NCBI RefSeq assembly: GCF_024496085.1
Contig: NZ_CP101751.1
Location: forward strand, 3,348,001-3,412,000
Length of the DNA: 64,000 nucleotides
Reading direction: 5' to 3'
Source: Flavobacterium cerinum
Lineage (GTDB): Bacteria > Bacteroidota > Bacteroidia > Flavobacteriales > Flavobacteriaceae
The notes under the pieces were generated by a model. It did not search any database. It saw nothing but the letters and a program-made list of their open reading frames with translations, and was not told where the DNA came from. Made by a program: the position numbers and the translations under genes. This document shows, one piece after another, positions 1 through 64,000 of this stretch; the stretch's first letter is position 1, and the number at the start of each line of letters is the position of its first letter.

Positions 1-18
1 ATAATCCGTATAAACATT

Positions 19-52
19 AAAAAATCCTGACCATTCCGGTCAGGATTTTTTA
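19..52 (-). terminator. Rho-independent terminator of the ilv operon
   Basis: A GC-rich inverted repeat (AATCCTGACC and GGTCAGGATT, 5-base loop) is flanked by A-run and T-run on opposite sides. It would therefore work in both directions. It sits directly after the ilvA stop codon and most likely ends the minus-strand ilv transcript. Confidence 0.85.
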
Positions 53-55
53 ATA

Positions 56-1318
56 TCAAACCAACAAATTCATCAGTAACGGTTTATCATTAAGATAGTT
101 AACATAAAAATCATGTTGCTTCATTTTTGATAATAACGGATCAAAATCCTGATATTCTTTTACCTCTATTCCTACAATTGCCATTCCCTTTTCTTTGGAA
201 TTTTTCTTGGTGTATTCAAAATACGTAATATCATCATCCGGACCTAAAACATTCATCACAAAATTGCGAAGTGCACCCGGACGTTGCGGGAAATTCACCA
301 GAAAATAGTGTTTTAACTGCTTGTATAATAATGCCTTTTCTTTAATTTCCTCCATTCGGGTTATATCATTATTACTGCCACTGACAATACATACAATATT
401 TTTTCCCTTCAGCTTTTCTTTATCATAACATTTAAGTGCAGCTACTGCTAAAGCACCGGCCGGTTCCACCACAATCGCATCTTTATTATACAGTGCTAAT
501 ATCTCTTCGCAAACGCTTCCTTCGGGAACTGTTATGACATCATGAAGGGTATTCCGACAAATATCGAATGTATAGTCGCCAACCTGTTGTACCGCCGCTC
601 CGTCAATAAAACGACTGATCTTCTCCAGATAAACCGGTTTTCCTTTTTCAATCGCTTTTAACATACTCGCTGCTCCTTCCGGTTCGACACCGATAATCTT
701 GGTATCCGGTGATTTCATTTTGAAAATTGCACTGATACCCGCAGCTAATCCGCCGCCGCCAATCGGAACGAAAAGATAATCAACCGGTTTTTCAGCTTGT
801 TCGAGTATTTCCAATGCTACGGTCGCCTGCCCTTCTATTATAGCCGGATCATCAAAAGGATGAATAAAAACGGCGTTGTGTTCCTTACAAAATGCAAGGG
901 CTGCCTCTTTGGCTTCATCGAAAGTATCACCGTGTAAAACCACCTCAACATAATCATCTCCGAACATTTTTACCTGTTCCAGTTTTTGTCCGGGTGTTGG
1001 TAACGGCATAAAAACGGTGCCTTTTATTTTCATTTTTTTACAGGCTAAAGCAACTCCCTGCGCATGATTTCCGGCACTGGCACAAACCACACCTTTTATA
1101 CAATCTTCCTGCGAAAGCGAAGCCATTTTATTATATGCCCCTCTTATTTTATAGGAACGTACCGGTTGCAAATCTTCCCGTTTTAAACTGATATGCGCCT
1201 GAAAATCTTCAGACAACTTCAGATGCTGTTGCAAAGGCGATCGAAAGACTTCTTTTTTTAATCTTTCAGCGGCCTTACAAACAGCTTCATACTTTGGAAA
1301 ATATATTTTTGTATTCAT
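56..1318 (-). CDS. ilvA: Threonine ammonia-lyase (threonine dehydratase), biosynthetic
   Basis: This PLP enzyme deaminates L-threonine to 2-oxobutanoate, the first committed step to isoleucine. Lys57 in SYKIRGA is the expected Schiff-base lysine, and the glycine-rich phosphate loop GGGGLAAG follows. The last ~90 residues form a single ACT-like regulatory domain, as in the short bacterial forms of about 420 residues; E. coli IlvA has two such domains. An in-frame TTG lies 6 bases upstream at 1324, but the ATG at 1318, just after the ilvC stop, is the better start. It is the last gene of the ilvEDBNCA operon. Allosteric inhibition by isoleucine is typical of the family and is inferred here. Confidence 0.97.
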   Translation of the reverse strand: MNTKIYFPKYEAVCKAAERLKKEVFRSPLQQHLKLSEDFQAHISLKREDLQPVRSYKIRGAYNKMASLSQEDCIKGVVCASAGNHAQGVALACKKMKIKGTVFMPLPTPGQKLEQVKMFGDDYVEVVLHGDTFDEAKEAALAFCKEHNAVFIHPFDDPAIIEGQATVALEILEQAEKPVDYLFVPIGGGGLAAGISAIFKMKSPDTKIIGVEPEGAASMLKAIEKGKPVYLEKISRFIDGAAVQQVGDYTFDICRNTLHDVITVPEGSVCEEILALYNKDAIVVEPAGALAVAALKCYDKEKLKGKNIVCIVSGSNNDITRMEEIKEKALLYKQLKHYFLVNFPQRPGALRNFVMNVLGPDDDITYFEYTKKNSKEKGMAIVGIEVKEYQDFDPLLSKMKQHDFYVNYLNDKPLLMNLLV

Positions 1319-1320
1319 AA

Positions 1321-2367
1321 TCAACTGTTTTCAGGTCTCAGACTACGAACCGTTTTTCCGGCCTGCCACATTTCACTTTCTCGTAACTCGGTTAATTCGG
1401 CTTCTAACTTCGAACGATAATCGGCTTTACTATTGCTCTCAATTGCTTTTTGAGCTTCTTTTCCCGTTGCGACACTCTTATATAAATCTTCAAAAAGCGG
1501 TTTTGTCGCATCGCGAAACGGTTTCCACCAGTCTAATGCGCCTCTTTGTGCCGTCGTACTACAATTGGCATACATCCAGTCCATCCCGTTTTCGGACACC
1601 AAAGGCATCAAAGATTGTGTCAATTCTTCTACCGTTTCGTTAAAAGCTTCCGACGGGCTATGGCCGTTATTACGCAATACCTCATATTGTGCCGCAAAAA
1701 TGCCTTGTATGGCGCCCATTAATGTTCCGCGTTCGCCTACCAAATCACTGTAAACTTCTCTTTTAAAATCCGTTTCAAAAAGATAGCCGCTACCGATTGC
1801 GATTCCTAAAGCCACTACCCTTTCCCATGCTTTTCCGGTTGCATCCTGATACAAAGCAAAACTGCTGTTTAGTCCTCTGTCTTCCAGAAACATTCTCCTC
1901 AGTGAAGTACCGGATCCTTTTGGCGCTACCAGAAATACGTCGACATCTTCCGGCGGTTGGATTCCTGTTTCTTCATTAAATGTTATTCCGAATCCGTGCG
2001 AAAAATACAAAGCCTTTCCGGGTGTTAGCTGTGCTTTAACTCTAGGCCAATATTCAATTTGAGCAGCATCACTCAGCAAATAACAAATAATAGTTCCTTT
2101 AGCCAAAGCTTCATCGATCTCAAAAAGGGTCTCACCCGGTACAAAACCATCCTTAACTGCTTTATCCCATGATTTGGAATCTTTTCGTTGTCCTACAATA
2201 ACCGACACACCATTATCCCGTAAATTAAGTGCTTGTCCGGGACCTTGAATACCATATCCGATAACCGCCACTGTTTCATCTTTTAAAACTTCCTGTGCTT
2301 TTACTAACGGAAATTCTTCCCGCGTTACTACATTTTCTGCTACTCCTCCAAAATACAATGTTGCCAT
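1321..2367 (-). CDS. ilvC: Ketol-acid reductoisomerase (NADP+)
   Basis: It converts acetolactate and acetohydroxybutanoate to dihydroxy-acids by Mg-dependent alkyl migration and NADPH reduction. The N-terminal Rossmann motif GYGIQGPGQALNLRDNG is clear. VAPKGSGTSLRR and the metal-binding DLVGERGTLMGAIQG follow. At 348 residues it is a short-form enzyme rather than the ~490-residue enterobacterial form, and it carries a slightly longer C-terminal tail than the usual 330. It lies 34 bases after ilvN, and ilvA begins 2 bases after its stop, so translation is probably coupled. Confidence 0.97.
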   Translation of the reverse strand: MATLYFGGVAENVVTREEFPLVKAQEVLKDETVAVIGYGIQGPGQALNLRDNGVSVIVGQRKDSKSWDKAVKDGFVPGETLFEIDEALAKGTIICYLLSDAAQIEYWPRVKAQLTPGKALYFSHGFGITFNEETGIQPPEDVDVFLVAPKGSGTSLRRMFLEDRGLNSSFALYQDATGKAWERVVALGIAIGSGYLFETDFKREVYSDLVGERGTLMGAIQGIFAAQYEVLRNNGHSPSEAFNETVEELTQSLMPLVSENGMDWMYANCSTTAQRGALDWWKPFRDATKPLFEDLYKSVATGKEAQKAIESNSKADYRSKLEAELTELRESEMWQAGKTVRSLRPENS

Positions 2368-2401
2368 TTGTTTCTTTTTTTATATTATTAATTTTTCCTT
2401 T

Positions 2402-2923
2402 TTATTCTTCTTTTCTCCAATACAATCCGTCTTCGGATTTTGCCATCGAAGTATTCCTTGAAAATGCTTCTAATCCTATGTCTTTCAAGCTGTCTTTTAA
2501 TTCATTTATTGCTTCGCATTTCCCGATAACTTCAAATACGATAGCATTATCATCTTTCGCTACTATACTGAAATTATAGGAGCTTAATAGTCGTTCAACT
2601 TTCGGATTTGAAGTAATATTTTTTATCAGGATTTTATACATTCCGGTTTCCTTCCCGATCAATTCGTTATCGGTATGATAATACACTTTTAAAACCTCTA
2701 CTTGTTTTTCCAGCAGATAAGTCAGTTTTCTGATGTTTTCTTCCGTTTCCGTTACCACTATCCTAAACTGCTGAATATTGGCAACCTGAACCGGTCCGGC
2801 ACAAATTGTTGTGATATTAATCCTCTTTTTAAAAAACAGTAAGGCAATCCGATTGATTAAACCGGTATCATTTTCTGTATAAATGGTTATTGTAAATTGC
2901 TGTTTTTCATCTATCGCTCTCAT
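2402..2923 (-). CDS. ilvN: Acetolactate synthase small (regulatory) subunit
   Basis: This is the regulatory partner of IlvB. An N-terminal ACT domain (about residues 8-80) shows the pattern FTITIYTENDTGLINRIALL, with the GLINR loop that binds valine in this family. A second, more divergent ACT-like half contains FEVIGKCEAINELKDSL. Its length of 173 residues is normal. It starts 4 bases after the ilvB stop, as expected for subunits of one complex. Valine feedback inhibition is family knowledge and was not tested here. Confidence 0.95.
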   Translation of the reverse strand: MRAIDEKQQFTITIYTENDTGLINRIALLFFKKRINITTICAGPVQVANIQQFRIVVTETEENIRKLTYLLEKQVEVLKVYYHTDNELIGKETGMYKILIKNITSNPKVERLLSSYNFSIVAKDDNAIVFEVIGKCEAINELKDSLKDIGLEAFSRNTSMAKSEDGLYWRKEE

Positions 2924-2927
2924 TTTT

Positions 2928-4673
2928 CTAAATTTGATCCTTGTTAAATACTATATCCGATACACTTTTACCCTGAGGCACCATCGGGAATACATTGTCT
3001 TCTTTACCCACAACTATTTCCAGAAGATAACTTCCTTTGTGCTCCATCATATGCTGTAAGGCCTGATGTAAATCCTCACGTCGCTCAACCCGTTGTCCCG
3101 GGATACTATATCCTGCTGCAATCTTTACAAAATCAGGATTGTGCATGGCAACAAACGAATAGCGGTTATCGTGAAAGAGTTCCTGCCATTGCCGAACCAT
3201 TCCTAAAAAGCTGTTATTAAGTATGATCAATTTCACATTGATTTTAAACTGCATAATGGTTCCCAATTCCTGAATGTTCATCTGGACGCCGCCATCTCCC
3301 ATTACAGCAATCACAGAACGATTTGTATAAGCTGTAGCAGCTCCGATAGCCGCCGGAATCGCAAAACCCATTGTTCCAAGTCCGCCGCTGGTTATATTAC
3401 TTCTGGAGTTTTTATAATGCGCATATCGACAGGTAATCATTTGATGTTGTCCTACATCAGAGACAATAATCGCCTCACCTTCTGTTAATTCATTAATATT
3501 GCGAATCACTTCTCCCATCGTTATTCTATTTCCGGCCGGATAGATCTCATTCTGAATTACTTCTTTGTATTCTGTTTCCTGACAATCTTTAAAGTAATTA
3601 TACCACTTTTGATGTGTTTTTGATAACACCAACCTGGTTAACTGCGGTAACGTTTCTTTACAATCCCCCAGAATAGGAATGTCGGCTTTTACATTTTTAT
3701 CAATTTCAGCCCGGTCAATATCCAGGTGAATTATTTTTGCTTTTGTAGCATATTCATCCAAACGCCCAGTTACCCGATCGTCAAAACGCATCCCGATAGC
3801 AATTAATACATCGCATTCATTGGTTAATAAATTCGGTCCGTAATTCCCATGCATTCCAACCATTCCTACGGCTAGCGGATGATCGGTCGGAATTGCACTC
3901 ATTCCTAAAATTGTCCAGGCTGTCGGAATGCCGGTTTTTTCAATAAACTGTAATAATTCTGTTTCCGCTTTACCTAACAAAACACCCTGACCGATTATTA
4001 CAAAAGGACGTTTGGCTTCATTAATCAACATTGCTGCTTTTATAAGCTGCGTTTTATCCGGAACCGGAACGGGTTTATAATTCGGTAATCCGATACACGG
4101 TTTATATCCCGGATAAGGCAGTCGCTGTAACTGGGCATTTTTGGTAATATCAATAACAACCGGCCCCGGTCGGCCGGAACGTGCTATATAAAAAGCTTTT
4201 GCCAGTATTTCCGGAATTTGGTTCGCATCGGTAATCTGATAATTCCATTTTGTAACCGGTGTTGTTATTCCCATTACATCAATTTCCTGAAAAGCATCGG
4301 ATCCTAAAAGATGGGCATATACCTGTCCGGTAATACATACTACGGGAGTACTGTCCAACAAAGCATCTGCAAGTCCTGTAACCAGATTTGTTGCTCCGGG
4401 TCCGCTTGTTGCGATTACAACACCGACATTTCCGGATGCTCTCGCATATCCCTGAGCTGCGTGAATTGCACCTTGCTCATGTCGAACCAGAATATGCTCC
4501 AGTTTTTCCTGATAATCATATAAAGCATCATATACCGGCATTATAGCTCCGCCCGGATAACCGAAAATGGTACGGATTCCTTCATTCAGAAAAATTTCGA
4601 GTAATAGCTGACTCCCCGTCATTATCTTTTCCGTTACTATTGTTTCTTCATACTTTTTTTTCAATTCCTTCAT
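2928..4673 (-). CDS. ilvB: Acetolactate synthase large (catalytic) subunit
   Basis: This ThDP- and FAD-dependent enzyme condenses pyruvate with pyruvate or 2-oxobutanoate. The catalytic Glu lies in RHEQGAIHAAQGYARASG. The ThDP/Mg motif starts at GDGGVQMNIQELGT and ends at the NNSFLGMVRQWQ loop. Open frame extends to 4703, overlapping ilvD. The ATG at 4673 is preferred because an AGGA-type ribosome-binding site lies just upstream on the minus strand and the product then begins MKELKKK. This leaves 13 bases between ilvD and ilvB. It works with IlvN, encoded next. Confidence 0.96.
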   Translation of the reverse strand: MKELKKKYEETIVTEKIMTGSQLLLEIFLNEGIRTIFGYPGGAIMPVYDALYDYQEKLEHILVRHEQGAIHAAQGYARASGNVGVVIATSGPGATNLVTGLADALLDSTPVVCITGQVYAHLLGSDAFQEIDVMGITTPVTKWNYQITDANQIPEILAKAFYIARSGRPGPVVIDITKNAQLQRLPYPGYKPCIGLPNYKPVPVPDKTQLIKAAMLINEAKRPFVIIGQGVLLGKAETELLQFIEKTGIPTAWTILGMSAIPTDHPLAVGMVGMHGNYGPNLLTNECDVLIAIGMRFDDRVTGRLDEYATKAKIIHLDIDRAEIDKNVKADIPILGDCKETLPQLTRLVLSKTHQKWYNYFKDCQETEYKEVIQNEIYPAGNRITMGEVIRNINELTEGEAIIVSDVGQHQMITCRYAHYKNSRSNITSGGLGTMGFAIPAAIGAATAYTNRSVIAVMGDGGVQMNIQELGTIMQFKINVKLIILNNSFLGMVRQWQELFHDNRYSFVAMHNPDFVKIAAGYSIPGQRVERREDLHQALQHMMEHKGSYLLEIVVGKEDNVFPMVPQGKSVSDIVFNKDQI

Positions 4674-4686
4674 AATCGTCCTGCTT

Positions 4687-6363
4687 TTATGCATCGGTAA
4701 CACAACCCTCCGAAGCGGGTGATACTGTTAATGCGTATTTATACAATAATCCCTTTGTGACTTTTAATTTCGGTGCTTCCCATTGTTGCTTCCGGATTTC
4801 GATTTCCTTATCCGATACTTGTAATACGAGCGTATTTTTAACCGCGTCAATTTCAATAATGTCTCCATCGTTAACAAAAGCGATAAGACCGCCATCATAC
4901 GCTTCCGGTGAAATATGTCCCACCACAAAACCATGTGTACCGCCGCTAAATCGGCCATCCGTTATCAAAGCAACACTTTGTCCCAAACCCGCACCGATAA
5001 GCGTACTTGTCGGTTTTAACATTTCGGGCATTCCCGGTGCTCCTTTTGGTCCTTCATTTCGGATAACAATAACATCTCCGGGTTGAACTCTTCCGTTTTT
5101 AATTCCTTCTATCAGTGCTTTTTCGCCGTCAAAAACCCGGGCCGGACCGCTAAAACGTTCTCCTTCTTTTCCTGTTATTTTAGCGACACTTCCGTTAACT
5201 GCTAAATTCCCATATAAGATTCTTAAATGCCCGGTTGCCTTGATCGGATCGGTTAAGGGTCTGATAATCTTTTGTTTTTCAAAATCAATGCATGTCACAT
5301 TTTCCAGATTTTCGGCTACGGTTTTACCGGTTACAGTAAGACAATCTCCGTGTAGTAAGCCTTCATTTAACAGGTATTTCATCACTGCCGGAATTCCGCC
5401 TTGTTCATGTAAATCCTGCATCAGGTATTGTCCGCTCGGTTTTAAATCGGCTAAAACAGGTGTTACATCACTCATTCTTTGGAAATCATCCTGATTTAAC
5501 GGTACGCCGACACTTTTCGCCATTGCGATGATATGCAATACCGCATTTGTACTTCCCCCTAGAACAATAATCAGTCGCATAGCATTTTCGAATGCTTTAC
5601 GAGTCATAATATCCGTTGGTTTTATATCTTGCTCCAACAATCCTTTCAGATAGCGACCGGCTTCAAAACATTCCTTTTCTTTATCCGGGCTTATCGCCGG
5701 ATTAGAAGCCGAATACGGTAAACTCATTCCTAATGCTTCAATTGCAGAAGCCATCGTATTTGCAGTATACATACCGCCACAAGCTCCCGAACCCGGACAA
5801 GCATTTTTTATAATTCCGTTAAAATCTTCATCACTCAGATTTCCGGTTAATTTTTGCCCCAAAGCTTCAAAAGCGGAAACAATGTTAAGTGGTTCTCCTT
5901 TATAACATCCCGGCGCAATTGTTCCGCCGTAGACCATTATAGCCGGTCTGTTTAACCGTCCCATAGCGATTATACTTCCGGGCATGTTTTTATCACAACC
6001 GGGTAATGCAATCACACCGTCATAATGTTGTGCTCCGCAGATTGCCTCAATACTATCGGCTATTACTTCCCGACTGACCAGTGAATACCGCATACCATCC
6101 GTTCCGTTGCTCATTCCGTCACTCACTCCGATAGTATTAAAAACCAAACCGGCCAGTCCTTGTTCCCAGGTCCCTTTTTTTACCAGTTGTGCCAGATCAT
6201 TCAAATGTCGGTTACACGGATTTCCGTCATATCCCATACTGGCGATTCCGACTTGCGCTTTTTGCATATCTTCATCAGTAAAACCGATTCCATACAACAT
6301 GGCTTTTGCTGCCGGAAGTGTTTCATCCTCAGTCAGTATCGCTGAATATTTATTTTTTTTCAT
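4687..6363 (-). CDS. ilvD: Dihydroxy-acid dehydratase
   Basis: This Fe-S dehydratase makes 2-oxo-3-methylvalerate and 2-oxoisovalerate from the IlvC products. The cluster and active-site cysteines are visible in [11 protein letters not shown] and in [17 protein letters not shown]. The late motif [17 protein letters not shown] is also diagnostic. Its 558 residues match the family. It follows ilvE by 24 bases. The Fe-S cluster makes it a likely oxidant-sensitive step of the pathway (inference). Confidence 0.97.
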
Positions 6364-6387
6364 ATCTATCTCTTCATTTTCAATTCG

Positions 6388-7269
6388 CTATACTTCATTT
6401 ATACTTTTTCCTAAAACCAGATTTCGATACGCTTTTTGGATCCGGCTACTTAAACTATCTTCCCACTTCCCGGTAAACGGAACATCATCCAGGGATGCCA
6501 GTGTGGCGACTTCAGCAGCAGTTCCGCAGAAAAAAGCCGCATCTGCACCGCGCATTTCTTCCGGTTTAAAACATTTTTCTACAACCTGTATACCCAATTT
6601 TTTACAAATCTCAATAACCGTAGCCCGTGTAATTCCCGGTAAAATATTACCTCTTGCAGGTGTAAACAGCACGCCGTCTTTTTCAAAAAAAACATTCGCG
6701 CCCGAACTTTCCGCTACATGTCCGTTAGCATCTAAAAGCAACGCTTCGTCGTACCCTTTATCTTTTGCTTCCTGACAAGCCAAAATCGAATTGACGTAAT
6801 GTCCGCTTACTTTTGCTTCCACATGAAATGCTTCCGGATTGGGTCTGCGATACGATGAGGTCATAATTCGCATTTTATCATTTAGATAACCATTGTTCCA
6901 TTCCCATGCTTCAATTACCAGCTGACTTTCTTTTCCTTTTGACAGTGCCATATTTGGCGAACTGATTACTAACGGACGTAAATAGGCATCACCGAGTCCG
7001 TTGCGATCCAGTACTTCATAAGATAAATCAACCAGTTCCGATGTTGTATAAGTAAAAGGCATTTGCAGTGTCTCTGCAGAAAAACGCAAGCGATCATAAT
7101 GTTCTTCCGCTTTAAAAATCCGGGTTCCTTTTTCTGTTTGATACGATTTAATCCCTTCAAAAACGGCATATCCGTAATGAAGTGATTGGCTGTACAAATT
7201 CGTTTTTGCATCCGTGGCTTTTACAAAGCTTCCATCGAAATAAATAATAGTGTTTTCCTGATAATACAT
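6388..7269 (-). CDS. ilvE: Branched-chain amino acid aminotransferase
   Basis: This fold-type IV PLP transaminase catalyses the last step to Ile, Val and Leu. The expected PLP lysine is in EAKVSGHYVNSILACQEA. The phosphate-binding turn is near PGITRATVIEICKKLG, and GTAAEV lies close to the C-terminus. A TTG codon at 7275 is in frame, but ATG at 7269 (MYYQENTIIYFDG) matches the usual family start. It is the first structural gene of the operon, directly downstream of two attenuator hairpins. Confidence 0.95.
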   Translation of the reverse strand: MYYQENTIIYFDGSFVKATDAKTNLYSQSLHYGYAVFEGIKSYQTEKGTRIFKAEEHYDRLRFSAETLQMPFTYTTSELVDLSYEVLDRNGLGDAYLRPLVISSPNMALSKGKESQLVIEAWEWNNGYLNDKMRIMTSSYRRPNPEAFHVEAKVSGHYVNSILACQEAKDKGYDEALLLDANGHVAESSGANVFFEKDGVLFTPARGNILPGITRATVIEICKKLGIQVVEKCFKPEEMRGADAAFFCGTAAEVATLASLDDVPFTGKWEDSLSSRIQKAYRNLVLGKSINEV

Positions 7270-7290
7270 AAGCAAATGCTTTTAAGTTGA

Positions 7291-7326
7291 ACAAAAAAAG
7301 GCCCTTCTCACCGTGAGAAGGGCCTT
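7291..7326 (-). terminator. Attenuator 2 (terminator hairpin proximal to ilvE)
   Basis: A perfect 14-bp inverted repeat (AAGGCCCTTCTCAC and GTGAGAAGGGCCTT around base 7312) is followed on the minus strand by seven T residues, 22 bases before ilvE. A second copy of the strand GTGAGAAGG lies upstream at 7352-7360, overlapping the stop codon of leader ORF 2. It can pair with the 5' arm of the terminator instead, giving the layout of a classical antiterminator. Confidence 0.85.
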
Positions 7327-7356
7327 AATACTATACAATAGGTTATGCCGTCCTTC

Positions 7357-7413
7357 TCACAAACGCAAGGGAATAATGATAATAGTGTTGCTAATAACTG
7401 TTAACTGTCGCAT
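7357..7413 (-). CDS. Leader peptide 2 of the ilv operon (18 residues)
   Basis: A short ORF with the translation MRQLTVISNTIIIIPLRL is rich in Ile (5), Leu (3), Thr (2) and Val, the products or precursors of this operon. Its TGA stop overlaps the antiterminator strand, so a ribosome stalled on the Ile run would leave that strand free to pair. Its start region GGTTATGC (7410-7417) is complementary to GCATAACC (7341-7348), which may hide the start codon in a long-range stem. The function is inferred from composition and position. Confidence 0.75.
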   Translation of the reverse strand: MRQLTVISNTIIIIPLRL

Positions 7414-7421
7414 AACCTTAA

Positions 7422-7454
7422 AATAAAAAAAGCCGTCCCAATATTGGAACGGCT
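7422..7454 (-). terminator. Attenuator 1 (promoter-proximal terminator hairpin)
   Basis: The inverted repeat AGCCGTTCC / GGGACGGCT (one G-U pair, AATATT loop) is followed on the minus strand by TTTTTTTATTTT. An antiterminator strand GGAATGG lies inside the end of leader ORF 1 (7487-7493). It can pair with CCGTTCC of the 5' arm. Placed between the two leader ORFs, it is a first termination decision ahead of attenuator 2. Confidence 0.8.
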
Positions 7455-7478
7455 TCGTATGATTCATCTTTAATTTTA

Positions 7479-7556
7479 CTACAATACCATTCCTCCACTA
7501 TCGCTTATAGCAATAATGTTATTTGTTGTAACTGTAATAATATTGGTAGTCATCAT
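7479..7556 (-). CDS. Leader peptide 1 of the ilv operon (25 residues)
   Basis: A short ORF starts with two ATG codons (MMTTNIITVTTNNIIAI) and ends SDSGGMVL before TAG-TAA. It carries five Ile, five Thr and two Val codons, fitting sensing of charged tRNA-Ile, tRNA-Thr and tRNA-Val. The GGA-ATG-G codons near its end form the antiterminator strand for the hairpin at 7431-7454. Nothing else explains this composition directly upstream of ilvEDBNCA, so a leader role is strongly suggested. Confidence 0.78.
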   Translation of the reverse strand: MMTTNIITVTTNNIIAISDSGGMVL

Positions 7557-7592
7557 GTGAATTGTAATTGCTGTAAAATTACATAAAAAACA

Positions 7593-7624
7593 CAAAAATC
7601 CAAGTTTTATTTATTTTTTTTCAA
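7593..7624 (-). promoter_or_regulatory. Probable promoter of the ilv operon
   Basis: On the minus strand, GATTTTTG (7593-7600; one mismatch to TAnnTTTG) lies 21 bases after TTG (7622-7624). That fits the Bacteroidetes housekeeping promoter. It would start the transcript shortly before leader ORF 1. The rest of the gap to 7779 is AT-rich and shows nothing clearer. Confidence 0.5.
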
Positions 7625-7779
7625 CCTCATTCATTTTTAAAACAAATTCTAATTAAAACAAACCATTCAATCAAACTATAACATTCTTAACTTATAACAA
7701 CAATAATCACGTATTACTACCTGATTTTTAACAGTTCGTGTTTTCTATATTGCAGTAACAAACCTCCAAACGAACTACC

Positions 7780-8799
7780 ATGCAAAATCAAGCATCTCAA
7801 AAGGCAGCCATTGATTGCGAATCCAATCCGGCCGCTTCCCTCAAGAAAATGTTTATCGATTCTACGATGGGTAATCGAATTATGGCCGGACAATGTCCGG
7901 TAAGACGTGCAGTATTTTTAAAACCGCACGGTGTGGCTAAAGCCGATTTTATAATGGTTCCGGGATTATCCGACCAATATAAAGTTGGAATTTTTGCTCA
8001 CGATCGTTTTTCAGCCTGGGTACGTTTTTCAAGCGATACCTTACCACATGCACCGGATATGAAATCGACGGTAGGCATCGGAATCAAGCTTTTTGACGTT
8101 CCCGGTAAAAAATTACTGGAATCCAGTCAGCATGCAACTACAGCTGATTTCCTAATGCAAAATATGAACGTCTTTTTTGTCGACAATGCAACCGAAATGT
8201 GCAAGTTTACAAAAGCCGGAGTGGTCGATCATAATTATGACCTTTATTTAAAAGACCATCCGAAAACGCAAGAAATCCTGGACGCTATGCAAAAAGAGGT
8301 TTCCAGTTGCCTTACAACGCCTTATTGGAGTGGTCTTCCCTATGCTTTTGGCGATCGTTTTGTAAAATACAAACTGGAACCGATCGGTCCTCCGTTTAGT
8401 GTCCCACCATCTCAAAACACGGCTGATTATCTTCAGGCCGATTTACAGGCCCGACTTAATATGGGAGAAGCGCAGTTTAAATTCATGGTCCAGTTTCAAA
8501 CCGATCCGGAAAAAATGCCCTTAGACAAAGCCATGACACCGTGGAGCGAAACGGAATCCATTCCGGTTCATATCGCTACACTTGTTATTCAAAAACAAGA
8601 CATTACAAATCAGGGACAACCGGAATACGGTGAAAATCTTTCGTTTAATCCGTGGCGTACGTTAAAAGAACACGAACCGCAAGGTAGTATCAGTGACGCC
8701 CGAAAAACCGTTTATGAAGCCGGTGCCGAATTACGACGCTTTAAAAACGGGGTACCGGCGATAGAACCCGATGCTCCAAGACCATTAAACCTCAAATAA
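7780..8799 (+). CDS. Catalase-like heme protein (y4iL/SrpA-type)
   Basis: A 339-residue protein with the short catalase-like core and no signal peptide. KPHGVAKADF stands where catalases have the distal-His VHAKG segment. STVGIGIKLF corresponds to the RGFALKF strand, and ADFLMQNMNVFF to the Asn-containing LVGNNTPVFF segment. The C-terminus carries FNPWRTLKEHEPQGSISDAR, seen in small catalase-like proteins. It lies 8 bases before a quinone oxidase gene that should release peroxide, so peroxide removal or use is a reasonable role. True catalase activity is unproven. Confidence 0.8.
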   Translation: MQNQASQKAAIDCESNPAASLKKMFIDSTMGNRIMAGQCPVRRAVFLKPHGVAKADFIMVPGLSDQYKVGIFAHDRFSAWVRFSSDTLPHAPDMKSTVGIGIKLFDVPGKKLLESSQHATTADFLMQNMNVFFVDNATEMCKFTKAGVVDHNYDLYLKDHPKTQEILDAMQKEVSSCLTTPYWSGLPYAFGDRFVKYKLEPIGPPFSVPPSQNTADYLQADLQARLNMGEAQFKFMVQFQTDPEKMPLDKAMTPWSETESIPVHIATLVIQKQDITNQGQPEYGENLSFNPWRTLKEHEPQGSISDARKTVYEAGAELRRFKNGVPAIEPDAPRPLNLK

Positions 8800-8807
8800 A
8801 CAGTGCT

Positions 8808-10682
8808 ATGGATATCAACAATATAAAAAAAGTAGCGATTTACCCGGCTATTGGGGTAGCGCGTATCGGAAATTCAAAAGAATATTATCTGGCTCCCGAA
8901 TTACCGGGAGTGACACCGGTTGCAGAAGGTGGCTTTAAGGATAATGATAATCTGTTTAAAAAACAGGTCCCGCGTTTTCGTATTTATGCCTTAGATGAAA
9001 ACGACAAACCGCTATTTGAAATTAACACCGATACTGAAGATGCGAATATTGAATGGCGTGTTCATGTGGCCAACCGAAAAGCAGCCTGGTATCAGTTTAA
9101 TAATGCTCTTGATCTGGGAAAATACAGTATTCCCAGTACAAAACGTAACGGAGCCGTAGCCGAACCGGATCGTGATCAACTGGTAATCGATCCCGGACCG
9201 CGAACAATTAGCGGAAAAAATATATCCGGACCGGCTTATCAGTTTGACAACGGCGAGTTTTACGGTAAAAAAGTGCCGTTGGGTGAAATCCGAACCGATG
9301 ATAAAGGACGTCTTTTGTTTTTTGGCGGAGACGGAAAAAGCGAATCCCGTTTGGGTATTAAAGCGATTACCTTTGCTAACAACGACGACTGGCATGATGA
9401 CACTTCGGATGGTACCGTTAGAGCAAAAGTTACCATTGGCGGACAAACGTTTGAAGCAAAACCGGCTGTTGTAATCTGTACGCCTCCGAATTTCGGACAG
9501 GGACTATTCCCGGTCGTAAGTATGCTGGATGTAGTAAACGACTTATATATTCGTGAAGGATGGATCAAACCGCGACCGGAGATAGATTTTTATAAAGACA
9601 TCTACCCTATTCTGTTTCGTATGAGCAGTACACAATGGGTAAATGAAGGTTTCTTTATGTTATTCGGTACAAATTCACCGAGTGATTTCGGAAATCCGGA
9701 ATTTATCCGTCAACTGGAAAATCCGGGAGCAGAATATGAAGCCGAACGCAGACGGGTTTTTGAGTGGTTCCGAGATCGGAAATCTGAAATCTATGAACCG
9801 ACTAAAATTCCACCGCATTACGGCGATTTATTCGGCGATTATCTGGCCCTTCCTGCCGTTGATCTGGCTGTAACCGATACGCAATATGAAAAACTGCGTC
9901 GTTGGGCTGATGGTGATTTTATTACCGGAAAACCAAAAGAACCGGTTGTTTTTGATGAATTACCGGTAATCGCACAAACAATTGCGCTATTAAAAGCACC
10001 TTTGGAAGAATGCCTTGGCGGTCCTTTTCACCCCGGAATTGAAATTACATGGCCATTCCGACATCTGATGATGTGGAGCGAGCCGTATCGTTTAAAAGTA
10101 CTTGAAGAAGATTCTGAAGTTCGGGATAATTACGGCGGAATGCTGACTTCCGAAATTGCATTATCTCCGGGCGGACCATTAGACGGTAGCGGACCGGGTT
10201 CTGTAACCCGTTGGTTGGGAGTACCGTGGCAAACGGACGAAGCAAGTTGCCTTTCCGGTTATGATGTAACTTTGTATCTGCCGTTACCCTCGTTCTGGTC
10301 GGTTCGAGTACCGAATACCGTATTATCAAAGGATAGTTTTGATCGGTTGAATGTATCCACAACGAACGACGGACAAAAATTAAAGCATTTTTCTTATCGT
10401 GTAGACTGGATGCGTGATTTTACTACAACTTATGTTACCCGTATCAACAATATGATTGCTAAGTGGCATCAATTGGGTATTATTACCGAGCATGATCTGG
10501 AAAACCCGTCTCAATTCCTTCCGGAAGCATTATGGGTGGAAACCGATCGCAAAGGACCTACCGGTGCCGATCCTACTCTGATACAAGTACGTCATGCTGA
10601 AAAAGAACCGCTTGTTGCTGCAAGAGGATTAATGGAAGAAACACCACGTGAAAGTCAACCTTTAAAACGACACGAATTATAA
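8808..10682 (+). CDS. LodA/GoxA-family cysteine-tryptophylquinone oxidase
   Basis: This 624-residue protein opens with VAIYPAIGVARIGNS, the N-terminal signature of LodA-like amino-acid oxidases, which deaminate amino acids and yield ammonia and hydrogen peroxide. WLGVPWQTDEASC contains Cys481 with an Asp four residues earlier, the arrangement around the quinone cysteine in LodA. FWSVRVPN (Trp497) or Trp534 are candidates for the tryptophan partner; I cannot decide between them. There is no signal peptide, as in LodA. Upstream is a catalase-like gene and downstream a LodB-like maturation flavoprotein. The substrate cannot be read from sequence. Confidence 0.85.
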   Translation: MDINNIKKVAIYPAIGVARIGNSKEYYLAPELPGVTPVAEGGFKDNDNLFKKQVPRFRIYALDENDKPLFEINTDTEDANIEWRVHVANRKAAWYQFNNALDLGKYSIPSTKRNGAVAEPDRDQLVIDPGPRTISGKNISGPAYQFDNGEFYGKKVPLGEIRTDDKGRLLFFGGDGKSESRLGIKAITFANNDDWHDDTSDGTVRAKVTIGGQTFEAKPAVVICTPPNFGQGLFPVVSMLDVVNDLYIREGWIKPRPEIDFYKDIYPILFRMSSTQWVNEGFFMLFGTNSPSDFGNPEFIRQLENPGAEYEAERRRVFEWFRDRKSEIYEPTKIPPHYGDLFGDYLALPAVDLAVTDTQYEKLRRWADGDFITGKPKEPVVFDELPVIAQTIALLKAPLEECLGGPFHPGIEITWPFRHLMMWSEPYRLKVLEEDSEVRDNYGGMLTSEIALSPGGPLDGSGPGSVTRWLGVPWQTDEASCLSGYDVTLYLPLPSFWSVRVPNTVLSKDSFDRLNVSTTNDGQKLKHFSYRVDWMRDFTTTYVTRINNMIAKWHQLGIITEHDLENPSQFLPEALWVETDRKGPTGADPTLIQVRHAEKEPLVAARGLMEETPRESQPLKRHEL

Positions 10683-11776
10683 AAAATTCACGATACATAC
10701 CTGTTGCTATTGTTGGAGGAGGTCCTGCCGGTCTGTCCGCAGCCCTTACTTTACAAAAGGAATCCGTATCCTGTCTGGTTATCGATTATCGTCAGGAAAA
10801 TAGTTTCAAACCCGGTGAGTCATTAGCACCGGGGGCGAATTTTATCATGGCGCAACTCGGACTTGACGGGATACCGATTTCCGGTTATCACCATCAGTAT
10901 GTAGGGAATAACGTTGTGTGGGGTGATACTACGCCCCGCGAGCGTTATTTTTTAAATGAACCTTACGGAAACGGATTACATCTGAATCGGATCGTTTTTG
11001 AAAATCAATTATTCGAATCCGCCAATGATCGCGGAATCACGATACTACAACAATATCGGATTAAAGAAATTTCCGAAACAACCGACCGGATTTTTATCGA
11101 ATGCCTTTCCCCTTCCGGTGATTGTATTGTTATTGAAACTGATTTTATACTGGATTGTAGCGGCCGATCGGGAATTGTAGCTAAAAAATTAGGAATAAAA
11201 CGAACCACTTTAGATCATTTAGCTTCCTATCATTTTATGATTACACAACCGGATGCTGTTTTAAATGGGATGACATATATCGAATCGGTGGAAGACGGTT
11301 GGTGGTATATGGCTCCGGTTCACGATAATAAAACGGTTGTTAATTTTATGTCGGATACCGATCTGCATACAATCCGACCCGATTTCTTTGAAGAATGGTT
11401 GTCTCAAAAGTTATCTGAAACACTTCATTTTTCATCTCTGATTTCAAAAGATGCCTTTAATACACTTATTCATACCGGAATAAAAACCGCTACAACTTCA
11501 TTCCTCGATATTCCCGGCGGCAACCGATGGCTCGCTGTTGGTGATGCTTTGTGTTCCTATGATCCGCTAACGTCTTTTGGGATAACCAATGCGTTAACTT
11601 CCGGACATGCCGCAGCCAAAGCCATTCAGGGATTAATACAAGGAAATGCGACTGCTGCTTCAGATTATTTATCCGGACAAATGCATCTTTTTAATAAATC
11701 GGTTACAATGCTTCAAAATCAATACCGTCAAGAACAACGTTGGACGAATGAACCGTTCTGGAAACGCCGTTTATAG
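10679..11776 (+). CDS. LodB-like FAD-dependent oxidoreductase (quinone maturation), ATA start
   Basis: LodB-type flavoproteins are needed to form the CTQ cofactor of LodA-like oxidases. The FAD motif VAIVGGGPAGLSAAL lies within the first 25 residues, and DPLTSFGITNAL near the C-terminus is typical of the halogenase-like FAD fold. The first ATG in frame (10847) lies after the FAD motif, so it cannot be the true start. The best candidate is ATA at 10679, which overlaps the LodA TAA stop exactly as ATG overlaps TGA in ordinary coupled pairs. No ATG, GTG or TTG exists between the upstream stop (10649) and the motif. The predicted length of 365 residues fits the family. Confidence 0.75.
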   Translation: MKNSRYIPVAIVGGGPAGLSAALTLQKESVSCLVIDYRQENSFKPGESLAPGANFIMAQLGLDGIPISGYHHQYVGNNVVWGDTTPRERYFLNEPYGNGLHLNRIVFENQLFESANDRGITILQQYRIKEISETTDRIFIECLSPSGDCIVIETDFILDCSGRSGIVAKKLGIKRTTLDHLASYHFMITQPDAVLNGMTYIESVEDGWWYMAPVHDNKTVVNFMSDTDLHTIRPDFFEEWLSQKLSETLHFSSLISKDAFNTLIHTGIKTATTSFLDIPGGNRWLAVGDALCSYDPLTSFGITNALTSGHAAAKAIQGLIQGNATAASDYLSGQMHLFNKSVTMLQNQYRQEQRWTNEPFWKRRL

Positions 11777-11819
11777 TACTTCAATAATTTCTTACAATCA
11801 GAATAATATAAAAAAAAGC

Positions 11820-11827
11820 TATATTTG
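11820..11827 (+). promoter_or_regulatory. Promoter -7 element upstream of 11855
   Basis: TATATTTG matches the Bacteroidetes consensus TAnnTTTG, 27 bases before the start codon of the Bax-inhibitor-like gene. No clear TTG -33 box is present at the right distance. Confidence 0.5.
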
Positions 11828-11854
11828 TTTTTGTTAATAACAAAAATCTGATTT

Positions 11855-12547
11855 ATGAATACAGAAAACATCATTGTAGCCCATGCTTCTGAACTGGAAA
11901 AAGCTACGTTTTACAAAAAGACTTATTTACATGTTGCATTAGCTATTCTGGCTTTTATTGTTGTAGAAAGCATTTTAATCCGTGTAGTTCCAATAGAATG
12001 GATCGCTGCTATGGTAAGTATGAAATATGCCTGGTTATTTATCCTTGGTTTATTCTGGTTAGGTTCTATGTTTTCCGAGAAAATGAGTTTTAATCCGTCC
12101 CGCCAACAACAATATTTCGGTTTAGGATTGTATGTAATACTTCAGGCTATTATTTTTCTTCCGATGATCGTAATTGCCGTAGCGATTACGAATAGTGCAG
12201 AATTAATTACGCAAGCTGCTATTATTACTTTATTTATGTTTTCCGGATTAACGGCAGTGGTATTTTTTACCCGAACTGATTTTTCCTTTTTAAGAACGGC
12301 ACTTATTGTGGGTGGTTTTATTTCTTTAGGACTAATCGTTGCCGGTGCTATTTTCGGATTTAATCTTGGATTATGGTTCTCTGTCGGTATGGTAATCCTG
12401 GCTTCCGGTAGTATTCTTTATCAAACGCATCAAATTAAAAATCAATACGGTACACAACAATATGTTGGAGCCGCATTACAATTATTTTCATCGGTAATGC
12501 TTTTATTCTGGTATGTTTTACGCATCCTGATGAGCCGAAGAAACTAA
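11855..12547 (+). CDS. Bax inhibitor-1/YccA-like integral membrane protein
   Basis: This 230-residue protein has about 20 polar N-terminal residues and then seven hydrophobic segments. The topology, length and cytoplasmic loops resemble the BI-1/YccA family. Family members are cation (Ca2+) leak channels or FtsH modulators, but nothing here shows which. It stands alone between its own promoter and a terminator hairpin. The assignment rests on hydropathy and general pattern, so another seven-segment permease family cannot be excluded. Confidence 0.6.
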   Translation: MNTENIIVAHASELEKATFYKKTYLHVALAILAFIVVESILIRVVPIEWIAAMVSMKYAWLFILGLFWLGSMFSEKMSFNPSRQQQYFGLGLYVILQAIIFLPMIVIAVAITNSAELITQAAIITLFMFSGLTAVVFFTRTDFSFLRTALIVGGFISLGLIVAGAIFGFNLGLWFSVGMVILASGSILYQTHQIKNQYGTQQYVGAALQLFSSVMLLFWYVLRILMSRRN

Positions 12548-12553
12548 CATATA

Positions 12554-12593
12554 AAACCTGACAGGTTTTAAATAAAAATCTGTCAGGTTTCAT
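12554..12593. terminator. Bidirectional terminator between convergent genes
   Basis: AAACCTGACAG and CTGTCAGGTTT form an 11-bp stem with an A/T-rich loop, flanked by T-rich sequence. It separates the plus-strand gene ending at 12547 from the minus-strand gene ending at 12599. A very similar hairpin occurs at 18722-18753. Confidence 0.75.
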
Positions 12594-12598
12594 TTCTA

Positions 12599-13090
12599 TT
12601 ATCGTCCTATCGGTTTTCGGATATTCTCCCATTCCTTTAGTTTTGACTCAAAATTTTTCCCTGCATTAGCAGGACTGGTAGACGGTAATACCACCAATTC
12701 ATATTTTTTTGACGTTGTAACGTACTTTTTAAAATAAGCCGCTGCTTTTTGCCCGTTAAAAAAGATATGGGTTATTTCCGGATGTTGTTCTAAAAAAGCC
12801 GTAAAATCATTTGGTATTTCCTGTTCAATCGCACTATCCAGACTCCCTTCTCTTTTACAGGCCTGCAATACATCCCAAAGTGCAATTCTGTTTTCAATCA
12901 ATACTGTCTTTTTAACTGTATAATCCGCTGAAAAAGGCACATCCAAAATGGTAAACATCAATTTCCAGAAATTATTCCGGACGTTACCATAATACTCACC
13001 GGCCATTAATGACGGAATTCCGGGCATGGTACCCAGTATTAAAATCCGGGCATTAGCAGCCGATACCGAAGGAAAAGAATAAATCAACAT
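12599..13090 (-). CDS. Hypoxanthine-DNA glycosylase (uracil-DNA glycosylase family 6)
   Basis: A 163-residue single-domain member of the UDG superfamily. The motif ILGTMPGIPSLMAGEYYGN followed by RNNFW is characteristic of DNA-deoxyinosine glycosylases, which excise hypoxanthine produced by adenine deamination. LPSTSPANAG near the C-terminus corresponds to the DNA-intercalation motif. It is a cytosolic repair enzyme, monocistronic by position. A second UDG-superfamily gene, ung, lies at 52776. Confidence 0.9.
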   Translation of the reverse strand: MLIYSFPSVSAANARILILGTMPGIPSLMAGEYYGNVRNNFWKLMFTILDVPFSADYTVKKTVLIENRIALWDVLQACKREGSLDSAIEQEIPNDFTAFLEQHPEITHIFFNGQKAAAYFKKYVTTSKKYELVVLPSTSPANAGKNFESKLKEWENIRKPIGR

Positions 13091-13329
13091 CAGAAAAATT
13101 TAGCGATAATTGGAATAGCAAATTAGCAACTTTCCGCCGAAATTCAAAAAGGTTTTTCGTTTTCGACCGTACAAAACCTTTCTTTTCACCAGTATTTTCG
13201 GGGCTTTTCAGCTTATTGTACTACTATTTGTACTAAACTTTATAAGTTGGTGTTAAAGGGGTTATCCCTTCACTACTCTACATTAAAAATTATCTTGTTA
13301 AAGTATTCTAACTAATCCCGCGATATTAT

Positions 13330-13360
13330 TTGGTTTTTAGACATCAAAAATCTAATTTTG
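13330..13360 (+). promoter_or_regulatory. Promoter of the 13404-16083 operon
   Basis: TTG (13330-13332), a 20-base spacer and TAATTTTG (13353-13360) match the Bacteroidetes promoter TTG-N19-21-TAnnTTTG. The predicted transcript starts some 35 bases before the first gene. The rest of the 13091-13403 gap shows only a small AAGGG/CCCTT inverted repeat near 13255. Confidence 0.7.
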
Positions 13361-13403
13361 AGCGAATCAATCATATGATATTAACAAAAAAAAGCCTGAA
13401 ATT

Positions 13404-14021
13404 ATGAAATTACCTCTACAAGACGTTCTGGATGGGATCCGTAAGTGGAATATTGTCCGTAAAGACCGTGAAAAAGCCACATTTTATTTAAGTACTGCAC
13501 GATTTTTCTCTTTTGAATGTGCCGATAAAGGAACATCTAAATACCTGCATGCTTACCCGGGAATTTATGAAGACAAACTTTACTTCTTTCTAATTCCGTC
13601 TGAATTTGACTCTCCTAATTCTACAGCAGTAGCCGATATCGATGCTCATATTAATGCTACACCTGTACACATCGGTGTAGGTAACGGTAACCAGGAATTA
13701 CCGGAAAAAGAAGCTCAGGAACGAATTGACAACTGGGACAACAACGTTAAGAAATGGATACAGATTCAAATCGATGCTCCGGAAGGAATCTTCCAGGCAT
13801 TTGCTATCCCAACAGATTATATCAAAGAAAAAGTGGCTATCCCATATGACGCTGACTTTGCACTAAGAGCTAGTGATGTTCCTGCATCCGGTTATATTGC
13901 CGATTTAGTTATCGTAGACAAGGAGTTAAAAAAATCAGTATATTACGATACGGTTAGACCGGTTCCGCCATTTGCACCGTTAGAAGGTGAGTTCTATTTA
14001 TTACAATTGGCCGAAAACTAA
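13404..14021 (+). CDS. Conserved hypothetical protein, first gene of a two-component operon
   Basis: I do not recognise this 205-residue protein. It has no signal peptide or membrane segment and looks like a soluble alpha/beta protein, with VHIGVGNGNQELPEKEAQER in the middle and a conserved-looking C-terminus VRPVPPFAPLEGEFYLLQL. It follows a good promoter and is 3 bases upstream of a membrane protein gene, then a histidine kinase and response regulator. It may be an effector or modulator of that signalling system; that is inference only. Confidence 0.75.
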   Translation: MKLPLQDVLDGIRKWNIVRKDREKATFYLSTARFFSFECADKGTSKYLHAYPGIYEDKLYFFLIPSEFDSPNSTAVADIDAHINATPVHIGVGNGNQELPEKEAQERIDNWDNNVKKWIQIQIDAPEGIFQAFAIPTDYIKEKVAIPYDADFALRASDVPASGYIADLVIVDKELKKSVYYDTVRPVPPFAPLEGEFYLLQLAEN

Positions 14022-14024
14022 TAT

Positions 14025-14663
14025 ATGACGTTTTATCAGTTTCTGGATTATCTTACTTATTTATCTCCGGCGTTATTACTAACCGGAATAGGTATTGGTA
14101 TGTATCGTTATAAATCACTTGATCTATCCCGTAAAATGCTATTGCTTTATATTAGCGTGGCGCTTTGCACGGATTTAACCAGTCGTATATACGGTCATTT
14201 GTTCGGAAATAACCTGATATTCATCATTTTGTTTAGCCTATTAGAATTGATCATTTTTGCAATTTTATACCAGTTCTGCTTTTTTGAAAAGAAAAGCAGA
14301 ACTCTTTTTTTACTTACCCTGGTTGCCAGCGGTTTTATCATTTGGGAACTCAGTTCACTTCATAAAGTTGCTCCTCAACAATTTCAATCGTATTCGAAAG
14401 TAATGGATGCCTTTGTAATTCTGTTGTTTGCGCTGGCCTATTTCTTTCAGAAAGTCGGTAAATATAAAACCACACAAACAGAACAGTTACGCCTTAATGC
14501 CGCTATTCTGATCTTTTTTTCATTGCATCTTCTGTTTTTCTTACCCATTAACTTTCTGATTAATGTGAGTTCCGGTCTTAAATTCTATTTTTGGACGGCT
14601 AATCTGGTTCTTACCTTATTCTTTTATGCCTTTATAAACTGGGAAATATGGAAAAATGGATAG
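14025..14663 (+). CDS. Multi-pass membrane protein, possible sensor partner
   Basis: A 212-residue hydrophobic protein with six or seven predicted transmembrane segments and short loops. I see no known catalytic motif. Its last 16 bases overlap the histidine kinase gene, which has only one short membrane segment of its own. The tight coupling suggests this protein senses the signal or anchors the kinase, as happens with other split sensors. The function is unproven. Confidence 0.75.
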   Translation: MTFYQFLDYLTYLSPALLLTGIGIGMYRYKSLDLSRKMLLLYISVALCTDLTSRIYGHLFGNNLIFIILFSLLELIIFAILYQFCFFEKKSRTLFLLTLVASGFIIWELSSLHKVAPQQFQSYSKVMDAFVILLFALAYFFQKVGKYKTTQTEQLRLNAAILIFFSLHLLFFLPINFLINVSSGLKFYFWTANLVLTLFFYAFINWEIWKNG

Positions 14664-15409
14664 AACCTAAAACCATTATGTTATGGATTATCATTGCTAT
14701 TACAGTGGTTTCCATACTGGTTTTCTCCTTTATACGACTCGCTTATCTAAACTTCAAACAAATGGCGGAAGCCCAGCTTGAAGAATCCCGGTTAAAACTG
14801 GAACATCAGAAAAAACTGCTTGAAAACGGAATATTAGTACAGGAACAGGAACGTACCCGTATTGCTGCCGATTTGCACGATTCCCTGATCGGAAAACTGA
14901 CTTCGTTAAAATTAAAGCACCAATTGGAGTACAATTATGACGAAATGGACCATTTATTAAAAGAAAGTATAGCCGATGCGCGAAGAATTTCACATGATTT
15001 GAGTCCACCTATGTTAGAATTTATATCTTTGTGTGAATTAATTGACGGAATTATAGCGCCCTGGAAAAAAAACATTGCGGTCGATTTTTATCATGATGTT
15101 CGTACGAATGTCGATATGCCCAACACGATAAAGATTCAGTTTACCCGCGTTTTACAGGAGCTTATTACAAACATTTACAAGCATGCCGGTGCATCGGTGA
15201 TTACAATACACCTACGTCAGAGTGAACGATTGTTATGTCTTTTGGTAACAGATAACGGAAAAGGATTTAATCCGAACCAAAATAAAAAAGGGCTCGGCTT
15301 ACAGAATATCGAACTCCGAATGCATTACCTGAACGGAAAACATAAAATCAAACCGCTTCGAAAAGGCACCTCGGCTTTGTTATTATTAGATTATACAGAC
15401 CTGATATGA
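14648..15409 (+). CDS. Sensor histidine kinase, NarX/DegS-type (HisKA_3)
   Basis: The 253 residues hold one N-terminal membrane segment (about 8-32), a coiled coil, the dimerisation/phosphoacceptor motif RIAADLHDSLIGKLTSLKLK, and a GHKL ATPase domain. The N-box is QELITNIYKHAGAS and the G-boxes are DNGKGF and GLGLQNIELRM. There is no extracellular sensor domain. The gene overlaps the membrane protein gene before it by 16 bases and the response regulator after it by 4 bases (ATGA). It is the evident kinase for that regulator. Confidence 0.93.
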   Translation: MEKWIEPKTIMLWIIIAITVVSILVFSFIRLAYLNFKQMAEAQLEESRLKLEHQKKLLENGILVQEQERTRIAADLHDSLIGKLTSLKLKHQLEYNYDEMDHLLKESIADARRISHDLSPPMLEFISLCELIDGIIAPWKKNIAVDFYHDVRTNVDMPNTIKIQFTRVLQELITNIYKHAGASVITIHLRQSERLLCLLVTDNGKGFNPNQNKKGLGLQNIELRMHYLNGKHKIKPLRKGTSALLLLDYTDLI

Positions 15410-16083
15410 ATACCATTCGAATTGCAATAACAGACGACGACGGTTTAATTGTAAAATTACTGGAAAGCTTTCTTGGCATGCAGCCGGGATTTGAAGTAAT
15501 CTTTACAGCTGAAAGTGGTGACGACCTGATTTCTTACCTGGAATCGGCCGCAATACTTCCTGATGTCTTGTTATTAGACCTGAAAATGAAAGGAATGGAT
15601 GGTATCGAGGTTACAAAACACCTAAAAGCAAATTTCCCTGAAATCCGGATTGTAATTGTGTCTTCACATTACCAACGTTCTTTTATGAACTTTATGCTTA
15701 AAACCGGAGCTTCCGCTTTTTTACCCAAAGGTGTATCCCCTACACTGCTTTCAGAAATTATTCCTACGGTTCATCAAAAAGGCATCTTCTTTATGGAAGA
15801 CCAAATGGAAGCCATCCGGGAACAAGTTACTTCTAAAACCGCACAAAAATCCATTTTCGATAACGGCACCGAACTTTCTAAAAGAGAAATTGATGTATTG
15901 CGCTTAATCAGTCAGCAAAAAACGGCAAAAGAAATCGGTGACACTCTTTTTATTACAGCGCGTACTGTTGAAGGTCATAAAAACAACCTTTTTGTTAAAA
16001 CAGGCGCCAAAAATATTGCCGGATTAGTCATTTATGCCATACAGAATAACATTATCAGTGTGGACGAATTGCCTATGATATAA
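15406..16083 (+). CDS. LuxR/NarL-family response regulator
   Basis: The N-terminal receiver has acidic ITDDDG and the phosphoacceptor Asp in DVLLLDLKMKGMDG. Lys appears in SAFLPKGVSP. The C-terminal LuxR helix-turn-helix reads LSKREIDVLRLISQQKTAKEIG, then TARTVEGHKNNLF. Translation is coupled to the kinase. The most likely targets are its own operon and the PLC-like gene 118 bases downstream (inference). Confidence 0.95.
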   Translation: MNTIRIAITDDDGLIVKLLESFLGMQPGFEVIFTAESGDDLISYLESAAILPDVLLLDLKMKGMDGIEVTKHLKANFPEIRIVIVSSHYQRSFMNFMLKTGASAFLPKGVSPTLLSEIIPTVHQKGIFFMEDQMEAIREQVTSKTAQKSIFDNGTELSKREIDVLRLISQQKTAKEIGDTLFITARTVEGHKNNLFVKTGAKNIAGLVIYAIQNNIISVDELPMI

Positions 16084-16201
16084 CCTATCTATTTGAAAAA
16101 CAGGTAATTTCATCCATACATTATTTCGAATTTATCGCGAACTTTGAGATAAAGGCTTCGGCCTATCCCCAAAACCTATAGTAAACTTAATTCGAAAAAT
16201 T

Positions 16202-18037
16202 ATGGAAAGTATTCAATTCGGGTTGGCCACCGATTATGACAGTGGCCGGTTTAATTCCGTTACTACCAACGAACGGGCTATTATCGAGGTCCACAATTCG
16301 GAAGCTTCCGGAAAAATGTGGTACCACATCGGTAAAGTCTATAAAGCCACCATTGAATGGGGCGAAAGTACTCCTTATAGCGAAGGTTTTCATCCTTCAA
16401 TAGCACTAAACAATAAAAACATTGTTGTCGAAGTACACGAAACCAGCAATATCGTAACCAATTCGATGTATTATAAGGTTGGTACTTTAAAAGACGACTC
16501 CATCGAATGGTGGGGTAAAGATGAAAAATACGATTCCGGTGTTCAACCAAACGTAGCAATAAACGACTATGGTGTGATCGTAGAAGTTCATAAATCCCAA
16601 TCGTATGACAAACTGTATTACCGTGTAGGTAAACTCAACGGTCAATCCATTAAATGGGGACCGAGCCGGAATTACGAAAAAGGAATCAAACCGGCTGTAG
16701 CTATTACAAATGCCGGATTGGTTGTAGAAGTACATCAGTCGGAAGGACATCCCAAATTATATTACAGAGTAGGTCGTATTGACGGCGATTCAATTAATTG
16801 GAGTAATAGCATTCCGTATCAGGACGGTGTAAATCCGAGTATTGCGATTACCGATGACGGACGACTGATTGAAGTACACGAATCACAAGGCGTAACCGGT
16901 TTATGGCAGATGTCCGGTAAAATAAACGGAACATCAATAATATGGAGTGAAGCCAGTAATTTCGATTCCGGTTCCACACCAAAAGCCGCTATTTCTTCGA
17001 GCGGACAAATAGCTGTACAAGTACATAGCAGTGAAGGATTAGCTTTCGGATTATGGTATTCCCTCTCCCGTTTAATGAATACTGCCGATTTTATGAGTCA
17101 GTTATTACCGTTAACCGAAAACCTTCCGTTCAAAAAAATGGTTTTTCCGGCCAGTCATGATGCCGGAATGTATACGCACGGTCTTGAAACATTAGGAAAA
17201 ACACAGGATCTGAATTTATACCAGCAATTACAAGCCGGAGTCCGTTATTTTGATTTACGCCCGGATAAAAACCTAAACATCTATCATGGATTTGCAGGAC
17301 CTTCTGTACAAGAAGTATTAAATGACGTAAAACGGTTTTATCAAGAAGGACATCACGAATTAACAATTCTGAAATTCTCTCATTTTGACAAATTTACACC
17401 TGTCATTTATGAGAAACTTAAAACAATGATCAATAATACTATCGGAAACTGGATGCTGCGTTCGATACCGGAAGGATATACACGACTGGCCGACGTAACG
17501 ATGGGGACTTATTTACAGGATAAAGGTCAGATTCTTGTGGTTATAGATGAAGATTGGGCCGTAACCGATCAGCCGAAAGACGGTTTCTGGGTATATCGTG
17601 ACTGGCAGGACAAGACAGCCGACAAAGGAGATCTCACTGTCTTTGATCTGTATTCCAACAGCATGAGTTACGACACAATGAAACAAGATCAAATTGAAAA
17701 ATTTGAAGCTTTTAACGGTCAATGTTGCAGCAAACAAAAAAAGGACAGTTGGGAATGCGAAACCTTCTCCAACGTCCCTTGCGATTTATTTTTATTATCG
17801 TGGACCTTAACCCCTCCAACCGGTGTATGGCTATTTTCCAAAGAAGCCAATCGAAATTTAGGACAAGTAATGTCTTATTTATACCCTAATCAGTACGGTT
17901 TTTTCCCGAATATTCTCTATCTGGATTATACCGAATATGCCCGACCAACATTTATTGCCAATATAGTAACCAAAATATATAACAACATCACGCTCAACTC
18001 ATCCCTTTCGAAAGAAGTGAATGAGATGGCGGGGTAA
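16202..18037 (+). CDS. PLC-like phosphodiesterase with N-terminal beta-repeat domain
   Basis: Residues 1 to ~290 contain six repeats of about 47 residues, each with (V/I)EVH-S followed by a WY-VG strand and a GxxPSIAI-type strand, probably a beta-propeller. The C-terminal part is a PI-PLC X-like domain. His319 in PASHDAGMYTHG and His362 in IYHG after DLRPDKNLN are the paired catalytic histidines expected of this family. No signal peptide is visible. It lies alone after a two-component operon. A possible -7 element GAACTTTG lies about 50 bases upstream. Substrate (phosphoinositide, GPI or other phosphodiester) unknown. Confidence 0.85.
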   Translation: MESIQFGLATDYDSGRFNSVTTNERAIIEVHNSEASGKMWYHIGKVYKATIEWGESTPYSEGFHPSIALNNKNIVVEVHETSNIVTNSMYYKVGTLKDDSIEWWGKDEKYDSGVQPNVAINDYGVIVEVHKSQSYDKLYYRVGKLNGQSIKWGPSRNYEKGIKPAVAITNAGLVVEVHQSEGHPKLYYRVGRIDGDSINWSNSIPYQDGVNPSIAITDDGRLIEVHESQGVTGLWQMSGKINGTSIIWSEASNFDSGSTPKAAISSSGQIAVQVHSSEGLAFGLWYSLSRLMNTADFMSQLLPLTENLPFKKMVFPASHDAGMYTHGLETLGKTQDLNLYQQLQAGVRYFDLRPDKNLNIYHGFAGPSVQEVLNDVKRFYQEGHHELTILKFSHFDKFTPVIYEKLKTMINNTIGNWMLRSIPEGYTRLADVTMGTYLQDKGQILVVIDEDWAVTDQPKDGFWVYRDWQDKTADKGDLTVFDLYSNSMSYDTMKQDQIEKFEAFNGQCCSKQKKDSWECETFSNVPCDLFLLSWTLTPPTGVWLFSKEANRNLGQVMSYLYPNQYGFFPNILYLDYTEYARPTFIANIVTKIYNNITLNSSLSKEVNEMAG

Positions 18038-18080
18038 TTCCAATTTCATTAAGCACTGAGGGAGTTACTAGCCGTTGCTC

Positions 18081-18170
18081 CCTCTCTTTCCTCTTTCCTC
18101 TTTCCTCTTTACTCTTTACTCCTTATTCTTTACTCCTTATTCTTTACTCTTTATTCTTTACTCTTTTTCC
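18081..18170. repeat. Degenerate 7-bp polypyrimidine tandem repeat
   Basis: About twelve copies of a 7-base unit, TTTCCTC grading to TTTACTC and TTATTCT, run without interruption. The end of the minus-strand gene at 18151 lies inside it, so the repeat encodes its last residues and stop codon. A similar array occurs at 26429-26490. Confidence 0.85.
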
Positions 18171-18657
18171 ATTTACGTATTCTTCCCCGTGCGTTATTAT
18201 AGGGTGATGCCGTATTAAACTGAATCATACGTCCCAATGTCCATTTTTCATACCAACTCCTTTCATATAACGCTTCATTGGATTTCCCGTTTATCAATAT
18301 CATTATATGATCAACTGTAATGTCCAGTTTTTGTAACAACACACTGTAATCCTCATCTTTATAATCGGTATAGAATTTTTGTGCCAGTTTTCCCAGTTCA
18401 TTCCATTTATAGCCGGTTTCCGGAAAATCAACCGTTTCACCGTTATCCTTCTTCTTATTCCATTTCAAAACCAATTCACCCCAACCGATAAGATAAGCTA
18501 TCAAATTGTTCACGCTCATCATTGTATCCTTGGCGTGTCCTTCCAATTCTTCAGCCACGGTCAGTTCTACAGGAATTGTTTCTAATTCCTTTCGAAGTTT
18601 TTGATAGTTCGTATGGATTGCATTTACTAATTCTTCTTTTGTAGTGGGAACCGCCAT
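18151..18657 (-). CDS. ClbS/DfsB-family (DUF1706) four-helix bundle protein
   Basis: A 168-residue protein beginning MAVPTTKEELVNAIHTNYQKL. It resembles the ClbS/DfsB branch of the DinB-like fold, with VNNLIAYLIGWGELVLKW and the C-terminal NTASPYNNARGRIRKWKK. Colibactin-protecting ClbS belongs here, but most members have unknown roles. Open frame extends to 18699; ATG at 18657 matches the usual start. The C-terminal residues KKSKE are supplied by the 7-bp repeat. It is monocistronic. Confidence 0.88.
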   Translation of the reverse strand: MAVPTTKEELVNAIHTNYQKLRKELETIPVELTVAEELEGHAKDTMMSVNNLIAYLIGWGELVLKWNKKKDNGETVDFPETGYKWNELGKLAQKFYTDYKDEDYSVLLQKLDITVDHIMILINGKSNEALYERSWYEKWTLGRMIQFNTASPYNNARGRIRKWKKSKE

Positions 18658-18721
18658 GATAGAGTATTTTAAAAACCGATTTATTTTCCGAAACAGCAAT
18701 TCGGATACCCTAAAAATACAA

Positions 18722-18753
18722 AACCTGCCAGATTTTTAAGAATCTGACAGGTT
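18722..18753 (-). terminator. Hairpin, probable terminator of the RND efflux operon
   Basis: AACCTGCCAGATT and AATCTGACAGGTT form a 13-bp stem with one mismatch and a 6-base loop. On the minus strand it is followed by TTTTGTATTTTTA. It lies just after the adaptor stop codon and is close in sequence to the hairpin at 12554. Confidence 0.7.
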
Positions 18754-18781
18754 CATACTACTATTTATTTTGCTTAGCGGC

Positions 18782-19876
18782 TTATTTCACCGGAGTTCCG
18801 TCCTGAATTTCCTCTGAAGCCTGTTTAATCAAAAGCATATCTTTTGTAATTGCTCCGAAAACTTCGATTTTATCTTCCAGAATACGTCCTTTTTGAACCG
18901 GTAAGCGACTCGTTTTATGATCGGCAACCGATATCACATAAATTCCCTCACTCGATGTTACCACCGCCGATTTCGGCACCACATACGTACTGTCTTTTGC
19001 CGTTAAGGGTAATTGCACTTCCGCCACCATACCCGGTAACAGTTTATTTCCGGCATTAATCACATCCATTTCCACACGCTCCGAACGTAATTTACTATCC
19101 AAAGCTCCTGACATACGGGCAATTGTAGCCGAAAAATCCTGACCCGGCAATGATTTAACCGAAAATTTCAACGCTTCCCCGTTTTTTAAATAACCGGAAT
19201 ACTGTTCCGGAACATAAACCGAAAGACGTAATTTATTTTGCTGCTGAATAGTCATTAACGGCAATTCAGAACCTTTTCCGGCCGGACCGACATATGCACC
19301 GTGATTTACGTTACGCGTCGCCACAACACCGTCAAACGGAGCCCGGATTAACAAATACCCTAATAAGGTCTGAATCTCGTTATAAGCCGCTTTTGCTGCC
19401 TGATATTGTGCAAAATCAGAATTTTTGCGTGCTTCCGCTACTTCCAAATCATTACGGGAAACCGTTCCCTCTACTTTACTGGTTTCAAAAAGACGGTTGT
19501 ACGTACTTCTACTGGCTGTATAAACCGCTTCCTGTGATTTTAAACGGGATTGAGCTGCCGATAACTGTGCGCTTAATTCCGGTGCTTCCAAAACCATCAG
19601 AAGTTGACCTTTTTTCACTTGCGTTCCGATATCTGCTTTTAGTTCTTTTACATAACTGCTCACTTTCGCATAAATATCCACTTGCTGGAATCCTGTAATT
19701 TCAGCCGGCATACGCAATTCCGTTGCCAGTATTTCTTTTTTCGGAGCAAAGGTCTCCAAAGCCGGTTGCTGCGCTTCCGTTGCCTGCGTTTCCTTTTCCT
19801 TTGCTGAAGTCTGACAGCCTACTACCAGTGCTGCCGTTCCTAAAAATGCAATTGCATGTATTACTTTATTTTTCAT
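18782..19876 (-). CDS. RND efflux periplasmic adaptor (membrane fusion) lipoprotein
   Basis: The adaptor links the inner-membrane RND pump to the outer-membrane channel. Its N-terminus has a signal with lipobox ending LVVGC, so it is probably lipid-anchored. A biotinyl/lipoyl-like half (VSSYVKELKADIGTQVKKGQLL) is followed by the alpha-hairpin (about 105-160), the second lipoyl half (LLIRAPFDGVVATRNVNHGAYV) and beta-barrel domains. The gene overlaps the end of the pump gene by 11 bases. It is the last gene of the operon. Confidence 0.93.
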   Translation of the reverse strand: MKNKVIHAIAFLGTAALVVGCQTSAKEKETQATEAQQPALETFAPKKEILATELRMPAEITGFQQVDIYAKVSSYVKELKADIGTQVKKGQLLMVLEAPELSAQLSAAQSRLKSQEAVYTASRSTYNRLFETSKVEGTVSRNDLEVAEARKNSDFAQYQAAKAAYNEIQTLLGYLLIRAPFDGVVATRNVNHGAYVGPAGKGSELPLMTIQQQNKLRLSVYVPEQYSGYLKNGEALKFSVKSLPGQDFSATIARMSGALDSKLRSERVEMDVINAGNKLLPGMVAEVQLPLTAKDSTYVVPKSAVVTSSEGIYVISVADHKTSRLPVQKGRILEDKIEVFGAITKDMLLIKQASEEIQDGTPVK

Positions 19877-22800
19877 CTGTTTGATCTAATGCCGCTATAT
19901 AATGTTTACTTTCTTTATCTTCCGGATCTAATGATACCGATTGTGTACCGGTTTTCCCTTGTACCCAGGCAAAAATAACCGGTAGGATAACTAACACTGT
20001 AAAAGTAGAAAATAAAAGTCCTCCGATTACAGCTCTTCCTAACGGAGACACCTGTTCACCGCTTTCACCGTGACCGATAGCCATCGGTAACATTCCCGCA
20101 ATCATTGCAATACTGGTCATAATAATCGGACGCAAACGCAGGGAAGCCGCTTCACGAGCCGAAGCCAATGCATCATTATTGTGTTTTCGCAATTGTTCCG
20201 CATTAGTGATCAATAGTACAGCGTTGGCAATTGATACCCCAACCGACATGATGATTCCCATATACGATTGCAGGTTAAGCGTCGATCCGGTAGCCAACAA
20301 CAACAATAACGATCCTAAAACTACTGCCGGAACTGCCGTTAAAATAACCAATGAGATTCGGAACGATTGGAAGTTCGCCGATAACATCAGGAAGATTACG
20401 ATTACCGCTACCAATAATCCCGATTCCAGGCTACTCATCGTTTCAGTTAATACTTTACCCAAACCGATCTGTTCAATAAACAATCCGCGTGGTAATTCCC
20501 CCAACGAAGTTATCGCTTTTTGAACATCTTCAGAAGCCGATCCTAAATCGGTATGATCAATATTCGCTGTGATCGAAATATAAGGCATCGCTCCAAGGTT
20601 ATCGTTTTCACCGTAAGTATAGGACGGCGTAATCGTAGCCACATCACTCAATACCGGACGTGCCGTGTTTTTCAGCAACGGAATCTCCCCTATTTGTTTA
20701 ATATCCGTCATTTTATCCAACGGAACCTGAACCTGTACATTATAAGACAATCCTGCCTTTTCATCAATCCAGGTATTCTTTTCCGTATAACGGGATGATG
20801 ACGTAGAAGCAATCAACGAACGGGAAATTTCGCCCATATCAACTCCTAATTGAGCCGCACGTACCCGGTCGATATTAATATCCAAAGCCGGATATTTAAT
20901 CGGTTGTGCCAACTGAATATCTCTGAAATACGGTTTCTTACGTAATTCCGCCATCAGCTTATTCGCATACTCTTCATTTTTCTTTTTGTTTTTACCGGCG
21001 ATACGAACTTCAATTGGTGTCGGCGATCCCTGGCTCAACACTTTATCCGTTAATTCAATCGGTTCAAACGACACGTTTACATCCGGAAGGACCTTTTTCA
21101 ACCGTTGGCGGAATTCATCTTTAAAATCATCCATATCCCTGTGATACTCTTTTAAAGCAACCTGGAATACCGCTTCATGCGGACCGGCCATAAAAAGATA
21201 AATCGGTGATACAGAGAACAAAGACGGGTGCTGCCCGACATAGACTGACGAAATAGCCAAATGTTCTTTTCCGACCATTTTTTCCAGTTCTGCCAATGCT
21301 ACTTTTGCTTTTTCTTCCGTTCGTTCCAGACGGGTTCCGTCAGGCGCTTTCAGACGCATCTGAAACTGACTTGAATTGACTTTCGGGAACACATCCTGTC
21401 CGATAACATTCAGCAGCAAAACCGCAAGTCCGGTTACACCTATCAAATAAAGAATCGTAATCGGTTTTTTATAATTAAATAAGCGATCGATTAGCTTCAT
21501 AAAACGATTTCGGAAACGTTCAAACGGGCTTATTTTTCCATCGTTATTAAAATCCTGACGTTGCACCAGAATTTCCTTCTGCACCATAGTGTCCCGTTCC
21601 GATTCCGGTGTAAGTCCCGAAGCCATAAAAACAGCCTCATCATCGCTCACTTCCGGTGAATGGGGTACTTTCGTATGGTCTTTCATCAACCAGTTAGCCA
21701 TAATCGGTACGAATGTCTGCGATAACAAAAACGAAACAATCATTGAAAATCCGATTGACAAAGCCAGCGGTAAGAATAAGGATCCCGGAATCCCTTTCAT
21801 CGTAAATGCCGGCGCAAATACCGCCAGAATACACAATAAGATCAATAATTTCGGTAATGCAATTTCCTTACAGGCATCCCAAATCGCGAGTGCCTTGGGT
21901 TTCCCCATATCGAGATGCTGGTGAATATTCTCGATCGTTACCGTACTTTCATCTACCAAAATACCGATCGCCAGCGCTAACCCACTCAAAGACATCAGGT
22001 TAATTGTCTGCCCGAATAATTTAAGAAACAATACACCCGATATAATGGAAATCGGAATTGTAAGAATCACAATTAAAGCCGCACGACGGTCACCCAGGAA
22101 CAATAATACCATTAAACCGGTCAATACCGCTCCGATAATCCCTTCCGTAATCAAACTTTTCACGGAATTGATCACATATACCGACTGATCAAATTCATAT
22201 GACAATTTTACATCTTCCGGTAAAGTACTTTGAATTTTAGGCAATTCTGCTTTTAATCGCTGTACCACATCCCAGGTCGAAGCATCACCCGCTTTGGCGA
22301 TACTCACATAAACGGAACGTTTTCCGTTTACCAATGCATAACCCGCCGTAATATCCGCACCGTCTTTAACCGTTGCTACATCACCTAAATATAAGTTTTG
22401 AACGCCGCCTTTAAACAACGGAATTTTTTCAAAATCCTTAATCTCCTTAATCGTATTATTCGTTGGTGTGATATAATTTTTATCGCCAACCCTAACATTT
22501 CCGGAAGGCGCCGTCTGATTGTTCAAACGAATCGCTTCAACAATCTGATCCGGCGTCAGGTTATGGGAACGCAATAAATCCGGATCAACATTCACTTCAA
22601 CCGTTCGCGGACTACCTCCAAAAGGTGGTGGCGACAACAATCCCGGAATGGACGTAAACGAAGCCCGAACATAAACGTTAGCCAAATCCTGCAATTCGTT
22701 ATTAGAACGCGTTGCACTACTTAACACCAACTGTCCGACCGGAAGCGATGAAGCATCAAAACGGATAATAAACGGCGGTTGCGATCCCGGAGGAAAAGCC

Positions 22801-23150
22801 GCCTGAATTCGGTTAGAAAGCGCACTTAATTCAGCCGCAGCCTGTGCCATATTCGTATCTTCATAATACGAAATTTTCATTAAGGTAAGACCTTGTATAT
22901 TCTTTGTTTCTATTGATTTAACGCCATTAGCAAACAACATTATATTAACGTAGTTTTTGGCAAAATAGGATTCCATCTGGTTGGGTGTATATCCTCCGAA
23001 CGGGTGTGCCAGATAAATAACCGGCAGGTTCATTTTCGGAAGAATATCCACTTTGATACTTTTTACAGCACCAATCCCAAAGATGATCAATCCCATTACC
23101 AAAACGATAATAGAAATGGGTTTACGAAGTGCAAAACGTATTAAATTCAT
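19866..23150 (-). CDS. RND-family efflux pump, inner-membrane subunit (HAE1-like)
   Basis: This 1094-residue proton-driven exporter has the usual twelve membrane segments and two large periplasmic loops. The central segment GLALAIGILVDESTVTIENI carries the conserved Asp region, and RPIIMTSIAMIAGMLPMAIG marks the second half. Unusually, the cytoplasmic loop between the two halves contains a canonical EF-hand loop, DFNNDGKISPFE (residues 533-544). The substrate class (drugs, solvents, lipids) cannot be set from sequence. It sits between the adaptor and TolC genes. Confidence 0.95.
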   Translation of the reverse strand: MNLIRFALRKPISIIVLVMGLIIFGIGAVKSIKVDILPKMNLPVIYLAHPFGGYTPNQMESYFAKNYVNIMLFANGVKSIETKNIQGLTLMKISYYEDTNMAQAAAELSALSNRIQAAFPPGSQPPFIIRFDASSLPVGQLVLSSATRSNNELQDLANVYVRASFTSIPGLLSPPPFGGSPRTVEVNVDPDLLRSHNLTPDQIVEAIRLNNQTAPSGNVRVGDKNYITPTNNTIKEIKDFEKIPLFKGGVQNLYLGDVATVKDGADITAGYALVNGKRSVYVSIAKAGDASTWDVVQRLKAELPKIQSTLPEDVKLSYEFDQSVYVINSVKSLITEGIIGAVLTGLMVLLFLGDRRAALIVILTIPISIISGVLFLKLFGQTINLMSLSGLALAIGILVDESTVTIENIHQHLDMGKPKALAIWDACKEIALPKLLILLCILAVFAPAFTMKGIPGSLFLPLALSIGFSMIVSFLLSQTFVPIMANWLMKDHTKVPHSPEVSDDEAVFMASGLTPESERDTMVQKEILVQRQDFNNDGKISPFERFRNRFMKLIDRLFNYKKPITILYLIGVTGLAVLLLNVIGQDVFPKVNSSQFQMRLKAPDGTRLERTEEKAKVALAELEKMVGKEHLAISSVYVGQHPSLFSVSPIYLFMAGPHEAVFQVALKEYHRDMDDFKDEFRQRLKKVLPDVNVSFEPIELTDKVLSQGSPTPIEVRIAGKNKKKNEEYANKLMAELRKKPYFRDIQLAQPIKYPALDINIDRVRAAQLGVDMGEISRSLIASTSSSRYTEKNTWIDEKAGLSYNVQVQVPLDKMTDIKQIGEIPLLKNTARPVLSDVATITPSYTYGENDNLGAMPYISITANIDHTDLGSASEDVQKAITSLGELPRGLFIEQIGLGKVLTETMSSLESGLLVAVIVIFLMLSANFQSFRISLVILTAVPAVVLGSLLLLLATGSTLNLQSYMGIIMSVGVSIANAVLLITNAEQLRKHNNDALASAREAASLRLRPIIMTSIAMIAGMLPMAIGHGESGEQVSPLGRAVIGGLLFSTFTVLVILPVIFAWVQGKTGTQSVSLDPEDKESKHYIAALDQTDEK

Positions 23151-23160
23151 CTTTTACGGG

Positions 23161-24546
23161 TTATAATTCATTAATAAATAAGTCAAAATCACCGGTTGCA
23201 GCGGCTTTTAACAATAAAGACTGCCATACGTTCACGTGAACAATATCCCGATCGGTTTCAGCACGGTTTAATGTATAAAGCGTTTGGGTAACATCAACCA
23301 GATTCGTTAGTCCGTTTTTATACAGTGTCATTTTCTGTAAATAAGCCTGAGCCGCTGCTTTCACTTGTTTCGGTGCTTCTTTATCACTCAAAGACGCCAA
23401 TTGTATTTTGACATCAGCAGCATCCGATTGCGCTTTAAATTGCTGCTCCATCACTTTATACTCCTCCTCTAAGGCTTCGGTTGTAAACTTCTGCGCTTTA
23501 ACTTTTTTAGCCGTACGAGCCAGACTTGTCAGATTCCAGCTTACACCTACGCCCAAAAGGTAGTTTTGACGGGTCGGATCTACTCCATCCCAATAGTTAT
23601 GCGTAAACGAAGATTGATCAACTGCATAATCCGAATTAAATCCCGATGCCCGGGTTTGATATACGCCGAAGAAGCTGAAAGTCGGATAATATTCTTTTCG
23701 GAAAAGCTTTAATTGTTGTTGTCCGTATTCCATTCTGCTCTTGTAAAATTGCAAAACCGGATTCGAATCAACACCTGAAGTTTTACTTTCAGCTATAACA
23801 TTTGGAGAATTGATTACCAATGTAGTATCTGCAACTATATCGACAATATCTATCCCCATTAAAGTAACCAGTTTATTGTTTTGTTCTTTCACCTGATCTT
23901 TCACCTGGTTCAATGCGATACGGGCGCGGGAAACTTCAGCCGATGCCAATGTCGAATCAACACCCGGTAGCAATCCGTTTTTTACCCGGGCCGCTGCCAG
24001 CTTTAAAAATACTTCCGCTCTTTCGAGGTTTTTCTTTTGTGAAATTTCAAGTCGTTGACTTGCTAACAGATTCAGATACGTTGCAGCAATTTTAACTTTA
24101 TGCTGAAATTTTTCCTGATCGGAATCCTTTTGAAACCGGTCGGCATCTGCCTTAGACAAGGCAATTCTCTGTTTAATACGTCCGAAGCTATAAAAATCCC
24201 AGTTCATATTCACCAGGTATAAGGCTCCGAAAGCAGCATTCCAGTTTTGTTCCGGTAAAGGTAATCCGGACGAGGCAACTCCCAAGCCTCCGAAACCATA
24301 CAACGGTCCGTTTTGGCCGTTCACAGTTCCGTAATCCTGTTGGGCTGCCAAAGTCAGATTCGGCAGGTAATCCCTTTTACTTTGCTTGACGGTTTCCTGT
24401 GCCGCCAAAGCATACTTCTCTTTGGCTTTAAGTGTGCCGTAGTTAGCCATCCCTTTATCAATTGCATCTTTCATCGTGAGCGACTGGGAGAACGCTCCGG
24501 AAAAACACATTAAAAGCGACAGCAGTGGCAATTTTCGTACTATCAT
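23161..24546 (-). CDS. TolC-family outer-membrane efflux channel
   Basis: A 461-residue protein with signal peptide MIVRKLPLLSLLMCFSGAFSQ and long heptad-rich helices in two internal repeats, as in TolC. LASAEVSRARIALNQ and the C-terminal YKNGLTNLVDVTQTLYTLN are typical repeat positions. Open frame extends to 24588; the ATG at 24546 starts the signal peptide cleanly. It is the first gene of the efflux operon and lies 10 bases before the pump gene. Confidence 0.93.
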   Translation of the reverse strand: MIVRKLPLLSLLMCFSGAFSQSLTMKDAIDKGMANYGTLKAKEKYALAAQETVKQSKRDYLPNLTLAAQQDYGTVNGQNGPLYGFGGLGVASSGLPLPEQNWNAAFGALYLVNMNWDFYSFGRIKQRIALSKADADRFQKDSDQEKFQHKVKIAATYLNLLASQRLEISQKKNLERAEVFLKLAAARVKNGLLPGVDSTLASAEVSRARIALNQVKDQVKEQNNKLVTLMGIDIVDIVADTTLVINSPNVIAESKTSGVDSNPVLQFYKSRMEYGQQQLKLFRKEYYPTFSFFGVYQTRASGFNSDYAVDQSSFTHNYWDGVDPTRQNYLLGVGVSWNLTSLARTAKKVKAQKFTTEALEEEYKVMEQQFKAQSDAADVKIQLASLSDKEAPKQVKAAAQAYLQKMTLYKNGLTNLVDVTQTLYTLNRAETDRDIVHVNVWQSLLLKAAATGDFDLFINEL

Positions 24547-24708
24547 TATTGTGGTAAGGTTTTTTAACAACGCGAAGCTACAACACAATCCCTAGCCTTG
24601 CCTATTAAAAATGACTAATTCGTTACAAAAAATGACCAATTCAATTGATCATTTAACTTTCCTGTTTATTCACTTTTTTATAGTTATTTTGTACGCTATA
24701 TATCTGAA

Positions 24709-25728
24709 ATGAGTATGAAGAAGATTTTAGAGAACAAATGGTTACAGGAATTCACAATCCTAATTTTCTCATTTGTTCTTTTCACACTAAACGACTGGAT
24801 TTTAATATTAAGCTGGAAGGGATTCTGGATGGGGATTGTATATTTTTTACTCTTATACGGTCACGCCCAGATTAACCGCTTTTTCCTGTTACCTATCTTA
24901 CTGAAAAAGCACCAACCTTTAACCTATATTTTATTCTCAATTATCTTAATATTAATATTTTCTGTAATATTACATGAAGTTTCAATTGAAGTAATTTACA
25001 AGAATTGTTTTTTGTATAAAACCTCAATGCAAAAGACCTATCATTTCCAATTAGGTACATTAGTCGGCACCTTAATTTGTATTTTAGGAAGTATTCAGTT
25101 GATTGAGCATTACCGGGATCAGAAGAAGAAAACAAACAAGGAATTGCTCTACAATCAGATCCAGTTAAACGCCTTAAAAGGTCAGTTAAATCCGCATTTC
25201 CTCTTTAATACTTTTAATACCCTTTACGGAATTAGTCTCCAATATCCGGAACGCACTTCCGACATGATCATGCGGGTTTCCCAATTACTACGCTATCAGG
25301 TAGAAAACTCCCAAAAAGAATACGTATCCCTGGAAGATGAAATCGACTTTATTACAAGTTATATCGAACTGGAAAAAGAGCGTGTCGGTTACCGTTGTGA
25401 AATCGAATTCGACTATAAAACCGATTCCGACTCCGATTATATGATCGCCCCGATGTTATTAATCCCATTTGTAGAAAACACCTTTAAACACGGAACCTGT
25501 GCGATTGAAAATTGCTTTGTTAGGATTAATCTTTCCGTAAATAATGGTAAATTACGTCTGGAAACCTTAAATTCGATTCCGGATAAAAAACGTAAAATAG
25601 TTTCCACTAAAATCGGATTGAGCAATGCTACAGAACGATTACGCATCCTTTATCCGAAAAAACACAATCTGGAAATCCAACAGGAAGCCAAACAATACCG
25701 TGTACTACTTGAAATGGACTTGTTATGA
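24709..25728 (+). CDS. LytS-type sensor histidine kinase (His_kinase domain)
   Basis: The 339 residues hold about four N-terminal membrane segments (to ~125), a short linker, and the His_kinase motif LKGQLNPHFLFNTFNTLYG with the phosphoacceptor His. A GHKL ATPase domain follows, with MLLIPFVENTFKHG as N-box; the G-box region is shortened, as is common in this group. It overlaps the LytTR regulator by 4 bases. It is divergent from the RND efflux operon across 162 bases and may control it. Confidence 0.93.
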   Translation: MSMKKILENKWLQEFTILIFSFVLFTLNDWILILSWKGFWMGIVYFLLLYGHAQINRFFLLPILLKKHQPLTYILFSIILILIFSVILHEVSIEVIYKNCFLYKTSMQKTYHFQLGTLVGTLICILGSIQLIEHYRDQKKKTNKELLYNQIQLNALKGQLNPHFLFNTFNTLYGISLQYPERTSDMIMRVSQLLRYQVENSQKEYVSLEDEIDFITSYIELEKERVGYRCEIEFDYKTDSDSDYMIAPMLLIPFVENTFKHGTCAIENCFVRINLSVNNGKLRLETLNSIPDKKRKIVSTKIGLSNATERLRILYPKKHNLEIQQEAKQYRVLLEMDLL

Positions 25729-26426
25729 TAACGACACCTAAAAAATGTATTATTGTTGATGATGAACCTGCTGCTCATTATGTTTTAACGAACTATATCA
25801 AGCAAAATCCACAGCTGGAACTTGCCGCGCAATGTTATAACGGTATTGAAGCCCTTCATTATTTACGGGAAAACACGGTCGATCTGATGTTTCTGGATAT
25901 CGATATGCCGGAAATCAGCGGACTCGAATTGCTTCAAACCCTTAAAAATCCACCGAAAACAATCTTGACAACCGCTTATTCCGAGTTTGCTTTGGAAAGC
26001 TATGAATACGGCGTAATTGACTATTTACTGAAACCGATCTATTTTCCGCGTTTCCTGAAATCAATTGAACGTTATCTTTCCCTGCAATTCATTGAAAAGG
26101 AAACCGAAAGCCCGATTACATTAAATGTAAAAGTAAACGGTAAAAACATCAATATTTGCCTGAATGATATTTTATATGTTCAAAGCTACGGGAACTACGT
26201 TAAGATTTTCACTAAAGCCAGAACCTTCGTAACAGCAATTACCACCAATCAGCTTGTACAGGAACTTCCATCCGATCAGTTTATGCGGGTACATAAATCG
26301 TATATCATCGCTATTAATAAAATCGATCAGCACGAAAAAGAACATATCGTGATCAATAATGAAAAAATTCCGTTAGGGATTACATTCCGCAGAGAACTGA
26401 ACGAACGCTTACGGTTATTATCATAA
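25725..26426 (+). CDS. LytTR-family response regulator
   Basis: The receiver domain has IVDDEPA and the phosphoacceptor Asp in DLMFLDIDMPEISGLELL, with the Lys in YLLKPIYFPRF. The C-terminal LytTR DNA-binding domain shows DILYVQSYGNYVKIFT and FMRVHKSYIIAINKI. It is translationally coupled to the LytS-like kinase. Likely targets are direct repeats near the divergent efflux promoter (24547-24708), but I see no confident pair. Confidence 0.95.
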   Translation: MITTPKKCIIVDDEPAAHYVLTNYIKQNPQLELAAQCYNGIEALHYLRENTVDLMFLDIDMPEISGLELLQTLKNPPKTILTTAYSEFALESYEYGVIDYLLKPIYFPRFLKSIERYLSLQFIEKETESPITLNVKVNGKNINICLNDILYVQSYGNYVKIFTKARTFVTAITTNQLVQELPSDQFMRVHKSYIIAINKIDQHEKEHIVINNEKIPLGITFRRELNERLRLLS

Positions 26427-26428
26427 CG

Positions 26429-26490
26429 CCTCCTCTTTCTTCTTTCTTCTTTCCTCTTTCCTCTTTCCTCTTTTTTCTTTTTCCTTTCCC
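26429..26490. repeat. Second 7-bp polypyrimidine tandem repeat
   Basis: Tandem TTTCTTC and TTTCCTC units directly follow the LytTR stop codon. The unit and phase resemble the array at 18081-18170. The rest of the gap to 26701 holds a possible -7 element TACATTTG at 26544-26551 without a good -33 partner. Confidence 0.8.
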
Positions 26491-26701
26491 CATCCCACTA
26501 AAAAACAGGTGTTTGTACGCATAGCCTGCTGTTTTCCTTTTACTACATTTGATACAGATCGATTTCCCACTATAAATCCTCTATTTAGCATTTATCCTGA
26601 CTTCAAAACAAATTTCTGTTCCTGAAGCAGCACCTCTTACCTCTATAAGAGACAAAACAAGCAAACAAACCGATTTAAACAGTAACCAACAAACAACTAG
26701 C

Positions 26702-29700
26702 ATGAAAACACTTAACTACGAAGAGCGATTTGAAGAAGTGTGGAGACACTGCCAAAGAGGATTGGTATATCCGTCGCCATTTGCCATTTTTACAACCTTT
26801 TGGTTTAAAAGAGCGCATGAAAAACAACCGTTAACCGGTGATCAATTGATCGGACACAAAAGACATTTAGCCCGAGTAATGGCAGATATCCGTCTGAAAA
26901 TCAACAAAAGTGAAGCTTTAAAAGACAGGAACACCACCGTTATTTTAGGTATTTCATTTGAAAACTGGGCTATAATCAGTGCCGCAGAAGGAAAACCACT
27001 TCCAAAAGGGATGAAATTAAACTATCCGGAAGCTCATAATCCTTTCGAATCAAAAGTATTCCGGGCTTCAAACGGTGCTTTTGTCGACTCACAGGGCGAC
27101 ATCTGGTTTCATATTAAAAGTGACAGTGAAAAAGCCTGTGAGATTGTTAATGCCCTATTAATCGAAATTTTAGAGCCGATAACGAAAAAACATTATTCGC
27201 AGGAAGCCGCTTCTAAATCGAATGAAGCCGATGGCCACCGCGGAAAAGTACTCGGATGTCGTTTTTCGGAAAACCTGAACAATCCTTCTGATCCGATTTC
27301 AATAGCTAAGCACACTTTAATCGGTTGTGATGATATGGCTCATTTCGGCGGGTCATTTGTATTGGCACAACGTTTTCTGATCAACTGGAATCAGATCAAT
27401 ATGATGACAGAAGATCAGATTGAAGATCTTATCGGCCGTAAAACGGATGACACTATTATCCCGGATCGCGATTCCCGTTCACACATTAAAGCGGCTCGAA
27501 TTCAGGATACCAACGGAAACACTACTCCGGTTCTTCGTTTAGGATTACCTTTCGGAAGAGCAAAACAAAACGGAAACTCCGGATTCAGAAATCCGAAATC
27601 CGTTACCGTATCGGATGAAGAAGGTATCTATTTTGCCGGTTTTTGTAAAGAAATCGGGATTCTGGAAAACATCATGAGTAATCAGATCGGTCCGGACAGC
27701 GGTTTTATGAACGACCGTTTGTTTAATCATTTGCGATCCGACCTCGGCGGTATTTTCTATATTCCTAGTGTAGACGATCTGAAACTGGATGAATTAGAAG
27801 GATACAAAAACAATTATAGCTTTATTGAATCCAAAGATTGGTCACGTTTTCCGGGTGTAGACTGGACGCGTTTGGATCGTCATTATCAGAATGCTTCCAA
27901 AAACGAGCTGATGTATTACAACCATCAGAATTACCTTTTTACGATGTCTACCGAAATCGGGCGTAACAACGATTACTTCAAAGTACCTACAAATCGTATT
28001 TTAAGCCTTATGGAGAACATTTTCTCGTTATGGCAGGATAACTGGTACTTTAACCGCAAACAAGAAGAAATTAAAGAGGATATTCGTTTTTATATCGATC
28101 GTTATCACGGAAGCGATAAACCTTCGGATATTATGAACGAATCGATTATGATCCGTAAAGGATGGGCTATTCGTCTGAGCTTACAATTATTCAGCTCTGC
28201 CGATTACGGTTTCCGGGGACGTAAAATCCGACTTGAAGACGGAACATTGATTCCTTATTCTTCATTCCGTGAAAAAGACGGTCAAATCGTATACGGATCT
28301 GATACTTTCCGTATTTCACCGGAAGAAATTATTGTAGGTGCCATGCCTAATCTTTCACTGGGAGAAGGTCGCTATGTAATGCGTTATCTGACAGACAGTG
28401 AGCGTCTGGATGGTTTCCTTGTTAATCTGAGTGAGGCTTCCGGTGTGGGCCACGTAATTCCGCATTATGAAAAAGCGTTGCAAAAAGGACTAAAAGTCAT
28501 GATGGACGAAATCTTGGATTACGAAAAGAATACAACGGATACAACTAAAAAAGAACTTTATCAGTCGGCTTACCTGGCTTTAAAAGGAATTTCGGAATAC
28601 TGTCTGAATTATGCCGAACTGGCACGTCAGACTGCTGCAAAAATGAGCGCCGGACAAGCCTGGGAAAAAGAAAACCTGGAATCGATTGCTTACCGAATGA
28701 CCAAACTTGCCACGGAAAAACCGGACACATTGGTCGAAGCCGTACAATTTATCTTTACGCTACACAGCTGTCTGCACCTCAACGGAGAACCAACAGCTAT
28801 CGGTCGTATGGATCAGCTTTTACAACCTTTCTACGAAAGTGATTCCGTTTCCGAAGACGAAGCACAGGAAATCATTGATGCTTTCTATATCAAGCTGGAC
28901 GAAAAAGTACAGCAGAACCGTATTTTTATGGAAGATCATCAACCATTCGGAAATCTGGCTATGGGCGGTAGTTCCGGTCCTTATCCGCAAGGTGCTTCAT
29001 TAGGCCAATGGATCCAACAGATCACGGTTGGCGGTACTATTGTTGACGGAAATCCTGATTTTGAAGAAACTAGACCTGCTTATAATGACATGACGTTATT
29101 GTTTATCAAGGCTTCGGGAAGGTTACCGCTAAACGCACCTTGTTTGTCGTTACGAACCCGAAAAGATATTCCGAAGGAAATACTGGAAGCAGCAGCTCAT
29201 GCCCTTTTATCCGGCGGAGCACACCCGATCTTGCTAAACGATGAAAAAATCATCAAAGGTTTATACCACAGCGGAGACGGTGTAGGTGGAAAACTGGGCA
29301 GTGAAACCAAAAAATGGAACTCGGCTGTTAGTATGGAATCGGCACAGAATTATGCCTGCGACGGTTGTTATGAACCGCAATTCCCGGGTGAAAACTGGTT
29401 CTCTTTAGGCGGATTTTCTACTTTGCAACCGTTGGAATGCGCTTTAAACCAAGGTAGAACCTATTCATCAGCAGGTGAATCGTATTTATTCGGTCAGGTG
29501 GTTTCATTAAATTCCAAACCGGCCGATCAGATCAAATCATTTGAAGAACTGGTGGATATTTATTTCCAGCATTTCGAATGGTTAAACCGAAAAGCCTTTA
29601 ACGGTCAGCTAATGGGTTATGGTGCGAATACCAAATTCTGCCCTTCTCCTATTCTGAATGTCCTGATGGACGATTGTTTAGCAAGAGGTTTGGATTTTTA

Positions 29701-30667
29701 TAGCGGCGGAACCAAATACAACATCTACGGTCCTTGTTATATCTCGCTAAGTGCGGCCATTAATTCGCTTTATGCTATCAAAACAATGGTATTTGACGAG
29801 AAAAATGCCGTAACAACATTACCGGAATTACTGGAATGTCTGTGCTGTGACTGGGGCCATAAAATGACCGAACCGTTTATTAGTAATCTGGCCGGAGAAT
29901 CGCGTATTGCAGGCCGTTCCGATCGTTTTAAACGTCTAAGAGAAATTGCTTTGGCACAACCGCGCTACGGAAGAGGTCATGCCGATATTGATGCCTTTGG
30001 TAACACGATTGTGGAAGGTATTGCGAAAAAATCGGTGGCGACATTTACAGAACCCTGGCCGCAATTATATGAAACTTTTAAAAATATGGCTACCAAATTC
30101 GGAACGGAAGAATTTCCATTCGGACTTCAGATTCAGCCGGGTGTCGGAACTTTTGAAAACCATGTGGAAATGGGTGCCTGGAACGGAGCCAGTGCCGATG
30201 GTCGTCGTTTAGGTACTACGGTTGCTTCCGATTTAAGTGCGATGCCTAGTCCTGCTGATCTTCCTATCGAACATCAACATGCCGGATTTGAAGAATCATT
30301 AGCCGGATTTGACGGTATCGGTGCCGAAATGATGACAGACGGAGCGCCAACCGATTATAATATTGATGAAAACTTCCCGGTTGAAAAGCTGGTTCAGGTA
30401 ATGCAACAATTTGCAAACGGTCAGTCGTCCAATATCCTGACTATTACCGTAGCGAATCCGGATACCTTTACAGATGCGGTAGATTCACCGGAACAATACG
30501 ATCTGCTTCGTGTTCGTACAGGAGGATGGACAAACTTCTTTACATCGGTATTCCCTGTAATTCAGGATCAACACCGTCGTCGTCCCGTTTCGACTCCGGA
30601 AGAAGTACAAAAAGAAAAAAGAATGGCAAAAGGATGTCCTTTCCATCAGAAAATAGCACAGGAATAG
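26702..30667 (+). CDS. DyP-type peroxidase fused to a glycyl-radical-enzyme domain
   Basis: A 1321-residue two-part protein with no signal peptide. Residues ~1-350 resemble DyP peroxidases: His261 in SHIKAARIQD is the expected heme ligand, Arg279 in VLRLGLPFG the distal Arg, and DEEGIYFAGFCKEI a core strand. The GXXDG motif reads GCRFS (185-189), so its catalytic Asp is missing. Residues ~370-1321 resemble glycyl radical enzymes: GHVIPHYEKAL, IGRMDQLLQPFY, ILLNDEKII, the active-site Cys889 and Glu891 in CDGCYEP, and Gly1275 in VRTGGWTNFF, 46 residues from the end. The Cys-x-Glu layout is that of dehydratase-type members rather than pyruvate formate-lyase. It is monocistronic, with no activase nearby. 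The tail has a GCPFH motif. Confidence 0.88.
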   Translation: MKTLNYEERFEEVWRHCQRGLVYPSPFAIFTTFWFKRAHEKQPLTGDQLIGHKRHLARVMADIRLKINKSEALKDRNTTVILGISFENWAIISAAEGKPLPKGMKLNYPEAHNPFESKVFRASNGAFVDSQGDIWFHIKSDSEKACEIVNALLIEILEPITKKHYSQEAASKSNEADGHRGKVLGCRFSENLNNPSDPISIAKHTLIGCDDMAHFGGSFVLAQRFLINWNQINMMTEDQIEDLIGRKTDDTIIPDRDSRSHIKAARIQDTNGNTTPVLRLGLPFGRAKQNGNSGFRNPKSVTVSDEEGIYFAGFCKEIGILENIMSNQIGPDSGFMNDRLFNHLRSDLGGIFYIPSVDDLKLDELEGYKNNYSFIESKDWSRFPGVDWTRLDRHYQNASKNELMYYNHQNYLFTMSTEIGRNNDYFKVPTNRILSLMENIFSLWQDNWYFNRKQEEIKEDIRFYIDRYHGSDKPSDIMNESIMIRKGWAIRLSLQLFSSADYGFRGRKIRLEDGTLIPYSSFREKDGQIVYGSDTFRISPEEIIVGAMPNLSLGEGRYVMRYLTDSERLDGFLVNLSEASGVGHVIPHYEKALQKGLKVMMDEILDYEKNTTDTTKKELYQSAYLALKGISEYCLNYAELARQTAAKMSAGQAWEKENLESIAYRMTKLATEKPDTLVEAVQFIFTLHSCLHLNGEPTAIGRMDQLLQPFYESDSVSEDEAQEIIDAFYIKLDEKVQQNRIFMEDHQPFGNLAMGGSSGPYPQGASLGQWIQQITVGGTIVDGNPDFEETRPAYNDMTLLFIKASGRLPLNAPCLSLRTRKDIPKEILEAAAHALLSGGAHPILLNDEKIIKGLYHSGDGVGGKLGSETKKWNSAVSMESAQNYACDGCYEPQFPGENWFSLGGFSTLQPLECALNQGRTYSSAGESYLFGQVVSLNSKPADQIKSFEELVDIYFQHFEWLNRKAFNGQLMGYGANTKFCPSPILNVLMDDCLARGLDFYSGGTKYNIYGPCYISLSAAINSLYAIKTMVFDEKNAVTTLPELLECLCCDWGHKMTEPFISNLAGESRIAGRSDRFKRLREIALAQPRYGRGHADIDAFGNTIVEGIAKKSVATFTEPWPQLYETFKNMATKFGTEEFPFGLQIQPGVGTFENHVEMGAWNGASADGRRLGTTVASDLSAMPSPADLPIEHQHAGFEESLAGFDGIGAEMMTDGAPTDYNIDENFPVEKLVQVMQQFANGQSSNILTITVANPDTFTDAVDSPEQYDLLRVRTGGWTNFFTSVFPVIQDQHRRRPVSTPEEVQKEKRMAKGCPFHQKIAQE

Positions 30668-30690
30668 TATCTTGTTCTAAAATTTGGGAA

Positions 30691-30726
30691 AAAAGCACCT
30701 CGGATAACTCCGGGGTGTTTTTGTTC
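30691..30726 (+). terminator. Terminator of the DyP-GRE gene
   Basis: CACCTCGG and CCGGGGTG (one G-U pair) form a stem preceded by A residues and followed by TTTTTGTTC. It starts 23 bases after the stop codon. Confidence 0.75.
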
Positions 30727-30759
30727 TAAGAGTAATACCGGCATCTGTATAAAATCTAT

Positions 30760-30767
30760 TATTTTTG
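30760..30767 (+). promoter_or_regulatory. Promoter -7 element of the Crp-family gene
   Basis: TATTTTTG matches TAnnTTTG exactly and lies 17 bases before the ATG at 30785, so the regulator has its own promoter and a very short leader. Confidence 0.55.
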
Positions 30768-30784
30768 TAGTACAATTGTTTACT

Positions 30785-31354
30785 ATGACCCAATACGACC
30801 TTTTACGTCAACACATTGCTGAAATTTGTCCGCTTTCGGATAGTGAATGGGAATATGTTTCACAGCATTTTACCTTTCGGAAACTGCGCAAACACCAGTT
30901 TCTGGTTCAAAAAGGCGAAATGGTACCGTGTGAATTCTGGATCATTAAAGGATTGGTTAAAACCTATGCTATCGATTGTGACGGCAAAGAGCATATTCTT
31001 CAGTTTGCAATGGAAGAATATTGGACCAGCGATTTCCAGGCTTTTCAAAACCAGGTTCCGGCTTGTATGTATATGGACTGCATTGAAGATTCGGAGTTTT
31101 TTTGTCTGAAACTGGAAGACCGTGAAAAAATTTGTCATGAGATTCCGTCTATGGCTAATTTTTTCAGAATTAAAGCGCATTACGGTTATATCGCACTGCA
31201 ACAACGTATCATGTCGCTACTTACTGAAACTGCCGAAGAACGTTATAACAACCTCATCAAAAAACTACCGCGTCTTATTCAGCGTGTTCCTAAAAAGTTA
31301 CTGGCTTCTTATCTCGGCGTAACCCGCGAAACCCTTAGCCGACTTAAAAGCTAA
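30785..31354 (+). CDS. Crp/Fnr-family transcriptional regulator
   Basis: A 189-residue regulator with an N-terminal cyclic-nucleotide-binding-like beta-roll (FLVQKGEMVPCEFWIIKGLVK) and a short C-terminal winged helix ending KKLLASYLGVTRETLSRLKS. The ligand-binding Arg/Glu pair of Crp is absent, and there is no N-terminal cysteine cluster like that of Fnr. The signal is therefore unknown. A TTG codon at 30776 is in frame, but ATG is preferred. It lies between the DyP-GRE gene and the MFS/flavoenzyme operon and could act on either (inference). Confidence 0.9.
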   Translation: MTQYDLLRQHIAEICPLSDSEWEYVSQHFTFRKLRKHQFLVQKGEMVPCEFWIIKGLVKTYAIDCDGKEHILQFAMEEYWTSDFQAFQNQVPACMYMDCIEDSEFFCLKLEDREKICHEIPSMANFFRIKAHYGYIALQQRIMSLLTETAEERYNNLIKKLPRLIQRVPKKLLASYLGVTRETLSRLKS

Positions 31355-31451
31355 ATAGTGTGACCTACCTCACAAAAAAACCGTGATCTAATTCCTCGCA
31401 CAGCTCCGCTCCTGTTCGGACATTTGTACTGTTACTTTTAACACTACAAAC

Positions 31452-31514
31452 ATGACCGTTCAAAGTTGTTTTACCCGTTGCTATTACAAGCTATTGTGTA
31501 ATAATTATTACTAG
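31452..31514 (+). CDS. Putative Cys/Tyr-rich leader peptide (20 residues)
   Basis: A short ORF, MTVQSCFTRCYYKLLCNNYY, with three Cys and five or so aromatic Tyr codons. It starts 26 bases after a promoter-like GACATTTG (31419-31426) and is followed by a two-part hairpin at 31518-31556 that lacks a T-run. It precedes the MFS operon by 90 bases. A regulatory role is suggested only by composition and position. Confidence 0.35.
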   Translation: MTVQSCFTRCYYKLLCNNYY

Positions 31515-31604
31515 TTCGAGAGGTATCTGATTCTCATCGGATCACAAACCTATCTCATTCACTATTTAAAATTATTACAACTGCCTTTTGGGCAACAACA
31601 CTTT

Positions 31605-32819
31605 ATGGAAACAATTAAAAATATAAATACTGCTGCGGCAACTTCAAAATCTAAAAAACTTCCGGCTGCTTTATGGGCATTAACTATCAGTGCTTTTGGT
31701 ATTGGTACAACCGAATTCGTAATTGTCGGACTACTACCAACCGTAGCCAATGATCTGAAAACCTCTATTTCTTCTGCCGGTTTACTGGTTAGTCTTTATG
31801 CATTGGGTGTAGCCATAGGCGCACCGATACTAACCGCCTTAACCAGTCATATCAATCGTAAAAAGTTATTATTAAGTGTAATGGTTCTTTTTATCATCGG
31901 AAACGGATTGGCTTCTATCGCTCCTTCTTTTACGACATTAGTTCTGGCCCGAATCTTAACCGGATTTGCACATGGTGTTTTCTTTTCGATCGGAGCAACA
32001 ATTGCAGCCGGTTTGGTATCGGCCGATAAAAGAGCCAGTGCAATTGCTATTATGTTTGCCGGATTGACAGTCGCCATTGTAACCGGCGTACCTTTAGGAA
32101 CCTATATCGGACAACATTTCGGATGGCGCGCTACTTTTATCGGTGTTGCTGCATTGGGTGTAATCGGATTGATCGCCAGTAGTCTTCTCATTCCGAATTC
32201 CCAACAAAAAAACAAGCCCTTACAATTAAAAGATCAGTTAAAGGTTTTAAAAAATCCTTCTATCCTGTTGGTATTAGCTATAACAGCCTTGGGATACGGC
32301 GGTACATTTGTAACCTTTACTTATATGGCGCCGCTTTTACAAAACATATCCGGTTTTTCTGCCGATGCCACCAGCTTGCTATTATTAATTTACGGTATTG
32401 CTATTGCATTGGGAAATGTGATCGGCGGAAAAGTATCCAATCAGAAACCGATTAAAGCCTTGATGGTTATGTTTTTGTTACAGGCTGTTGTATTACTTAT
32501 TCTTTCTTTCACCGTATTTAATCAGATAACAGCAGTGATAACACTGTTTGCAATGGGAATTCTGGCCTTTTCCAATGTTCCGGGACTACAATTATATGTC
32601 GTTCAGATGGCCGAAAAATACCTGCCCGGTACAGAAGATGTAGCTTCAGCCTTAAATATTGCTGCTTTTAATATCGGTATTGCCATTGGTGCTTTTATTG
32701 GTGGTCATATCGTCGAATCTTCACTTGGTATCGAATCCACACCATGGGTCGGCGCCATCTTAGTTGCTATTGGCTTTTTAGTCACCCTTATCAGTTTTAA
32801 ACGCGAAAAAAACAATTGA
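31605..32819 (+). CDS. MFS transporter, AraJ/YdhP-like drug exporter
   Basis: A 404-residue major facilitator with twelve hydrophobic segments. The motif between segments 2 and 3 is ALTSHINRKKLLL, a variant of GxLaDrxGrkxxl. FGWRATF after segment 5 and LLSP-type features match the sugar-efflux/AraJ group (drug:H+ antiporter family 1). It heads a five-gene operon of flavoenzymes and reductases, so it probably exports a toxic compound or its product. Its TGA stop is 2 bases before the ATG of the next gene. Confidence 0.92.
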   Translation: METIKNINTAAATSKSKKLPAALWALTISAFGIGTTEFVIVGLLPTVANDLKTSISSAGLLVSLYALGVAIGAPILTALTSHINRKKLLLSVMVLFIIGNGLASIAPSFTTLVLARILTGFAHGVFFSIGATIAAGLVSADKRASAIAIMFAGLTVAIVTGVPLGTYIGQHFGWRATFIGVAALGVIGLIASSLLIPNSQQKNKPLQLKDQLKVLKNPSILLVLAITALGYGGTFVTFTYMAPLLQNISGFSADATSLLLLIYGIAIALGNVIGGKVSNQKPIKALMVMFLLQAVVLLILSFTVFNQITAVITLFAMGILAFSNVPGLQLYVVQMAEKYLPGTEDVASALNIAAFNIGIAIGAFIGGHIVESSLGIESTPWVGAILVAIGFLVTLISFKREKNN

Positions 32820-32821
32820 TC

Positions 32822-33808
32822 ATGGAAACAATTTGTGCTATTCATGTTCCCGGAAAAATGACTATCGGTTTGGAGTTTCCACTCGATAACGACTGGTCGT
32901 TGGAAGGAGAAAAAAAACGCAGTACATCCGGTCGCCCGTTTGGAATACCCGATATTAGCCGGCACGCAGAATACATCCGGCTAGCAGATCAGTTAGGTTA
33001 TGCAGCTCTTTGGATGCGTGAAGTTCCGGTTTATGATCCCGGTTTCGGCGATGGCGCGCAACTTTTCGATACTATAGCCTACTTAGGTTACATTGCCGGA
33101 ATTACAAAATCAATCACGATCGGTACAGCCGCTATTGTTTTACCCTTACACGATCCGTTACAATTGGCGAAAGCCGTAGCTTCAATCGAAAAACTATCCG
33201 GAAGCCGGTTTTTATTTGGTGTCGGACTAGGTGATCGTCCCGTAGAGTTCCCTTTATTCGGATACGATTTTGAAACCCGTGCGGAACGTTTTCGTCATAA
33301 TTATACCATTATAGAAGAAGCGTGGAAACCGGAAAGCAATCTGAGCTTATATTACGAAGGTTTAAATCAAAACATTCAACTATTTCCAAAGCCCGACAAT
33401 CCAATTCCCTGGATCCTTGCCGGACGCGCACAACAAAATATGGAATGGATCGCCCGTAATATGCAGGGATGGTTTAACTATCCCCGGCCGGTGGCAGAAA
33501 CATCAGAAATGATCATTGATTGGCGTAATACTTTATACGACAACAATCAGGCCTCTAAACCTTATATTACGGCTTTTCATCTGAATCTTTTATCAGATGA
33601 CGATGCTCCCTTTCGTCCGCATCGTTTCGGAGGAGCCGTAGGCATAAACAATTTGTTGCCTTTAATGAAGGAGTATGAAGAAGCCGGTGTTAATCATATG
33701 GCACTTCATCTTCGAAAATCAGAAACACCGATTAAAGACGCAATTGAAAAGATTGCAATCAAAATTTTACCTCATTTTAATCCAAAAGAAGAAAAATATG
33801 CTTTTTAA
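32822..33808 (+). CDS. LLM-class (luciferase-like) flavin-dependent oxidoreductase
   Basis: This TIM-barrel protein of 328 residues uses FMN or F420-type cofactors in its family. It opens with MTIGLEFPLDNDWS and has LGYAALWMREVPVYDP, then TIGTAAIVLPLHDPLQLAKAVASI, the hallmark of bacterial luciferase-like monooxygenases. LFGVGLGDRPVEF is the flavin-phosphate strand. A TTG at 32816 overlaps the MFS stop, but the ATG at 32822 is preferred. Neighbouring OYE, AKR and DJ-1 genes suggest oxidative breakdown or detoxification. The substrate is unknown. Confidence 0.9.
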   Translation: METICAIHVPGKMTIGLEFPLDNDWSLEGEKKRSTSGRPFGIPDISRHAEYIRLADQLGYAALWMREVPVYDPGFGDGAQLFDTIAYLGYIAGITKSITIGTAAIVLPLHDPLQLAKAVASIEKLSGSRFLFGVGLGDRPVEFPLFGYDFETRAERFRHNYTIIEEAWKPESNLSLYYEGLNQNIQLFPKPDNPIPWILAGRAQQNMEWIARNMQGWFNYPRPVAETSEMIIDWRNTLYDNNQASKPYITAFHLNLLSDDDAPFRPHRFGGAVGINNLLPLMKEYEEAGVNHMALHLRKSETPIKDAIEKIAIKILPHFNPKEEKYAF

Positions 33809-34916
33809 AAAATATTTACTCGGAAAACTCGAGTTACAAAACCGAATCGTTATGCCTCCTATGACCCGTTCGAGAGCGGCAAAAGAGGATATTGCCACAT
33901 CACTTATGGCCGAATATTACCGTCAAAGAAGTACTGCCGGTTTAATTGTATCCGAAGGGACACAAATTAGCCGTCAGGGCCAGGGATATGCCTGGACTCC
34001 GGGTATTTACACAACCGAACAAATAGCAGGATGGAGAAAAGTTACCGATGCCGTACATAAAGAAAACGGAATTATTTTCGCTCAGCTATGGCATGTTGGA
34101 CGTGTTTCTCATATCTCCTTACAGGAAAACAACCAACCGCCGGTTTCTTCAAGCGAACTGGTAGCGGAAGGTGTTTCCGTTTTTATTGATCCGGAAGGCA
34201 GAGGACCTGAAAACGGTGTCGGAGAAATGATACAACATTCCAAACCGAGAGCTTTAACGCAACCCGAAATTCAAGCCATTATAAAGGATTATGCCCAAGC
34301 GGCTCAAAATGCTATTTCAGCCGGATTTGACGGTATTGAACTGCATGCCGCCAACGGATATTTGATCAATCAATTTATTGATTCACAAGCTAATAATCGT
34401 ACGGATAATTACGGCGGTTCTCTCGAAAATCGGCTACGCTTTTTAAAAGAAGTAGTTCAGTCCATTACAGCGGCTATCGGTAACGAAAAAGTTGGCGTTC
34501 GTCTGGCGCCGTTAACTACGCTACAAGGAACAGTTGACGATAACCCGGTTGAAACCTATACCGAAGCCGTCAAACTTCTGGAAACCTTACAGGTAGCTTA
34601 TATTCATATTGCTGAAGCCGACTGGGAAGATGCTCCTGTAATGGAAGTCGCATTTAAAGAAAGCATAAGAGCTCATTTTTCCGGTACTTTGATTTATTCC
34701 GGAAAATATACAAAAGAACGAGCCGAGGAAGCCCTGCAACAAGGTTGGGCTGATTTAATCGGTTTCGGGCGACCTTTTATTGCTAATCCGGATCTTCCCT
34801 ACCGACTAGAAAACGATTTACCGCTAAATGAACCCAAACGAGCGTATTTCTTTGGCGGAAGCGTTACCGGTTATACCGATTATCCTTTTTATAACACAAC
34901 AACAAATACCTTTTAA
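33798..34916 (+). CDS. Old yellow enzyme-family NADH:flavin oxidoreductase
   Basis: This 372-residue FMN enzyme reduces electrophilic alkenes or nitro compounds. RIVMPPMTRSRA at the N-terminus, the active-site pair in FDGIELHAANGYLINQF, the segment NNRTDNYGGSLENR and the late GFGRPFIANPDLP are all diagnostic. Longer open frame upstream overlaps the previous gene. The ATG at 33798 gives the family-typical MLFKKYLLGKLELQN and an 11-base overlap, so translation is probably coupled. Confidence 0.95.
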   Translation: MLFKKYLLGKLELQNRIVMPPMTRSRAAKEDIATSLMAEYYRQRSTAGLIVSEGTQISRQGQGYAWTPGIYTTEQIAGWRKVTDAVHKENGIIFAQLWHVGRVSHISLQENNQPPVSSSELVAEGVSVFIDPEGRGPENGVGEMIQHSKPRALTQPEIQAIIKDYAQAAQNAISAGFDGIELHAANGYLINQFIDSQANNRTDNYGGSLENRLRFLKEVVQSITAAIGNEKVGVRLAPLTTLQGTVDDNPVETYTEAVKLLETLQVAYIHIAEADWEDAPVMEVAFKESIRAHFSGTLIYSGKYTKERAEEALQQGWADLIGFGRPFIANPDLPYRLENDLPLNEPKRAYFFGGSVTGYTDYPFYNTTTNTF

Positions 34917-34938
34917 TTCCAATACTAATTAATATAAT

Positions 34939-35904
34939 ATGAGAAATTTAGGAAAATCTGCTATAGAAGTATCCCCCATAACATTAGGTGCTTTTGCCAT
35001 AGGCGGAACGATGTGGGGCGGAAATGAGAAAAAAGATTCAATTGCGGCTATACAAGCCTCCGTCGATAATGGTGTTACGAGTATTGATACCGCTCCTTTT
35101 TACGGATTCGGATTGAGTGAAACCATGATCGGAGAAGCAATTAAAGGTCGTGATCGCAGTAAAATTCAGCTTCTGACTAAATTCGGTTTAGTTTGGGACG
35201 GCAGTAATAACGGTAAAGGAGAATACTTTTTTGATGCCGACGGACAGCCTATTTACAAATATGCTTCAAAAGCGAATGTTATAAAAGAAGTTGAAGAAAG
35301 TCTGAAGCGTATGAATACGGATTATATTGATCTGTTACAATTGCACTGGCCGGACAACACTACTCCGATTTCTGAAACGATGGAAGCTATGGAAACCCTT
35401 ATTCAACAAGGAAAAATTAAAGCAGCCGGTGTTTCCAACTATAGTGTGACGCAACTGGAAGAAGCTCAAAATTTTGTAACTTTAGCATCCAATCAGGTTG
35501 CTTACAGTATGCTAAACCGGGCGATTGAAAAAGAGGTAGTTCCATATAGTATTGATCACAATATCGGAATTATAGCTTACAGTCCGATGGAACGCGGATT
35601 ATTGACCGGAAAATATTTTAATGACGGAAAATTATCCGAAACCGACCATCGAAACGGTTATTTCGGTCAATATGATCTTGAAAAGGTAAAACATTTTTTA
35701 AATGCCATTCAACCTATAGCCGAAGCAAAAAACAGTACATTAGCACAATTGGTTTTGCGCTGGACTTTACAACAACCCGGAATTACTGTTGTTTTGGCCG
35801 GAGCCCGAAATGCGGAACAAGCCATTTCAAATGCCGGAGCTTTACATTTTGAGCTTTCAGGTGAAGAAATTCAATTTATCAATAACCAACTTAATACATT
35901 ATAA
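34939..35904 (+). CDS. Aldo/keto reductase
   Basis: A 321-residue NAD(P)H-dependent TIM-barrel oxidoreductase. SIDTAPFYGFGLSE contains the catalytic Asp and Tyr. KIQLLTKFG supplies the Lys, and DYIDLLQLHWPDN the His-region of the tetrad. The cofactor site is near LAGARNAEQAISNAGAL. It lies 22 bases after the OYE gene. Its likely role is to reduce carbonyl products made or met by the operon. Confidence 0.94.
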   Translation: MRNLGKSAIEVSPITLGAFAIGGTMWGGNEKKDSIAAIQASVDNGVTSIDTAPFYGFGLSETMIGEAIKGRDRSKIQLLTKFGLVWDGSNNGKGEYFFDADGQPIYKYASKANVIKEVEESLKRMNTDYIDLLQLHWPDNTTPISETMEAMETLIQQGKIKAAGVSNYSVTQLEEAQNFVTLASNQVAYSMLNRAIEKEVVPYSIDHNIGIIAYSPMERGLLTGKYFNDGKLSETDHRNGYFGQYDLEKVKHFLNAIQPIAEAKNSTLAQLVLRWTLQQPGITVVLAGARNAEQAISNAGALHFELSGEEIQFINNQLNTL

Positions 35905-35910
35905 TAGTAC

Positions 35911-36675
35911 ATGAAAAAGATTTTAATACTACTAACCGGTCTGAGCTTACTCTTAAATGGTTTTAATGCTTCGGCCCAAACCAAAAAAGCAGGAACAATG
36001 AAAAAGAAAATCTTATTTGTAGTCACCAGCCACGACCAGAAAGGAAATACCGGACAGGCCACGGGTTACTATCTTAGTGAAGTGTCCCATCCCTGGGAGG
36101 TATTGCATAATGCCGGATACGAGATCGACTTTGTAAGTCCGAAAGGCGGTAAAGCACCGGTAGACGGTTTTGATTTAAAAGATCCGATTAATAAAAAATT
36201 CTGGGAAGACAAAGTTTATCACGCCAAAGTAGAAAACACAATGAAACCATCGGAGGTTAATCCTAAAGAATATGTTGCGATCCATTATGCCGGTGGTCAC
36301 GGTGCGATGTGGGATTTACCCGATAACAAGGAAATCGCGGCTATAGCAACAAAAATTTATGAAAACAACGGTATTGTGAGCGCAGTTTGTCATGGACCGG
36401 CCGGATTAGTAAACATTAAACTAAGTAACGGCAAATACCTGATCGACGGTAAAAAAGTAAACGGTTTTACCAATGAAGAAGAAATTGCCGTAGGTCTGGA
36501 AAAAGTGGTTCCGTTTATGTTGGAAGATCAATTAAAAGCCCGTGGTGCTAAATTTGAAAAAACAGCCAACTGGCAATCGCATGTTGTTGCTGATCAACGT
36601 TTGGTAACCGGTCAGAATCCGGCTTCAGCGGAAGCTGTCGGAAAAACGGTATTATCCGAGCTGAAAAAATTATAA
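35911..36675 (+). CDS. DJ-1/PfpI-family protein, probably exported
   Basis: It has a class I glutamine-amidotransferase-like fold with the nucleophile elbow VSAVCHGPAGLVN and HYAGGHGAMWDLPDN. This is the Hsp31/glyoxalase-like branch, whose members remove methylglyoxal-type damage. A signal peptide (MKKILILLTGLSLLLNG, cut after SAQ) implies export; a second ATG at 36001 would give a cytosolic form, but the first is supported by its position 6 bases after the AKR gene. It is the last gene before a strong terminator. Confidence 0.9.
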   Translation: MKKILILLTGLSLLLNGFNASAQTKKAGTMKKKILFVVTSHDQKGNTGQATGYYLSEVSHPWEVLHNAGYEIDFVSPKGGKAPVDGFDLKDPINKKFWEDKVYHAKVENTMKPSEVNPKEYVAIHYAGGHGAMWDLPDNKEIAAIATKIYENNGIVSAVCHGPAGLVNIKLSNGKYLIDGKKVNGFTNEEEIAVGLEKVVPFMLEDQLKARGAKFEKTANWQSHVVADQRLVTGQNPASAEAVGKTVLSELKKL

Positions 36676-36690
36676 GAATACAGCTCTATC

Positions 36691-36728
36691 AAAAAACGCG
36701 CTATATTTATACTATAGCGCGTTTTTTT
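36691..36728. terminator. Strong bidirectional terminator
   Basis: AAAAAACGCGCTATA and TATAGCGCGTTTTTT form a perfect 15-bp inverted repeat with a 7-base loop. It separates the detoxification operon from the convergent T9SS gene, whose stop codon begins at its edge. Confidence 0.9.
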
Positions 36729-38710
36729 TACAACTTGATCAGTTTTTGCTGACTAGTCCTTCCGTCAACATGTATCGTTTTTAGTATATAACTTCCTTTA
36801 GATAAGAAAGCGACATCCACTTCATTTAATCCGGCAGACAGGCTTTTTTCCAAAACCTTTTGTCCGGTCAAAGTATAACCGTAGACTTTCATATCCGGAC
36901 GGGCTCCTTCTATAAAAATCCTGTCAGCAACCGGATTAGGATAAATTTTTAATCCCGGGAAAACTGTATTTTGATCCGGAACAGAAAGCGTTCCTACCGT
37001 AATCGTTTTACACGTTGTATCAACCCCGCAATTATTGGTAACTTCAAGGCAAACCGTATAGCTTCCCGGTACAGCATAAGTATAAGAAGGATGTAATTCA
37101 GAACTGGTTTGTCCGTTTCCAAAGTCCCAATGCATTGTTGTTCCGGTGAAATCCGATCCGTTTAAAAAATTAACCTGATTCGAATTCGTTCCGGAAACCT
37201 GACTCGTAAAACCAGCTAACGGTAATCGGCAATCACAGGAAAAACCGTATTTCGCCAGGAAAAAATCAGAAGAACCTCCGATAGTAGTCAAGGTTTGGTT
37301 CCCTATAAATAAATCATTGGCAAAATACCCTCCGAATAGTAAATCGTGTCTTCTAAACTGCATCGTTGTTATTCCGTCATAAAATCCGTTTCCTTCAATG
37401 CGATCTAATTTTTCCAGATTTCCGTTATTTTTATCCAATATTGCAAACCATCCGTCTTGTCCGTTACTGCTAAGCGATCGATCATCCCAATGCATTTCGG
37501 TCGCAAAAACGCCTCCTAAAGCTACTTTATTATGATTTACGCTTCCACCGAGGGTAAAACACATCGGCATGGCATATCCGCTTTTTCCCCAAATACGATT
37601 CCCGAGACGATCCATCTTTATTACAAAGTTAGCAACATGTGACGGGTTAAATCCTAATGGATTTTCAAAAACAAACCCGTCAAAACTATCTCCAAGTGCT
37701 CCTTTTCCGAAAAAATAAAGATTGCCATCATCTTCATCAATACTGATTTTACATTCCGACGCTGTATTATTCAACTGTGTCAATACCTGACTTTTTTTAT
37801 GCCAAAGGTATTCTCCTTCAGGATTAAAACAGGCAATATACATTTTGGAATTAATCTCTTGTCCGCCCAGATAAAGTACATCCGACCCGGCACCGGTGTT
37901 CGGAGGAACCAAGCTTCCGCTGATATAATAATTTCCCGTATCCCAATGTCTTTTAAAAAACAAAGCATCAACAATAAAATATTGATTCGTTTGTGAAAAA
38001 TCGGCATTAAGCTGATGCACTTCCTGTAAGATCCCTTCTCCGTCATATTTTAAAACATATAATCTGTTTTGTCCCGATCCGTCCGGGATTTTTATAGTGG
38101 TATCGGCTAACTTACTACCCGGCGGAAATAGCGCTAACAGGTAAATATTTCCGGTTCTGTCAATATCCATATCAACAATAGCGGTACGACTATAAGACCA
38201 ACCGGTTATGGTGTCCGATTGTATCATTTTGGTCCATTTTAACGTTCCGTCCGTTTTGTACTGACTTAAAAACAAGGATTGAAAACCTGAAGCCGGTAAA
38301 ATGGTATCATTTCCAAAATTGACCGGATAACTGTATCGGTTTATACTACCTGTCAGATATACTTTATCCTGATAAACACCGATTGTTTTACCGGTATCTC
38401 CTGCATTTCCGCCAATAATTTTTGCCCAGCGCGGTTGACCGTTACAATCCAGACTACCTAATAGTATATCGGTATGCATGGCATCATGTCCTTCTCCTAT
38501 TACCTGATCTCCCAAACGGATATCATTGCGAAAAACCGGCGAAAAAAAATAGACATTGCCATCTGTATCCGTACTCATCTTTTCGACGCGTTCTGTCAAC
38601 CCGATCTGTCCGTTATCCGAACTTCCTCCTCCGGTTCCCCATTGCATTTGCGGAGTCGTTTGTGCCATCGCAAAAAACGGAAAAATCAACAGTAGTAGTT
38701 TTATTTTCAT
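36728..38710 (-). CDS. Secreted PKD-domain protein with T9SS sorting domain
   Basis: The 660 residues start with signal peptide MKIKLLLLIFPFFAMAQ. The bulk (about 20-480) is a series of beta-propeller-like repeats of the SBBP type (for example GGNAGDTGKTIGVYQDKVYL). A PKD domain follows (about 500-575; WDFGNGQTSSELHPSYTYA). The C-terminus is a type A sorting domain with LKIYPNPVADRIFIEG and a final QQKLIKL. It should be exported by Sec and then attached to the surface by T9SS. It is a single gene; its role could be adhesion or surface structure. Confidence 0.9.
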   Translation of the reverse strand: MKIKLLLLIFPFFAMAQTTPQMQWGTGGGSSDNGQIGLTERVEKMSTDTDGNVYFFSPVFRNDIRLGDQVIGEGHDAMHTDILLGSLDCNGQPRWAKIIGGNAGDTGKTIGVYQDKVYLTGSINRYSYPVNFGNDTILPASGFQSLFLSQYKTDGTLKWTKMIQSDTITGWSYSRTAIVDMDIDRTGNIYLLALFPPGSKLADTTIKIPDGSGQNRLYVLKYDGEGILQEVHQLNADFSQTNQYFIVDALFFKRHWDTGNYYISGSLVPPNTGAGSDVLYLGGQEINSKMYIACFNPEGEYLWHKKSQVLTQLNNTASECKISIDEDDGNLYFFGKGALGDSFDGFVFENPLGFNPSHVANFVIKMDRLGNRIWGKSGYAMPMCFTLGGSVNHNKVALGGVFATEMHWDDRSLSSNGQDGWFAILDKNNGNLEKLDRIEGNGFYDGITTMQFRRHDLLFGGYFANDLFIGNQTLTTIGGSSDFFLAKYGFSCDCRLPLAGFTSQVSGTNSNQVNFLNGSDFTGTTMHWDFGNGQTSSELHPSYTYAVPGSYTVCLEVTNNCGVDTTCKTITVGTLSVPDQNTVFPGLKIYPNPVADRIFIEGARPDMKVYGYTLTGQKVLEKSLSAGLNEVDVAFLSKGSYILKTIHVDGRTSQQKLIKL

Positions 38711-38735
38711 TGATTTTCAGATTGGTTTGTTTTCA

Positions 38736-38743
38736 AATATATT
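38736..38743 (-). promoter_or_regulatory. Promoter -7 element of the T9SS protein gene
   Basis: On the minus strand, TATATTTG matches TAnnTTTG, 26 bases before the start codon at 38710. The -33 box is unclear (TTTTG 14 bases upstream is too close). Confidence 0.5.
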
Positions 38744-38914
38744 ATTTTCCTGATACAAAATGCGAATTCCAACTTTTGACAGACTGAATATCACATTATT
38801 ACAATAACCTCTAAAAAATATCACAAGCTGTTTCATTTAAATCACGTTAGAAAATTGTTTGCTTGCTTTGCCGGAATTTCCCTTCCCTTCGTTACTCGAA
38901 TACTACCGAAATAA

Positions 38915-38947
38915 ATAGTTCGAACTTAAAAAGTATGTTCAAACTAT
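38915..38947. repeat. Inverted repeat upstream of the HipA-like gene, possible operator
   Basis: ATAGTTCGAAC and GTTCAAACTAT are complementary at all but one position, which is a G-U pair. An 11-base spacer separates them, and AGTTCGAACT is itself palindromic. It lies about 65 bases upstream of the -7 element at 39010. It may be a protein-binding site for regulation of the HipA/DUF3037 pair. The rest of the 38744-39009 gap shows nothing clear. Confidence 0.45.
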
Positions 38948-39009
38948 ACAATCCGACATTTTTAAAATTGGTGAACAAATGTTAGTTCAAAAAATTCTTT
39001 CCTTTTTAA

Positions 39010-39017
39010 TACATTTG
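39010..39017 (+). promoter_or_regulatory. Promoter -7 element of the HipA-like operon
   Basis: TACATTTG matches TAnnTTTG exactly and lies 24 bases before the ATG at 39042. There is no perfect TTG at -33. Confidence 0.5.
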
Positions 39018-39041
39018 TGACTGTAAAAGAAATGATGTTTT

Positions 39042-39836
39042 ATGAATGCCAAGCTCCATTTACGAACGGTTAACGTGACCCGTTATATTACCCCGTTGCG
39101 GGAAGGCGGATCACTTCCGGCATTAGCGGAAGCCGACGATGATTTTAAATATGTCCTTAAATTCAAAGGAGCCGGTCACGGCAGTAAAGCCTTGATTGCC
39201 GAACTTATCGGTGGTGAAATTGCCCGTGCTCTCGGACTTCGGGTTCCTGAAATCGTATTTGCAAATCTGGACGAAGCATTCGGAAGAACAGAAGCTGATG
39301 AAGAAATACAGGATCTTTTACAAGGAAGTCAGGGATTAAATCTGGCCTTACATTTTCTATCCGGTGCCATCACATTTGACCCGGTTGTTACTGATGTTGA
39401 CCCGGAACTGGCTTCACAGATTGTATGGTTAGATGCTTTTATCACTAACGTTGACCGTACATTTCGTAATACCAATATGCTAATCTGGCACAAAGAATTA
39501 TGGTTAATCGATCACGGTGCTTCCTTTTACTTTCATCACTCCTGGCATAACTGGGAGAATCATGCAAAAAGCCCGTTTGCACTGATTAAAGATCATGTTT
39601 TATTACCCAAAGCTTCCGAACTGGATCGTGTTGATCAAAAGTATAAAGCTTTATTAACCGAAGAAAAAATTCGCGAAATCGTTAATCTGATTCCGGACGA
39701 ATGGCTATTATGGGATGATAACAGGGACACACCCGAAGAGTTGAAAGAAGTTTACATACAGTTTTTACTGATGCGAAAAAACAATTCCGATATTTTTATA
39801 AAAGAAGCTCAAAATGCAAGACAAACACTTATATGA
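39042..39836 (+). CDS. HipA-like kinase-fold protein
   Basis: A 264-residue protein of the stand-alone HipA-like family, smaller than the 440-residue HipA toxin. Kinase landmarks are present: Lys40 in YVLKFKG, the catalytic loop NVDRTFRNTNML with Asp138 and Asn143, and the metal-binding DHG (157-159). There is no HipB-type antitoxin next to it. Instead it overlaps a DUF3037 gene by 23 bases, a pairing seen in other bacteria. Kinase activity is predicted from the residues; target unknown. Confidence 0.85.
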   Translation: MNAKLHLRTVNVTRYITPLREGGSLPALAEADDDFKYVLKFKGAGHGSKALIAELIGGEIARALGLRVPEIVFANLDEAFGRTEADEEIQDLLQGSQGLNLALHFLSGAITFDPVVTDVDPELASQIVWLDAFITNVDRTFRNTNMLIWHKELWLIDHGASFYFHHSWHNWENHAKSPFALIKDHVLLPKASELDRVDQKYKALLTEEKIREIVNLIPDEWLLWDDNRDTPEELKEVYIQFLLMRKNNSDIFIKEAQNARQTLI

Positions 39837-40197
39837 ATATGCAGTGATTCGCGTTTTGCCTAGGGTTGAGCGCGAAGAATTTTTAAATGTCGGCATTATT
39901 CTTTTTTCTAAAAGTGCCAAATACATTAAAGTTCGTTATGCTATTAACGAACAAAAATTACTTATGTTTTCTGATGATCTGGATATCGAACAACTTCAGT
40001 TGAATCTGGAATCTTTCGAAAAAATTGCACACGGTGACAAAAACGGAGGTCCGATTGCACAGTTGGATATTCCGTCCCGTTTTCGATGGCTAACAGCAGT
40101 GAGAAGCTCCGTCATTCAGACTTCAAGACCGCATCCCGGTTTTTGCGGTAATCTGGATGGTACCATCGAACGCCTTTTTACCGAGTTGGTCTTATAA
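39814..40197 (+). CDS. DUF3037-domain protein, partner of the HipA-like kinase
   Basis: A 127-residue protein with the family's start EYAVIRVLPRVEREEFLNVG and the tail RPHPGFCGNLDGTIERLF. It has no signal peptide or membrane segment. The gene begins inside the end of the HipA-like gene, so the two are almost certainly co-translated. Its function is unknown; acting as a modulator or antidote of the kinase is a guess. Confidence 0.85.
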   Translation: MQDKHLYEYAVIRVLPRVEREEFLNVGIILFSKSAKYIKVRYAINEQKLLMFSDDLDIEQLQLNLESFEKIAHGDKNGGPIAQLDIPSRFRWLTAVRSSVIQTSRPHPGFCGNLDGTIERLFTELVL

Positions 40198-40200
40198 CAC

Positions 40201-40530
40201 TTAATGCGAAACGCTATTGGAGTACAAATTAATAATCAGTACACCTATAATAATAAAAAGTATACCGATTACGGCCGGGAAATCCAATGACTGGTTGTAA
40301 ACTAGGTAACCGATACCCGAAATAAGGACAATTCCCAGGCCGGACCAGATTGCATAAGCAATTCCTATAGGTAACGTTTTTAATGTTAACGACAAAAAAT
40401 AGAAGGCTGCTGCATACCCTAAAACGGATATAACACTAGGCCACAATCGGGTAAACTGCTCCGATGATTTTAAAGCACTAGTGGCAATTACTTCAAAAAT
40501 GATTGCAATTAATAAAAATAGGTATTTCAT
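40201..40530 (-). CDS. Small multidrug resistance (SMR) transporter
   Basis: A 109-residue protein with four transmembrane segments. The membrane-embedded glutamate is in IIFEVIATSALKSSEQFTRLWP, and PIGIAYAIWSGLGIVLIS is the classical segment 3 signature. Such dimers exchange protons for cationic drugs or guanidinium. It is convergent with the DUF3037 gene, 3 bases apart, with no visible terminator between. Confidence 0.95.
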   Translation of the reverse strand: MKYLFLLIAIIFEVIATSALKSSEQFTRLWPSVISVLGYAAAFYFLSLTLKTLPIGIAYAIWSGLGIVLISGIGYLVYNQSLDFPAVIGILFIIIGVLIINLYSNSVSH

Positions 40531-41256
40531 GTTTTTCTATTAAAAGTTTAAAGTTACGTTTTTAAAGTGACTTCTTTTTATATTATAATTCTACTTAAAA
40601 ATACTCAAAAGCAAACATTTCCAAAACTCCGTGATTATGAGTAGCTCTTCATGGTGAAAAATACAAGCTAATCCGTTTTCTTTGTTTTATACATAAAGCA
40701 CTTGTATTGTTTTGTTTATGATGTATTGTTTTGTAGTATTTTTTCAGCATCACTACTAAGTCCTTATCTAGTTTATTTTCAGTATTTATTAAGGGATTAA
40801 ATGATACGTGTTTTATGTAAGCTTTAAGACAGTCAGATCCAATCTGGCTGTCTTTCTAAAAAAACCTCATATTAAATAAAATTATTCTGATTTCATTTGG
40901 AGCCGAACATTTTAAGAATTACACTCCTGAATCATTTTTACAAGCCATTCCCTTAATCTGTTCGGTTTTAAATGAAGAAACTCCATCCTTTTCTACAGCC
41001 AATTATCCGATTTAGGTTACTACCGTTTTTCCGGTTATTCCAGCGACTTTTATTAAAAATATGTCTTTGTGATGAATCTCATTTCATACCTAAACAACAC
41101 AAAAATCATCACAAAACATTATTTTTATAACCTTTTTTGATATTTTAAATCAAAAATTGTAAAGTAAACAGATAAAATTCACTCCTTTTTAGTAAACATT
41201 CGTATCTTTACCAAGCCCCATTTCTTTTTAAAATCTGACTAAATAATTTTTTAATT
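40531..41256. other. 726-base region without a recognisable gene
   Basis: This AT-rich stretch lies between divergent SMR and GNAT genes. It contains a terminator-like hairpin at 40826-40858 and a TTTTTGAT/ATCAAAAA inverted repeat at 41134-41156. A ~50-codon open stretch (about 40873-41017) has no start codon and includes ESFLQAIPLICSVLNEE. That could be the remnant of a decayed gene. I see no tRNA. Confidence 0.6.
40826..40858 (+). terminator. Orphan terminator-like hairpin
   Basis: AAGACAGTCAGAT and ATCTGGCTGTCTT (one G-U pair) form a 13-bp stem with a 3-base loop, followed by TCTAAAAAAA. No gene ends before it on the plus strand, so it may close a small RNA or be left over from a lost gene. 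Confidence 0.5.
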
Positions 41257-41709
41257 ATGCCAATTTTAATAAGAACAACATCGAATAACAAGGACTTTAA
41301 AGGACTTGTTGTTTTACTGGATCACGAGCTTAAGATCAGGGATGGTCAGGATCATTCTTTTTTTGCTCAGTTTAATAAGATCGATAAAATAAAACATGTT
41401 GTTTTAGCATACAAAGAAGACAAAGTTGTTGGTTGTGGTGCTTTAAAACAGTATTCAGACGATAAAACTGAAATCAAAAGAATGTATGTTCATCCTGATT
41501 TTCGTGGTCGAGGCATTGCCGGAGAAATACTAAAGGAATTGGAAAAATGGGCTATGGAATTGTTTTTTTCCGAATGCATTTTAGAAACAGGAAAAAAACA
41601 GATTGAAGCCGTTCGGCTTTATGAAAAGTCCGGATATCATCCTATTCCAAACTTTGGGCAATATGAAGGAATAGAAAATAGTGTTTGTATGAGGAAAGTC
41701 ATTTTATAA
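41257..41709 (+). CDS. GNAT-family N-acetyltransferase
   Basis: A 150-residue GCN5-type acetyltransferase. The acetyl-CoA pyrophosphate loop is visible in IKRMYVHPDFRGRGIAGEIL (Q/RxxGxG/A type). The C-terminal strand LYEKSGYHPIPNFGQYEGI is common in small-molecule or amino-acid acetylating members. It has a near-consensus -7 element TATCTTTA about 50 bases upstream and a terminator right after it. The substrate is unknown. Confidence 0.92.
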   Translation: MPILIRTTSNNKDFKGLVVLLDHELKIRDGQDHSFFAQFNKIDKIKHVVLAYKEDKVVGCGALKQYSDDKTEIKRMYVHPDFRGRGIAGEILKELEKWAMELFFSECILETGKKQIEAVRLYEKSGYHPIPNFGQYEGIENSVCMRKVIL

Positions 41710-41740
41710 TCCTATTGCATACAAATTATTTATTTTTTGC

Positions 41741-41775
41741 AATAAAAAAAGAAGTTTAAAACTTCTTTTTTTATT
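41741..41775. terminator. Bidirectional terminator between convergent genes
   Basis: A perfect 17-bp inverted repeat, AATAAAAAAAGAAGTTT and its complement, around one base. A-run on one side and T-run on the other serve both the GNAT gene and the minus-strand gene ending at 41784. Confidence 0.85.
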
Positions 41776-41783
41776 GATACCTT

Positions 41784-42083
41784 TTATATTGTCTTATAAA
41801 TCCTGTGTATCGGAATTACTACTCCTTGTTTCAAAATAATACGTTCATCCGTAACACCCCAAATCGTTGTTTCAACTACTTTTTTAGAAATATTATCTTC
41901 AAAATAAATTTTAATCTTACCGTGTTCCAAATTTCCCAGTGCTAATGCCCGGTTTAAATCTTCTATACGGCGTTTAATTGCTGTTCCGTCATCTTCCAGT
42001 ACGTCATTTTCAGGGAAATTCAAAGTCTCTATTATTTCCTTGCTAACTATTTCAAAATTTGTGTCCATAAGTTCTTTGCTCAT
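41784..42083 (-). CDS. Conserved hypothetical protein, small soluble
   Basis: I do not recognise this 99-residue protein. The N-terminal half is helical and acidic; the C-terminal half, KIKIYFEDNISKKVVETTIW then GVTDERIILKQGVVIPIHRI, looks like a small five-strand barrel. ATG codons at 42083 and 42068 are both possible starts; a GTG at 42098 is less likely. It is monocistronic between two terminators. Confidence 0.7.
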   Translation of the reverse strand: MSKELMDTNFEIVSKEIIETLNFPENDVLEDDGTAIKRRIEDLNRALALGNLEHGKIKIYFEDNISKKVVETTIWGVTDERIILKQGVVIPIHRIYKTI

Positions 42084-42155
42084 TAAATAAATACTCACAT
42101 ATATTAACTAAATTAAAAAATTTTCCCTTAAAGATTTCACAAAAAAGTATTAAAA

Positions 42156-42178
42156 AAGCCACACTTTCGCATGGCTTT
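42156..42178 (-). terminator. Terminator of the PBCV-domain gene
   Basis: On the minus strand, AAAGCCATGC and GTGTGGCTTT pair with two wobbles around GAAA, followed by TTTTTTA. It begins 20 bases after the stop codon at 42200. Confidence 0.7.
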
Positions 42179-42199
42179 CATTTATACCCTTGATTTATA

Positions 42200-42682
42200 T
42201 TACTTTATATACGTTTTATTTCCGTTATCATTAATATAATATCTTCCGCCACGTGGTCCGGTGTATACTTTTTTCCCGTTATACGTACCGGTTACCTTAT
42301 CTTCAGTAGCTACTTTTGCTGTTTTCACCTGGTCTTTTACAGCAGTTACTTTTTTAGTTTCTGCAGTCGCTGTCTTCTTAGCATCTGCTTTAGTTTCACT
42401 TACCGCTTTAGTTGCTTTTTCTTTTACGCCCTTAGTTTCATCTTTAGTCGTTTTATTTGCTTCCGCTTTGGTATCCGCTACTTTTTTAGTCGTTTTATCT
42501 TTTATCGCTTTGGTATCGTCTTTGGCTTCTTTCTTAGCAGTTGCCTTAGTTTCATCCATTTTCTTTTTGGCCTTAGTTGTCTCGGTATCCGCTTTTTTAG
42601 TTGCTTTCTTCACTGCTGCTTCCTGAGCGAAAACAGTTAATGAAAACACCATTAACAAACTGAAATAAATTGCTTTTTTCAT
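42200..42682 (-). CDS. Secreted Lys/Ala/Thr-rich protein with PBCV basic adaptor domain
   Basis: The 160-residue product begins with signal peptide MKKAIYFSLLMVFSLTVFAQ. Residues ~22-125 are low-complexity and strongly charged, built of repeats such as TKAEANKTTKDETKGVKEKA that resemble LEA group 3 or histone H1-like tails. The C-terminal ~28 residues (VYTGPRGGRYYINDNGNK) match the PBCV-specific basic adaptor domain, first noted in chlorella virus proteins. The ATG at 42682 is chosen over upstream frame to 42757 because it opens the signal peptide. A periplasmic or surface protective role is possible; no function is shown. Confidence 0.85.
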   Translation of the reverse strand: MKKAIYFSLLMVFSLTVFAQEAAVKKATKKADTETTKAKKKMDETKATAKKEAKDDTKAIKDKTTKKVADTKAEANKTTKDETKGVKEKATKAVSETKADAKKTATAETKKVTAVKDQVKTAKVATEDKVTGTYNGKKVYTGPRGGRYYINDNGNKTYIK

Positions 42683-42800
42683 AGTAACACTTTTTAGATT
42701 ATTGTTTTTTTTTATTAAAAAAGTAAATATTACATATAAAATTACAAACAAAACCATTACAAATCATCAACAAAGCAGTGTTTTATTATTAGAATTTCAT

Positions 42801-42831
42801 TAAAAAAGCCCCATCAACAATTGACAGGGCT
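42801..42831 (-). terminator. Terminator of the E1 dehydrogenase gene
   Basis: On the minus strand, AGCCCTGTCAA and TTGATGGGGCT form an interrupted stem followed by TTTTTTA, 26 bases after the stop codon. Confidence 0.75.
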
Positions 42832-42856
42832 AACTTGTATAGTAAATCACCAAAAA

Positions 42857-44833
42857 TTAATAGGCAATCAGTTCTAATAATTCTTTTTCAAATCGTTGTT
42901 TCGGTAAGTATTGATCCTCCAGTGCTTTTACAAACGGAATGGCACTTTCCAAACTTCCCACACGTTTAACAGGTCCGTCCAGATACTCGAAACAATTTTC
43001 CATGATCATCGATGAAATATCGCTGGCAATCCCTCCAAACAAGGAATCTTCCTGAAGAATGATCACTTTTCCTGTCTTTTTAACCGAAGCATAAATCGTT
43101 TCCGTATCCAATGGTTGTAACGTACGTAAATCGATTAGATCGGCTTTTATTTCCGGGTAGCGGGATAACGTTTCCAAAGCCCAGTGTACACCGGCTCCGA
43201 ATGAAATTACCGTTACTTCTTCTCCTTCTTTGATCAAAGCTGCTTTTCCAAACGGTATTGTATAATATTCTTTCGGTACATCCTGATAAATACTTCTATA
43301 CAACTGTTTGTGTTCAAAATACATTACCGGATTCGGATCGTTAATTGCCGTATTTAAAAGTCCTTTAGCATCATATGGGAATGCCGGATATACAACTTTA
43401 AGTCCCGGTGTTTTAGTAAACCACGCTTCATTTGTTTGCGAGTGAAACGGTCCGGCTTGTGTTCCGCCTCCGCAAGGCATACGCACAACAACATCTGCAT
43501 TTTCCTGCCATCTGTAGTGTACTTTAGCCAGATAATTTACAATCGGATTAAAACCGGTAGAAACGAAATCGGCAAACTGCATTTCTACAATCGCTTTATG
43601 TCCGTTAATCGACAATCCCATACCCGCAGAAACTACAGCACTTTCACAGATTGGTGTATTGCGAACACGCTCTTTTCCGAATTCTGCCACAAAACCGTCG
43701 GTAATCTTAAAAGCTCCGCCGTATTCTGCAATATCTTGTCCCATGATCACCAAATTCTCATGGCGCTCCATCGATTGTTTTAAACTTTGTGAAATAGCAT
43801 CCACCAAACGAATATTTTCTACTTCTCCGTTATGATTAAATTCTTCAAAAGCATAAGGTCTGTATACATCATTTAATTCTTCATCCAGACTCGCTGTAAT
43901 CTCCGGTTCGGCCTGAACTTTTGCCCAATGCTCGTCAATTTCTTTTTTGATTTCAGCACGATATGCTTCGTCCATATCCGGTGTTAAGACACCTGCTTCA
44001 GTAAGGAATTTACGATAATTATCAACCGGATCTTTAATCGCCCACATATCCATTAATTCCTGTGGTACATATTTCGTTCCGCTGGCTTCTTCATGTCCAC
44101 GCATACGGAACGTTTTGAATTCTAATAATACCGGACGCGGATTTTCTCTCATGGAAGCGACTAACTCATCGATTTTAGTATAAACTTCCAGAATGTTATT
44201 TCCGTCAATAATATAGCTATCCATTCCGTAACCGATTCCTTTATCGGCCAGGTTTTCACAACGATATTGTTCATTTGTCGGCGTAGATAAACCGTAACCG
44301 TTATTTTCGATTACAAAAAGAACCGGTAGTTCCCAAACCGCTGCAATATTCAACGCTTCATGGAAATCACCTTCGGAAGTAGCGCCTTCACCGGTAAATA
44401 CCGCTGTAACTTTTCCGTTTTTCTTTAATTTATTAGCTAATGCAATCCCGTCGGCAACGCCTAATTGCGGTCCTAGATGGGAAATCATTCCGATAATTTT
44501 ATATTCCTGTGTTCCGAAGTGAAACGAACGATCCCTTCCTTTTGTAAAACCGTTTGCTTTACCCTGCCATTGCGAGAACAAGCGATATAACGGTATTTCT
44601 CTTGTAGTAAACACACCTAAATTACGGTGCATCGGTAAAATATATTCGTCTTTATCCAATACGGATGTAATTCCAACTGAAATAGCTTCCTGTCCGATTC
44701 CCGAAAACCATTTTGAAACTTTCCCCTGACGAATCAGGATTAGCATTTTTTCTTCGATCAGCCTTGGCTTGATTAATTTCTTATATAAATCTAATAGTTT
44801 TTCGTCACTTAGATTTTTCCGATCAAAATTCAT
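42857..44833 (-). CDS. 2-oxoacid dehydrogenase E1, fused alpha and beta subunits
   Basis: A 658-residue ThDP enzyme with the alpha subunit (about 1-320) and beta subunit (about 335-658) in one chain. ThDP/Mg binding reads [17 protein letters not shown] and [10 protein letters not shown]. The beta half has [17 protein letters not shown] and [20 protein letters not shown]. This fused form is standard in Flavobacteriia and is thought to act on branched-chain oxo-acids (from Val, Ile and Leu), feeding acyl-CoA primers to branched fatty acids; pyruvate is an alternative. E2 and E3 are not in the window. Confidence 0.93.
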
Positions 44834-44859
44834 GATGTTGTGCTTTGATTAAACGCTTC

Positions 44860-44867
44860 CAAAAGTA
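44860..44867 (-). promoter_or_regulatory. Promoter -7 element of the E1 gene
   Basis: On the minus strand, TACTTTTG matches TAnnTTTG, 27 bases before the start codon at 44833. No clear TTG is found at -33. Confidence 0.45.
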
Positions 44868-44996
44868 TGAAAAAATAACCGTCACCCATGGAATTGTTTT
44901 CAAAATATTTTCCCAAAAAAACTGGTTGATCTTCCCTATTTCCGATCAAATCCCAATTGTTGATAACTTTCTAAATTTTATCTAAAAATTATTATT

Positions 44997-45004
44997 TACC
45001 TTTG
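44997..45004 (+). promoter_or_regulatory. Promoter -7 element of the oxygenase gene
   Basis: TACCTTTG matches TAnnTTTG exactly, 48 bases before the ATG at 45053. The -33 region has no well-placed TTG. Confidence 0.5.
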
Positions 45005-45052
45005 TTTTATAATGGTTTCACAACCAAAAAGTTATTAACAAAATTTTTTAAG

Positions 45053-46003
45053 ATGCAAAACATTCCTAGTGTTGACTTGCGTGATTTCCTATCGGACGAC
45101 CCGGTACGTAAACAAAAATTTGTAAATGAAATCGGAAAAGCCTACGAAGACATCGGCTTCGTAGCATTAAAAGGTCATTTTTTAGATGATCAATTAGTTG
45201 ATGAACTTTATGGTGAGGTTCGTAATTTTTTCAACTTACCGCTTGAGGTAAAAGAAAAATACGAAATTCCTGGAATTGGTGGACAGCGTGGTTATGTTTC
45301 TTTCGGTAAAGAACATGCCAAAGGAAGAAAAGAAGGCGATTTAAAAGAATTCTGGCATTTCGGTCAGTATGTGGAAAACAATCCGACATTGGAAGCCGAA
45401 TACCCGGCTAACGTTACCGTTACAGAACTTCCTAAATTTAACACAGTAGGTAAAGAAGCCTACCAGATGTTAGAAAAAACCGGAGTATATGTTTTAAGAG
45501 CTTTGGCTTTATACCTCGGTCTTGACGAATTCTATTTTGACAATTACATTAAAAACGGAAACAGTATTCTGCGACCTATACACTATCCTCCTATTACACA
45601 GGAGCCTGAAAACGCGGTTCGTGCCGCAGCTCACGGTGATATCAACCTTATCACTTTATTAATGGGTGCTCAGGGCAAAGGACTACAAGTTCAAAATCAT
45701 AACGGTGAATGGATTGATGCTATCGCTCAGGATGACGAATTAGTGATCAATGTAGGCGACATGCTTTCCCGTCACACCAACAATAGATTAAAATCCACGA
45801 TTCATCAAGTGGTAAATCCGCCGAGAGAATTATGGGGTACCTCCCGTTTTTCAATTCCGTTTTTTATGCATCCGATAAGCGAAATGCCGCTTAACTGCCT
45901 GGAAAACTGTATTGATGCCGAGAATCCGAAACGTTACGACGATATTACCGCCGGTGATTTCTTATACGAACGTCTGGTTGATTTGGGCTTAATTAAAAAA
46001 TAA
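45053..46003 (+). CDS. Isopenicillin N synthase-like 2-oxoglutarate/Fe(II) oxygenase
   Basis: A 316-residue double-stranded beta-helix oxygenase. The N-terminal DIOX_N-like part has AYEDIGFVALKGH. The iron triad is His and Asp in AAHGDINLITLLMG and His in RLKSTIHQVVNP, and the 2-oxoglutarate Arg lies in RFSIPFF. Open frame extends to 45002, but ATG at 45053 (MQNIPSVDLRDF) is the family start. It may hydroxylate or oxidise a small metabolite; its flavobacterial role is unknown. It is monocistronic. Confidence 0.92.
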   Translation: MQNIPSVDLRDFLSDDPVRKQKFVNEIGKAYEDIGFVALKGHFLDDQLVDELYGEVRNFFNLPLEVKEKYEIPGIGGQRGYVSFGKEHAKGRKEGDLKEFWHFGQYVENNPTLEAEYPANVTVTELPKFNTVGKEAYQMLEKTGVYVLRALALYLGLDEFYFDNYIKNGNSILRPIHYPPITQEPENAVRAAAHGDINLITLLMGAQGKGLQVQNHNGEWIDAIAQDDELVINVGDMLSRHTNNRLKSTIHQVVNPPRELWGTSRFSIPFFMHPISEMPLNCLENCIDAENPKRYDDITAGDFLYERLVDLGLIKK

Positions 46004-46106
46004 TTCTTATTTTTATAAAATTGTAAAAGGCATTGGGTTTTACGCTCAATGTCTTTTCTTTTTGAACATTTTTGAAATGCACTGCCGCATTTAATTCATT
46101 TACATT

Positions 46107-46457
46107 ATGGCAAAAAAAATCAGCAGTTTGGAAGACTTAGGTGGATTTGTTTTTTCTACAAACAAGGATTTTGAATTTAATAACGAACAAGAACAGGAAG
46201 AAACGCTTTCGCCCGGCGAACAGCGACTGGAAGCCCATCTTGATAAAAAAAACCGCGGCGGAAAAGTCGCTACTATTATCAAAGGTTTTTCCGGTAATGA
46301 AGACGACTTAAAAGCTTTAGCCAAAAAACTTAAAACACTTTGTGGTGTGGGTGGCGCAGCAAAAGACGGCGAAATTATTATTCAAGGAAATTTCCGCGAC
46401 AAAATCATGGATTTCCTGACTAAAGAAGGATATAAAGTAAAACGCGTAGGCGGTTAA
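46107..46457 (+). CDS. SUI1/eIF1-like translation factor (YciH family)
   Basis: A 116-residue protein whose C-terminal ~80 residues form the SUI1 domain: GGKVATIIKGFSGNEDDLKA, then LKTLCGVGGAAKDGEIIIQG and a final KVKRVGG. The E. coli homologue YciH influences start-codon fidelity. It lies 14 bases before a nucleoside phosphorylase gene and is probably co-transcribed with the next three genes. Confidence 0.95.
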   Translation: MAKKISSLEDLGGFVFSTNKDFEFNNEQEQEETLSPGEQRLEAHLDKKNRGGKVATIIKGFSGNEDDLKALAKKLKTLCGVGGAAKDGEIIIQGNFRDKIMDFLTKEGYKVKRVGG

Positions 46458-46471
46458 TAAAAAATACAGCA

Positions 46472-47344
46472 ATGACAGCAATTAAATCATCAGAATTAAT
46501 TCTGAATCCTGACGGAAGTGTTTATCACTTAAACCTGAAACCTGAAAACATCGCAACGGATATCATTTTTGTTGGTGATCAGAACCGGGTTTCCAAAATC
46601 ACGCAACATTTCGATACGGTTGAATTTTCGACACAAAAACGCGAATTTAAAACCGAGACCGGTACTTATAAAGGAAAACGCCTAACGGTAATGTCAACCG
46701 GAATTGGTCCGGACAACATTGATATCGTGATGAATGAACTGGATGCTTTGGTGAATATCGACTTAAACACGCGAACCATCAAACCACAATTAACATCACT
46801 TAATATTGTCCGCATCGGAACATCCGGCTCTTTACAAGCTGACATTCCGGTAGACAGCTTTGTTATGTCGGAATACGGTTTAGGATTAGACAACATGCTT
46901 CGCTCCTATATTATTGATTCCGTTTCCGAAAAAGAAATTGAAGATGCTTTTATAGCGCATACCAACTGGGACATGCGAAAAGGACGTCCTTATGTCGTTA
47001 AAGGCAGTACAAAACTGGCTGACAAAATCGAAAGTAACGAAATTCACAAAGGATTTACCGGAACAGCCGGTGGTTTTTACGGCCCGCAAGGACGCATATT
47101 ACGTCTTGGAATTCAAGATGAGGAATTAAACGCTAAAATGGACAGTTTTAATTATAACGGCACACGAATGACCAATCTGGAAATGGAAACCGGCGCAATT
47201 TACGGACTAGCCAGCTTACTTGGTCACGAAGCATTATCATTAAACGCTATCATTGCCAATCGTGCCAACGGTACTTTTAGTGACGATCCTTATAAAGCGG
47301 TCGATGCACTTATTGTCTATACCTTAAATAAATTGGTTAACTAA
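46472..47344 (+). CDS. Nucleoside phosphorylase (uridine phosphorylase-like)
   Basis: This 290-residue protein of the PNP/UDP family performs reversible phosphorolysis of nucleosides. FVGDQNRVSKITQHFD is the phosphate-binding N-terminal element. MSTGIGPDNIDIVMNEL and TNLEMETGAIYGLASLLGH carry the expected glycine-rich loop and the ribose/metal Glu-Met-Glu motif. It functions in the cytosol in nucleoside salvage. Base preference cannot be set from sequence. Confidence 0.93.
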   Translation: MTAIKSSELILNPDGSVYHLNLKPENIATDIIFVGDQNRVSKITQHFDTVEFSTQKREFKTETGTYKGKRLTVMSTGIGPDNIDIVMNELDALVNIDLNTRTIKPQLTSLNIVRIGTSGSLQADIPVDSFVMSEYGLGLDNMLRSYIIDSVSEKEIEDAFIAHTNWDMRKGRPYVVKGSTKLADKIESNEIHKGFTGTAGGFYGPQGRILRLGIQDEELNAKMDSFNYNGTRMTNLEMETGAIYGLASLLGHEALSLNAIIANRANGTFSDDPYKAVDALIVYTLNKLVN

Positions 47345-47788
47345 ATGCATTCTCCGGCAGCCCAATTATTTTCAGAAATCAGCGCTTTTGAGCGCCAGTT
47401 TCAACAAGGACACATTTCCGGTTTCGAGATCAAATCCTCCGAAACCAAATGGTCTAAAAAGGAAATATTGGGCCACCTGATTGATTCCGCGCTTTATAAT
47501 CTGCAACGTTTTACCGAAATTCAATATGCAGAAAAGCCTTATCCGGTTCGACCTTACAATCAGGACGAATTGGTAAAAGCCAATCGTTATCAGGAGCGGG
47601 AAAGCACCGAATTACTAGCACTTTGGTCCGGTTTAAATAAACAGATTGCCTTTATCATGCAACATCAAACGGAAGAGACATTCGCTTTTTCGTTGCTTTT
47701 GCCGGACAAAACAGTATCCGATTTGCGTTTTCTAATGACCGACTATATTCATCATTTACAACATCACCTAATCGAAATACGAAAATGA
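47345..47788 (+). CDS. DinB-superfamily four-helix protein
   Basis: A 147-residue DinB/YfiT-like protein. The metal-binding histidines are recognisable: WSKKEILGHLIDSALYNLQRF in helix 2 and TDYIHHLQHHLIEIRK at the C-terminus. Family members are thiol- or bacillithiol-dependent transferases in some bacteria, which is of interest because bshA lies at 61936. It begins immediately after the phosphorylase stop codon and overlaps the next gene by 4 bases. Confidence 0.9.
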   Translation: MHSPAAQLFSEISAFERQFQQGHISGFEIKSSETKWSKKEILGHLIDSALYNLQRFTEIQYAEKPYPVRPYNQDELVKANRYQERESTELLALWSGLNKQIAFIMQHQTEETFAFSLLLPDKTVSDLRFLMTDYIHHLQHHLIEIRK

Positions 47789-48321
47789 AACCCATAATCA
47801 AAACAGACAGACTTATCATTCGGGAATTACAATCTTCAGATGCGCAAGGGATCTTTCTGATGGATTCCAATCCTGCCGTACATGAGTTTTTGGGCAAATC
47901 ACCCATTACAACATTGGAAGAAGCCCAGAACGCTATTCTTTTTATCCGAAAACAATATGAGACGAACGGTATCGGGCGTTGGGCTATGCTTTTAAAGGAT
48001 ACAAATGAATTTATCGGTTGGACCGGGTTAAAACTAATAAATACTGAAACCGTTAACGGACATCAGAATTTCTATGAATTGGGTTACCGCCTTAATCAGG
48101 ATCACTGGCGCAAAGGATATGGTTTTGAAGCCGCTAAAGCCTGTCTCGATTATGCTTTTTCCGAAATGCAATTAGACAAGGTGTATGCTTATGCTGAAAG
48201 CGGCAACATCGGATCCCAAACTATATTACAAAAATTACAACCGGTACATACCGAATCGTTCCCATATGACGGAGTAGATCATATCTGGTTTGAATTTCAA
48301 AACAACAAAATCGGCAGTTAA
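47785..48321 (+). CDS. GNAT acetyltransferase, RimJ/RimL type
   Basis: A 178-residue acetyltransferase with TDRLIIRELQSSDAQGIFLM at the start. YELGYRLNQDHWRKGYGFEA is the acetyl-CoA-binding region, and KVYAYAESGNIGSQTILQKL the typical late strand. RimJ/RimL-like members acetylate protein N-termini or small molecules. It is last in the 46107-48321 cluster and convergent with the AraC gene (4-base overlap of 3' ends). Confidence 0.93.
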   Translation: MKPIIKTDRLIIRELQSSDAQGIFLMDSNPAVHEFLGKSPITTLEEAQNAILFIRKQYETNGIGRWAMLLKDTNEFIGWTGLKLINTETVNGHQNFYELGYRLNQDHWRKGYGFEAAKACLDYAFSEMQLDKVYAYAESGNIGSQTILQKLQPVHTESFPYDGVDHIWFEFQNNKIGS

Positions 48322-49148
48322 ACCTGCTGATTTTTTTTTAATATTTCCACACCATTCAGATAATCCGACGGGCGTTGTCCCAATATCTTATAAAATGTAT
48401 TACTGAACGTCGGGATACTATTATATCCGACCGCAATAGCCACCTCATTAACCGGTAACCGTTTTTCTAACAGCAATTCAATAGCCTTTAACATTCTTCG
48501 GATGGTAAAAAACTGTATAAAAGACATTCCCAGGTCTTTCTGAAATAAACGATATAATGAGCGTTCGCTAAATCCAAATTTCTCTGCCAGTTTGGAAAAG
48601 AAAATGGTATCATCAAGATGATCATCTAAATAAGCGATCACTTTCAGTAATCTTTTATCTTTCGCGGTCGGCAGTGCTAATGGTAAATTGGTTTCACAAA
48701 TTTCCGGCAAAATCGCCTTAATTGCTCTTGCGATAAAAAAGTTCCGACTTCCTTTTTTCAGATTCCCGTTCCAGCGATTCGTAAACAACATCATTTGCAG
48801 TAATAAATCGTTAACCGGGTAAATTCCTTCACTATCATAAAAAGAATGTTCGTTTTTATCGACCGGAAAATACAGATTTCGCATCATTACATTTTCCGAA
48901 CTCGGATGAATGCTATGCGCAATATTATGCGGAATCCACATAAAATGACGAGCCGGTAAAAAATACGTTTTTGTTTCTGTAGTCACATAAACAATCCCTC
49001 CTTCCGTATAAAGTAACTGTGCTTTTTCGTGTTTATGGGTCGGAATAAGCAACTCTCCCATCAAATCATGATGACAGTAAATACTGTTTTTATCAGTATC
49101 TACCTCTTTGGTATAATACTTCTCTGCCTTTACATTTTCGTTTTCCAT
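48318..49148 (-). CDS. AraC-family transcriptional regulator with N-terminal cupin
   Basis: A 276-residue regulator. The N-terminal cupin (about 20-110) has LLIPTHKHEKAQLLYTEGG and HFMWIPHNIAHSI. The C-terminal double helix-turn-helix reads KLAEKFGFSERSLYRLFQKD and VAIAVGYNSIPTFSNTFYKI. The gene is divergent from the CoA-transferase gene, 157 bases apart, which makes that gene a possible target. The cupin metal His pattern (HKH) hints at a small-molecule effector. Confidence 0.94.
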   Translation of the reverse strand: MENENVKAEKYYTKEVDTDKNSIYCHHDLMGELLIPTHKHEKAQLLYTEGGIVYVTTETKTYFLPARHFMWIPHNIAHSIHPSSENVMMRNLYFPVDKNEHSFYDSEGIYPVNDLLLQMMLFTNRWNGNLKKGSRNFFIARAIKAILPEICETNLPLALPTAKDKRLLKVIAYLDDHLDDTIFFSKLAEKFGFSERSLYRLFQKDLGMSFIQFFTIRRMLKAIELLLEKRLPVNEVAIAVGYNSIPTFSNTFYKILGQRPSDYLNGVEILKKNQQV

Positions 49149-49305
49149 GCTGTCCGAAATGAATATTTTTTTGTCCTATAACGATAATAAGCTGCTAAAT
49201 TATTTCTTTAAAATTGTAGACTAAACCAATCAGAACAAAAACAAACAAAGATTTCGTTAACAAAACTTTATTTTTTGGTTTAATTTTTTATCAAAAAATC
49301 AATTT

Positions 49306-50823
49306 ATGAACCCAGAAAGAATTCAATTTCAAAAATACAAAGACAAAGTTATTTCCGCTCATCAGGCCGCTGCTTTTTTTCAAGATAAAATGGTAGTCGG
49401 TTCGAGTGGTTTTACTAAAGCCGGCGACAGTAAAGCGGTTTTACCTGCTTTTGCTTTACGAGCGGAGCACGAATCGATCGGGATTACCCTGATTACCGGT
49501 GCTTCTTTAGGCCATACAACCGATGCCGATCTCGCCCGAAGTAATGCATTATATAAACGAATGCCTTTTCAGGTTGATCCGGTCATGCGGGGAAAAATTA
49601 ATAGCGGTGACATCTTATTTATCGATCAACACCTCAGCGAAACGGCAGAATTACTCGAAAACAAACATTTACCGCAACTTGATTTTGCGATTATTGAAGC
49701 CACTTATATTGATACCGACGGAAATATCATCCCGACAACTTCCGTTGGAAATTCCGCCACTTTTGCCCATTTGGCCGACAAGATCATTATTGAAATCAAC
49801 ACGTCAATTCCTTTTGAATTTAAAGGAATCCACGATATTTATATACCAACCCACTACCCTAACCGTGATGTGATTAACATTACGGCTTCCGATGACCGTA
49901 TTGGCTCAGATGTTATTAAAATTGACTCCGATAAAGTGGTCGGAATCGTGTTTACCGAAATTCCGGATAGTCCGGCGCAAACTACAGCTCCGGATCCTAA
50001 AACCACTGCCATCGCTAATCACTTACTGGCCTTTTTTGAAAAAGAGATACAAAGCGGGCGTTTAACAAAATCTTTGATGCCATTACAGGCCGGTATCGGT
50101 AAGGTGGCCAATGCGGTATTATCGGGACTTGCGAAAGGGGATTTCGAAAATCTGGTTATGTATTCCGAAGTATTACAAGACAGTACATTCGAATTGATCG
50201 ATACCGGAAAAATGACCTTTGCATCCGCCTCTTCAATCACCGTTTCGGAGCCTTGCTATAATCATCTTCTGAAAAATTTTGATCAGTATAAAGATAAAAT
50301 CGTACTTCGTCCTCAGAATATCAGTAATTCCGCAGAAGTAATCCGACGTTTAGGGATTATCGGAATCAATACAGCTATAGAATTTGATATCTACGGAAAT
50401 GTCAATTCAACTCATATTTCCGGTACCAAAATGATGAATGGTATCGGCGGTTCCGGAGATTTTGCCCGCAATGCCTACCTGAGCATTTTCGTAACCCAGT
50501 CGGCTTCGAAAGACGGCAATGCCATTTCACACGTTCTTCCTATGGTATCGCATACCGATCATACGGAACACGATGTTGACATTCTGGTTACCGAACAAGG
50601 TCTGGCGGATTTACGCGGACTCGCTCCACGGGAAAGAGCACGGGTTATCATCCGGAATTGTGCTCATCCTGAATATCGCGAACAATTACTGGACTATTTT
50701 GAACGAGCCTGCGAACGTGGCGGACACACCCCTCATATTCTCGAAGAAGCTTTTAATTTCCATACAAGATACCTGGAAACAGGCACTATGAAACAAAATT
50801 GCCTTGTAACCTACCCGGTGTAA
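49306..50823 (+). CDS. Acetyl-CoA hydrolase/succinate CoA-transferase family protein
   Basis: A 505-residue class I CoA transferase. FQDKMVVGSSGFTKAGDSKAV opens the first domain. SVGNSATFAHLADKIIIEIN and the CoA-binding GIGGSGDFARNAYLSIF followed by TEQGLADLRGLAPRERA are characteristic. Relatives move CoA between acetate and succinate, so a role in acetate or propionate handling is likely. Hydrolase and transferase cannot be told apart here. It stands alone with AraC divergent. Confidence 0.93.
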   Translation: MNPERIQFQKYKDKVISAHQAAAFFQDKMVVGSSGFTKAGDSKAVLPAFALRAEHESIGITLITGASLGHTTDADLARSNALYKRMPFQVDPVMRGKINSGDILFIDQHLSETAELLENKHLPQLDFAIIEATYIDTDGNIIPTTSVGNSATFAHLADKIIIEINTSIPFEFKGIHDIYIPTHYPNRDVINITASDDRIGSDVIKIDSDKVVGIVFTEIPDSPAQTTAPDPKTTAIANHLLAFFEKEIQSGRLTKSLMPLQAGIGKVANAVLSGLAKGDFENLVMYSEVLQDSTFELIDTGKMTFASASSITVSEPCYNHLLKNFDQYKDKIVLRPQNISNSAEVIRRLGIIGINTAIEFDIYGNVNSTHISGTKMMNGIGGSGDFARNAYLSIFVTQSASKDGNAISHVLPMVSHTDHTEHDVDILVTEQGLADLRGLAPRERARVIIRNCAHPEYREQLLDYFERACERGGHTPHILEEAFNFHTRYLETGTMKQNCLVTYPV

Positions 50824-50971
50824 GGTAACATTTGTGTTGTTTTTCTTTGTTTATTTGCGAAAACTTTCCCCAATAGTAAATTTATTTATTATATGGGGAA
50901 TGTTTATTTTTAACCCCTTCTTATCGTAAAAATTTATTTACTCTTACTATCTTAGCAATTAATTTTTTCAC

Positions 50972-51817
50972 ATGAAAACAATTCGAATTGCAGGTGTACC
51001 CGAGCATTTTAACTTACCTTGGCATTTGTGCATAGAAAACGGCGAATTTAATGAAGTTGACATTGATTTACAGTGGACTGACGTACCGGAAGGAACCGGA
51101 AAAATGTGTCAGATGCTCCGCGACAACGAAACGGATATCGCCATCATCCTAACCGAAGGTATCCTAAAAGATATTACCAACGGAAATCCAAGTCGTATTG
51201 TACAAATCTATGTGCAGTCTCCTTTACTATGGGGTATTCACGTAGGTGCTAATTCCGTTTATCAAAAAACGGCTGATCTGAAAGAGAAGAAAGCCGCGAT
51301 AAGCCGAATAGGATCCGGTTCGCAACTGATGACTATTGTGAATGCGAAAAATGAAGGATGGGATACCGAAAATCTGCCTTTTGAAATTGTCAACACCATT
51401 GATGGTGCTGTTGCAGCTTTAACCGAAGGAAAAGCGGATTATTTTATGTGGGAACGTTTTATGACCAAACCATTGGTAGACAACGGTACGTTTCGTCATT
51501 TAGGCGATTGTCCGACTCCATGGCCCTCTTTTGTAATTGCCGTTCGGGAAGAAGTTTTGGAAAAAGACCAACATGTGATTGATCAGATACTCGATATTAT
51601 CAATACAACCACCAGTGAGTTTAAAGATATTCCCAGTATCGACCGAACTTTAGCCAATCGTTTTAATCAAAAAACCGAAGATATACAGGAATGGTTGCGT
51701 CTTACCCGATGGTCGCAAAAAAGACCGGATAAGAAAACCTTCGAAAAAATTCAGAATCAACTATTTGATTTAAAGATAATCGATACCAAAGCCGCTTATG
51801 AATCCGTTATAAAATAA
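50972..51817 (+). CDS. Substrate-binding-protein-fold protein without a signal peptide
   Basis: A 281-residue NMT1/THI5- or SsuA-like periplasmic-binding fold: MKTIRIAGVPEHFNLPWHL, DIAIILTEGILKDITNG, and ALTEGKADYFMWERF. There is no signal peptide or lipobox, and no ABC permease or ATPase nearby. It may bind a small molecule in the cytosol or act as an enzyme on this fold. Only 24 bases separate it from the transglutaminase-like gene, so they may be one transcript. Confidence 0.82.
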   Translation: MKTIRIAGVPEHFNLPWHLCIENGEFNEVDIDLQWTDVPEGTGKMCQMLRDNETDIAIILTEGILKDITNGNPSRIVQIYVQSPLLWGIHVGANSVYQKTADLKEKKAAISRIGSGSQLMTIVNAKNEGWDTENLPFEIVNTIDGAVAALTEGKADYFMWERFMTKPLVDNGTFRHLGDCPTPWPSFVIAVREEVLEKDQHVIDQILDIINTTTSEFKDIPSIDRTLANRFNQKTEDIQEWLRLTRWSQKRPDKKTFEKIQNQLFDLKIIDTKAAYESVIK

Positions 51818-51841
51818 GTATTTACAAGCCATCTGTAAAAA

Positions 51842-52774
51842 ATGACTTCATCTGAAAAGACCAAGATCCAGAAAATAAAAGAAAAGCTTTCTTTGCCAAA
51901 GCCCTGGGACAGTGTTGTCATTTTTTTCCTTAATATCCTGATTGCTATTCCGATTTTCATCATTGTCCATCAGAATATTATTGATCCGGAATGGTTTTTA
52001 CATATCGACCGGGTTTTACTCTTTATCGCAATACTAGTGATTATTCAGCTCTTGTTGCGAATGCTTAAAACCGTTATCATAATCTGTATTTTTCTGTATT
52101 TATTAGCTTTAATCTGGGGCACTCTATTTGGCGGATATGGCTTTTATTCCGTTTTTGAAGATTACCGTGCGATGGTTTATACGATGTCAGAAGATGCTAA
52201 TCCACAGGATATCATTATCGCTAAGTTACTTCCGTTTCCTAACAAATCGAAAATTATCGATGCTGTCGATTACACGAATCCCAAAGTTCGGAATTTTGCA
52301 TTAAAGGCTACGACTCTACATTTTCAGGATGTAAAAGGTTTCCGCGAATACCGTCAGACCATTCAGTGCTTTGCTGTTTTTGCAGAAGTAAAAAAACGCT
52401 GGAACTACGTAAACGATCCGAAAGGAAGAGAATACATCGCTTCTGCCAGCGAATCCATACAGCATTTTTCCGGCGATTGTGACGATCACGCTATCCTTAT
52501 GGCAGCTCTTATTCGTGCAATTGGCGGTACACCGAGAATTATCCATACCGGAGGCCATCTTTATCCGGAAATGCTAATCGGAACCAAAGCCGATCTGGAA
52601 AACGTGATTTACCTGATTAAGGAAGTTTTGTTCAAAGATGAAAGTAAAGGAAAAGAAATCAATTACCATATCGATGAGCGTGGACAAATTTGGCTTAACC
52701 TGGACTATACCGCCAAATACCCCGGCGGTCCGTTTATGTCGGAGGAAATTTTAGGGGAGTTAACCTTTTACTAG
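51842..52774 (+). CDS. Membrane-anchored transglutaminase-like protein
   Basis: A 310-residue protein with two or three N-terminal membrane segments (about 20-105) and a C-terminal transglutaminase-like fold. QHFSGDCDDHAILMAALIRA contains the putative Cys nucleophile, and PRIIHTGGHLYPEMLIG supplies the His. The last part, QIWLNLDYTAKYPGG, is the usual end of this group. Most bacterial members are proteases or structural enzymes of unknown target. It is convergent with ung, which ends 1 base away. Confidence 0.85.
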   Translation: MTSSEKTKIQKIKEKLSLPKPWDSVVIFFLNILIAIPIFIIVHQNIIDPEWFLHIDRVLLFIAILVIIQLLLRMLKTVIIICIFLYLLALIWGTLFGGYGFYSVFEDYRAMVYTMSEDANPQDIIIAKLLPFPNKSKIIDAVDYTNPKVRNFALKATTLHFQDVKGFREYRQTIQCFAVFAEVKKRWNYVNDPKGREYIASASESIQHFSGDCDDHAILMAALIRAIGGTPRIIHTGGHLYPEMLIGTKADLENVIYLIKEVLFKDESKGKEINYHIDERGQIWLNLDYTAKYPGGPFMSEEILGELTFY

Positions 52775-52775
52775 A

Positions 52776-53441
52776 TTACCAGTTAATTTCAGGTTTCCCT
52801 TTTTGTTGTAGAAAACCATTTGTTTTACTAAAATGTTTGTTACCGAACCATAGTCCGCGATTGGCACTTAAAGGCGACGGATGTCCGGTTTCCAATACAA
52901 AATGTCGGCTTCTGTCAATTTTAGCTCCTTTTTTCTTGGCAAAACCACCCCAAAGTAGAAATACCACATCCTGTTTATCCTCAGAAATTTTTTGGATTAC
53001 AGCATCGGTAAATTCTTCCCATCCCTGATTCTGGTGACTTCCGGCCATACTTTCCCGAACCGTTAGTGTGGCATTAAGCAATAATACGCCCTGATCAGCC
53101 CAACGCTCCAGATTTCCGGTTTTAGGAAAAGGAATCCCTAAATCGGCTTCAATTTCTTTGAAAATATTAATTAATGACGGCGGAAAGGAAATTCCGTCAC
53201 TAACCGAAAAACAAAGCCCGTTAGCCTGATTCGGTCCGTGATAAGGATCTTGTCCGATAATAACTACTTTTACGTTATCGTAGGTACAATGATCAAATGC
53301 AGCAAAAATATGATTCCCTTTAGGATAACAACGGGTTTGGGCATATTCCTGTTTTACAAAAGTGATTAGCTTTTCAAAATACGGTTTATCAAATTCGGCG
53401 GATAATACATTTCCCCATGACGGGTGGATATTTACTTGCAT
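52776..53441 (-). CDS. ung: Uracil-DNA glycosylase, family 1
   Basis: A 221-residue enzyme that removes uracil from DNA. Asp65 in GQDPYHGPNQANGLCFSV is the catalytic water-activating residue, and HPSPLSANRG is the DNA-intercalation loop. Frame extends to 53528 and would overlap the mutS2 promoter region. ATG at 53441 (MQVNIHPSWGNVL) matches the family. It is divergent from the mutS2-like gene. Confidence 0.97.
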   Translation of the reverse strand: MQVNIHPSWGNVLSAEFDKPYFEKLITFVKQEYAQTRCYPKGNHIFAAFDHCTYDNVKVVIIGQDPYHGPNQANGLCFSVSDGISFPPSLINIFKEIEADLGIPFPKTGNLERWADQGVLLLNATLTVRESMAGSHQNQGWEEFTDAVIQKISEDKQDVVFLLWGGFAKKKGAKIDRSRHFVLETGHPSPLSANRGLWFGNKHFSKTNGFLQQKGKPEINW

Positions 53442-53458
53442 TTTACTGTTTTTTTTAC

Positions 53459-53466
53459 CAAAAATA
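53459..53466 (-). promoter_or_regulatory. Promoter -7 element of ung
   Basis: On the minus strand, TATTTTTG matches TAnnTTTG, 17 bases before the ung start codon at 53441. This supports the shorter ung start. The -33 box is not clear. Confidence 0.5.
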
Positions 53467-53512
53467 CTATTTTTAGCAGACTTTTTGCCATACCGATAAC
53501 GCATCTTCTTTG

Positions 53513-53520
53513 TAAATTTG
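53513..53520 (+). promoter_or_regulatory. Promoter -7 element of the mutS2-like gene
   Basis: TAAATTTG matches TAnnTTTG, 17 bases before the ATG at 53538. A TTG lies 25 bases upstream (53485-53487), slightly farther than usual. Confidence 0.55.
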
Positions 53521-53537
53521 CAATTCAATTTAAAAAA

Positions 53538-55709
53538 ATGATTTCAATTACCGATAAAACCCTTCAGGATTTAGAATTTAAAACCATACTGGAAACCGTT
53601 TCGGATTCATGCAATACCGAGATCGGAAAACAGAAGGCTCTTGAAATTACACCGTTTCGAGACGAAGAGACACTCATGAATGCTTTAAAGCAAACATCGG
53701 AGTATGTCGCTTCCTATACGAATAATAACGTCATCCCGAATCACTATTTTGATGCGATTCATAACGAACTGAAATATTTAGCTATTGAAGACAGTTTTCT
53801 GGAATTAAGTAGCTTTCGAAAAATAAGTGCACTTTCCGATACTGCTAATACCCTAATCCTCTTTTTAAAAAAATTCGAGGATTACTACCCAAAATTGTAC
53901 TTACGAGCGTCAGAAATCGAGTTAACCAAGTTTATTATTCAGAAAATTGACGAGGTAGTAGACAAATACGGCGAGATAAAAGACAATGCTTCACCCGACT
54001 TAGTTGAAATCCGTCGTAATATGAATCTGGTACGCGGTAAAATCAACCAAAGTTTCGGTTCCGCCCTGTCCAGTTATAACAGCATGGGTTATTTGGATGA
54101 TATCCGGGAAACTATTGTCGACAATCGTCGCGTACTCGCTGTACTGGCCATGTATCGTCGTAAAGTAAAAGGTACGATATTAGGCAGTTCCAAAACCGGA
54201 AGTATTACCTATATCGAACCGGAAGCGACATTGCGTTATTCACGCGAATTGAGCAATCTGGAATACGAAGAACGTGAGGAAATCACCCGTATTTTAAAGC
54301 AATTAACCAATGCGATCCGTCCTTATATCGGACTTTTAAAAGAATATCAGGAATTCCTGAGCGACATTGACGTAATTGCTTCCAAAGCAAAATATGCGAA
54401 TAAAATAAACGGATTGCTACCCAAAATTTCAACTGAAAAAAGGTTGTATTTCCGGGAAGCCTACCATCCGATTTTGTATTTAAACAATAAGCAGAAAAAT
54501 GCGCCTACGTATCCGCAAACAATAGAGCTGACCGATGAAAACCGGATCATTGTGATTTCCGGTCCAAATGCCGGCGGTAAAAGTATCACGCTAAAAACCA
54601 TCGGTTTATTACAATTGATGTTACAGAGCGGTATTTTAATTCCGGTTCACGAACGAAGCGAAACCTTTTTATTTGACCGGATTTTGACTGATATTGGCGA
54701 TAACCAATCGATCGAAAACCATCTGAGTACGTATAGCTACCGCTTAAAAAACATGAATTATTTCCTAAAGAAATGCAATGCCAAAACCTTATTCCTTATC
54801 GATGAGTTCGGTACCGGATCCGATCCTGAGTTGGGTGGTGCATTAGCCGAAACTTTTCTGGAAGAATTCTATCACCGGGAAGCCTTCGGTATTATTACCA
54901 CGCATTATACCAATCTAAAAATATTGGCCAATGAATTGCCGTTTGCGACCAATGCCAATATGCTATTCGATGAAAAATCACTGGAACCGATGTATAAATT
55001 ACATCTGGGACAAGCCGGTAGTTCCTTTACCTTTGAAGTAGCACAGAAAAACGGAATCCCTTACGGATTGATCAATCGGGCTAAAAAGAAAGTGGAAGGC
55101 GACAAAGTGCGTTTTGACAAAACGATAGCCAACCTTCAGAAAGAGCGTTCCCGACTTGAAAAAACTTCTCAGAATCTAAAAGAAGAAGAAACCCGGGCAC
55201 GTGAGGAAAGCAAGAAAATGGAAGGGATTAATACCAAAATCCAGCAAAAACTGGAAAGCTATCAGGAGTTGTTTGACTCCAATCAGCGTTTGATCTATAT
55301 GGGTCAGAAACTAGACGATATTTCCGAAAAGTACTTTAATAATAAGAACAAAAAAGAGTTAATCGGCGAATTTCTGAAAATGGTTGAAATTGAAAATTCC
55401 AAGCGTAAAAAAATTACTGCTAAGGAGAAAAAAGCCAAAGAAGTCGTTCAAAAAGAGATTATAGAAGAAGTAAAAGAAAAGGTTGAAGTTATCCGAAAAG
55501 AGAAAAAGGAGAAGAAAATAAAAGCCATTCAGGAAGAAAGCAACAAGCCTAAAATCCCGCTTAAGGTAGGCGATCGTGTTCGTATGATCGACGGAAAAGC
55601 AGTGGGCAGCATTGATGCAATCGAAAAGAACAAAGCCACTGTTAATTACGGTATTTTCACTTCCAAAGTAGCATTGGACAATCTGGAACTGGTAGAACGC
55701 AAAAAATAG
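53538..55709 (+). CDS. mutS2: MutS2-type ATPase lacking a Smr domain
   Basis: This 723-residue protein has the MutS2 core: helical lever domains (about 1-320), Walker A in ISGPNAGGKSITLKT, and Walker B in LFLIDEFGTGSDPELGGAL. A long charged coiled coil follows (about 540-660, rich in EKxxK). It ends in a KOW-like barrel, KVGDRVRMIDGKAVGSIDAI. Typical MutS2 of ~780 residues carries a C-terminal Smr nuclease domain; here it is absent. Homologues act in suppression of recombination or rescue of collided ribosomes. Upstream frame to 53424 is ignored in favour of the ATG at 53538. Confidence 0.92.
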   Translation: MISITDKTLQDLEFKTILETVSDSCNTEIGKQKALEITPFRDEETLMNALKQTSEYVASYTNNNVIPNHYFDAIHNELKYLAIEDSFLELSSFRKISALSDTANTLILFLKKFEDYYPKLYLRASEIELTKFIIQKIDEVVDKYGEIKDNASPDLVEIRRNMNLVRGKINQSFGSALSSYNSMGYLDDIRETIVDNRRVLAVLAMYRRKVKGTILGSSKTGSITYIEPEATLRYSRELSNLEYEEREEITRILKQLTNAIRPYIGLLKEYQEFLSDIDVIASKAKYANKINGLLPKISTEKRLYFREAYHPILYLNNKQKNAPTYPQTIELTDENRIIVISGPNAGGKSITLKTIGLLQLMLQSGILIPVHERSETFLFDRILTDIGDNQSIENHLSTYSYRLKNMNYFLKKCNAKTLFLIDEFGTGSDPELGGALAETFLEEFYHREAFGIITTHYTNLKILANELPFATNANMLFDEKSLEPMYKLHLGQAGSSFTFEVAQKNGIPYGLINRAKKKVEGDKVRFDKTIANLQKERSRLEKTSQNLKEEETRAREESKKMEGINTKIQQKLESYQELFDSNQRLIYMGQKLDDISEKYFNNKNKKELIGEFLKMVEIENSKRKKITAKEKKAKEVVQKEIIEEVKEKVEVIRKEKKEKKIKAIQEESNKPKIPLKVGDRVRMIDGKAVGSIDAIEKNKATVNYGIFTSKVALDNLELVERKK

Positions 55710-55712
55710 AGT

Positions 55713-56126
55713 ATGGAAGGATTGCCACAAAACAAAAAAATTGTGCTTTTTGACGGCTTCTGTAATTTATGTGACAGTTCCGTTCAATTTATCATCCGAC
55801 ACGATAAAAATGATGTATTTCGATTTTTACCGATACAATCAGAATTAGGCCAACAAGTGATTCGTTATATCGGAGTGGATACAGCTAAAACGGATAGCAT
55901 TATTCTATATGAGCCCGGTATATCCTACCATTATAAAGCCGATGCCGCTATTTCGATAGCCAAAACAATCGGAGGTCTCTATTCCTTTTTAGGTTTATTC
56001 AGCTGGATTCCAAAACCGATTTCTAATGCTGTTTATGACTATGTTGCTAAAAACCGTTATAAATGGTACGGCAAAAAAGACCAGTGTATGTTACCGAGTC
56101 CGGAAATAAAAGCAAAATTTTTATAA
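55713..56126 (+). CDS. DCC-family (DUF393) thiol-disulfide oxidoreductase-like protein
   Basis: A 137-residue thioredoxin-like protein with the DGFCNLC active site (DxxCxxC) in IVLFDGFCNLCDSSVQFI. The C-terminal segment RYKWYGKKDQCMLPSPEIK is typical. It is cytosolic and without a signal peptide. It starts 3 bases after the mutS2 stop and is therefore in the same transcript. Confidence 0.93.
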   Translation: MEGLPQNKKIVLFDGFCNLCDSSVQFIIRHDKNDVFRFLPIQSELGQQVIRYIGVDTAKTDSIILYEPGISYHYKADAAISIAKTIGGLYSFLGLFSWIPKPISNAVYDYVAKNRYKWYGKKDQCMLPSPEIKAKFL

Positions 56127-56199
56127 CCTGATAATTATCATCGTTTTATCCTTTTTTTGGAGCTAGATTTGAATAATCTAATCCCTAAAAAAATAAAAA

Positions 56200-56343
56200 A
56201 TGATACGCCTCTTTGCTTCACTCTACTCCTGGACATCCGGAGCTTTTATTATGATCGGTATCTTTTCGTTTGTCATTTTTTCGCTTGTAGCCTACGTTTT
56301 TATTATGATGAACAACGATAAAAAGAAAAAAGAGCGGGATTAG
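56200..56343 (+). CDS. Small single-pass membrane protein (47 residues)
   Basis: MIRLFASLYSWTSGAF is followed by one hydrophobic span (about 15-37) and a charged tail, MMNNDKKKKERD. The reading frame is clean from ATG to TAG, and the tail-charged topology suits a real small membrane protein. The stop codon lies inside the terminator hairpin. It may be co-transcribed with the DCC gene 73 bases upstream. The function is unknown. Confidence 0.6.
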   Translation: MIRLFASLYSWTSGAFIMIGIFSFVIFSLVAYVFIMMNNDKKKKERD

Positions 56344-56364
56344 CAATTAATTCCGCTCTTTTTC
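56325..56364. terminator. Bidirectional terminator at 56345
   Basis: AAGAGCGG and CCGCTCTT pair around a partly complementary GATTAGCAATTAATT, with A-run before and T-run after. It serves the small membrane protein gene and the convergent T9SS gene. The GAGCGGGATTA sequence recurs in the terminator at 57484. Confidence 0.8.
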
Positions 56365-56381
56365 TATTAAGCTAAAAAAAA

Positions 56382-57221
56382 TTATTTTTTAATAATCTTT
56401 TTAGTCGCTACACCTTCATTCGTTGTAATATTCATAAAATAAACACCCGAATTCAGGTCTGCTATATTTACCTGAGCTTCCGAAACAGCGTCTAATTTTA
56501 CTGTTTTTACCGTTCTTCCGTTAATATCATTAATTGCAATTGCATCAACCAATACATTACCGTTATTAGCCACATTTACCACATCATTAGCCGGATTAGG
56601 GAAAACCGTGAACTTAGAAGCTAAGAAATCGTCAGTTGAAGCCGTAGTCATAGCAAGAACAGCAACATCATCAATACTCAATAGATTCTTGTCGTTGTTA
56701 TTATTTCTCCAGGCAATATAGATATTCTGCCCGGCAAATTGTGACAATGAATACGATCTATTCTGCCAGGTATTCGCCTCAGATGCAGTGTTGTAAATCA
56801 CATTTGTAAAATCCGCAGCGTTTGTTCCTGTAGTCGATACTAACAAGCTATATCCATCCTGATACGTCGGATCTGAATCTCCCGATTTCGCTTTAAAGGC
56901 AACTTGAATCTGGCTGTTAGCAGGAAGTGTAATTTGCGGCGTGATCAACCATCTGTTAGCTTGACCGGCCGGGTTAAACCACGATGTTGTTGAAGCCACT
57001 TTATTCCCCGGTTCTGAATTCCAGGTTACCACAGCCCATGCATTCGTTCCGAAAACCGTTGCATAATTTCCATTTGGTGTTAATCCGTCAAGATTACGTA
57101 ACGTCCATCCTGTTAGTGCTGTATTCAATTCAAAATTTTCTTCAAAAATTGTTGTTGTTTGTGCATTTCCTGCAAACATGGTTCCCAGCAATAAGCCGGC
57201 AAAAAGTAAAGTTTTTTTCAT
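56382..57221 (-). CDS. Secreted protein with choice-of-anchor/jelly-roll domain and T9SS sorting domain
   Basis: A 279-residue protein with signal peptide MKKTLLFAGLLLGTMFAGNA. Residues ~25-190 resemble a cleaved-adhesin (choice-of-anchor J) beta-sandwich: IFEENFELNTALTGWTLRN, WLITPQITLPANSQIQVAFK and IYIAWRNNNNDKNLLSIDDV. The C-terminal ~82 residues are a type A T9SS sorting domain (FTVFPNPANDVVNVANNGNV to ATKKIIKK). That domain and the upstream region are duplicated in the neighbouring gene. Confidence 0.9.
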   Translation of the reverse strand: MKKTLLFAGLLLGTMFAGNAQTTTIFEENFELNTALTGWTLRNLDGLTPNGNYATVFGTNAWAVVTWNSEPGNKVASTTSWFNPAGQANRWLITPQITLPANSQIQVAFKAKSGDSDPTYQDGYSLLVSTTGTNAADFTNVIYNTASEANTWQNRSYSLSQFAGQNIYIAWRNNNNDKNLLSIDDVAVLAMTTASTDDFLASKFTVFPNPANDVVNVANNGNVLVDAIAINDINGRTVKTVKLDAVSEAQVNIADLNSGVYFMNITTNEGVATKKIIKK

Positions 57222-57253
57222 TGTAATCTGATTTTCTTTTGTTTTAATAAAAC

Positions 57254-57389
57254 TACCTTTTAAAATTTAAGAAAAAAAGTACATAAATGTTAATTCAAAA
57301 TAAGAACAACAACATGTTAATACTTGATTAAAAAACGTATTATTAACTTAATGTTTTAGTAAAAATTCATTCTTTTAATACTTTTTATC
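57254..57389 (-). repeat. Duplicated upstream block, copy A
   Basis: About 136 bases lying 5' of the T9SS gene at 56382. They align without large gaps to the block at 58326-58460 (shared runs include TAAAATTTAAGAAAAAAA, ATGTTAATTCAAAATAA, ATTAACTTAA and TTTTTATC). It probably holds the promoter: TAGTTTTA on the minus strand resembles TAnnTTTG. Confidence 0.75.
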
Positions 57390-57483
57390 TCCTATATGAG
57401 AAAAAAAATATTGTTTTTTTTACAATACACCTAACTTTTCACAAACAATACCTCCCCATTAAAGTCAAATTCCTATTTTTTTA

Positions 57484-57521
57484 ATAAAAAAAGAGCGGGA
57501 TTAACAAGTAGTCCCGCTCTT
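57484..57521 (-). terminator. Terminator of the T9SS gene at 57546
   Basis: AAGAGCGGGA and TCCCGCTCTT form a perfect 10-bp stem with an 11-base loop. On the minus strand it is followed by TTTTTTTATT. It shares its stem sequence with the terminator at 56325. Confidence 0.85.
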
Positions 57522-57545
57522 CACAATACAAATCAGAAAAATTAA

Positions 57546-58292
57546 TTATTTTTTGATAATCTTTTTAGTCGTTACACCTTCATTGGTTGTAATATTCATA
57601 AAATAGATACCAGCGTTTAATTCAGCTACATTCACCTGAGCTTCAGTAACTGCATTTAATTTAACGGTTTTTACTGTTCTTCCGTTAATATCATTGATTG
57701 CAATTTCGTTTACTAAAAGATTATTGCTGTTTGCTACCGTTACTACATCATTTGCCGGGTTAGGGAAAACTGTAAATTTAGATGCTAAGAAATCTTTTGA
57801 AGAAGCTGTAACTTCTGTTAATCCGTTTAGAGTCACAGTACCTGTCCAAATTCCACCGGCACCTTCTTCAAAGTAGGCATTACCTAACCAAACGGTATAA
57901 GTTGTTCCGTCAAAATTAATAGGTGTCGTTAAATTAACCGTTCCGCTCACTGGTGTTCCCGGTTCGTCAGAATCTCCGTTTGCCCATAAAAAGCTCTGAC
58001 TCGCATAAAGATCTTCATATCCTCCGATTTGCAAAAGTCCGGTTGAGTTAATGTCTCCATTAGCAGTAACATAAACAGTTAAATCGTTAGCATAAGTCTC
58101 TAAAGCCGAATTGTTAAGTACTGCATTTATCGTAACACTAGTTAGTGTCCCCTGAAATTCTCCGATCTCATTAAGCTTAAAAAACATTCCGCTCTCAATA
58201 ACCAGATTGTTAAACGGAACTGTTGTTGATTGTGCAAATGTTGTGTTTATTGATGCCAACACAAGGCATAAAAAAAGTAATGTTTTTTTCAT
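57546..58292 (-). CDS. Secreted beta-rich protein with T9SS sorting domain
   Basis: A 248-residue protein with signal peptide MKKTLLFLCLVLASINTTFA. The passenger (about 22-165) is a beta-rich domain, NLVIESGMFFKLNEIGEFQG and WTGTVTLNGLTEVTA, that I cannot name and which differs from the neighbour. The last ~82 residues are a type A sorting domain about 84 percent identical to that of the gene at 56382. It is likely surface-attached or released by T9SS. Confidence 0.88.
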   Translation of the reverse strand: MKKTLLFLCLVLASINTTFAQSTTVPFNNLVIESGMFFKLNEIGEFQGTLTSVTINAVLNNSALETYANDLTVYVTANGDINSTGLLQIGGYEDLYASQSFLWANGDSDEPGTPVSGTVNLTTPINFDGTTYTVWLGNAYFEEGAGGIWTGTVTLNGLTEVTASSKDFLASKFTVFPNPANDVVTVANSNNLLVNEIAINDINGRTVKTVKLNAVTEAQVNVAELNAGIYFMNITTNEGVTTKKIIKK

Positions 58293-58325
58293 TATAAATT
58301 GGTTTTGTATTACTAAAAGTAAAAT

Positions 58326-58460
58326 TACCTATTAAAATTTAAGAAAAAAACCACAAAAATGTTAATTCAAAATAAACATAACCTTACGTTAACGAATAAA
58401 AAAAAACCTTAATATTAACTTAAGGTTTTATCAAAAATTTATTTTTTTAATATTTTTATC
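58326..58460 (-). repeat. Duplicated upstream block, copy B
   Basis: This is the counterpart of the block at 57254-57389, lying 5' of the T9SS gene at 57546 and running up to the aroC stop codon. Same order and spacing of shared runs, so the duplication includes the regulatory region. Confidence 0.75.
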
Positions 58461-59508
58461 ACTTGCGTAAGAAAAAATCTAACAGGACAATTGCAGCCAT
58501 TGCCTCGACAATTGGCACCGCACGTGGCACAACACAAGGATCATGACGTCCTTTCCCCTGTTGTTCAATCAAATTTCCTTTATTATCAAGCACTTCTTGT
58601 TTCTGCATAATTGTTGCCACCGGTTTAAAAGCCACCCGGAAGTAAATATCCATACCATTACTTATTCCTCCCTGAATACCACCGGACAAATTGCTTTTTG
58701 TAGTTCCGTCCGGATTATACGGATCATTATGCTCACTTCCTTTCATTTTAGCGCCGCAAAAGCCACTTCCGTATTCAAATCCTTTTACGGCATTAATAGA
58801 TAACATGGCTTTACCTAACTCCGCATGTAATTTATCGAAAACCGGTTCTCCCAAACCAATCGGTACATTTTGAATCACACAGGTTACCGTACCGCCAACC
58901 GTATCACCCGCTTTACGAATCTCTTTTATATACGCTTCCATTTTTTCGGCTGAGGCCAAATCCGGACAACGTACCGCATTACTTTCCGTCAACGAAAAAT
59001 CCAGTGCCTGATAAGGCTTATCGATAAAAATATCTCCTACCGACGATACAAATGCGTTGATTTTAATTTCCGGCATGGCTTGTTTTGCAATTGCACCGGC
59101 TACAACTCTACTGGCTGTTTCACGGGCTGAACTGCGTCCGCCTCCGCGATAATCCCGGATTCCATATTTTTGTTCGTATACATAATCAGCATGGCTCGGA
59201 CGATACGTATCTTTTATATGTGAATAATCATCCGATTTCTGATTGGTATTCGGTACAATAAATCCTATTGGCGTACCTGTTGTTTTTCCTTCAAAAATTC
59301 CGGATAAAAATTGCACTTCATCTTCCTCTTTCCGTTGCGTAACGATTGCCGATTGTCCCGGTTTTCTGCGTTGCATTTCCTTTTGAATTGCTTCAAAATC
59401 CAAAGCGATACCTGCCGGGCATCCGTCAATAATTCCACCTAAAGCCTCTCCATGTGATTCTCCGAATGTGGTTATTCTGAATAATGTTCCATATGTATTT
59501 CCTACCAT
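58459..59508 (-). CDS. aroC: Chorismate synthase
   Basis: This FMN-dependent enzyme is the last step of the shikimate pathway, making chorismate from EPSP. N-terminal [20 protein letters not shown], then [20 protein letters not shown], and C-terminal [19 protein letters not shown] are the three family signatures. The length of 349 residues is normal. It has its own promoter and no flavin reductase domain (monofunctional type). Confidence 0.98.
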
Positions 59509-59523
59509 AACGCTTGTTTTTCA

Positions 59524-59553
59524 CAAAAATAAGCTATTCTGCTCGCTTACCAA
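59524..59553 (-). promoter_or_regulatory. Promoter of aroC
   Basis: On the minus strand, TTG (59551-59553), a 19-base spacer and TATTTTTG (59524-59531) match the Bacteroidetes consensus. The -7 box ends 16 bases before the aroC start codon. Confidence 0.75.
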
Positions 59554-59651
59554 AAATAAACTTTTCTCAAAAAACTAATATTTATTTAATGTTTCATTAA
59601 ATTTTTAATAACAACAAACTGGTTTATTTGTTAAACTTAAATTTCAATTCA

Positions 59652-60482
59652 TTGAAAAAGAGAATTGTTGATATCGTTGTTATTTCCGATGTGCATTTAG
59701 GTACTTATGGCTGTCATGCGAAAGAATTGCTAAAATACCTAAACACGATCAAGCCCAAAACACTCATCTTAAATGGTGACATTATTGACATCTGGCAATT
59801 TCGGAAATCGTATTTTCCCAAGTCCCATTTAAAAGTAGTCAAAAAACTTCTGGATTTTTCATCAAAGGGAACCAAGGTGTATTACATAACCGGGAATCAC
59901 GATGAAATGTTGCGTAAGTTTAGTGACACCACAATGGGGAATTTTTCCATAGTTGACAAACTCGTACTGGAGTTACACGACAAAAAAGCCTGGATTTTTC
60001 ACGGTGACATCTTTGACAGTTCCGTTCACCATGCCAAATGGATTGCTAAGCTGGGCGGTATCGGTTATGATTATCTTATTCTACTCAACCGGTTTATCAA
60101 CTGGTGTTTGATCAAAATGGGAAAAGAACCCTATTCCTTATCCAAAAAGATCAAAAGCAGCGTTAAAAAGGCGGTCAAATTTATTTCTGATTTTGAAACT
60201 ACAGCAACCGATCTGGCAATTGAAAAGAATTATGATTATGTAATTTGCGGTCATATTCACGAGCCAAAGATCATCGAAAAAGAAAATAAAAAAGGGAAAA
60301 CACTTTATTTGAATTCCGGTGACTGGATTGAAAATCTCACCGCATTGGAATACAATAAAAAAAGGTGGAAATTGTATCAATATTCAGCAGAAACAATTCA
60401 GCCGGAAGAAGAAGATTATTTTGAACATGAAAATCAGTTAAGTCAGGAATTATTATCTCTAAAAATACTGATGAAAGGTTAA
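59652..60482 (+). CDS. Calcineurin-like metallophosphoesterase, LpxH/UDP-diacylglucosamine hydrolase type
   Basis: The metal-binding motifs are ISDVHLG, NGDIIDIW, TGNHDE and CGHIHEP, in the order expected for LpxH-like hydrolases, which make lipid X for lipid A synthesis. The start is uncertain: TTG at 59652 gives LKKRIVDIVVISDVHLG, the likely family start (276 residues), and another TTG lies at 59628. No ATG is in frame upstream of the first motif. A cytosolic, membrane-associated role is likely; LpxH itself or a paralogue cannot be separated here. Confidence 0.87.
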   Translation: MKKRIVDIVVISDVHLGTYGCHAKELLKYLNTIKPKTLILNGDIIDIWQFRKSYFPKSHLKVVKKLLDFSSKGTKVYYITGNHDEMLRKFSDTTMGNFSIVDKLVLELHDKKAWIFHGDIFDSSVHHAKWIAKLGGIGYDYLILLNRFINWCLIKMGKEPYSLSKKIKSSVKKAVKFISDFETTATDLAIEKNYDYVICGHIHEPKIIEKENKKGKTLYLNSGDWIENLTALEYNKKRWKLYQYSAETIQPEEEDYFEHENQLSQELLSLKILMKG

Positions 60483-60526
60483 TATTTTAACATTTTTTAG
60501 TAAATTAGCTGAAATATTTTACTAAA

Positions 60527-61309
60527 ATGAAGTTAAAACACATTCCTGTTCTACTGGGAGTCATTATGATCTCTTCCTGTTCTTCTTCATCGGAGGAAGT
60601 AATAAGTGATAACAATCCTACTAACACTGATTATTTACCGTTAGCCAGCCATAATTACTGGACCTATACTATTGACAATATGCGGGATTCGCTTTATATC
60701 CCGAATGATACATTAATAGCCGGTACTACTCACAAAAAATGTAAAGCCAAGGATTTTCCGGTTGGTTTTTTTTCCAATTCGCTTAATAAAAACGGGATTC
60801 GTAAGTCGGGTGACCAGATTCTTGCTTCAGGAACTTTCGATTTCGAGGCTTTTTCAGGACTTCCGATTGCCATTAACCTAAATAATTTTATTATTTTTAA
60901 AGAAAGTGCTACTAGCGGACAAACAATGGGAAATGCCACCGGGACCATACAACAAGAGCTTAACACATTCCCGTTAACCATTCAGTATAAGATTACTACG
61001 GTAGCAGGAGCTACGCTTCCAAGCTACACTTCTCCTAACGGTGACAGCTATACCAATGTTAAAGCTGTTAATACAATCATAAATTTACAAGTCACTACAA
61101 TCTATTTTGGCATACCTTTTGTAATCCTACCTACACAAGATGTAATTGTTTCCACGCAATATTTTGCTAAGAACATCGGTGTAGTACATACAAATACAAA
61201 TTTGCATTATCAATTGTCAAGCGGTATTCCTCCGGAAATCCCATTGCCAATACCGAGTTCAGGAAACCAGACGCAACAGGAATATTTGGATACGTATCAA
61301 ATTAATTAA
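60527..61309 (+). CDS. Lipoprotein of unknown function
   Basis: A 260-residue protein with a lipoprotein signal, MKLKHIPVLLGVIMISSCSS, with the lipidated Cys at position 18. A Ser/Glu linker follows, then a beta-rich domain with LPLASHNYWTYTIDN at its start. I recognise no catalytic motif. It lies 44 bases after the phosphoesterase gene and may be surface-exposed. A single protein of this kind is common in flavobacteria. Confidence 0.8.
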   Translation: MKLKHIPVLLGVIMISSCSSSSEEVISDNNPTNTDYLPLASHNYWTYTIDNMRDSLYIPNDTLIAGTTHKKCKAKDFPVGFFSNSLNKNGIRKSGDQILASGTFDFEAFSGLPIAINLNNFIIFKESATSGQTMGNATGTIQQELNTFPLTIQYKITTVAGATLPSYTSPNGDSYTNVKAVNTIINLQVTTIYFGIPFVILPTQDVIVSTQYFAKNIGVVHTNTNLHYQLSSGIPPEIPLPIPSSGNQTQQEYLDTYQIN

Positions 61310-61360
61310 AAAAAGTTACCCTGTTTCACAATAAAATTGTTTGTTAAAAAAAAGCAGCAA

Positions 61361-61394
61361 TTGTAATAATAACAAATCAGCAGGGTTATATTTG
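61361..61394 (+). promoter_or_regulatory. Promoter of the outer-membrane protein gene
   Basis: TTG (61361-61363), a 23-base spacer and TATATTTG (61387-61394) fit the Bacteroidetes consensus. The -7 box ends 15 bases before the ATG at 61410. Confidence 0.65.
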
Positions 61395-61409
61395 TTAAAA
61401 TTATTTTTT

Positions 61410-61904
61410 ATGAAGAAACTATTTTTATCTGCCTTCATGTTAATGGGATTAGCATTTGGCACACAAGCACAGGAAATTTCTAAAAATGCTTTAGGTTTGC
61501 GTTTGGGCGACAACGATGGTTTTGGTGGTGAGATCTCTTACCAAAGAGGTCTTTCTAAAAACAACCGTCTGGAAGTAGACTTAGGATGGAGAAACAGTAA
61601 GCATGTTGATGCTTTTAAGCTTAGCGGTTTATACCAATGGGTTTGGAACATTGACGGTGGCTTTAACTGGTATGCCGGTGTTGGTGGTGGTATCGGAAGC
61701 TGGAGTTATGAAAATGATTACCATGTTGACGTAAAAGACAGCGGAACTTTTGTTTTTGTAGCCGGTGATATCGGAATCGAGTATGTATTCGATATTCCGT
61801 TACAAATATCATTAGACTTCCGTCCGGAGCTTTATTTCAATGACGACTACAGAGGTGATAACTTCGGTCCGGATATCGCATTAGGTATTCGTTACCGTTT
61901 CTAA
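61410..61904 (+). CDS. Small outer-membrane beta-barrel protein
   Basis: A 164-residue protein with signal peptide MKKLFLSAFMLMGLAFGTQA. About eight amphipathic beta strands alternate with Gly-rich turns (NNRLEVDLGWRNSK, YAGVGGGIGSWSYEND, GDIGIEYVFDIPL). The last residues, DIALGIRYRF, end in Phe as outer-membrane barrels do for BAM insertion. ATG at 61410 is chosen because it opens the signal peptide; the frame runs further upstream. Its role (porin-like or structural) is unknown. Confidence 0.87.
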   Translation: MKKLFLSAFMLMGLAFGTQAQEISKNALGLRLGDNDGFGGEISYQRGLSKNNRLEVDLGWRNSKHVDAFKLSGLYQWVWNIDGGFNWYAGVGGGIGSWSYENDYHVDVKDSGTFVFVAGDIGIEYVFDIPLQISLDFRPELYFNDDYRGDNFGPDIALGIRYRF

Positions 61905-61937
61905 TAAAAAAGTCCCGATAAAATCGGGACTTTTTTT
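61904..61937. terminator. Bidirectional terminator between convergent genes
   Basis: AAAAAGTCCCGAT and ATCGGGACTTTTT form a perfect 13-bp stem with a 4-base loop. It serves the outer-membrane gene and bshA, whose stop codon is at its edge. Confidence 0.9.
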
Positions 61938-63069
61938 ATGCAAAATCTTCTAATGCTTTCTGATATAATGCTTCGTAAACAGGAAGGATATTCATAATAT
62001 CAAATTCTTTTGAAACTTCCAGCGCATTCTTTTTAAAGTTCAGTAATTTTTGATCGTCTGATAATATCGAAACGGCATTAGCTGCCATTTCCTGTACATT
62101 TCCGACATCACTCAGATAACCGGAGTACCCTTGTCTGTTCACTTCAGGCAATCCACCGGAATTACTTGAAATCACCGGTACGCCACAAGCCATAGCTTCC
62201 AATGCAGCCAATCCGAAACTTTCGGTCTCCGAAGGCAATAAGAACAAGTCGGAATAACACAAAATCTTATCGATCTCACTACTGTTTCCGAAGAAAATAA
62301 CTTTATCGGTAATTCCCAGGTCATCACATAATTTCTCGGCAACTTCTTTTTCCGGTCCATCCCCTACCATCATTAATTTAGACGGGATTTCCTTTTGAAT
62401 TTCGTTGAATATTTTTACGACATCCGGTATACGTTTTACTTTTCGGAAGTTACTGATATGTGTAATGATTTTTTCTTCTTTGGTTGCCATTAACGAACGA
62501 TGACAAGGCGAATTTTCATCGATTCTGTTTTTATCTATTTCGATAAAGTTCGGAATAACCTCAATCTCTTTTTTAATATCAAAAAGACGGTAAGTTTCTT
62601 CTCTCAGGCTATGAGAAACCGAAGTCACCACATCCGATTTATTGATACTGAAACACACAGCCGGTTTATAAAAAGGGTGGTTTCCTACCAAAGTAATATC
62701 CGTTCCGTGAAGTGTCGTTACCATCGGAATACGGATTCCTTCATCTTCCAGCATTTTTTTTGCCATATAACCGGCATAGGCATGCGGAATAGCATAATGT
62801 ACGTGTAAAAGTTCAATTTTATGCAGTTTTACCATGTCGACCAACTTACTGGACAATGCCAATTCGTAGGGTTGGTAATGAAATAAAGGGTATTCCGGTA
62901 CGTGTACTTCGTGGTAATGAATATTTGGATTTAGTAAAGCCAGTCGAACCGGCTGACTATACGTTATAAAATGAATTTCGTGACCTCTCCGGGCCAGTTC
63001 CAGTCCGAGTTCAGTAGCCACTACACCACTACCTCCAAAGGTAGGATAACATACTATAGCAATTTTCAT
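61936..63069 (-). CDS. bshA: N-acetyl-alpha-D-glucosaminyl L-malate synthase BshA
   Basis: This GT4-type glycosyltransferase of 377 residues begins MKIAIVCYPTFGGSGVVATE, the diagnostic start of BshA. It joins UDP-GlcNAc to L-malate, the first step of bacillithiol synthesis. LHVHYAIPHAYAGYMAKKM, THISNFRKVKRIPDVVKIF and the UDP-sugar site ETESFGLAALEAMACGVPV are visible. The other bsh genes are not in the window. It is cytosolic and probably monocistronic. Confidence 0.96.
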   Translation of the reverse strand: MKIAIVCYPTFGGSGVVATELGLELARRGHEIHFITYSQPVRLALLNPNIHYHEVHVPEYPLFHYQPYELALSSKLVDMVKLHKIELLHVHYAIPHAYAGYMAKKMLEDEGIRIPMVTTLHGTDITLVGNHPFYKPAVCFSINKSDVVTSVSHSLREETYRLFDIKKEIEVIPNFIEIDKNRIDENSPCHRSLMATKEEKIITHISNFRKVKRIPDVVKIFNEIQKEIPSKLMMVGDGPEKEVAEKLCDDLGITDKVIFFGNSSEIDKILCYSDLFLLPSETESFGLAALEAMACGVPVISSNSGGLPEVNRQGYSGYLSDVGNVQEMAANAVSILSDDQKLLNFKKNALEVSKEFDIMNILPVYEALYQKALEDFA

Positions 63070-63152
63070 TATTCGTTTTTAAAAGTGAACTAAAGTACTG
63101 CAAAAAAGTAAGGTAATCCCGATTTTTAGATAAAATTAACGAAATGAAAAAG

Positions 63153-63608
63153 TTACCGTTTCAGCATCGTTTCATAGCGTAAAATCCAGTCTTCCACTGT
63201 CATTTTAGTAAAAAGTTCCGCTAATAAATCATATGGAATCGTATCCATTTTTTTAAATCGGATACAGCTTTTTCCCATGTCCAGTTTTGTTTTAACATGC
63301 TTCGGGTATTCGGATACAAACCAGTCATATAAATCCTTGTCTGCATAAATCCCCATATGGTAAACTGCAATAAAGTTCTTTTGAGAAGCCAAACCTAAAA
63401 ACGGAAGCGGTTGTTTCGGATCACAATGATATCCGTTCGGATAGGTTGTATGCGGAACCGAATACCCCATCATCCCATATCCCATTCCTTCCTGAAATCC
63501 TTCCGGCAAATTGGCTTTAATGATTTGTCGTAATTTCGTCATTGCCGATTTCCGATCGTCCGGTAATGTATCTAAATAGGCATCCGGTGTTGTTGCTGTT
63601 GACTGCAT
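63153..63608 (-). CDS. DUF1801 (YdhG-like) protein
   Basis: A 151-residue soluble protein with the family pattern TPDAYLDTLPDDRKSAMTKL, MGYGMMGYSV and LGLASQKNFIAVYHMGIYAD. Related folds sit in the iron chaperone and toxin-immunity-like groups, but no defined activity is known. It lies 20 bases after the serine hydrolase gene and may share its transcript. Confidence 0.88.
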   Translation of the reverse strand: MQSTATTPDAYLDTLPDDRKSAMTKLRQIIKANLPEGFQEGMGYGMMGYSVPHTTYPNGYHCDPKQPLPFLGLASQKNFIAVYHMGIYADKDLYDWFVSEYPKHVKTKLDMGKSCIRFKKMDTIPYDLLAELFTKMTVEDWILRYETMLKR

Positions 63609-63628
63609 CTTTATCTGGTTTAGGTTTG

Positions 63629-64000
63629 TTAGTCGGTAATCGCTTCGTAAATTACTTTCTGAATATCTTCCCGAATATTTTCTTTTGAAAGTTTATTCAC
63701 TGTACTTTCCGGAAAAGTTCTGTTGGACAGAAAAACATATACGATTTCCTTATCCGGATCAGCCCAGGCCATTGTTCCTGTAAATCCGGTATGCCCGAAA
63801 CTCGTCATCGACACACAACCGCAGGTCGGTCCTTCTTTTCCGAGTTGTGGTTTATCAAACCCGATTCCTCTTCTGTTTCCTTCTTTACAAAAAGCACAAT
63901 TGTTGAATTCATCAAATGTTTTCTCCGAAAAATACTGATGGTTTCCGTAGTTTCCTTTTTGTAAATACATCTGCATCATTTTGGCTACGTCCATTGCATT
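63629..64000 (-). CDS. Serine hydrolase/beta-lactamase family protein, C-terminal part (cut by the window edge)
   Basis: Only the last ~123 codons are present; the gene continues beyond 64000. FGHTGFTGTMAWADPDKEIV carries the HTG motif that corresponds to KTG of class C beta-lactamases, and VYVFLSNRTFP is the following strand. AMDVAKMMQMYLQKGNYG before it resembles the usual helix of the esterase EstB/AmpC-like group. The nucleophile Ser-x-x-Lys motif lies outside the window. Substrate may be peptide or ester. Confidence 0.85.
   Translation of the reverse strand, partial: NAMDVAKMMQMYLQKGNYGNHQYFSEKTFDEFNNCAFCKEGNRRGIGFDKPQLGKEGPTCGCVSMTSFGHTGFTGTMAWADPDKEIVYVFLSNRTFPESTVNKLSKENIREDIQKVIYEAITD

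Follow-up and report, generated by a model that had tools for sequence, protein, structure and literature searches.

To our knowledge, every characterised glycyl-radical enzyme (GRE) requires a radical-SAM activase and is destroyed by oxygen. The described system closest to the protein treated here is encoded by dyprx of the fungus Chaetomium cochliodes, a fusion of an N-terminal DyP peroxidase with a C-terminal pyruvate formate-lyase (PFL) domain (DyP(B)-PFL). According to the available portion of PMC5041501, the fusion was found in genomes of prokaryotes and eukaryotes that are only distant relatives, the fungal gene is induced 3-fold by H2O2 and 18.5-fold by peroxyacetic acid, and C. cochliodes, itself a fusion carrier, has a putative PFL activase; the meaning of the fusion, it was stated in 2016, "remains elusive". 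A similar gene in Xylaria grammica is described in the available part of PMC8469222. An earlier sequence-only reading of the present locus had named no characterised protein with this architecture, and these two papers place it already in print. In the open-licence papers searched, we found neither biochemical work on the fusion nor any mention of the activase pattern described below, and the papers found there on oxygen-tolerant GREs do not, by their abstracts, deal with a DyP-GRE fusion. As far as this literature goes, the architecture is known, and the activase pattern and the reading in which the DyP domain replaces the activase are new.

The window, i.e., the whole stretch of 64,000 nucleotides of Flavobacterium cerinum DNA that was analysed, contains at 26702-30667 a single intact gene for a protein with an N-terminal DyP peroxidase followed by a GRE fold. 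The domain order is that of the fungal dyprx product, as judged from its description in the available part of PMC5041501. The features of the gene are:

26702..30667, + strand: DyP-GRE fusion gene, 1321 amino acids plus stop (open frame, translation, full-length relatives)
26870..27778, + strand: DyP-type peroxidase domain, residues 57-359
27269..27271, + strand: Glu190; in the alignment, 9obr and other DyPs have the catalytic Asp of GxxDG here
27482..27484, + strand: His261, expected proximal haem ligand
27536..27538, + strand: Arg279, expected distal Arg
28415..30583, + strand: GRE barrel plus C-terminal Gly loop, residues 572-1294
28451..28453, + strand: His584 (GVGH motif; diol and glycerol dehydratases have GVGHV in the same alignment columns)
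29366..29374, + strand: Cys889-Tyr890-Glu891
30524..30529, + strand: Gly1275 (expected radical site) and Trp1276

The N-terminal part scores over the cut-off of the DyP family model and has the DyP fold. The B/P-type DyP peroxidases (DypB, DtpB and 9obr) have this fold, the proximal His and the distal Arg in common with the window protein; however, they have the catalytic Asp, whereas the window protein has Glu190 and a fused GRE. The reading from the letters alone needs correction at the distal DyP Asp, which is Glu here.

The C-terminal part has the ten-stranded barrel fold of the GREs, and Cys889 and Gly1275 align in register with those of solved GREs. We take Cys889 to be the thiyl-radical Cys, with Glu891 as the catalytic Glu. 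The Pfam Gly_radical model gives the window protein 16.6 bits, below its cut-off of 22.2 bits, and has no match in the window's genome. The B12-independent glycerol and diol dehydratases (1r8w and 5i2a) are about 20-26% identical to the window GRE; they are without a DyP domain and carry AGY, whereas the window protein carries GGW. The Cys-x-Glu layout and the GVGH His of these dehydratases are both present (Cys889, Glu891 and His584), and so the dehydratase or lyase chemistry suggested earlier is plausible. Their pocket is incompletely kept, since Glu696-Pro697 and Ser901 (1r8w alignment, Ser901 placed by eye) stand at the places of the pocket residues His-Ser (GHSIS) and Asp (WHD).

A search returned 388 full-length matches, and both Pfam domains (PF02901 and PF20628) are present in all 120 that were listed. 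These 120, together with the proteins listed by a second search with a brittle-star entry as query, make up 146 aligned proteins, and Glu190, His261, Arg279, His584, Cys889, Glu891, Gly1274, Gly1275 and Trp1276 are each conserved in 146/146. Invariance by itself is not rare in this family: conservation of 98% or more is reached at 220 of the 1321 positions, among them the expected catalytic ones of both halves. Among the matches listed are proteins from Pedobacter, Acinetobacter, Burkholderia, Shewanella, Xenorhabdus, Corallococcus, Archangium and Saccharothrix, from a cyanobacterium and, as one database entry, from the brittle star Amphiura filiformis. Drawing genomes from the window's phylum gave a match in 8 of 392, the sole fusion of this first family being the window's own; in the class of Trinickia, 2 of 370 genomes matched, and the new one (G1152) has a 39% identical fusion with two stops inside the match.

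The two-domain relatives and the one stop-free open frame of 1305-1374 codons in 25 of the 26 carrier genomes exclude an assembly error or two joined genes; in the 26th (G024), the frame is interrupted by a contig end. Checks for a missing GRE barrel or for joined genes thus left the fusion unrefuted, and the claim of one protein with both domains is borne out. No conserved operon hints at a substrate; the largest clusters of flanking genes beyond the fusion itself occur at 6 of 27 loci, window included. Among the flanks of loci L001-L026, some of them short, CxxxCxxC occurs in one open reading frame of more than 150 amino acids (L007), which we took for an alcohol dehydrogenase.

The comparative pattern concerns the activase. 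No protein encoded on the single 4.08-Mb contig of the window's genome scores over the cut-off of the activase model, the best reaching 16.5 bits against 174.35; this cut-off is exceeded in 3 of 14 control genomes. The earlier statement that no activase is encoded nearby can thus be extended to the whole genome. This genome encodes 14 radical-SAM proteins. Nine are over an NCBIfam cut-off (MiaB, RimO, MtaB, HemW, LipA, BioB, HemN, ThiH and RlmN), a tenth is QueE-like but under its cut-off, and the remaining four are Radical_SAM proteins by Pfam, one of which also scores over cut-off for a B12-binding domain. The HemN is oxygen-independent, and the description of the host as an aerobic flavobacterium is not borne out. 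The window protein is not filed as an ordinary activase-dependent GRE because a cognate radical-SAM activase was not found.

The same holds for the relatives. An activase over the cut-off of this model is absent from 25 of the 26 carrier genomes, and these 25 have no PFL-like protein besides the fusion. The exception, Shewanella abyssi, is explained by two activases that each adjoin another GRE: the one over the cut-off adjoins an ordinary PFL of 760 amino acids, and the other, an activase-like gene below the cut-off with 130.7 bits, adjoins a gene of 517 amino acids that we take to be YjjI. The next best score, 73.6 bits in Trinickia, belongs to a fragment in which no radical-SAM Cys motif was found. 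Hahella has a match of 38.1 bits and the other carriers at most 32.3 bits, and all seven low-scoring matches that were inspected begin like MoaA; the best in G1152 is 21.3 bits, also under the cut-off. A divergent activase could score low, as the second one of Shewanella indicates.

The unfused relatives display the opposite pattern. Two genomes (G147 and G264) encode unfused GREs with the GGW motif, each adjoining a radical-SAM gene. Searches around them matched in 1 of 86 and 5 of 247 genomes, both seeds counted, and gave three further GGW loci. At all five unfused loci of this GG[W/F] clade that were read, the adjacent activase is over the cut-off, at 184-219 bits. The fifth match of the 247-genome search (L064) is a GRE with VAGY that falls outside the clade, and the short flank read there is without a radical-SAM open reading frame. 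Four other genomes (G123, G182, G202 and G398) have ordinary GREs by PF02901 (725-763 bits) and activases over the cut-off. In total, an activase over the cut-off is present in 7 of 7 genomes with an unfused GRE vs 0 of 27 with a fused GRE only (the window's genome, 25 carriers and G303, described below), a count that is not phylogenetically independent as the genomes are related and many are Pedobacter.

A second family has the same pairing with a different peroxidase. The protein of G303 (Chryseobacterium defluvii, to judge from an identical protein's record) is a DyP-GRE fusion of 1304 amino acids. Its GRE is 27-29% identical to that of the window, and its DyP belongs to another subclass, the best PDB match being Alr1585 (E 1.8e-75), followed by DyP2. 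Between the families, BLAST finds no significant similarity of the DyP parts (E 1.1), whereas the GRE parts match with E 4e-74. Two DyP subclasses occur on one GRE clade. The 28 related proteins listed were classed as 14 fusions, 12 unfused GREs, one GRE-less DyP and one VAGY GRE. Asp191, His317, Arg345, Cys879, Glu881 and Gly1282 are each present in 14 of the 14 fusions, and so this family keeps the DyP catalytic Asp (Asp191), unlike the first with its Glu190. No activase is over the cut-off in the G303 genome (26.1 bits), the sole genome of this family that was searched. A further search matched in 3 of 320 genomes, two of them over residues 12-462 (the DyP part) only, which leaves one fusion among the 320.

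The history of the two families is more difficult to read. The window GRE is slightly closer to an unfused GRE, P0163 (E 9e-85), than to the second-family GRE. In a tree of 59 GRE domains, the second family and unfused GREs group together (SH-aLRT 98), and the first family has a long branch. By the AU test, uniting the two fused families is not rejected (p 0.16); a single origin of the fusions is compatible with this result, and we do not claim two. A plasmid of Hymenobacter cellulosilyticus has yet another arrangement, a GGW GRE gene (split over two frames) and then, on the same strand, a DyP gene (broken in the record). The frame breaks are either real or sequencing errors.

We propose that the DyP domain replaces the activase, with a peroxide-derived ferryl haem making the protein radical, and we put the chances of this at about even. 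Replacement of the usual activase was one of three options named by the sequence-only reading, and it is the one that the comparative data favour: the partner of a GG[W/F]-clade GRE is either a neighbouring activase or a DyP, the carriers read have the DyP without the activase, and a protector or catalytic partner would leave an activase needed. The domain would bind haem through His261, and H2O2 or a peracid would convert this haem to the ferryl state. The resulting hole would then pass over protein aromatics, i.e., Trp1276 beside the Gly and perhaps Trp1051, and reach Gly1275 or go straight to Cys889. In an aligned subset (25 of the 146 first-family proteins, 14 of the second family and 17 unfused), Trp1051 is Trp in 25/25, 11/14 and 0/17 rows, respectively, and Trp1276 in 25/25, 14/14 and 11/17; this pattern was noticed post hoc and is taken as a lead for the radical path. 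Within the barrel, a Cys889 thiyl radical would drive an eliminase- or lyase-type reaction together with Glu891 and His584. The host would gain a GRE that can be activated, or reactivated, in the presence of oxygen and peroxide. A wider class of haem-peroxidase-activated glycyl/thiyl radical GREs, using two DyP subclasses and occurring in bacteria, fungi (as reported) and a brittle star (one entry), seems to us possible, at slightly less than an even chance.

Other explanations have to be weighed against this one. The DyP might clear peroxide near an oxygen-sensitive GRE while a separate protein activates it, and two observations in the available part of PMC5041501 suit this idea: the induction of the fungal gene by peroxide and peracid, and the putative activase of C. 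cochliodes. The latter differs from the window's genome, where none is over the cut-off, and it counts against the DyP as activator, whereas the induction also speaks for an activator. We consider protection unlikely, since no activase is over the cut-off in the window's genome, 25 of the 26 carriers, G303 or G1152, and the unfused relatives keep theirs adjacent at 5 of 5 loci. Activation might instead come from one of the host's general radical-SAM proteins, such as the QueE-like or B12-type one, an idea that draws on the five of the 14 without a name over cut-off. However, none is similar to a GRE activase (16.5 vs 174.35 bits at best, and 22.7 vs 231.75 bits for the QueE-like one with the PFL activase model), and this explanation is very improbable.

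Fused or adjacent genes often encode enzymes of consecutive steps, and the active sites of both domains are conserved, as would be expected if the DyP oxidised a substrate and passed it to the GRE, or the reverse, with activation by other means. Such a two-step catalyst leaves unexplained both the missing activase and why two DyP subclasses are paired in the same way, which makes it quite improbable. The slightest credence goes to a radical-free barrel serving as a scaffold or binding domain. The Gly_radical score and a Gly motif unlike RVxGY would fit it, but Cys, Glu and Gly are present in 146/146 first-family and 14/14 second-family proteins, and unfused relatives that adjoin activases have the same GG motif. 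The DyP as built-in activator is also favoured by the GRE and DyP genes in succession on the Hymenobacter plasmid; against it stand the Glu at the place of the catalytic Asp in the first family and the compatibility of one origin of both fusions with the AU test.

If the DyP does activate the GRE, a catalytic protein radical would be made by a new route, through charging with haem and peroxide, and radical dehydratase or lyase chemistry would gain an oxygen-compatible handle. The comparison of fused with unfused GREs makes the 2016 puzzle over the fusion, as worded in the available part of PMC5041501, testable on one protein.

Built-in activation would also account for an intact GRE kept by genera regarded as aerobic. 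The working analogy for the window protein, with no relationship claimed, is class I ribonucleotide reductase. In that enzyme, O2 or peroxide charges a metallocofactor, and the protein radical made by it travels to a Cys within a barrel; it differs from the window protein in its dimetal site, two subunits and stored Tyr radical.

Downstream of the fusion gene in the window, positions 30776-34916 encode a regulator with a cNMP-binding domain, an MFS transporter, a luciferase-like monooxygenase and an OYE-type flavoprotein. The arrangement was sought by ORF order and length in the 26 loci of the first-family carrier genomes, and it is absent from all of them except that of Flavobacterium supellecticarium (L001).

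In the two loci inspected for it, those of the Chryseobacterium defluvii genome G303 (L055), which has a second-family fusion, and of an Asticcacaulis plasmid (L072), which bears a divergent fusion, an FGE-sulfatase-domain gene (PF03781) is located upstream of the fusion:

L055:3800-4759, same strand as the fusion, FGE-sulfatase-domain gene of G303 (PF03781, 185 bits)
L072:4882-5886, same strand as the fusion, FGE-sulfatase-domain gene of the Asticcacaulis plasmid (PF03781, 194 bits)

In G303, this gene is preceded by a XendoU-domain gene (L055:2688-3779).

Another divergent fusion, in genome G1152 (L074:1525-5166), is 39% identical and has two stops within the match; the motifs DGCYE, GGW and SHIK are present. 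The Hymenobacter cellulosilyticus plasmid (L071:6091-9430) has a GRE split over two frames, followed by a separate, broken DyP gene. For the brittle star Amphiura filiformis, a 64.7-Mb contig is recorded with a full-length fusion that is 50% identical (P0104). This entry may reflect gene transfer into an animal, or else contamination.

Trinickia terrae has a piece resembling the activase PflA (L046:1501-2230, 73.6 bits), in which a search for CxxxCxxC found none; perhaps the piece is the leftover of a lost activase. None of the three fusion-bearing Acinetobacter genomes searched has an activase over the cut-off, whereas the unfused GRE on the Acinetobacter towneri plasmid NZ_CP127890 (database match H16) is accompanied by an annotated activase under the match.
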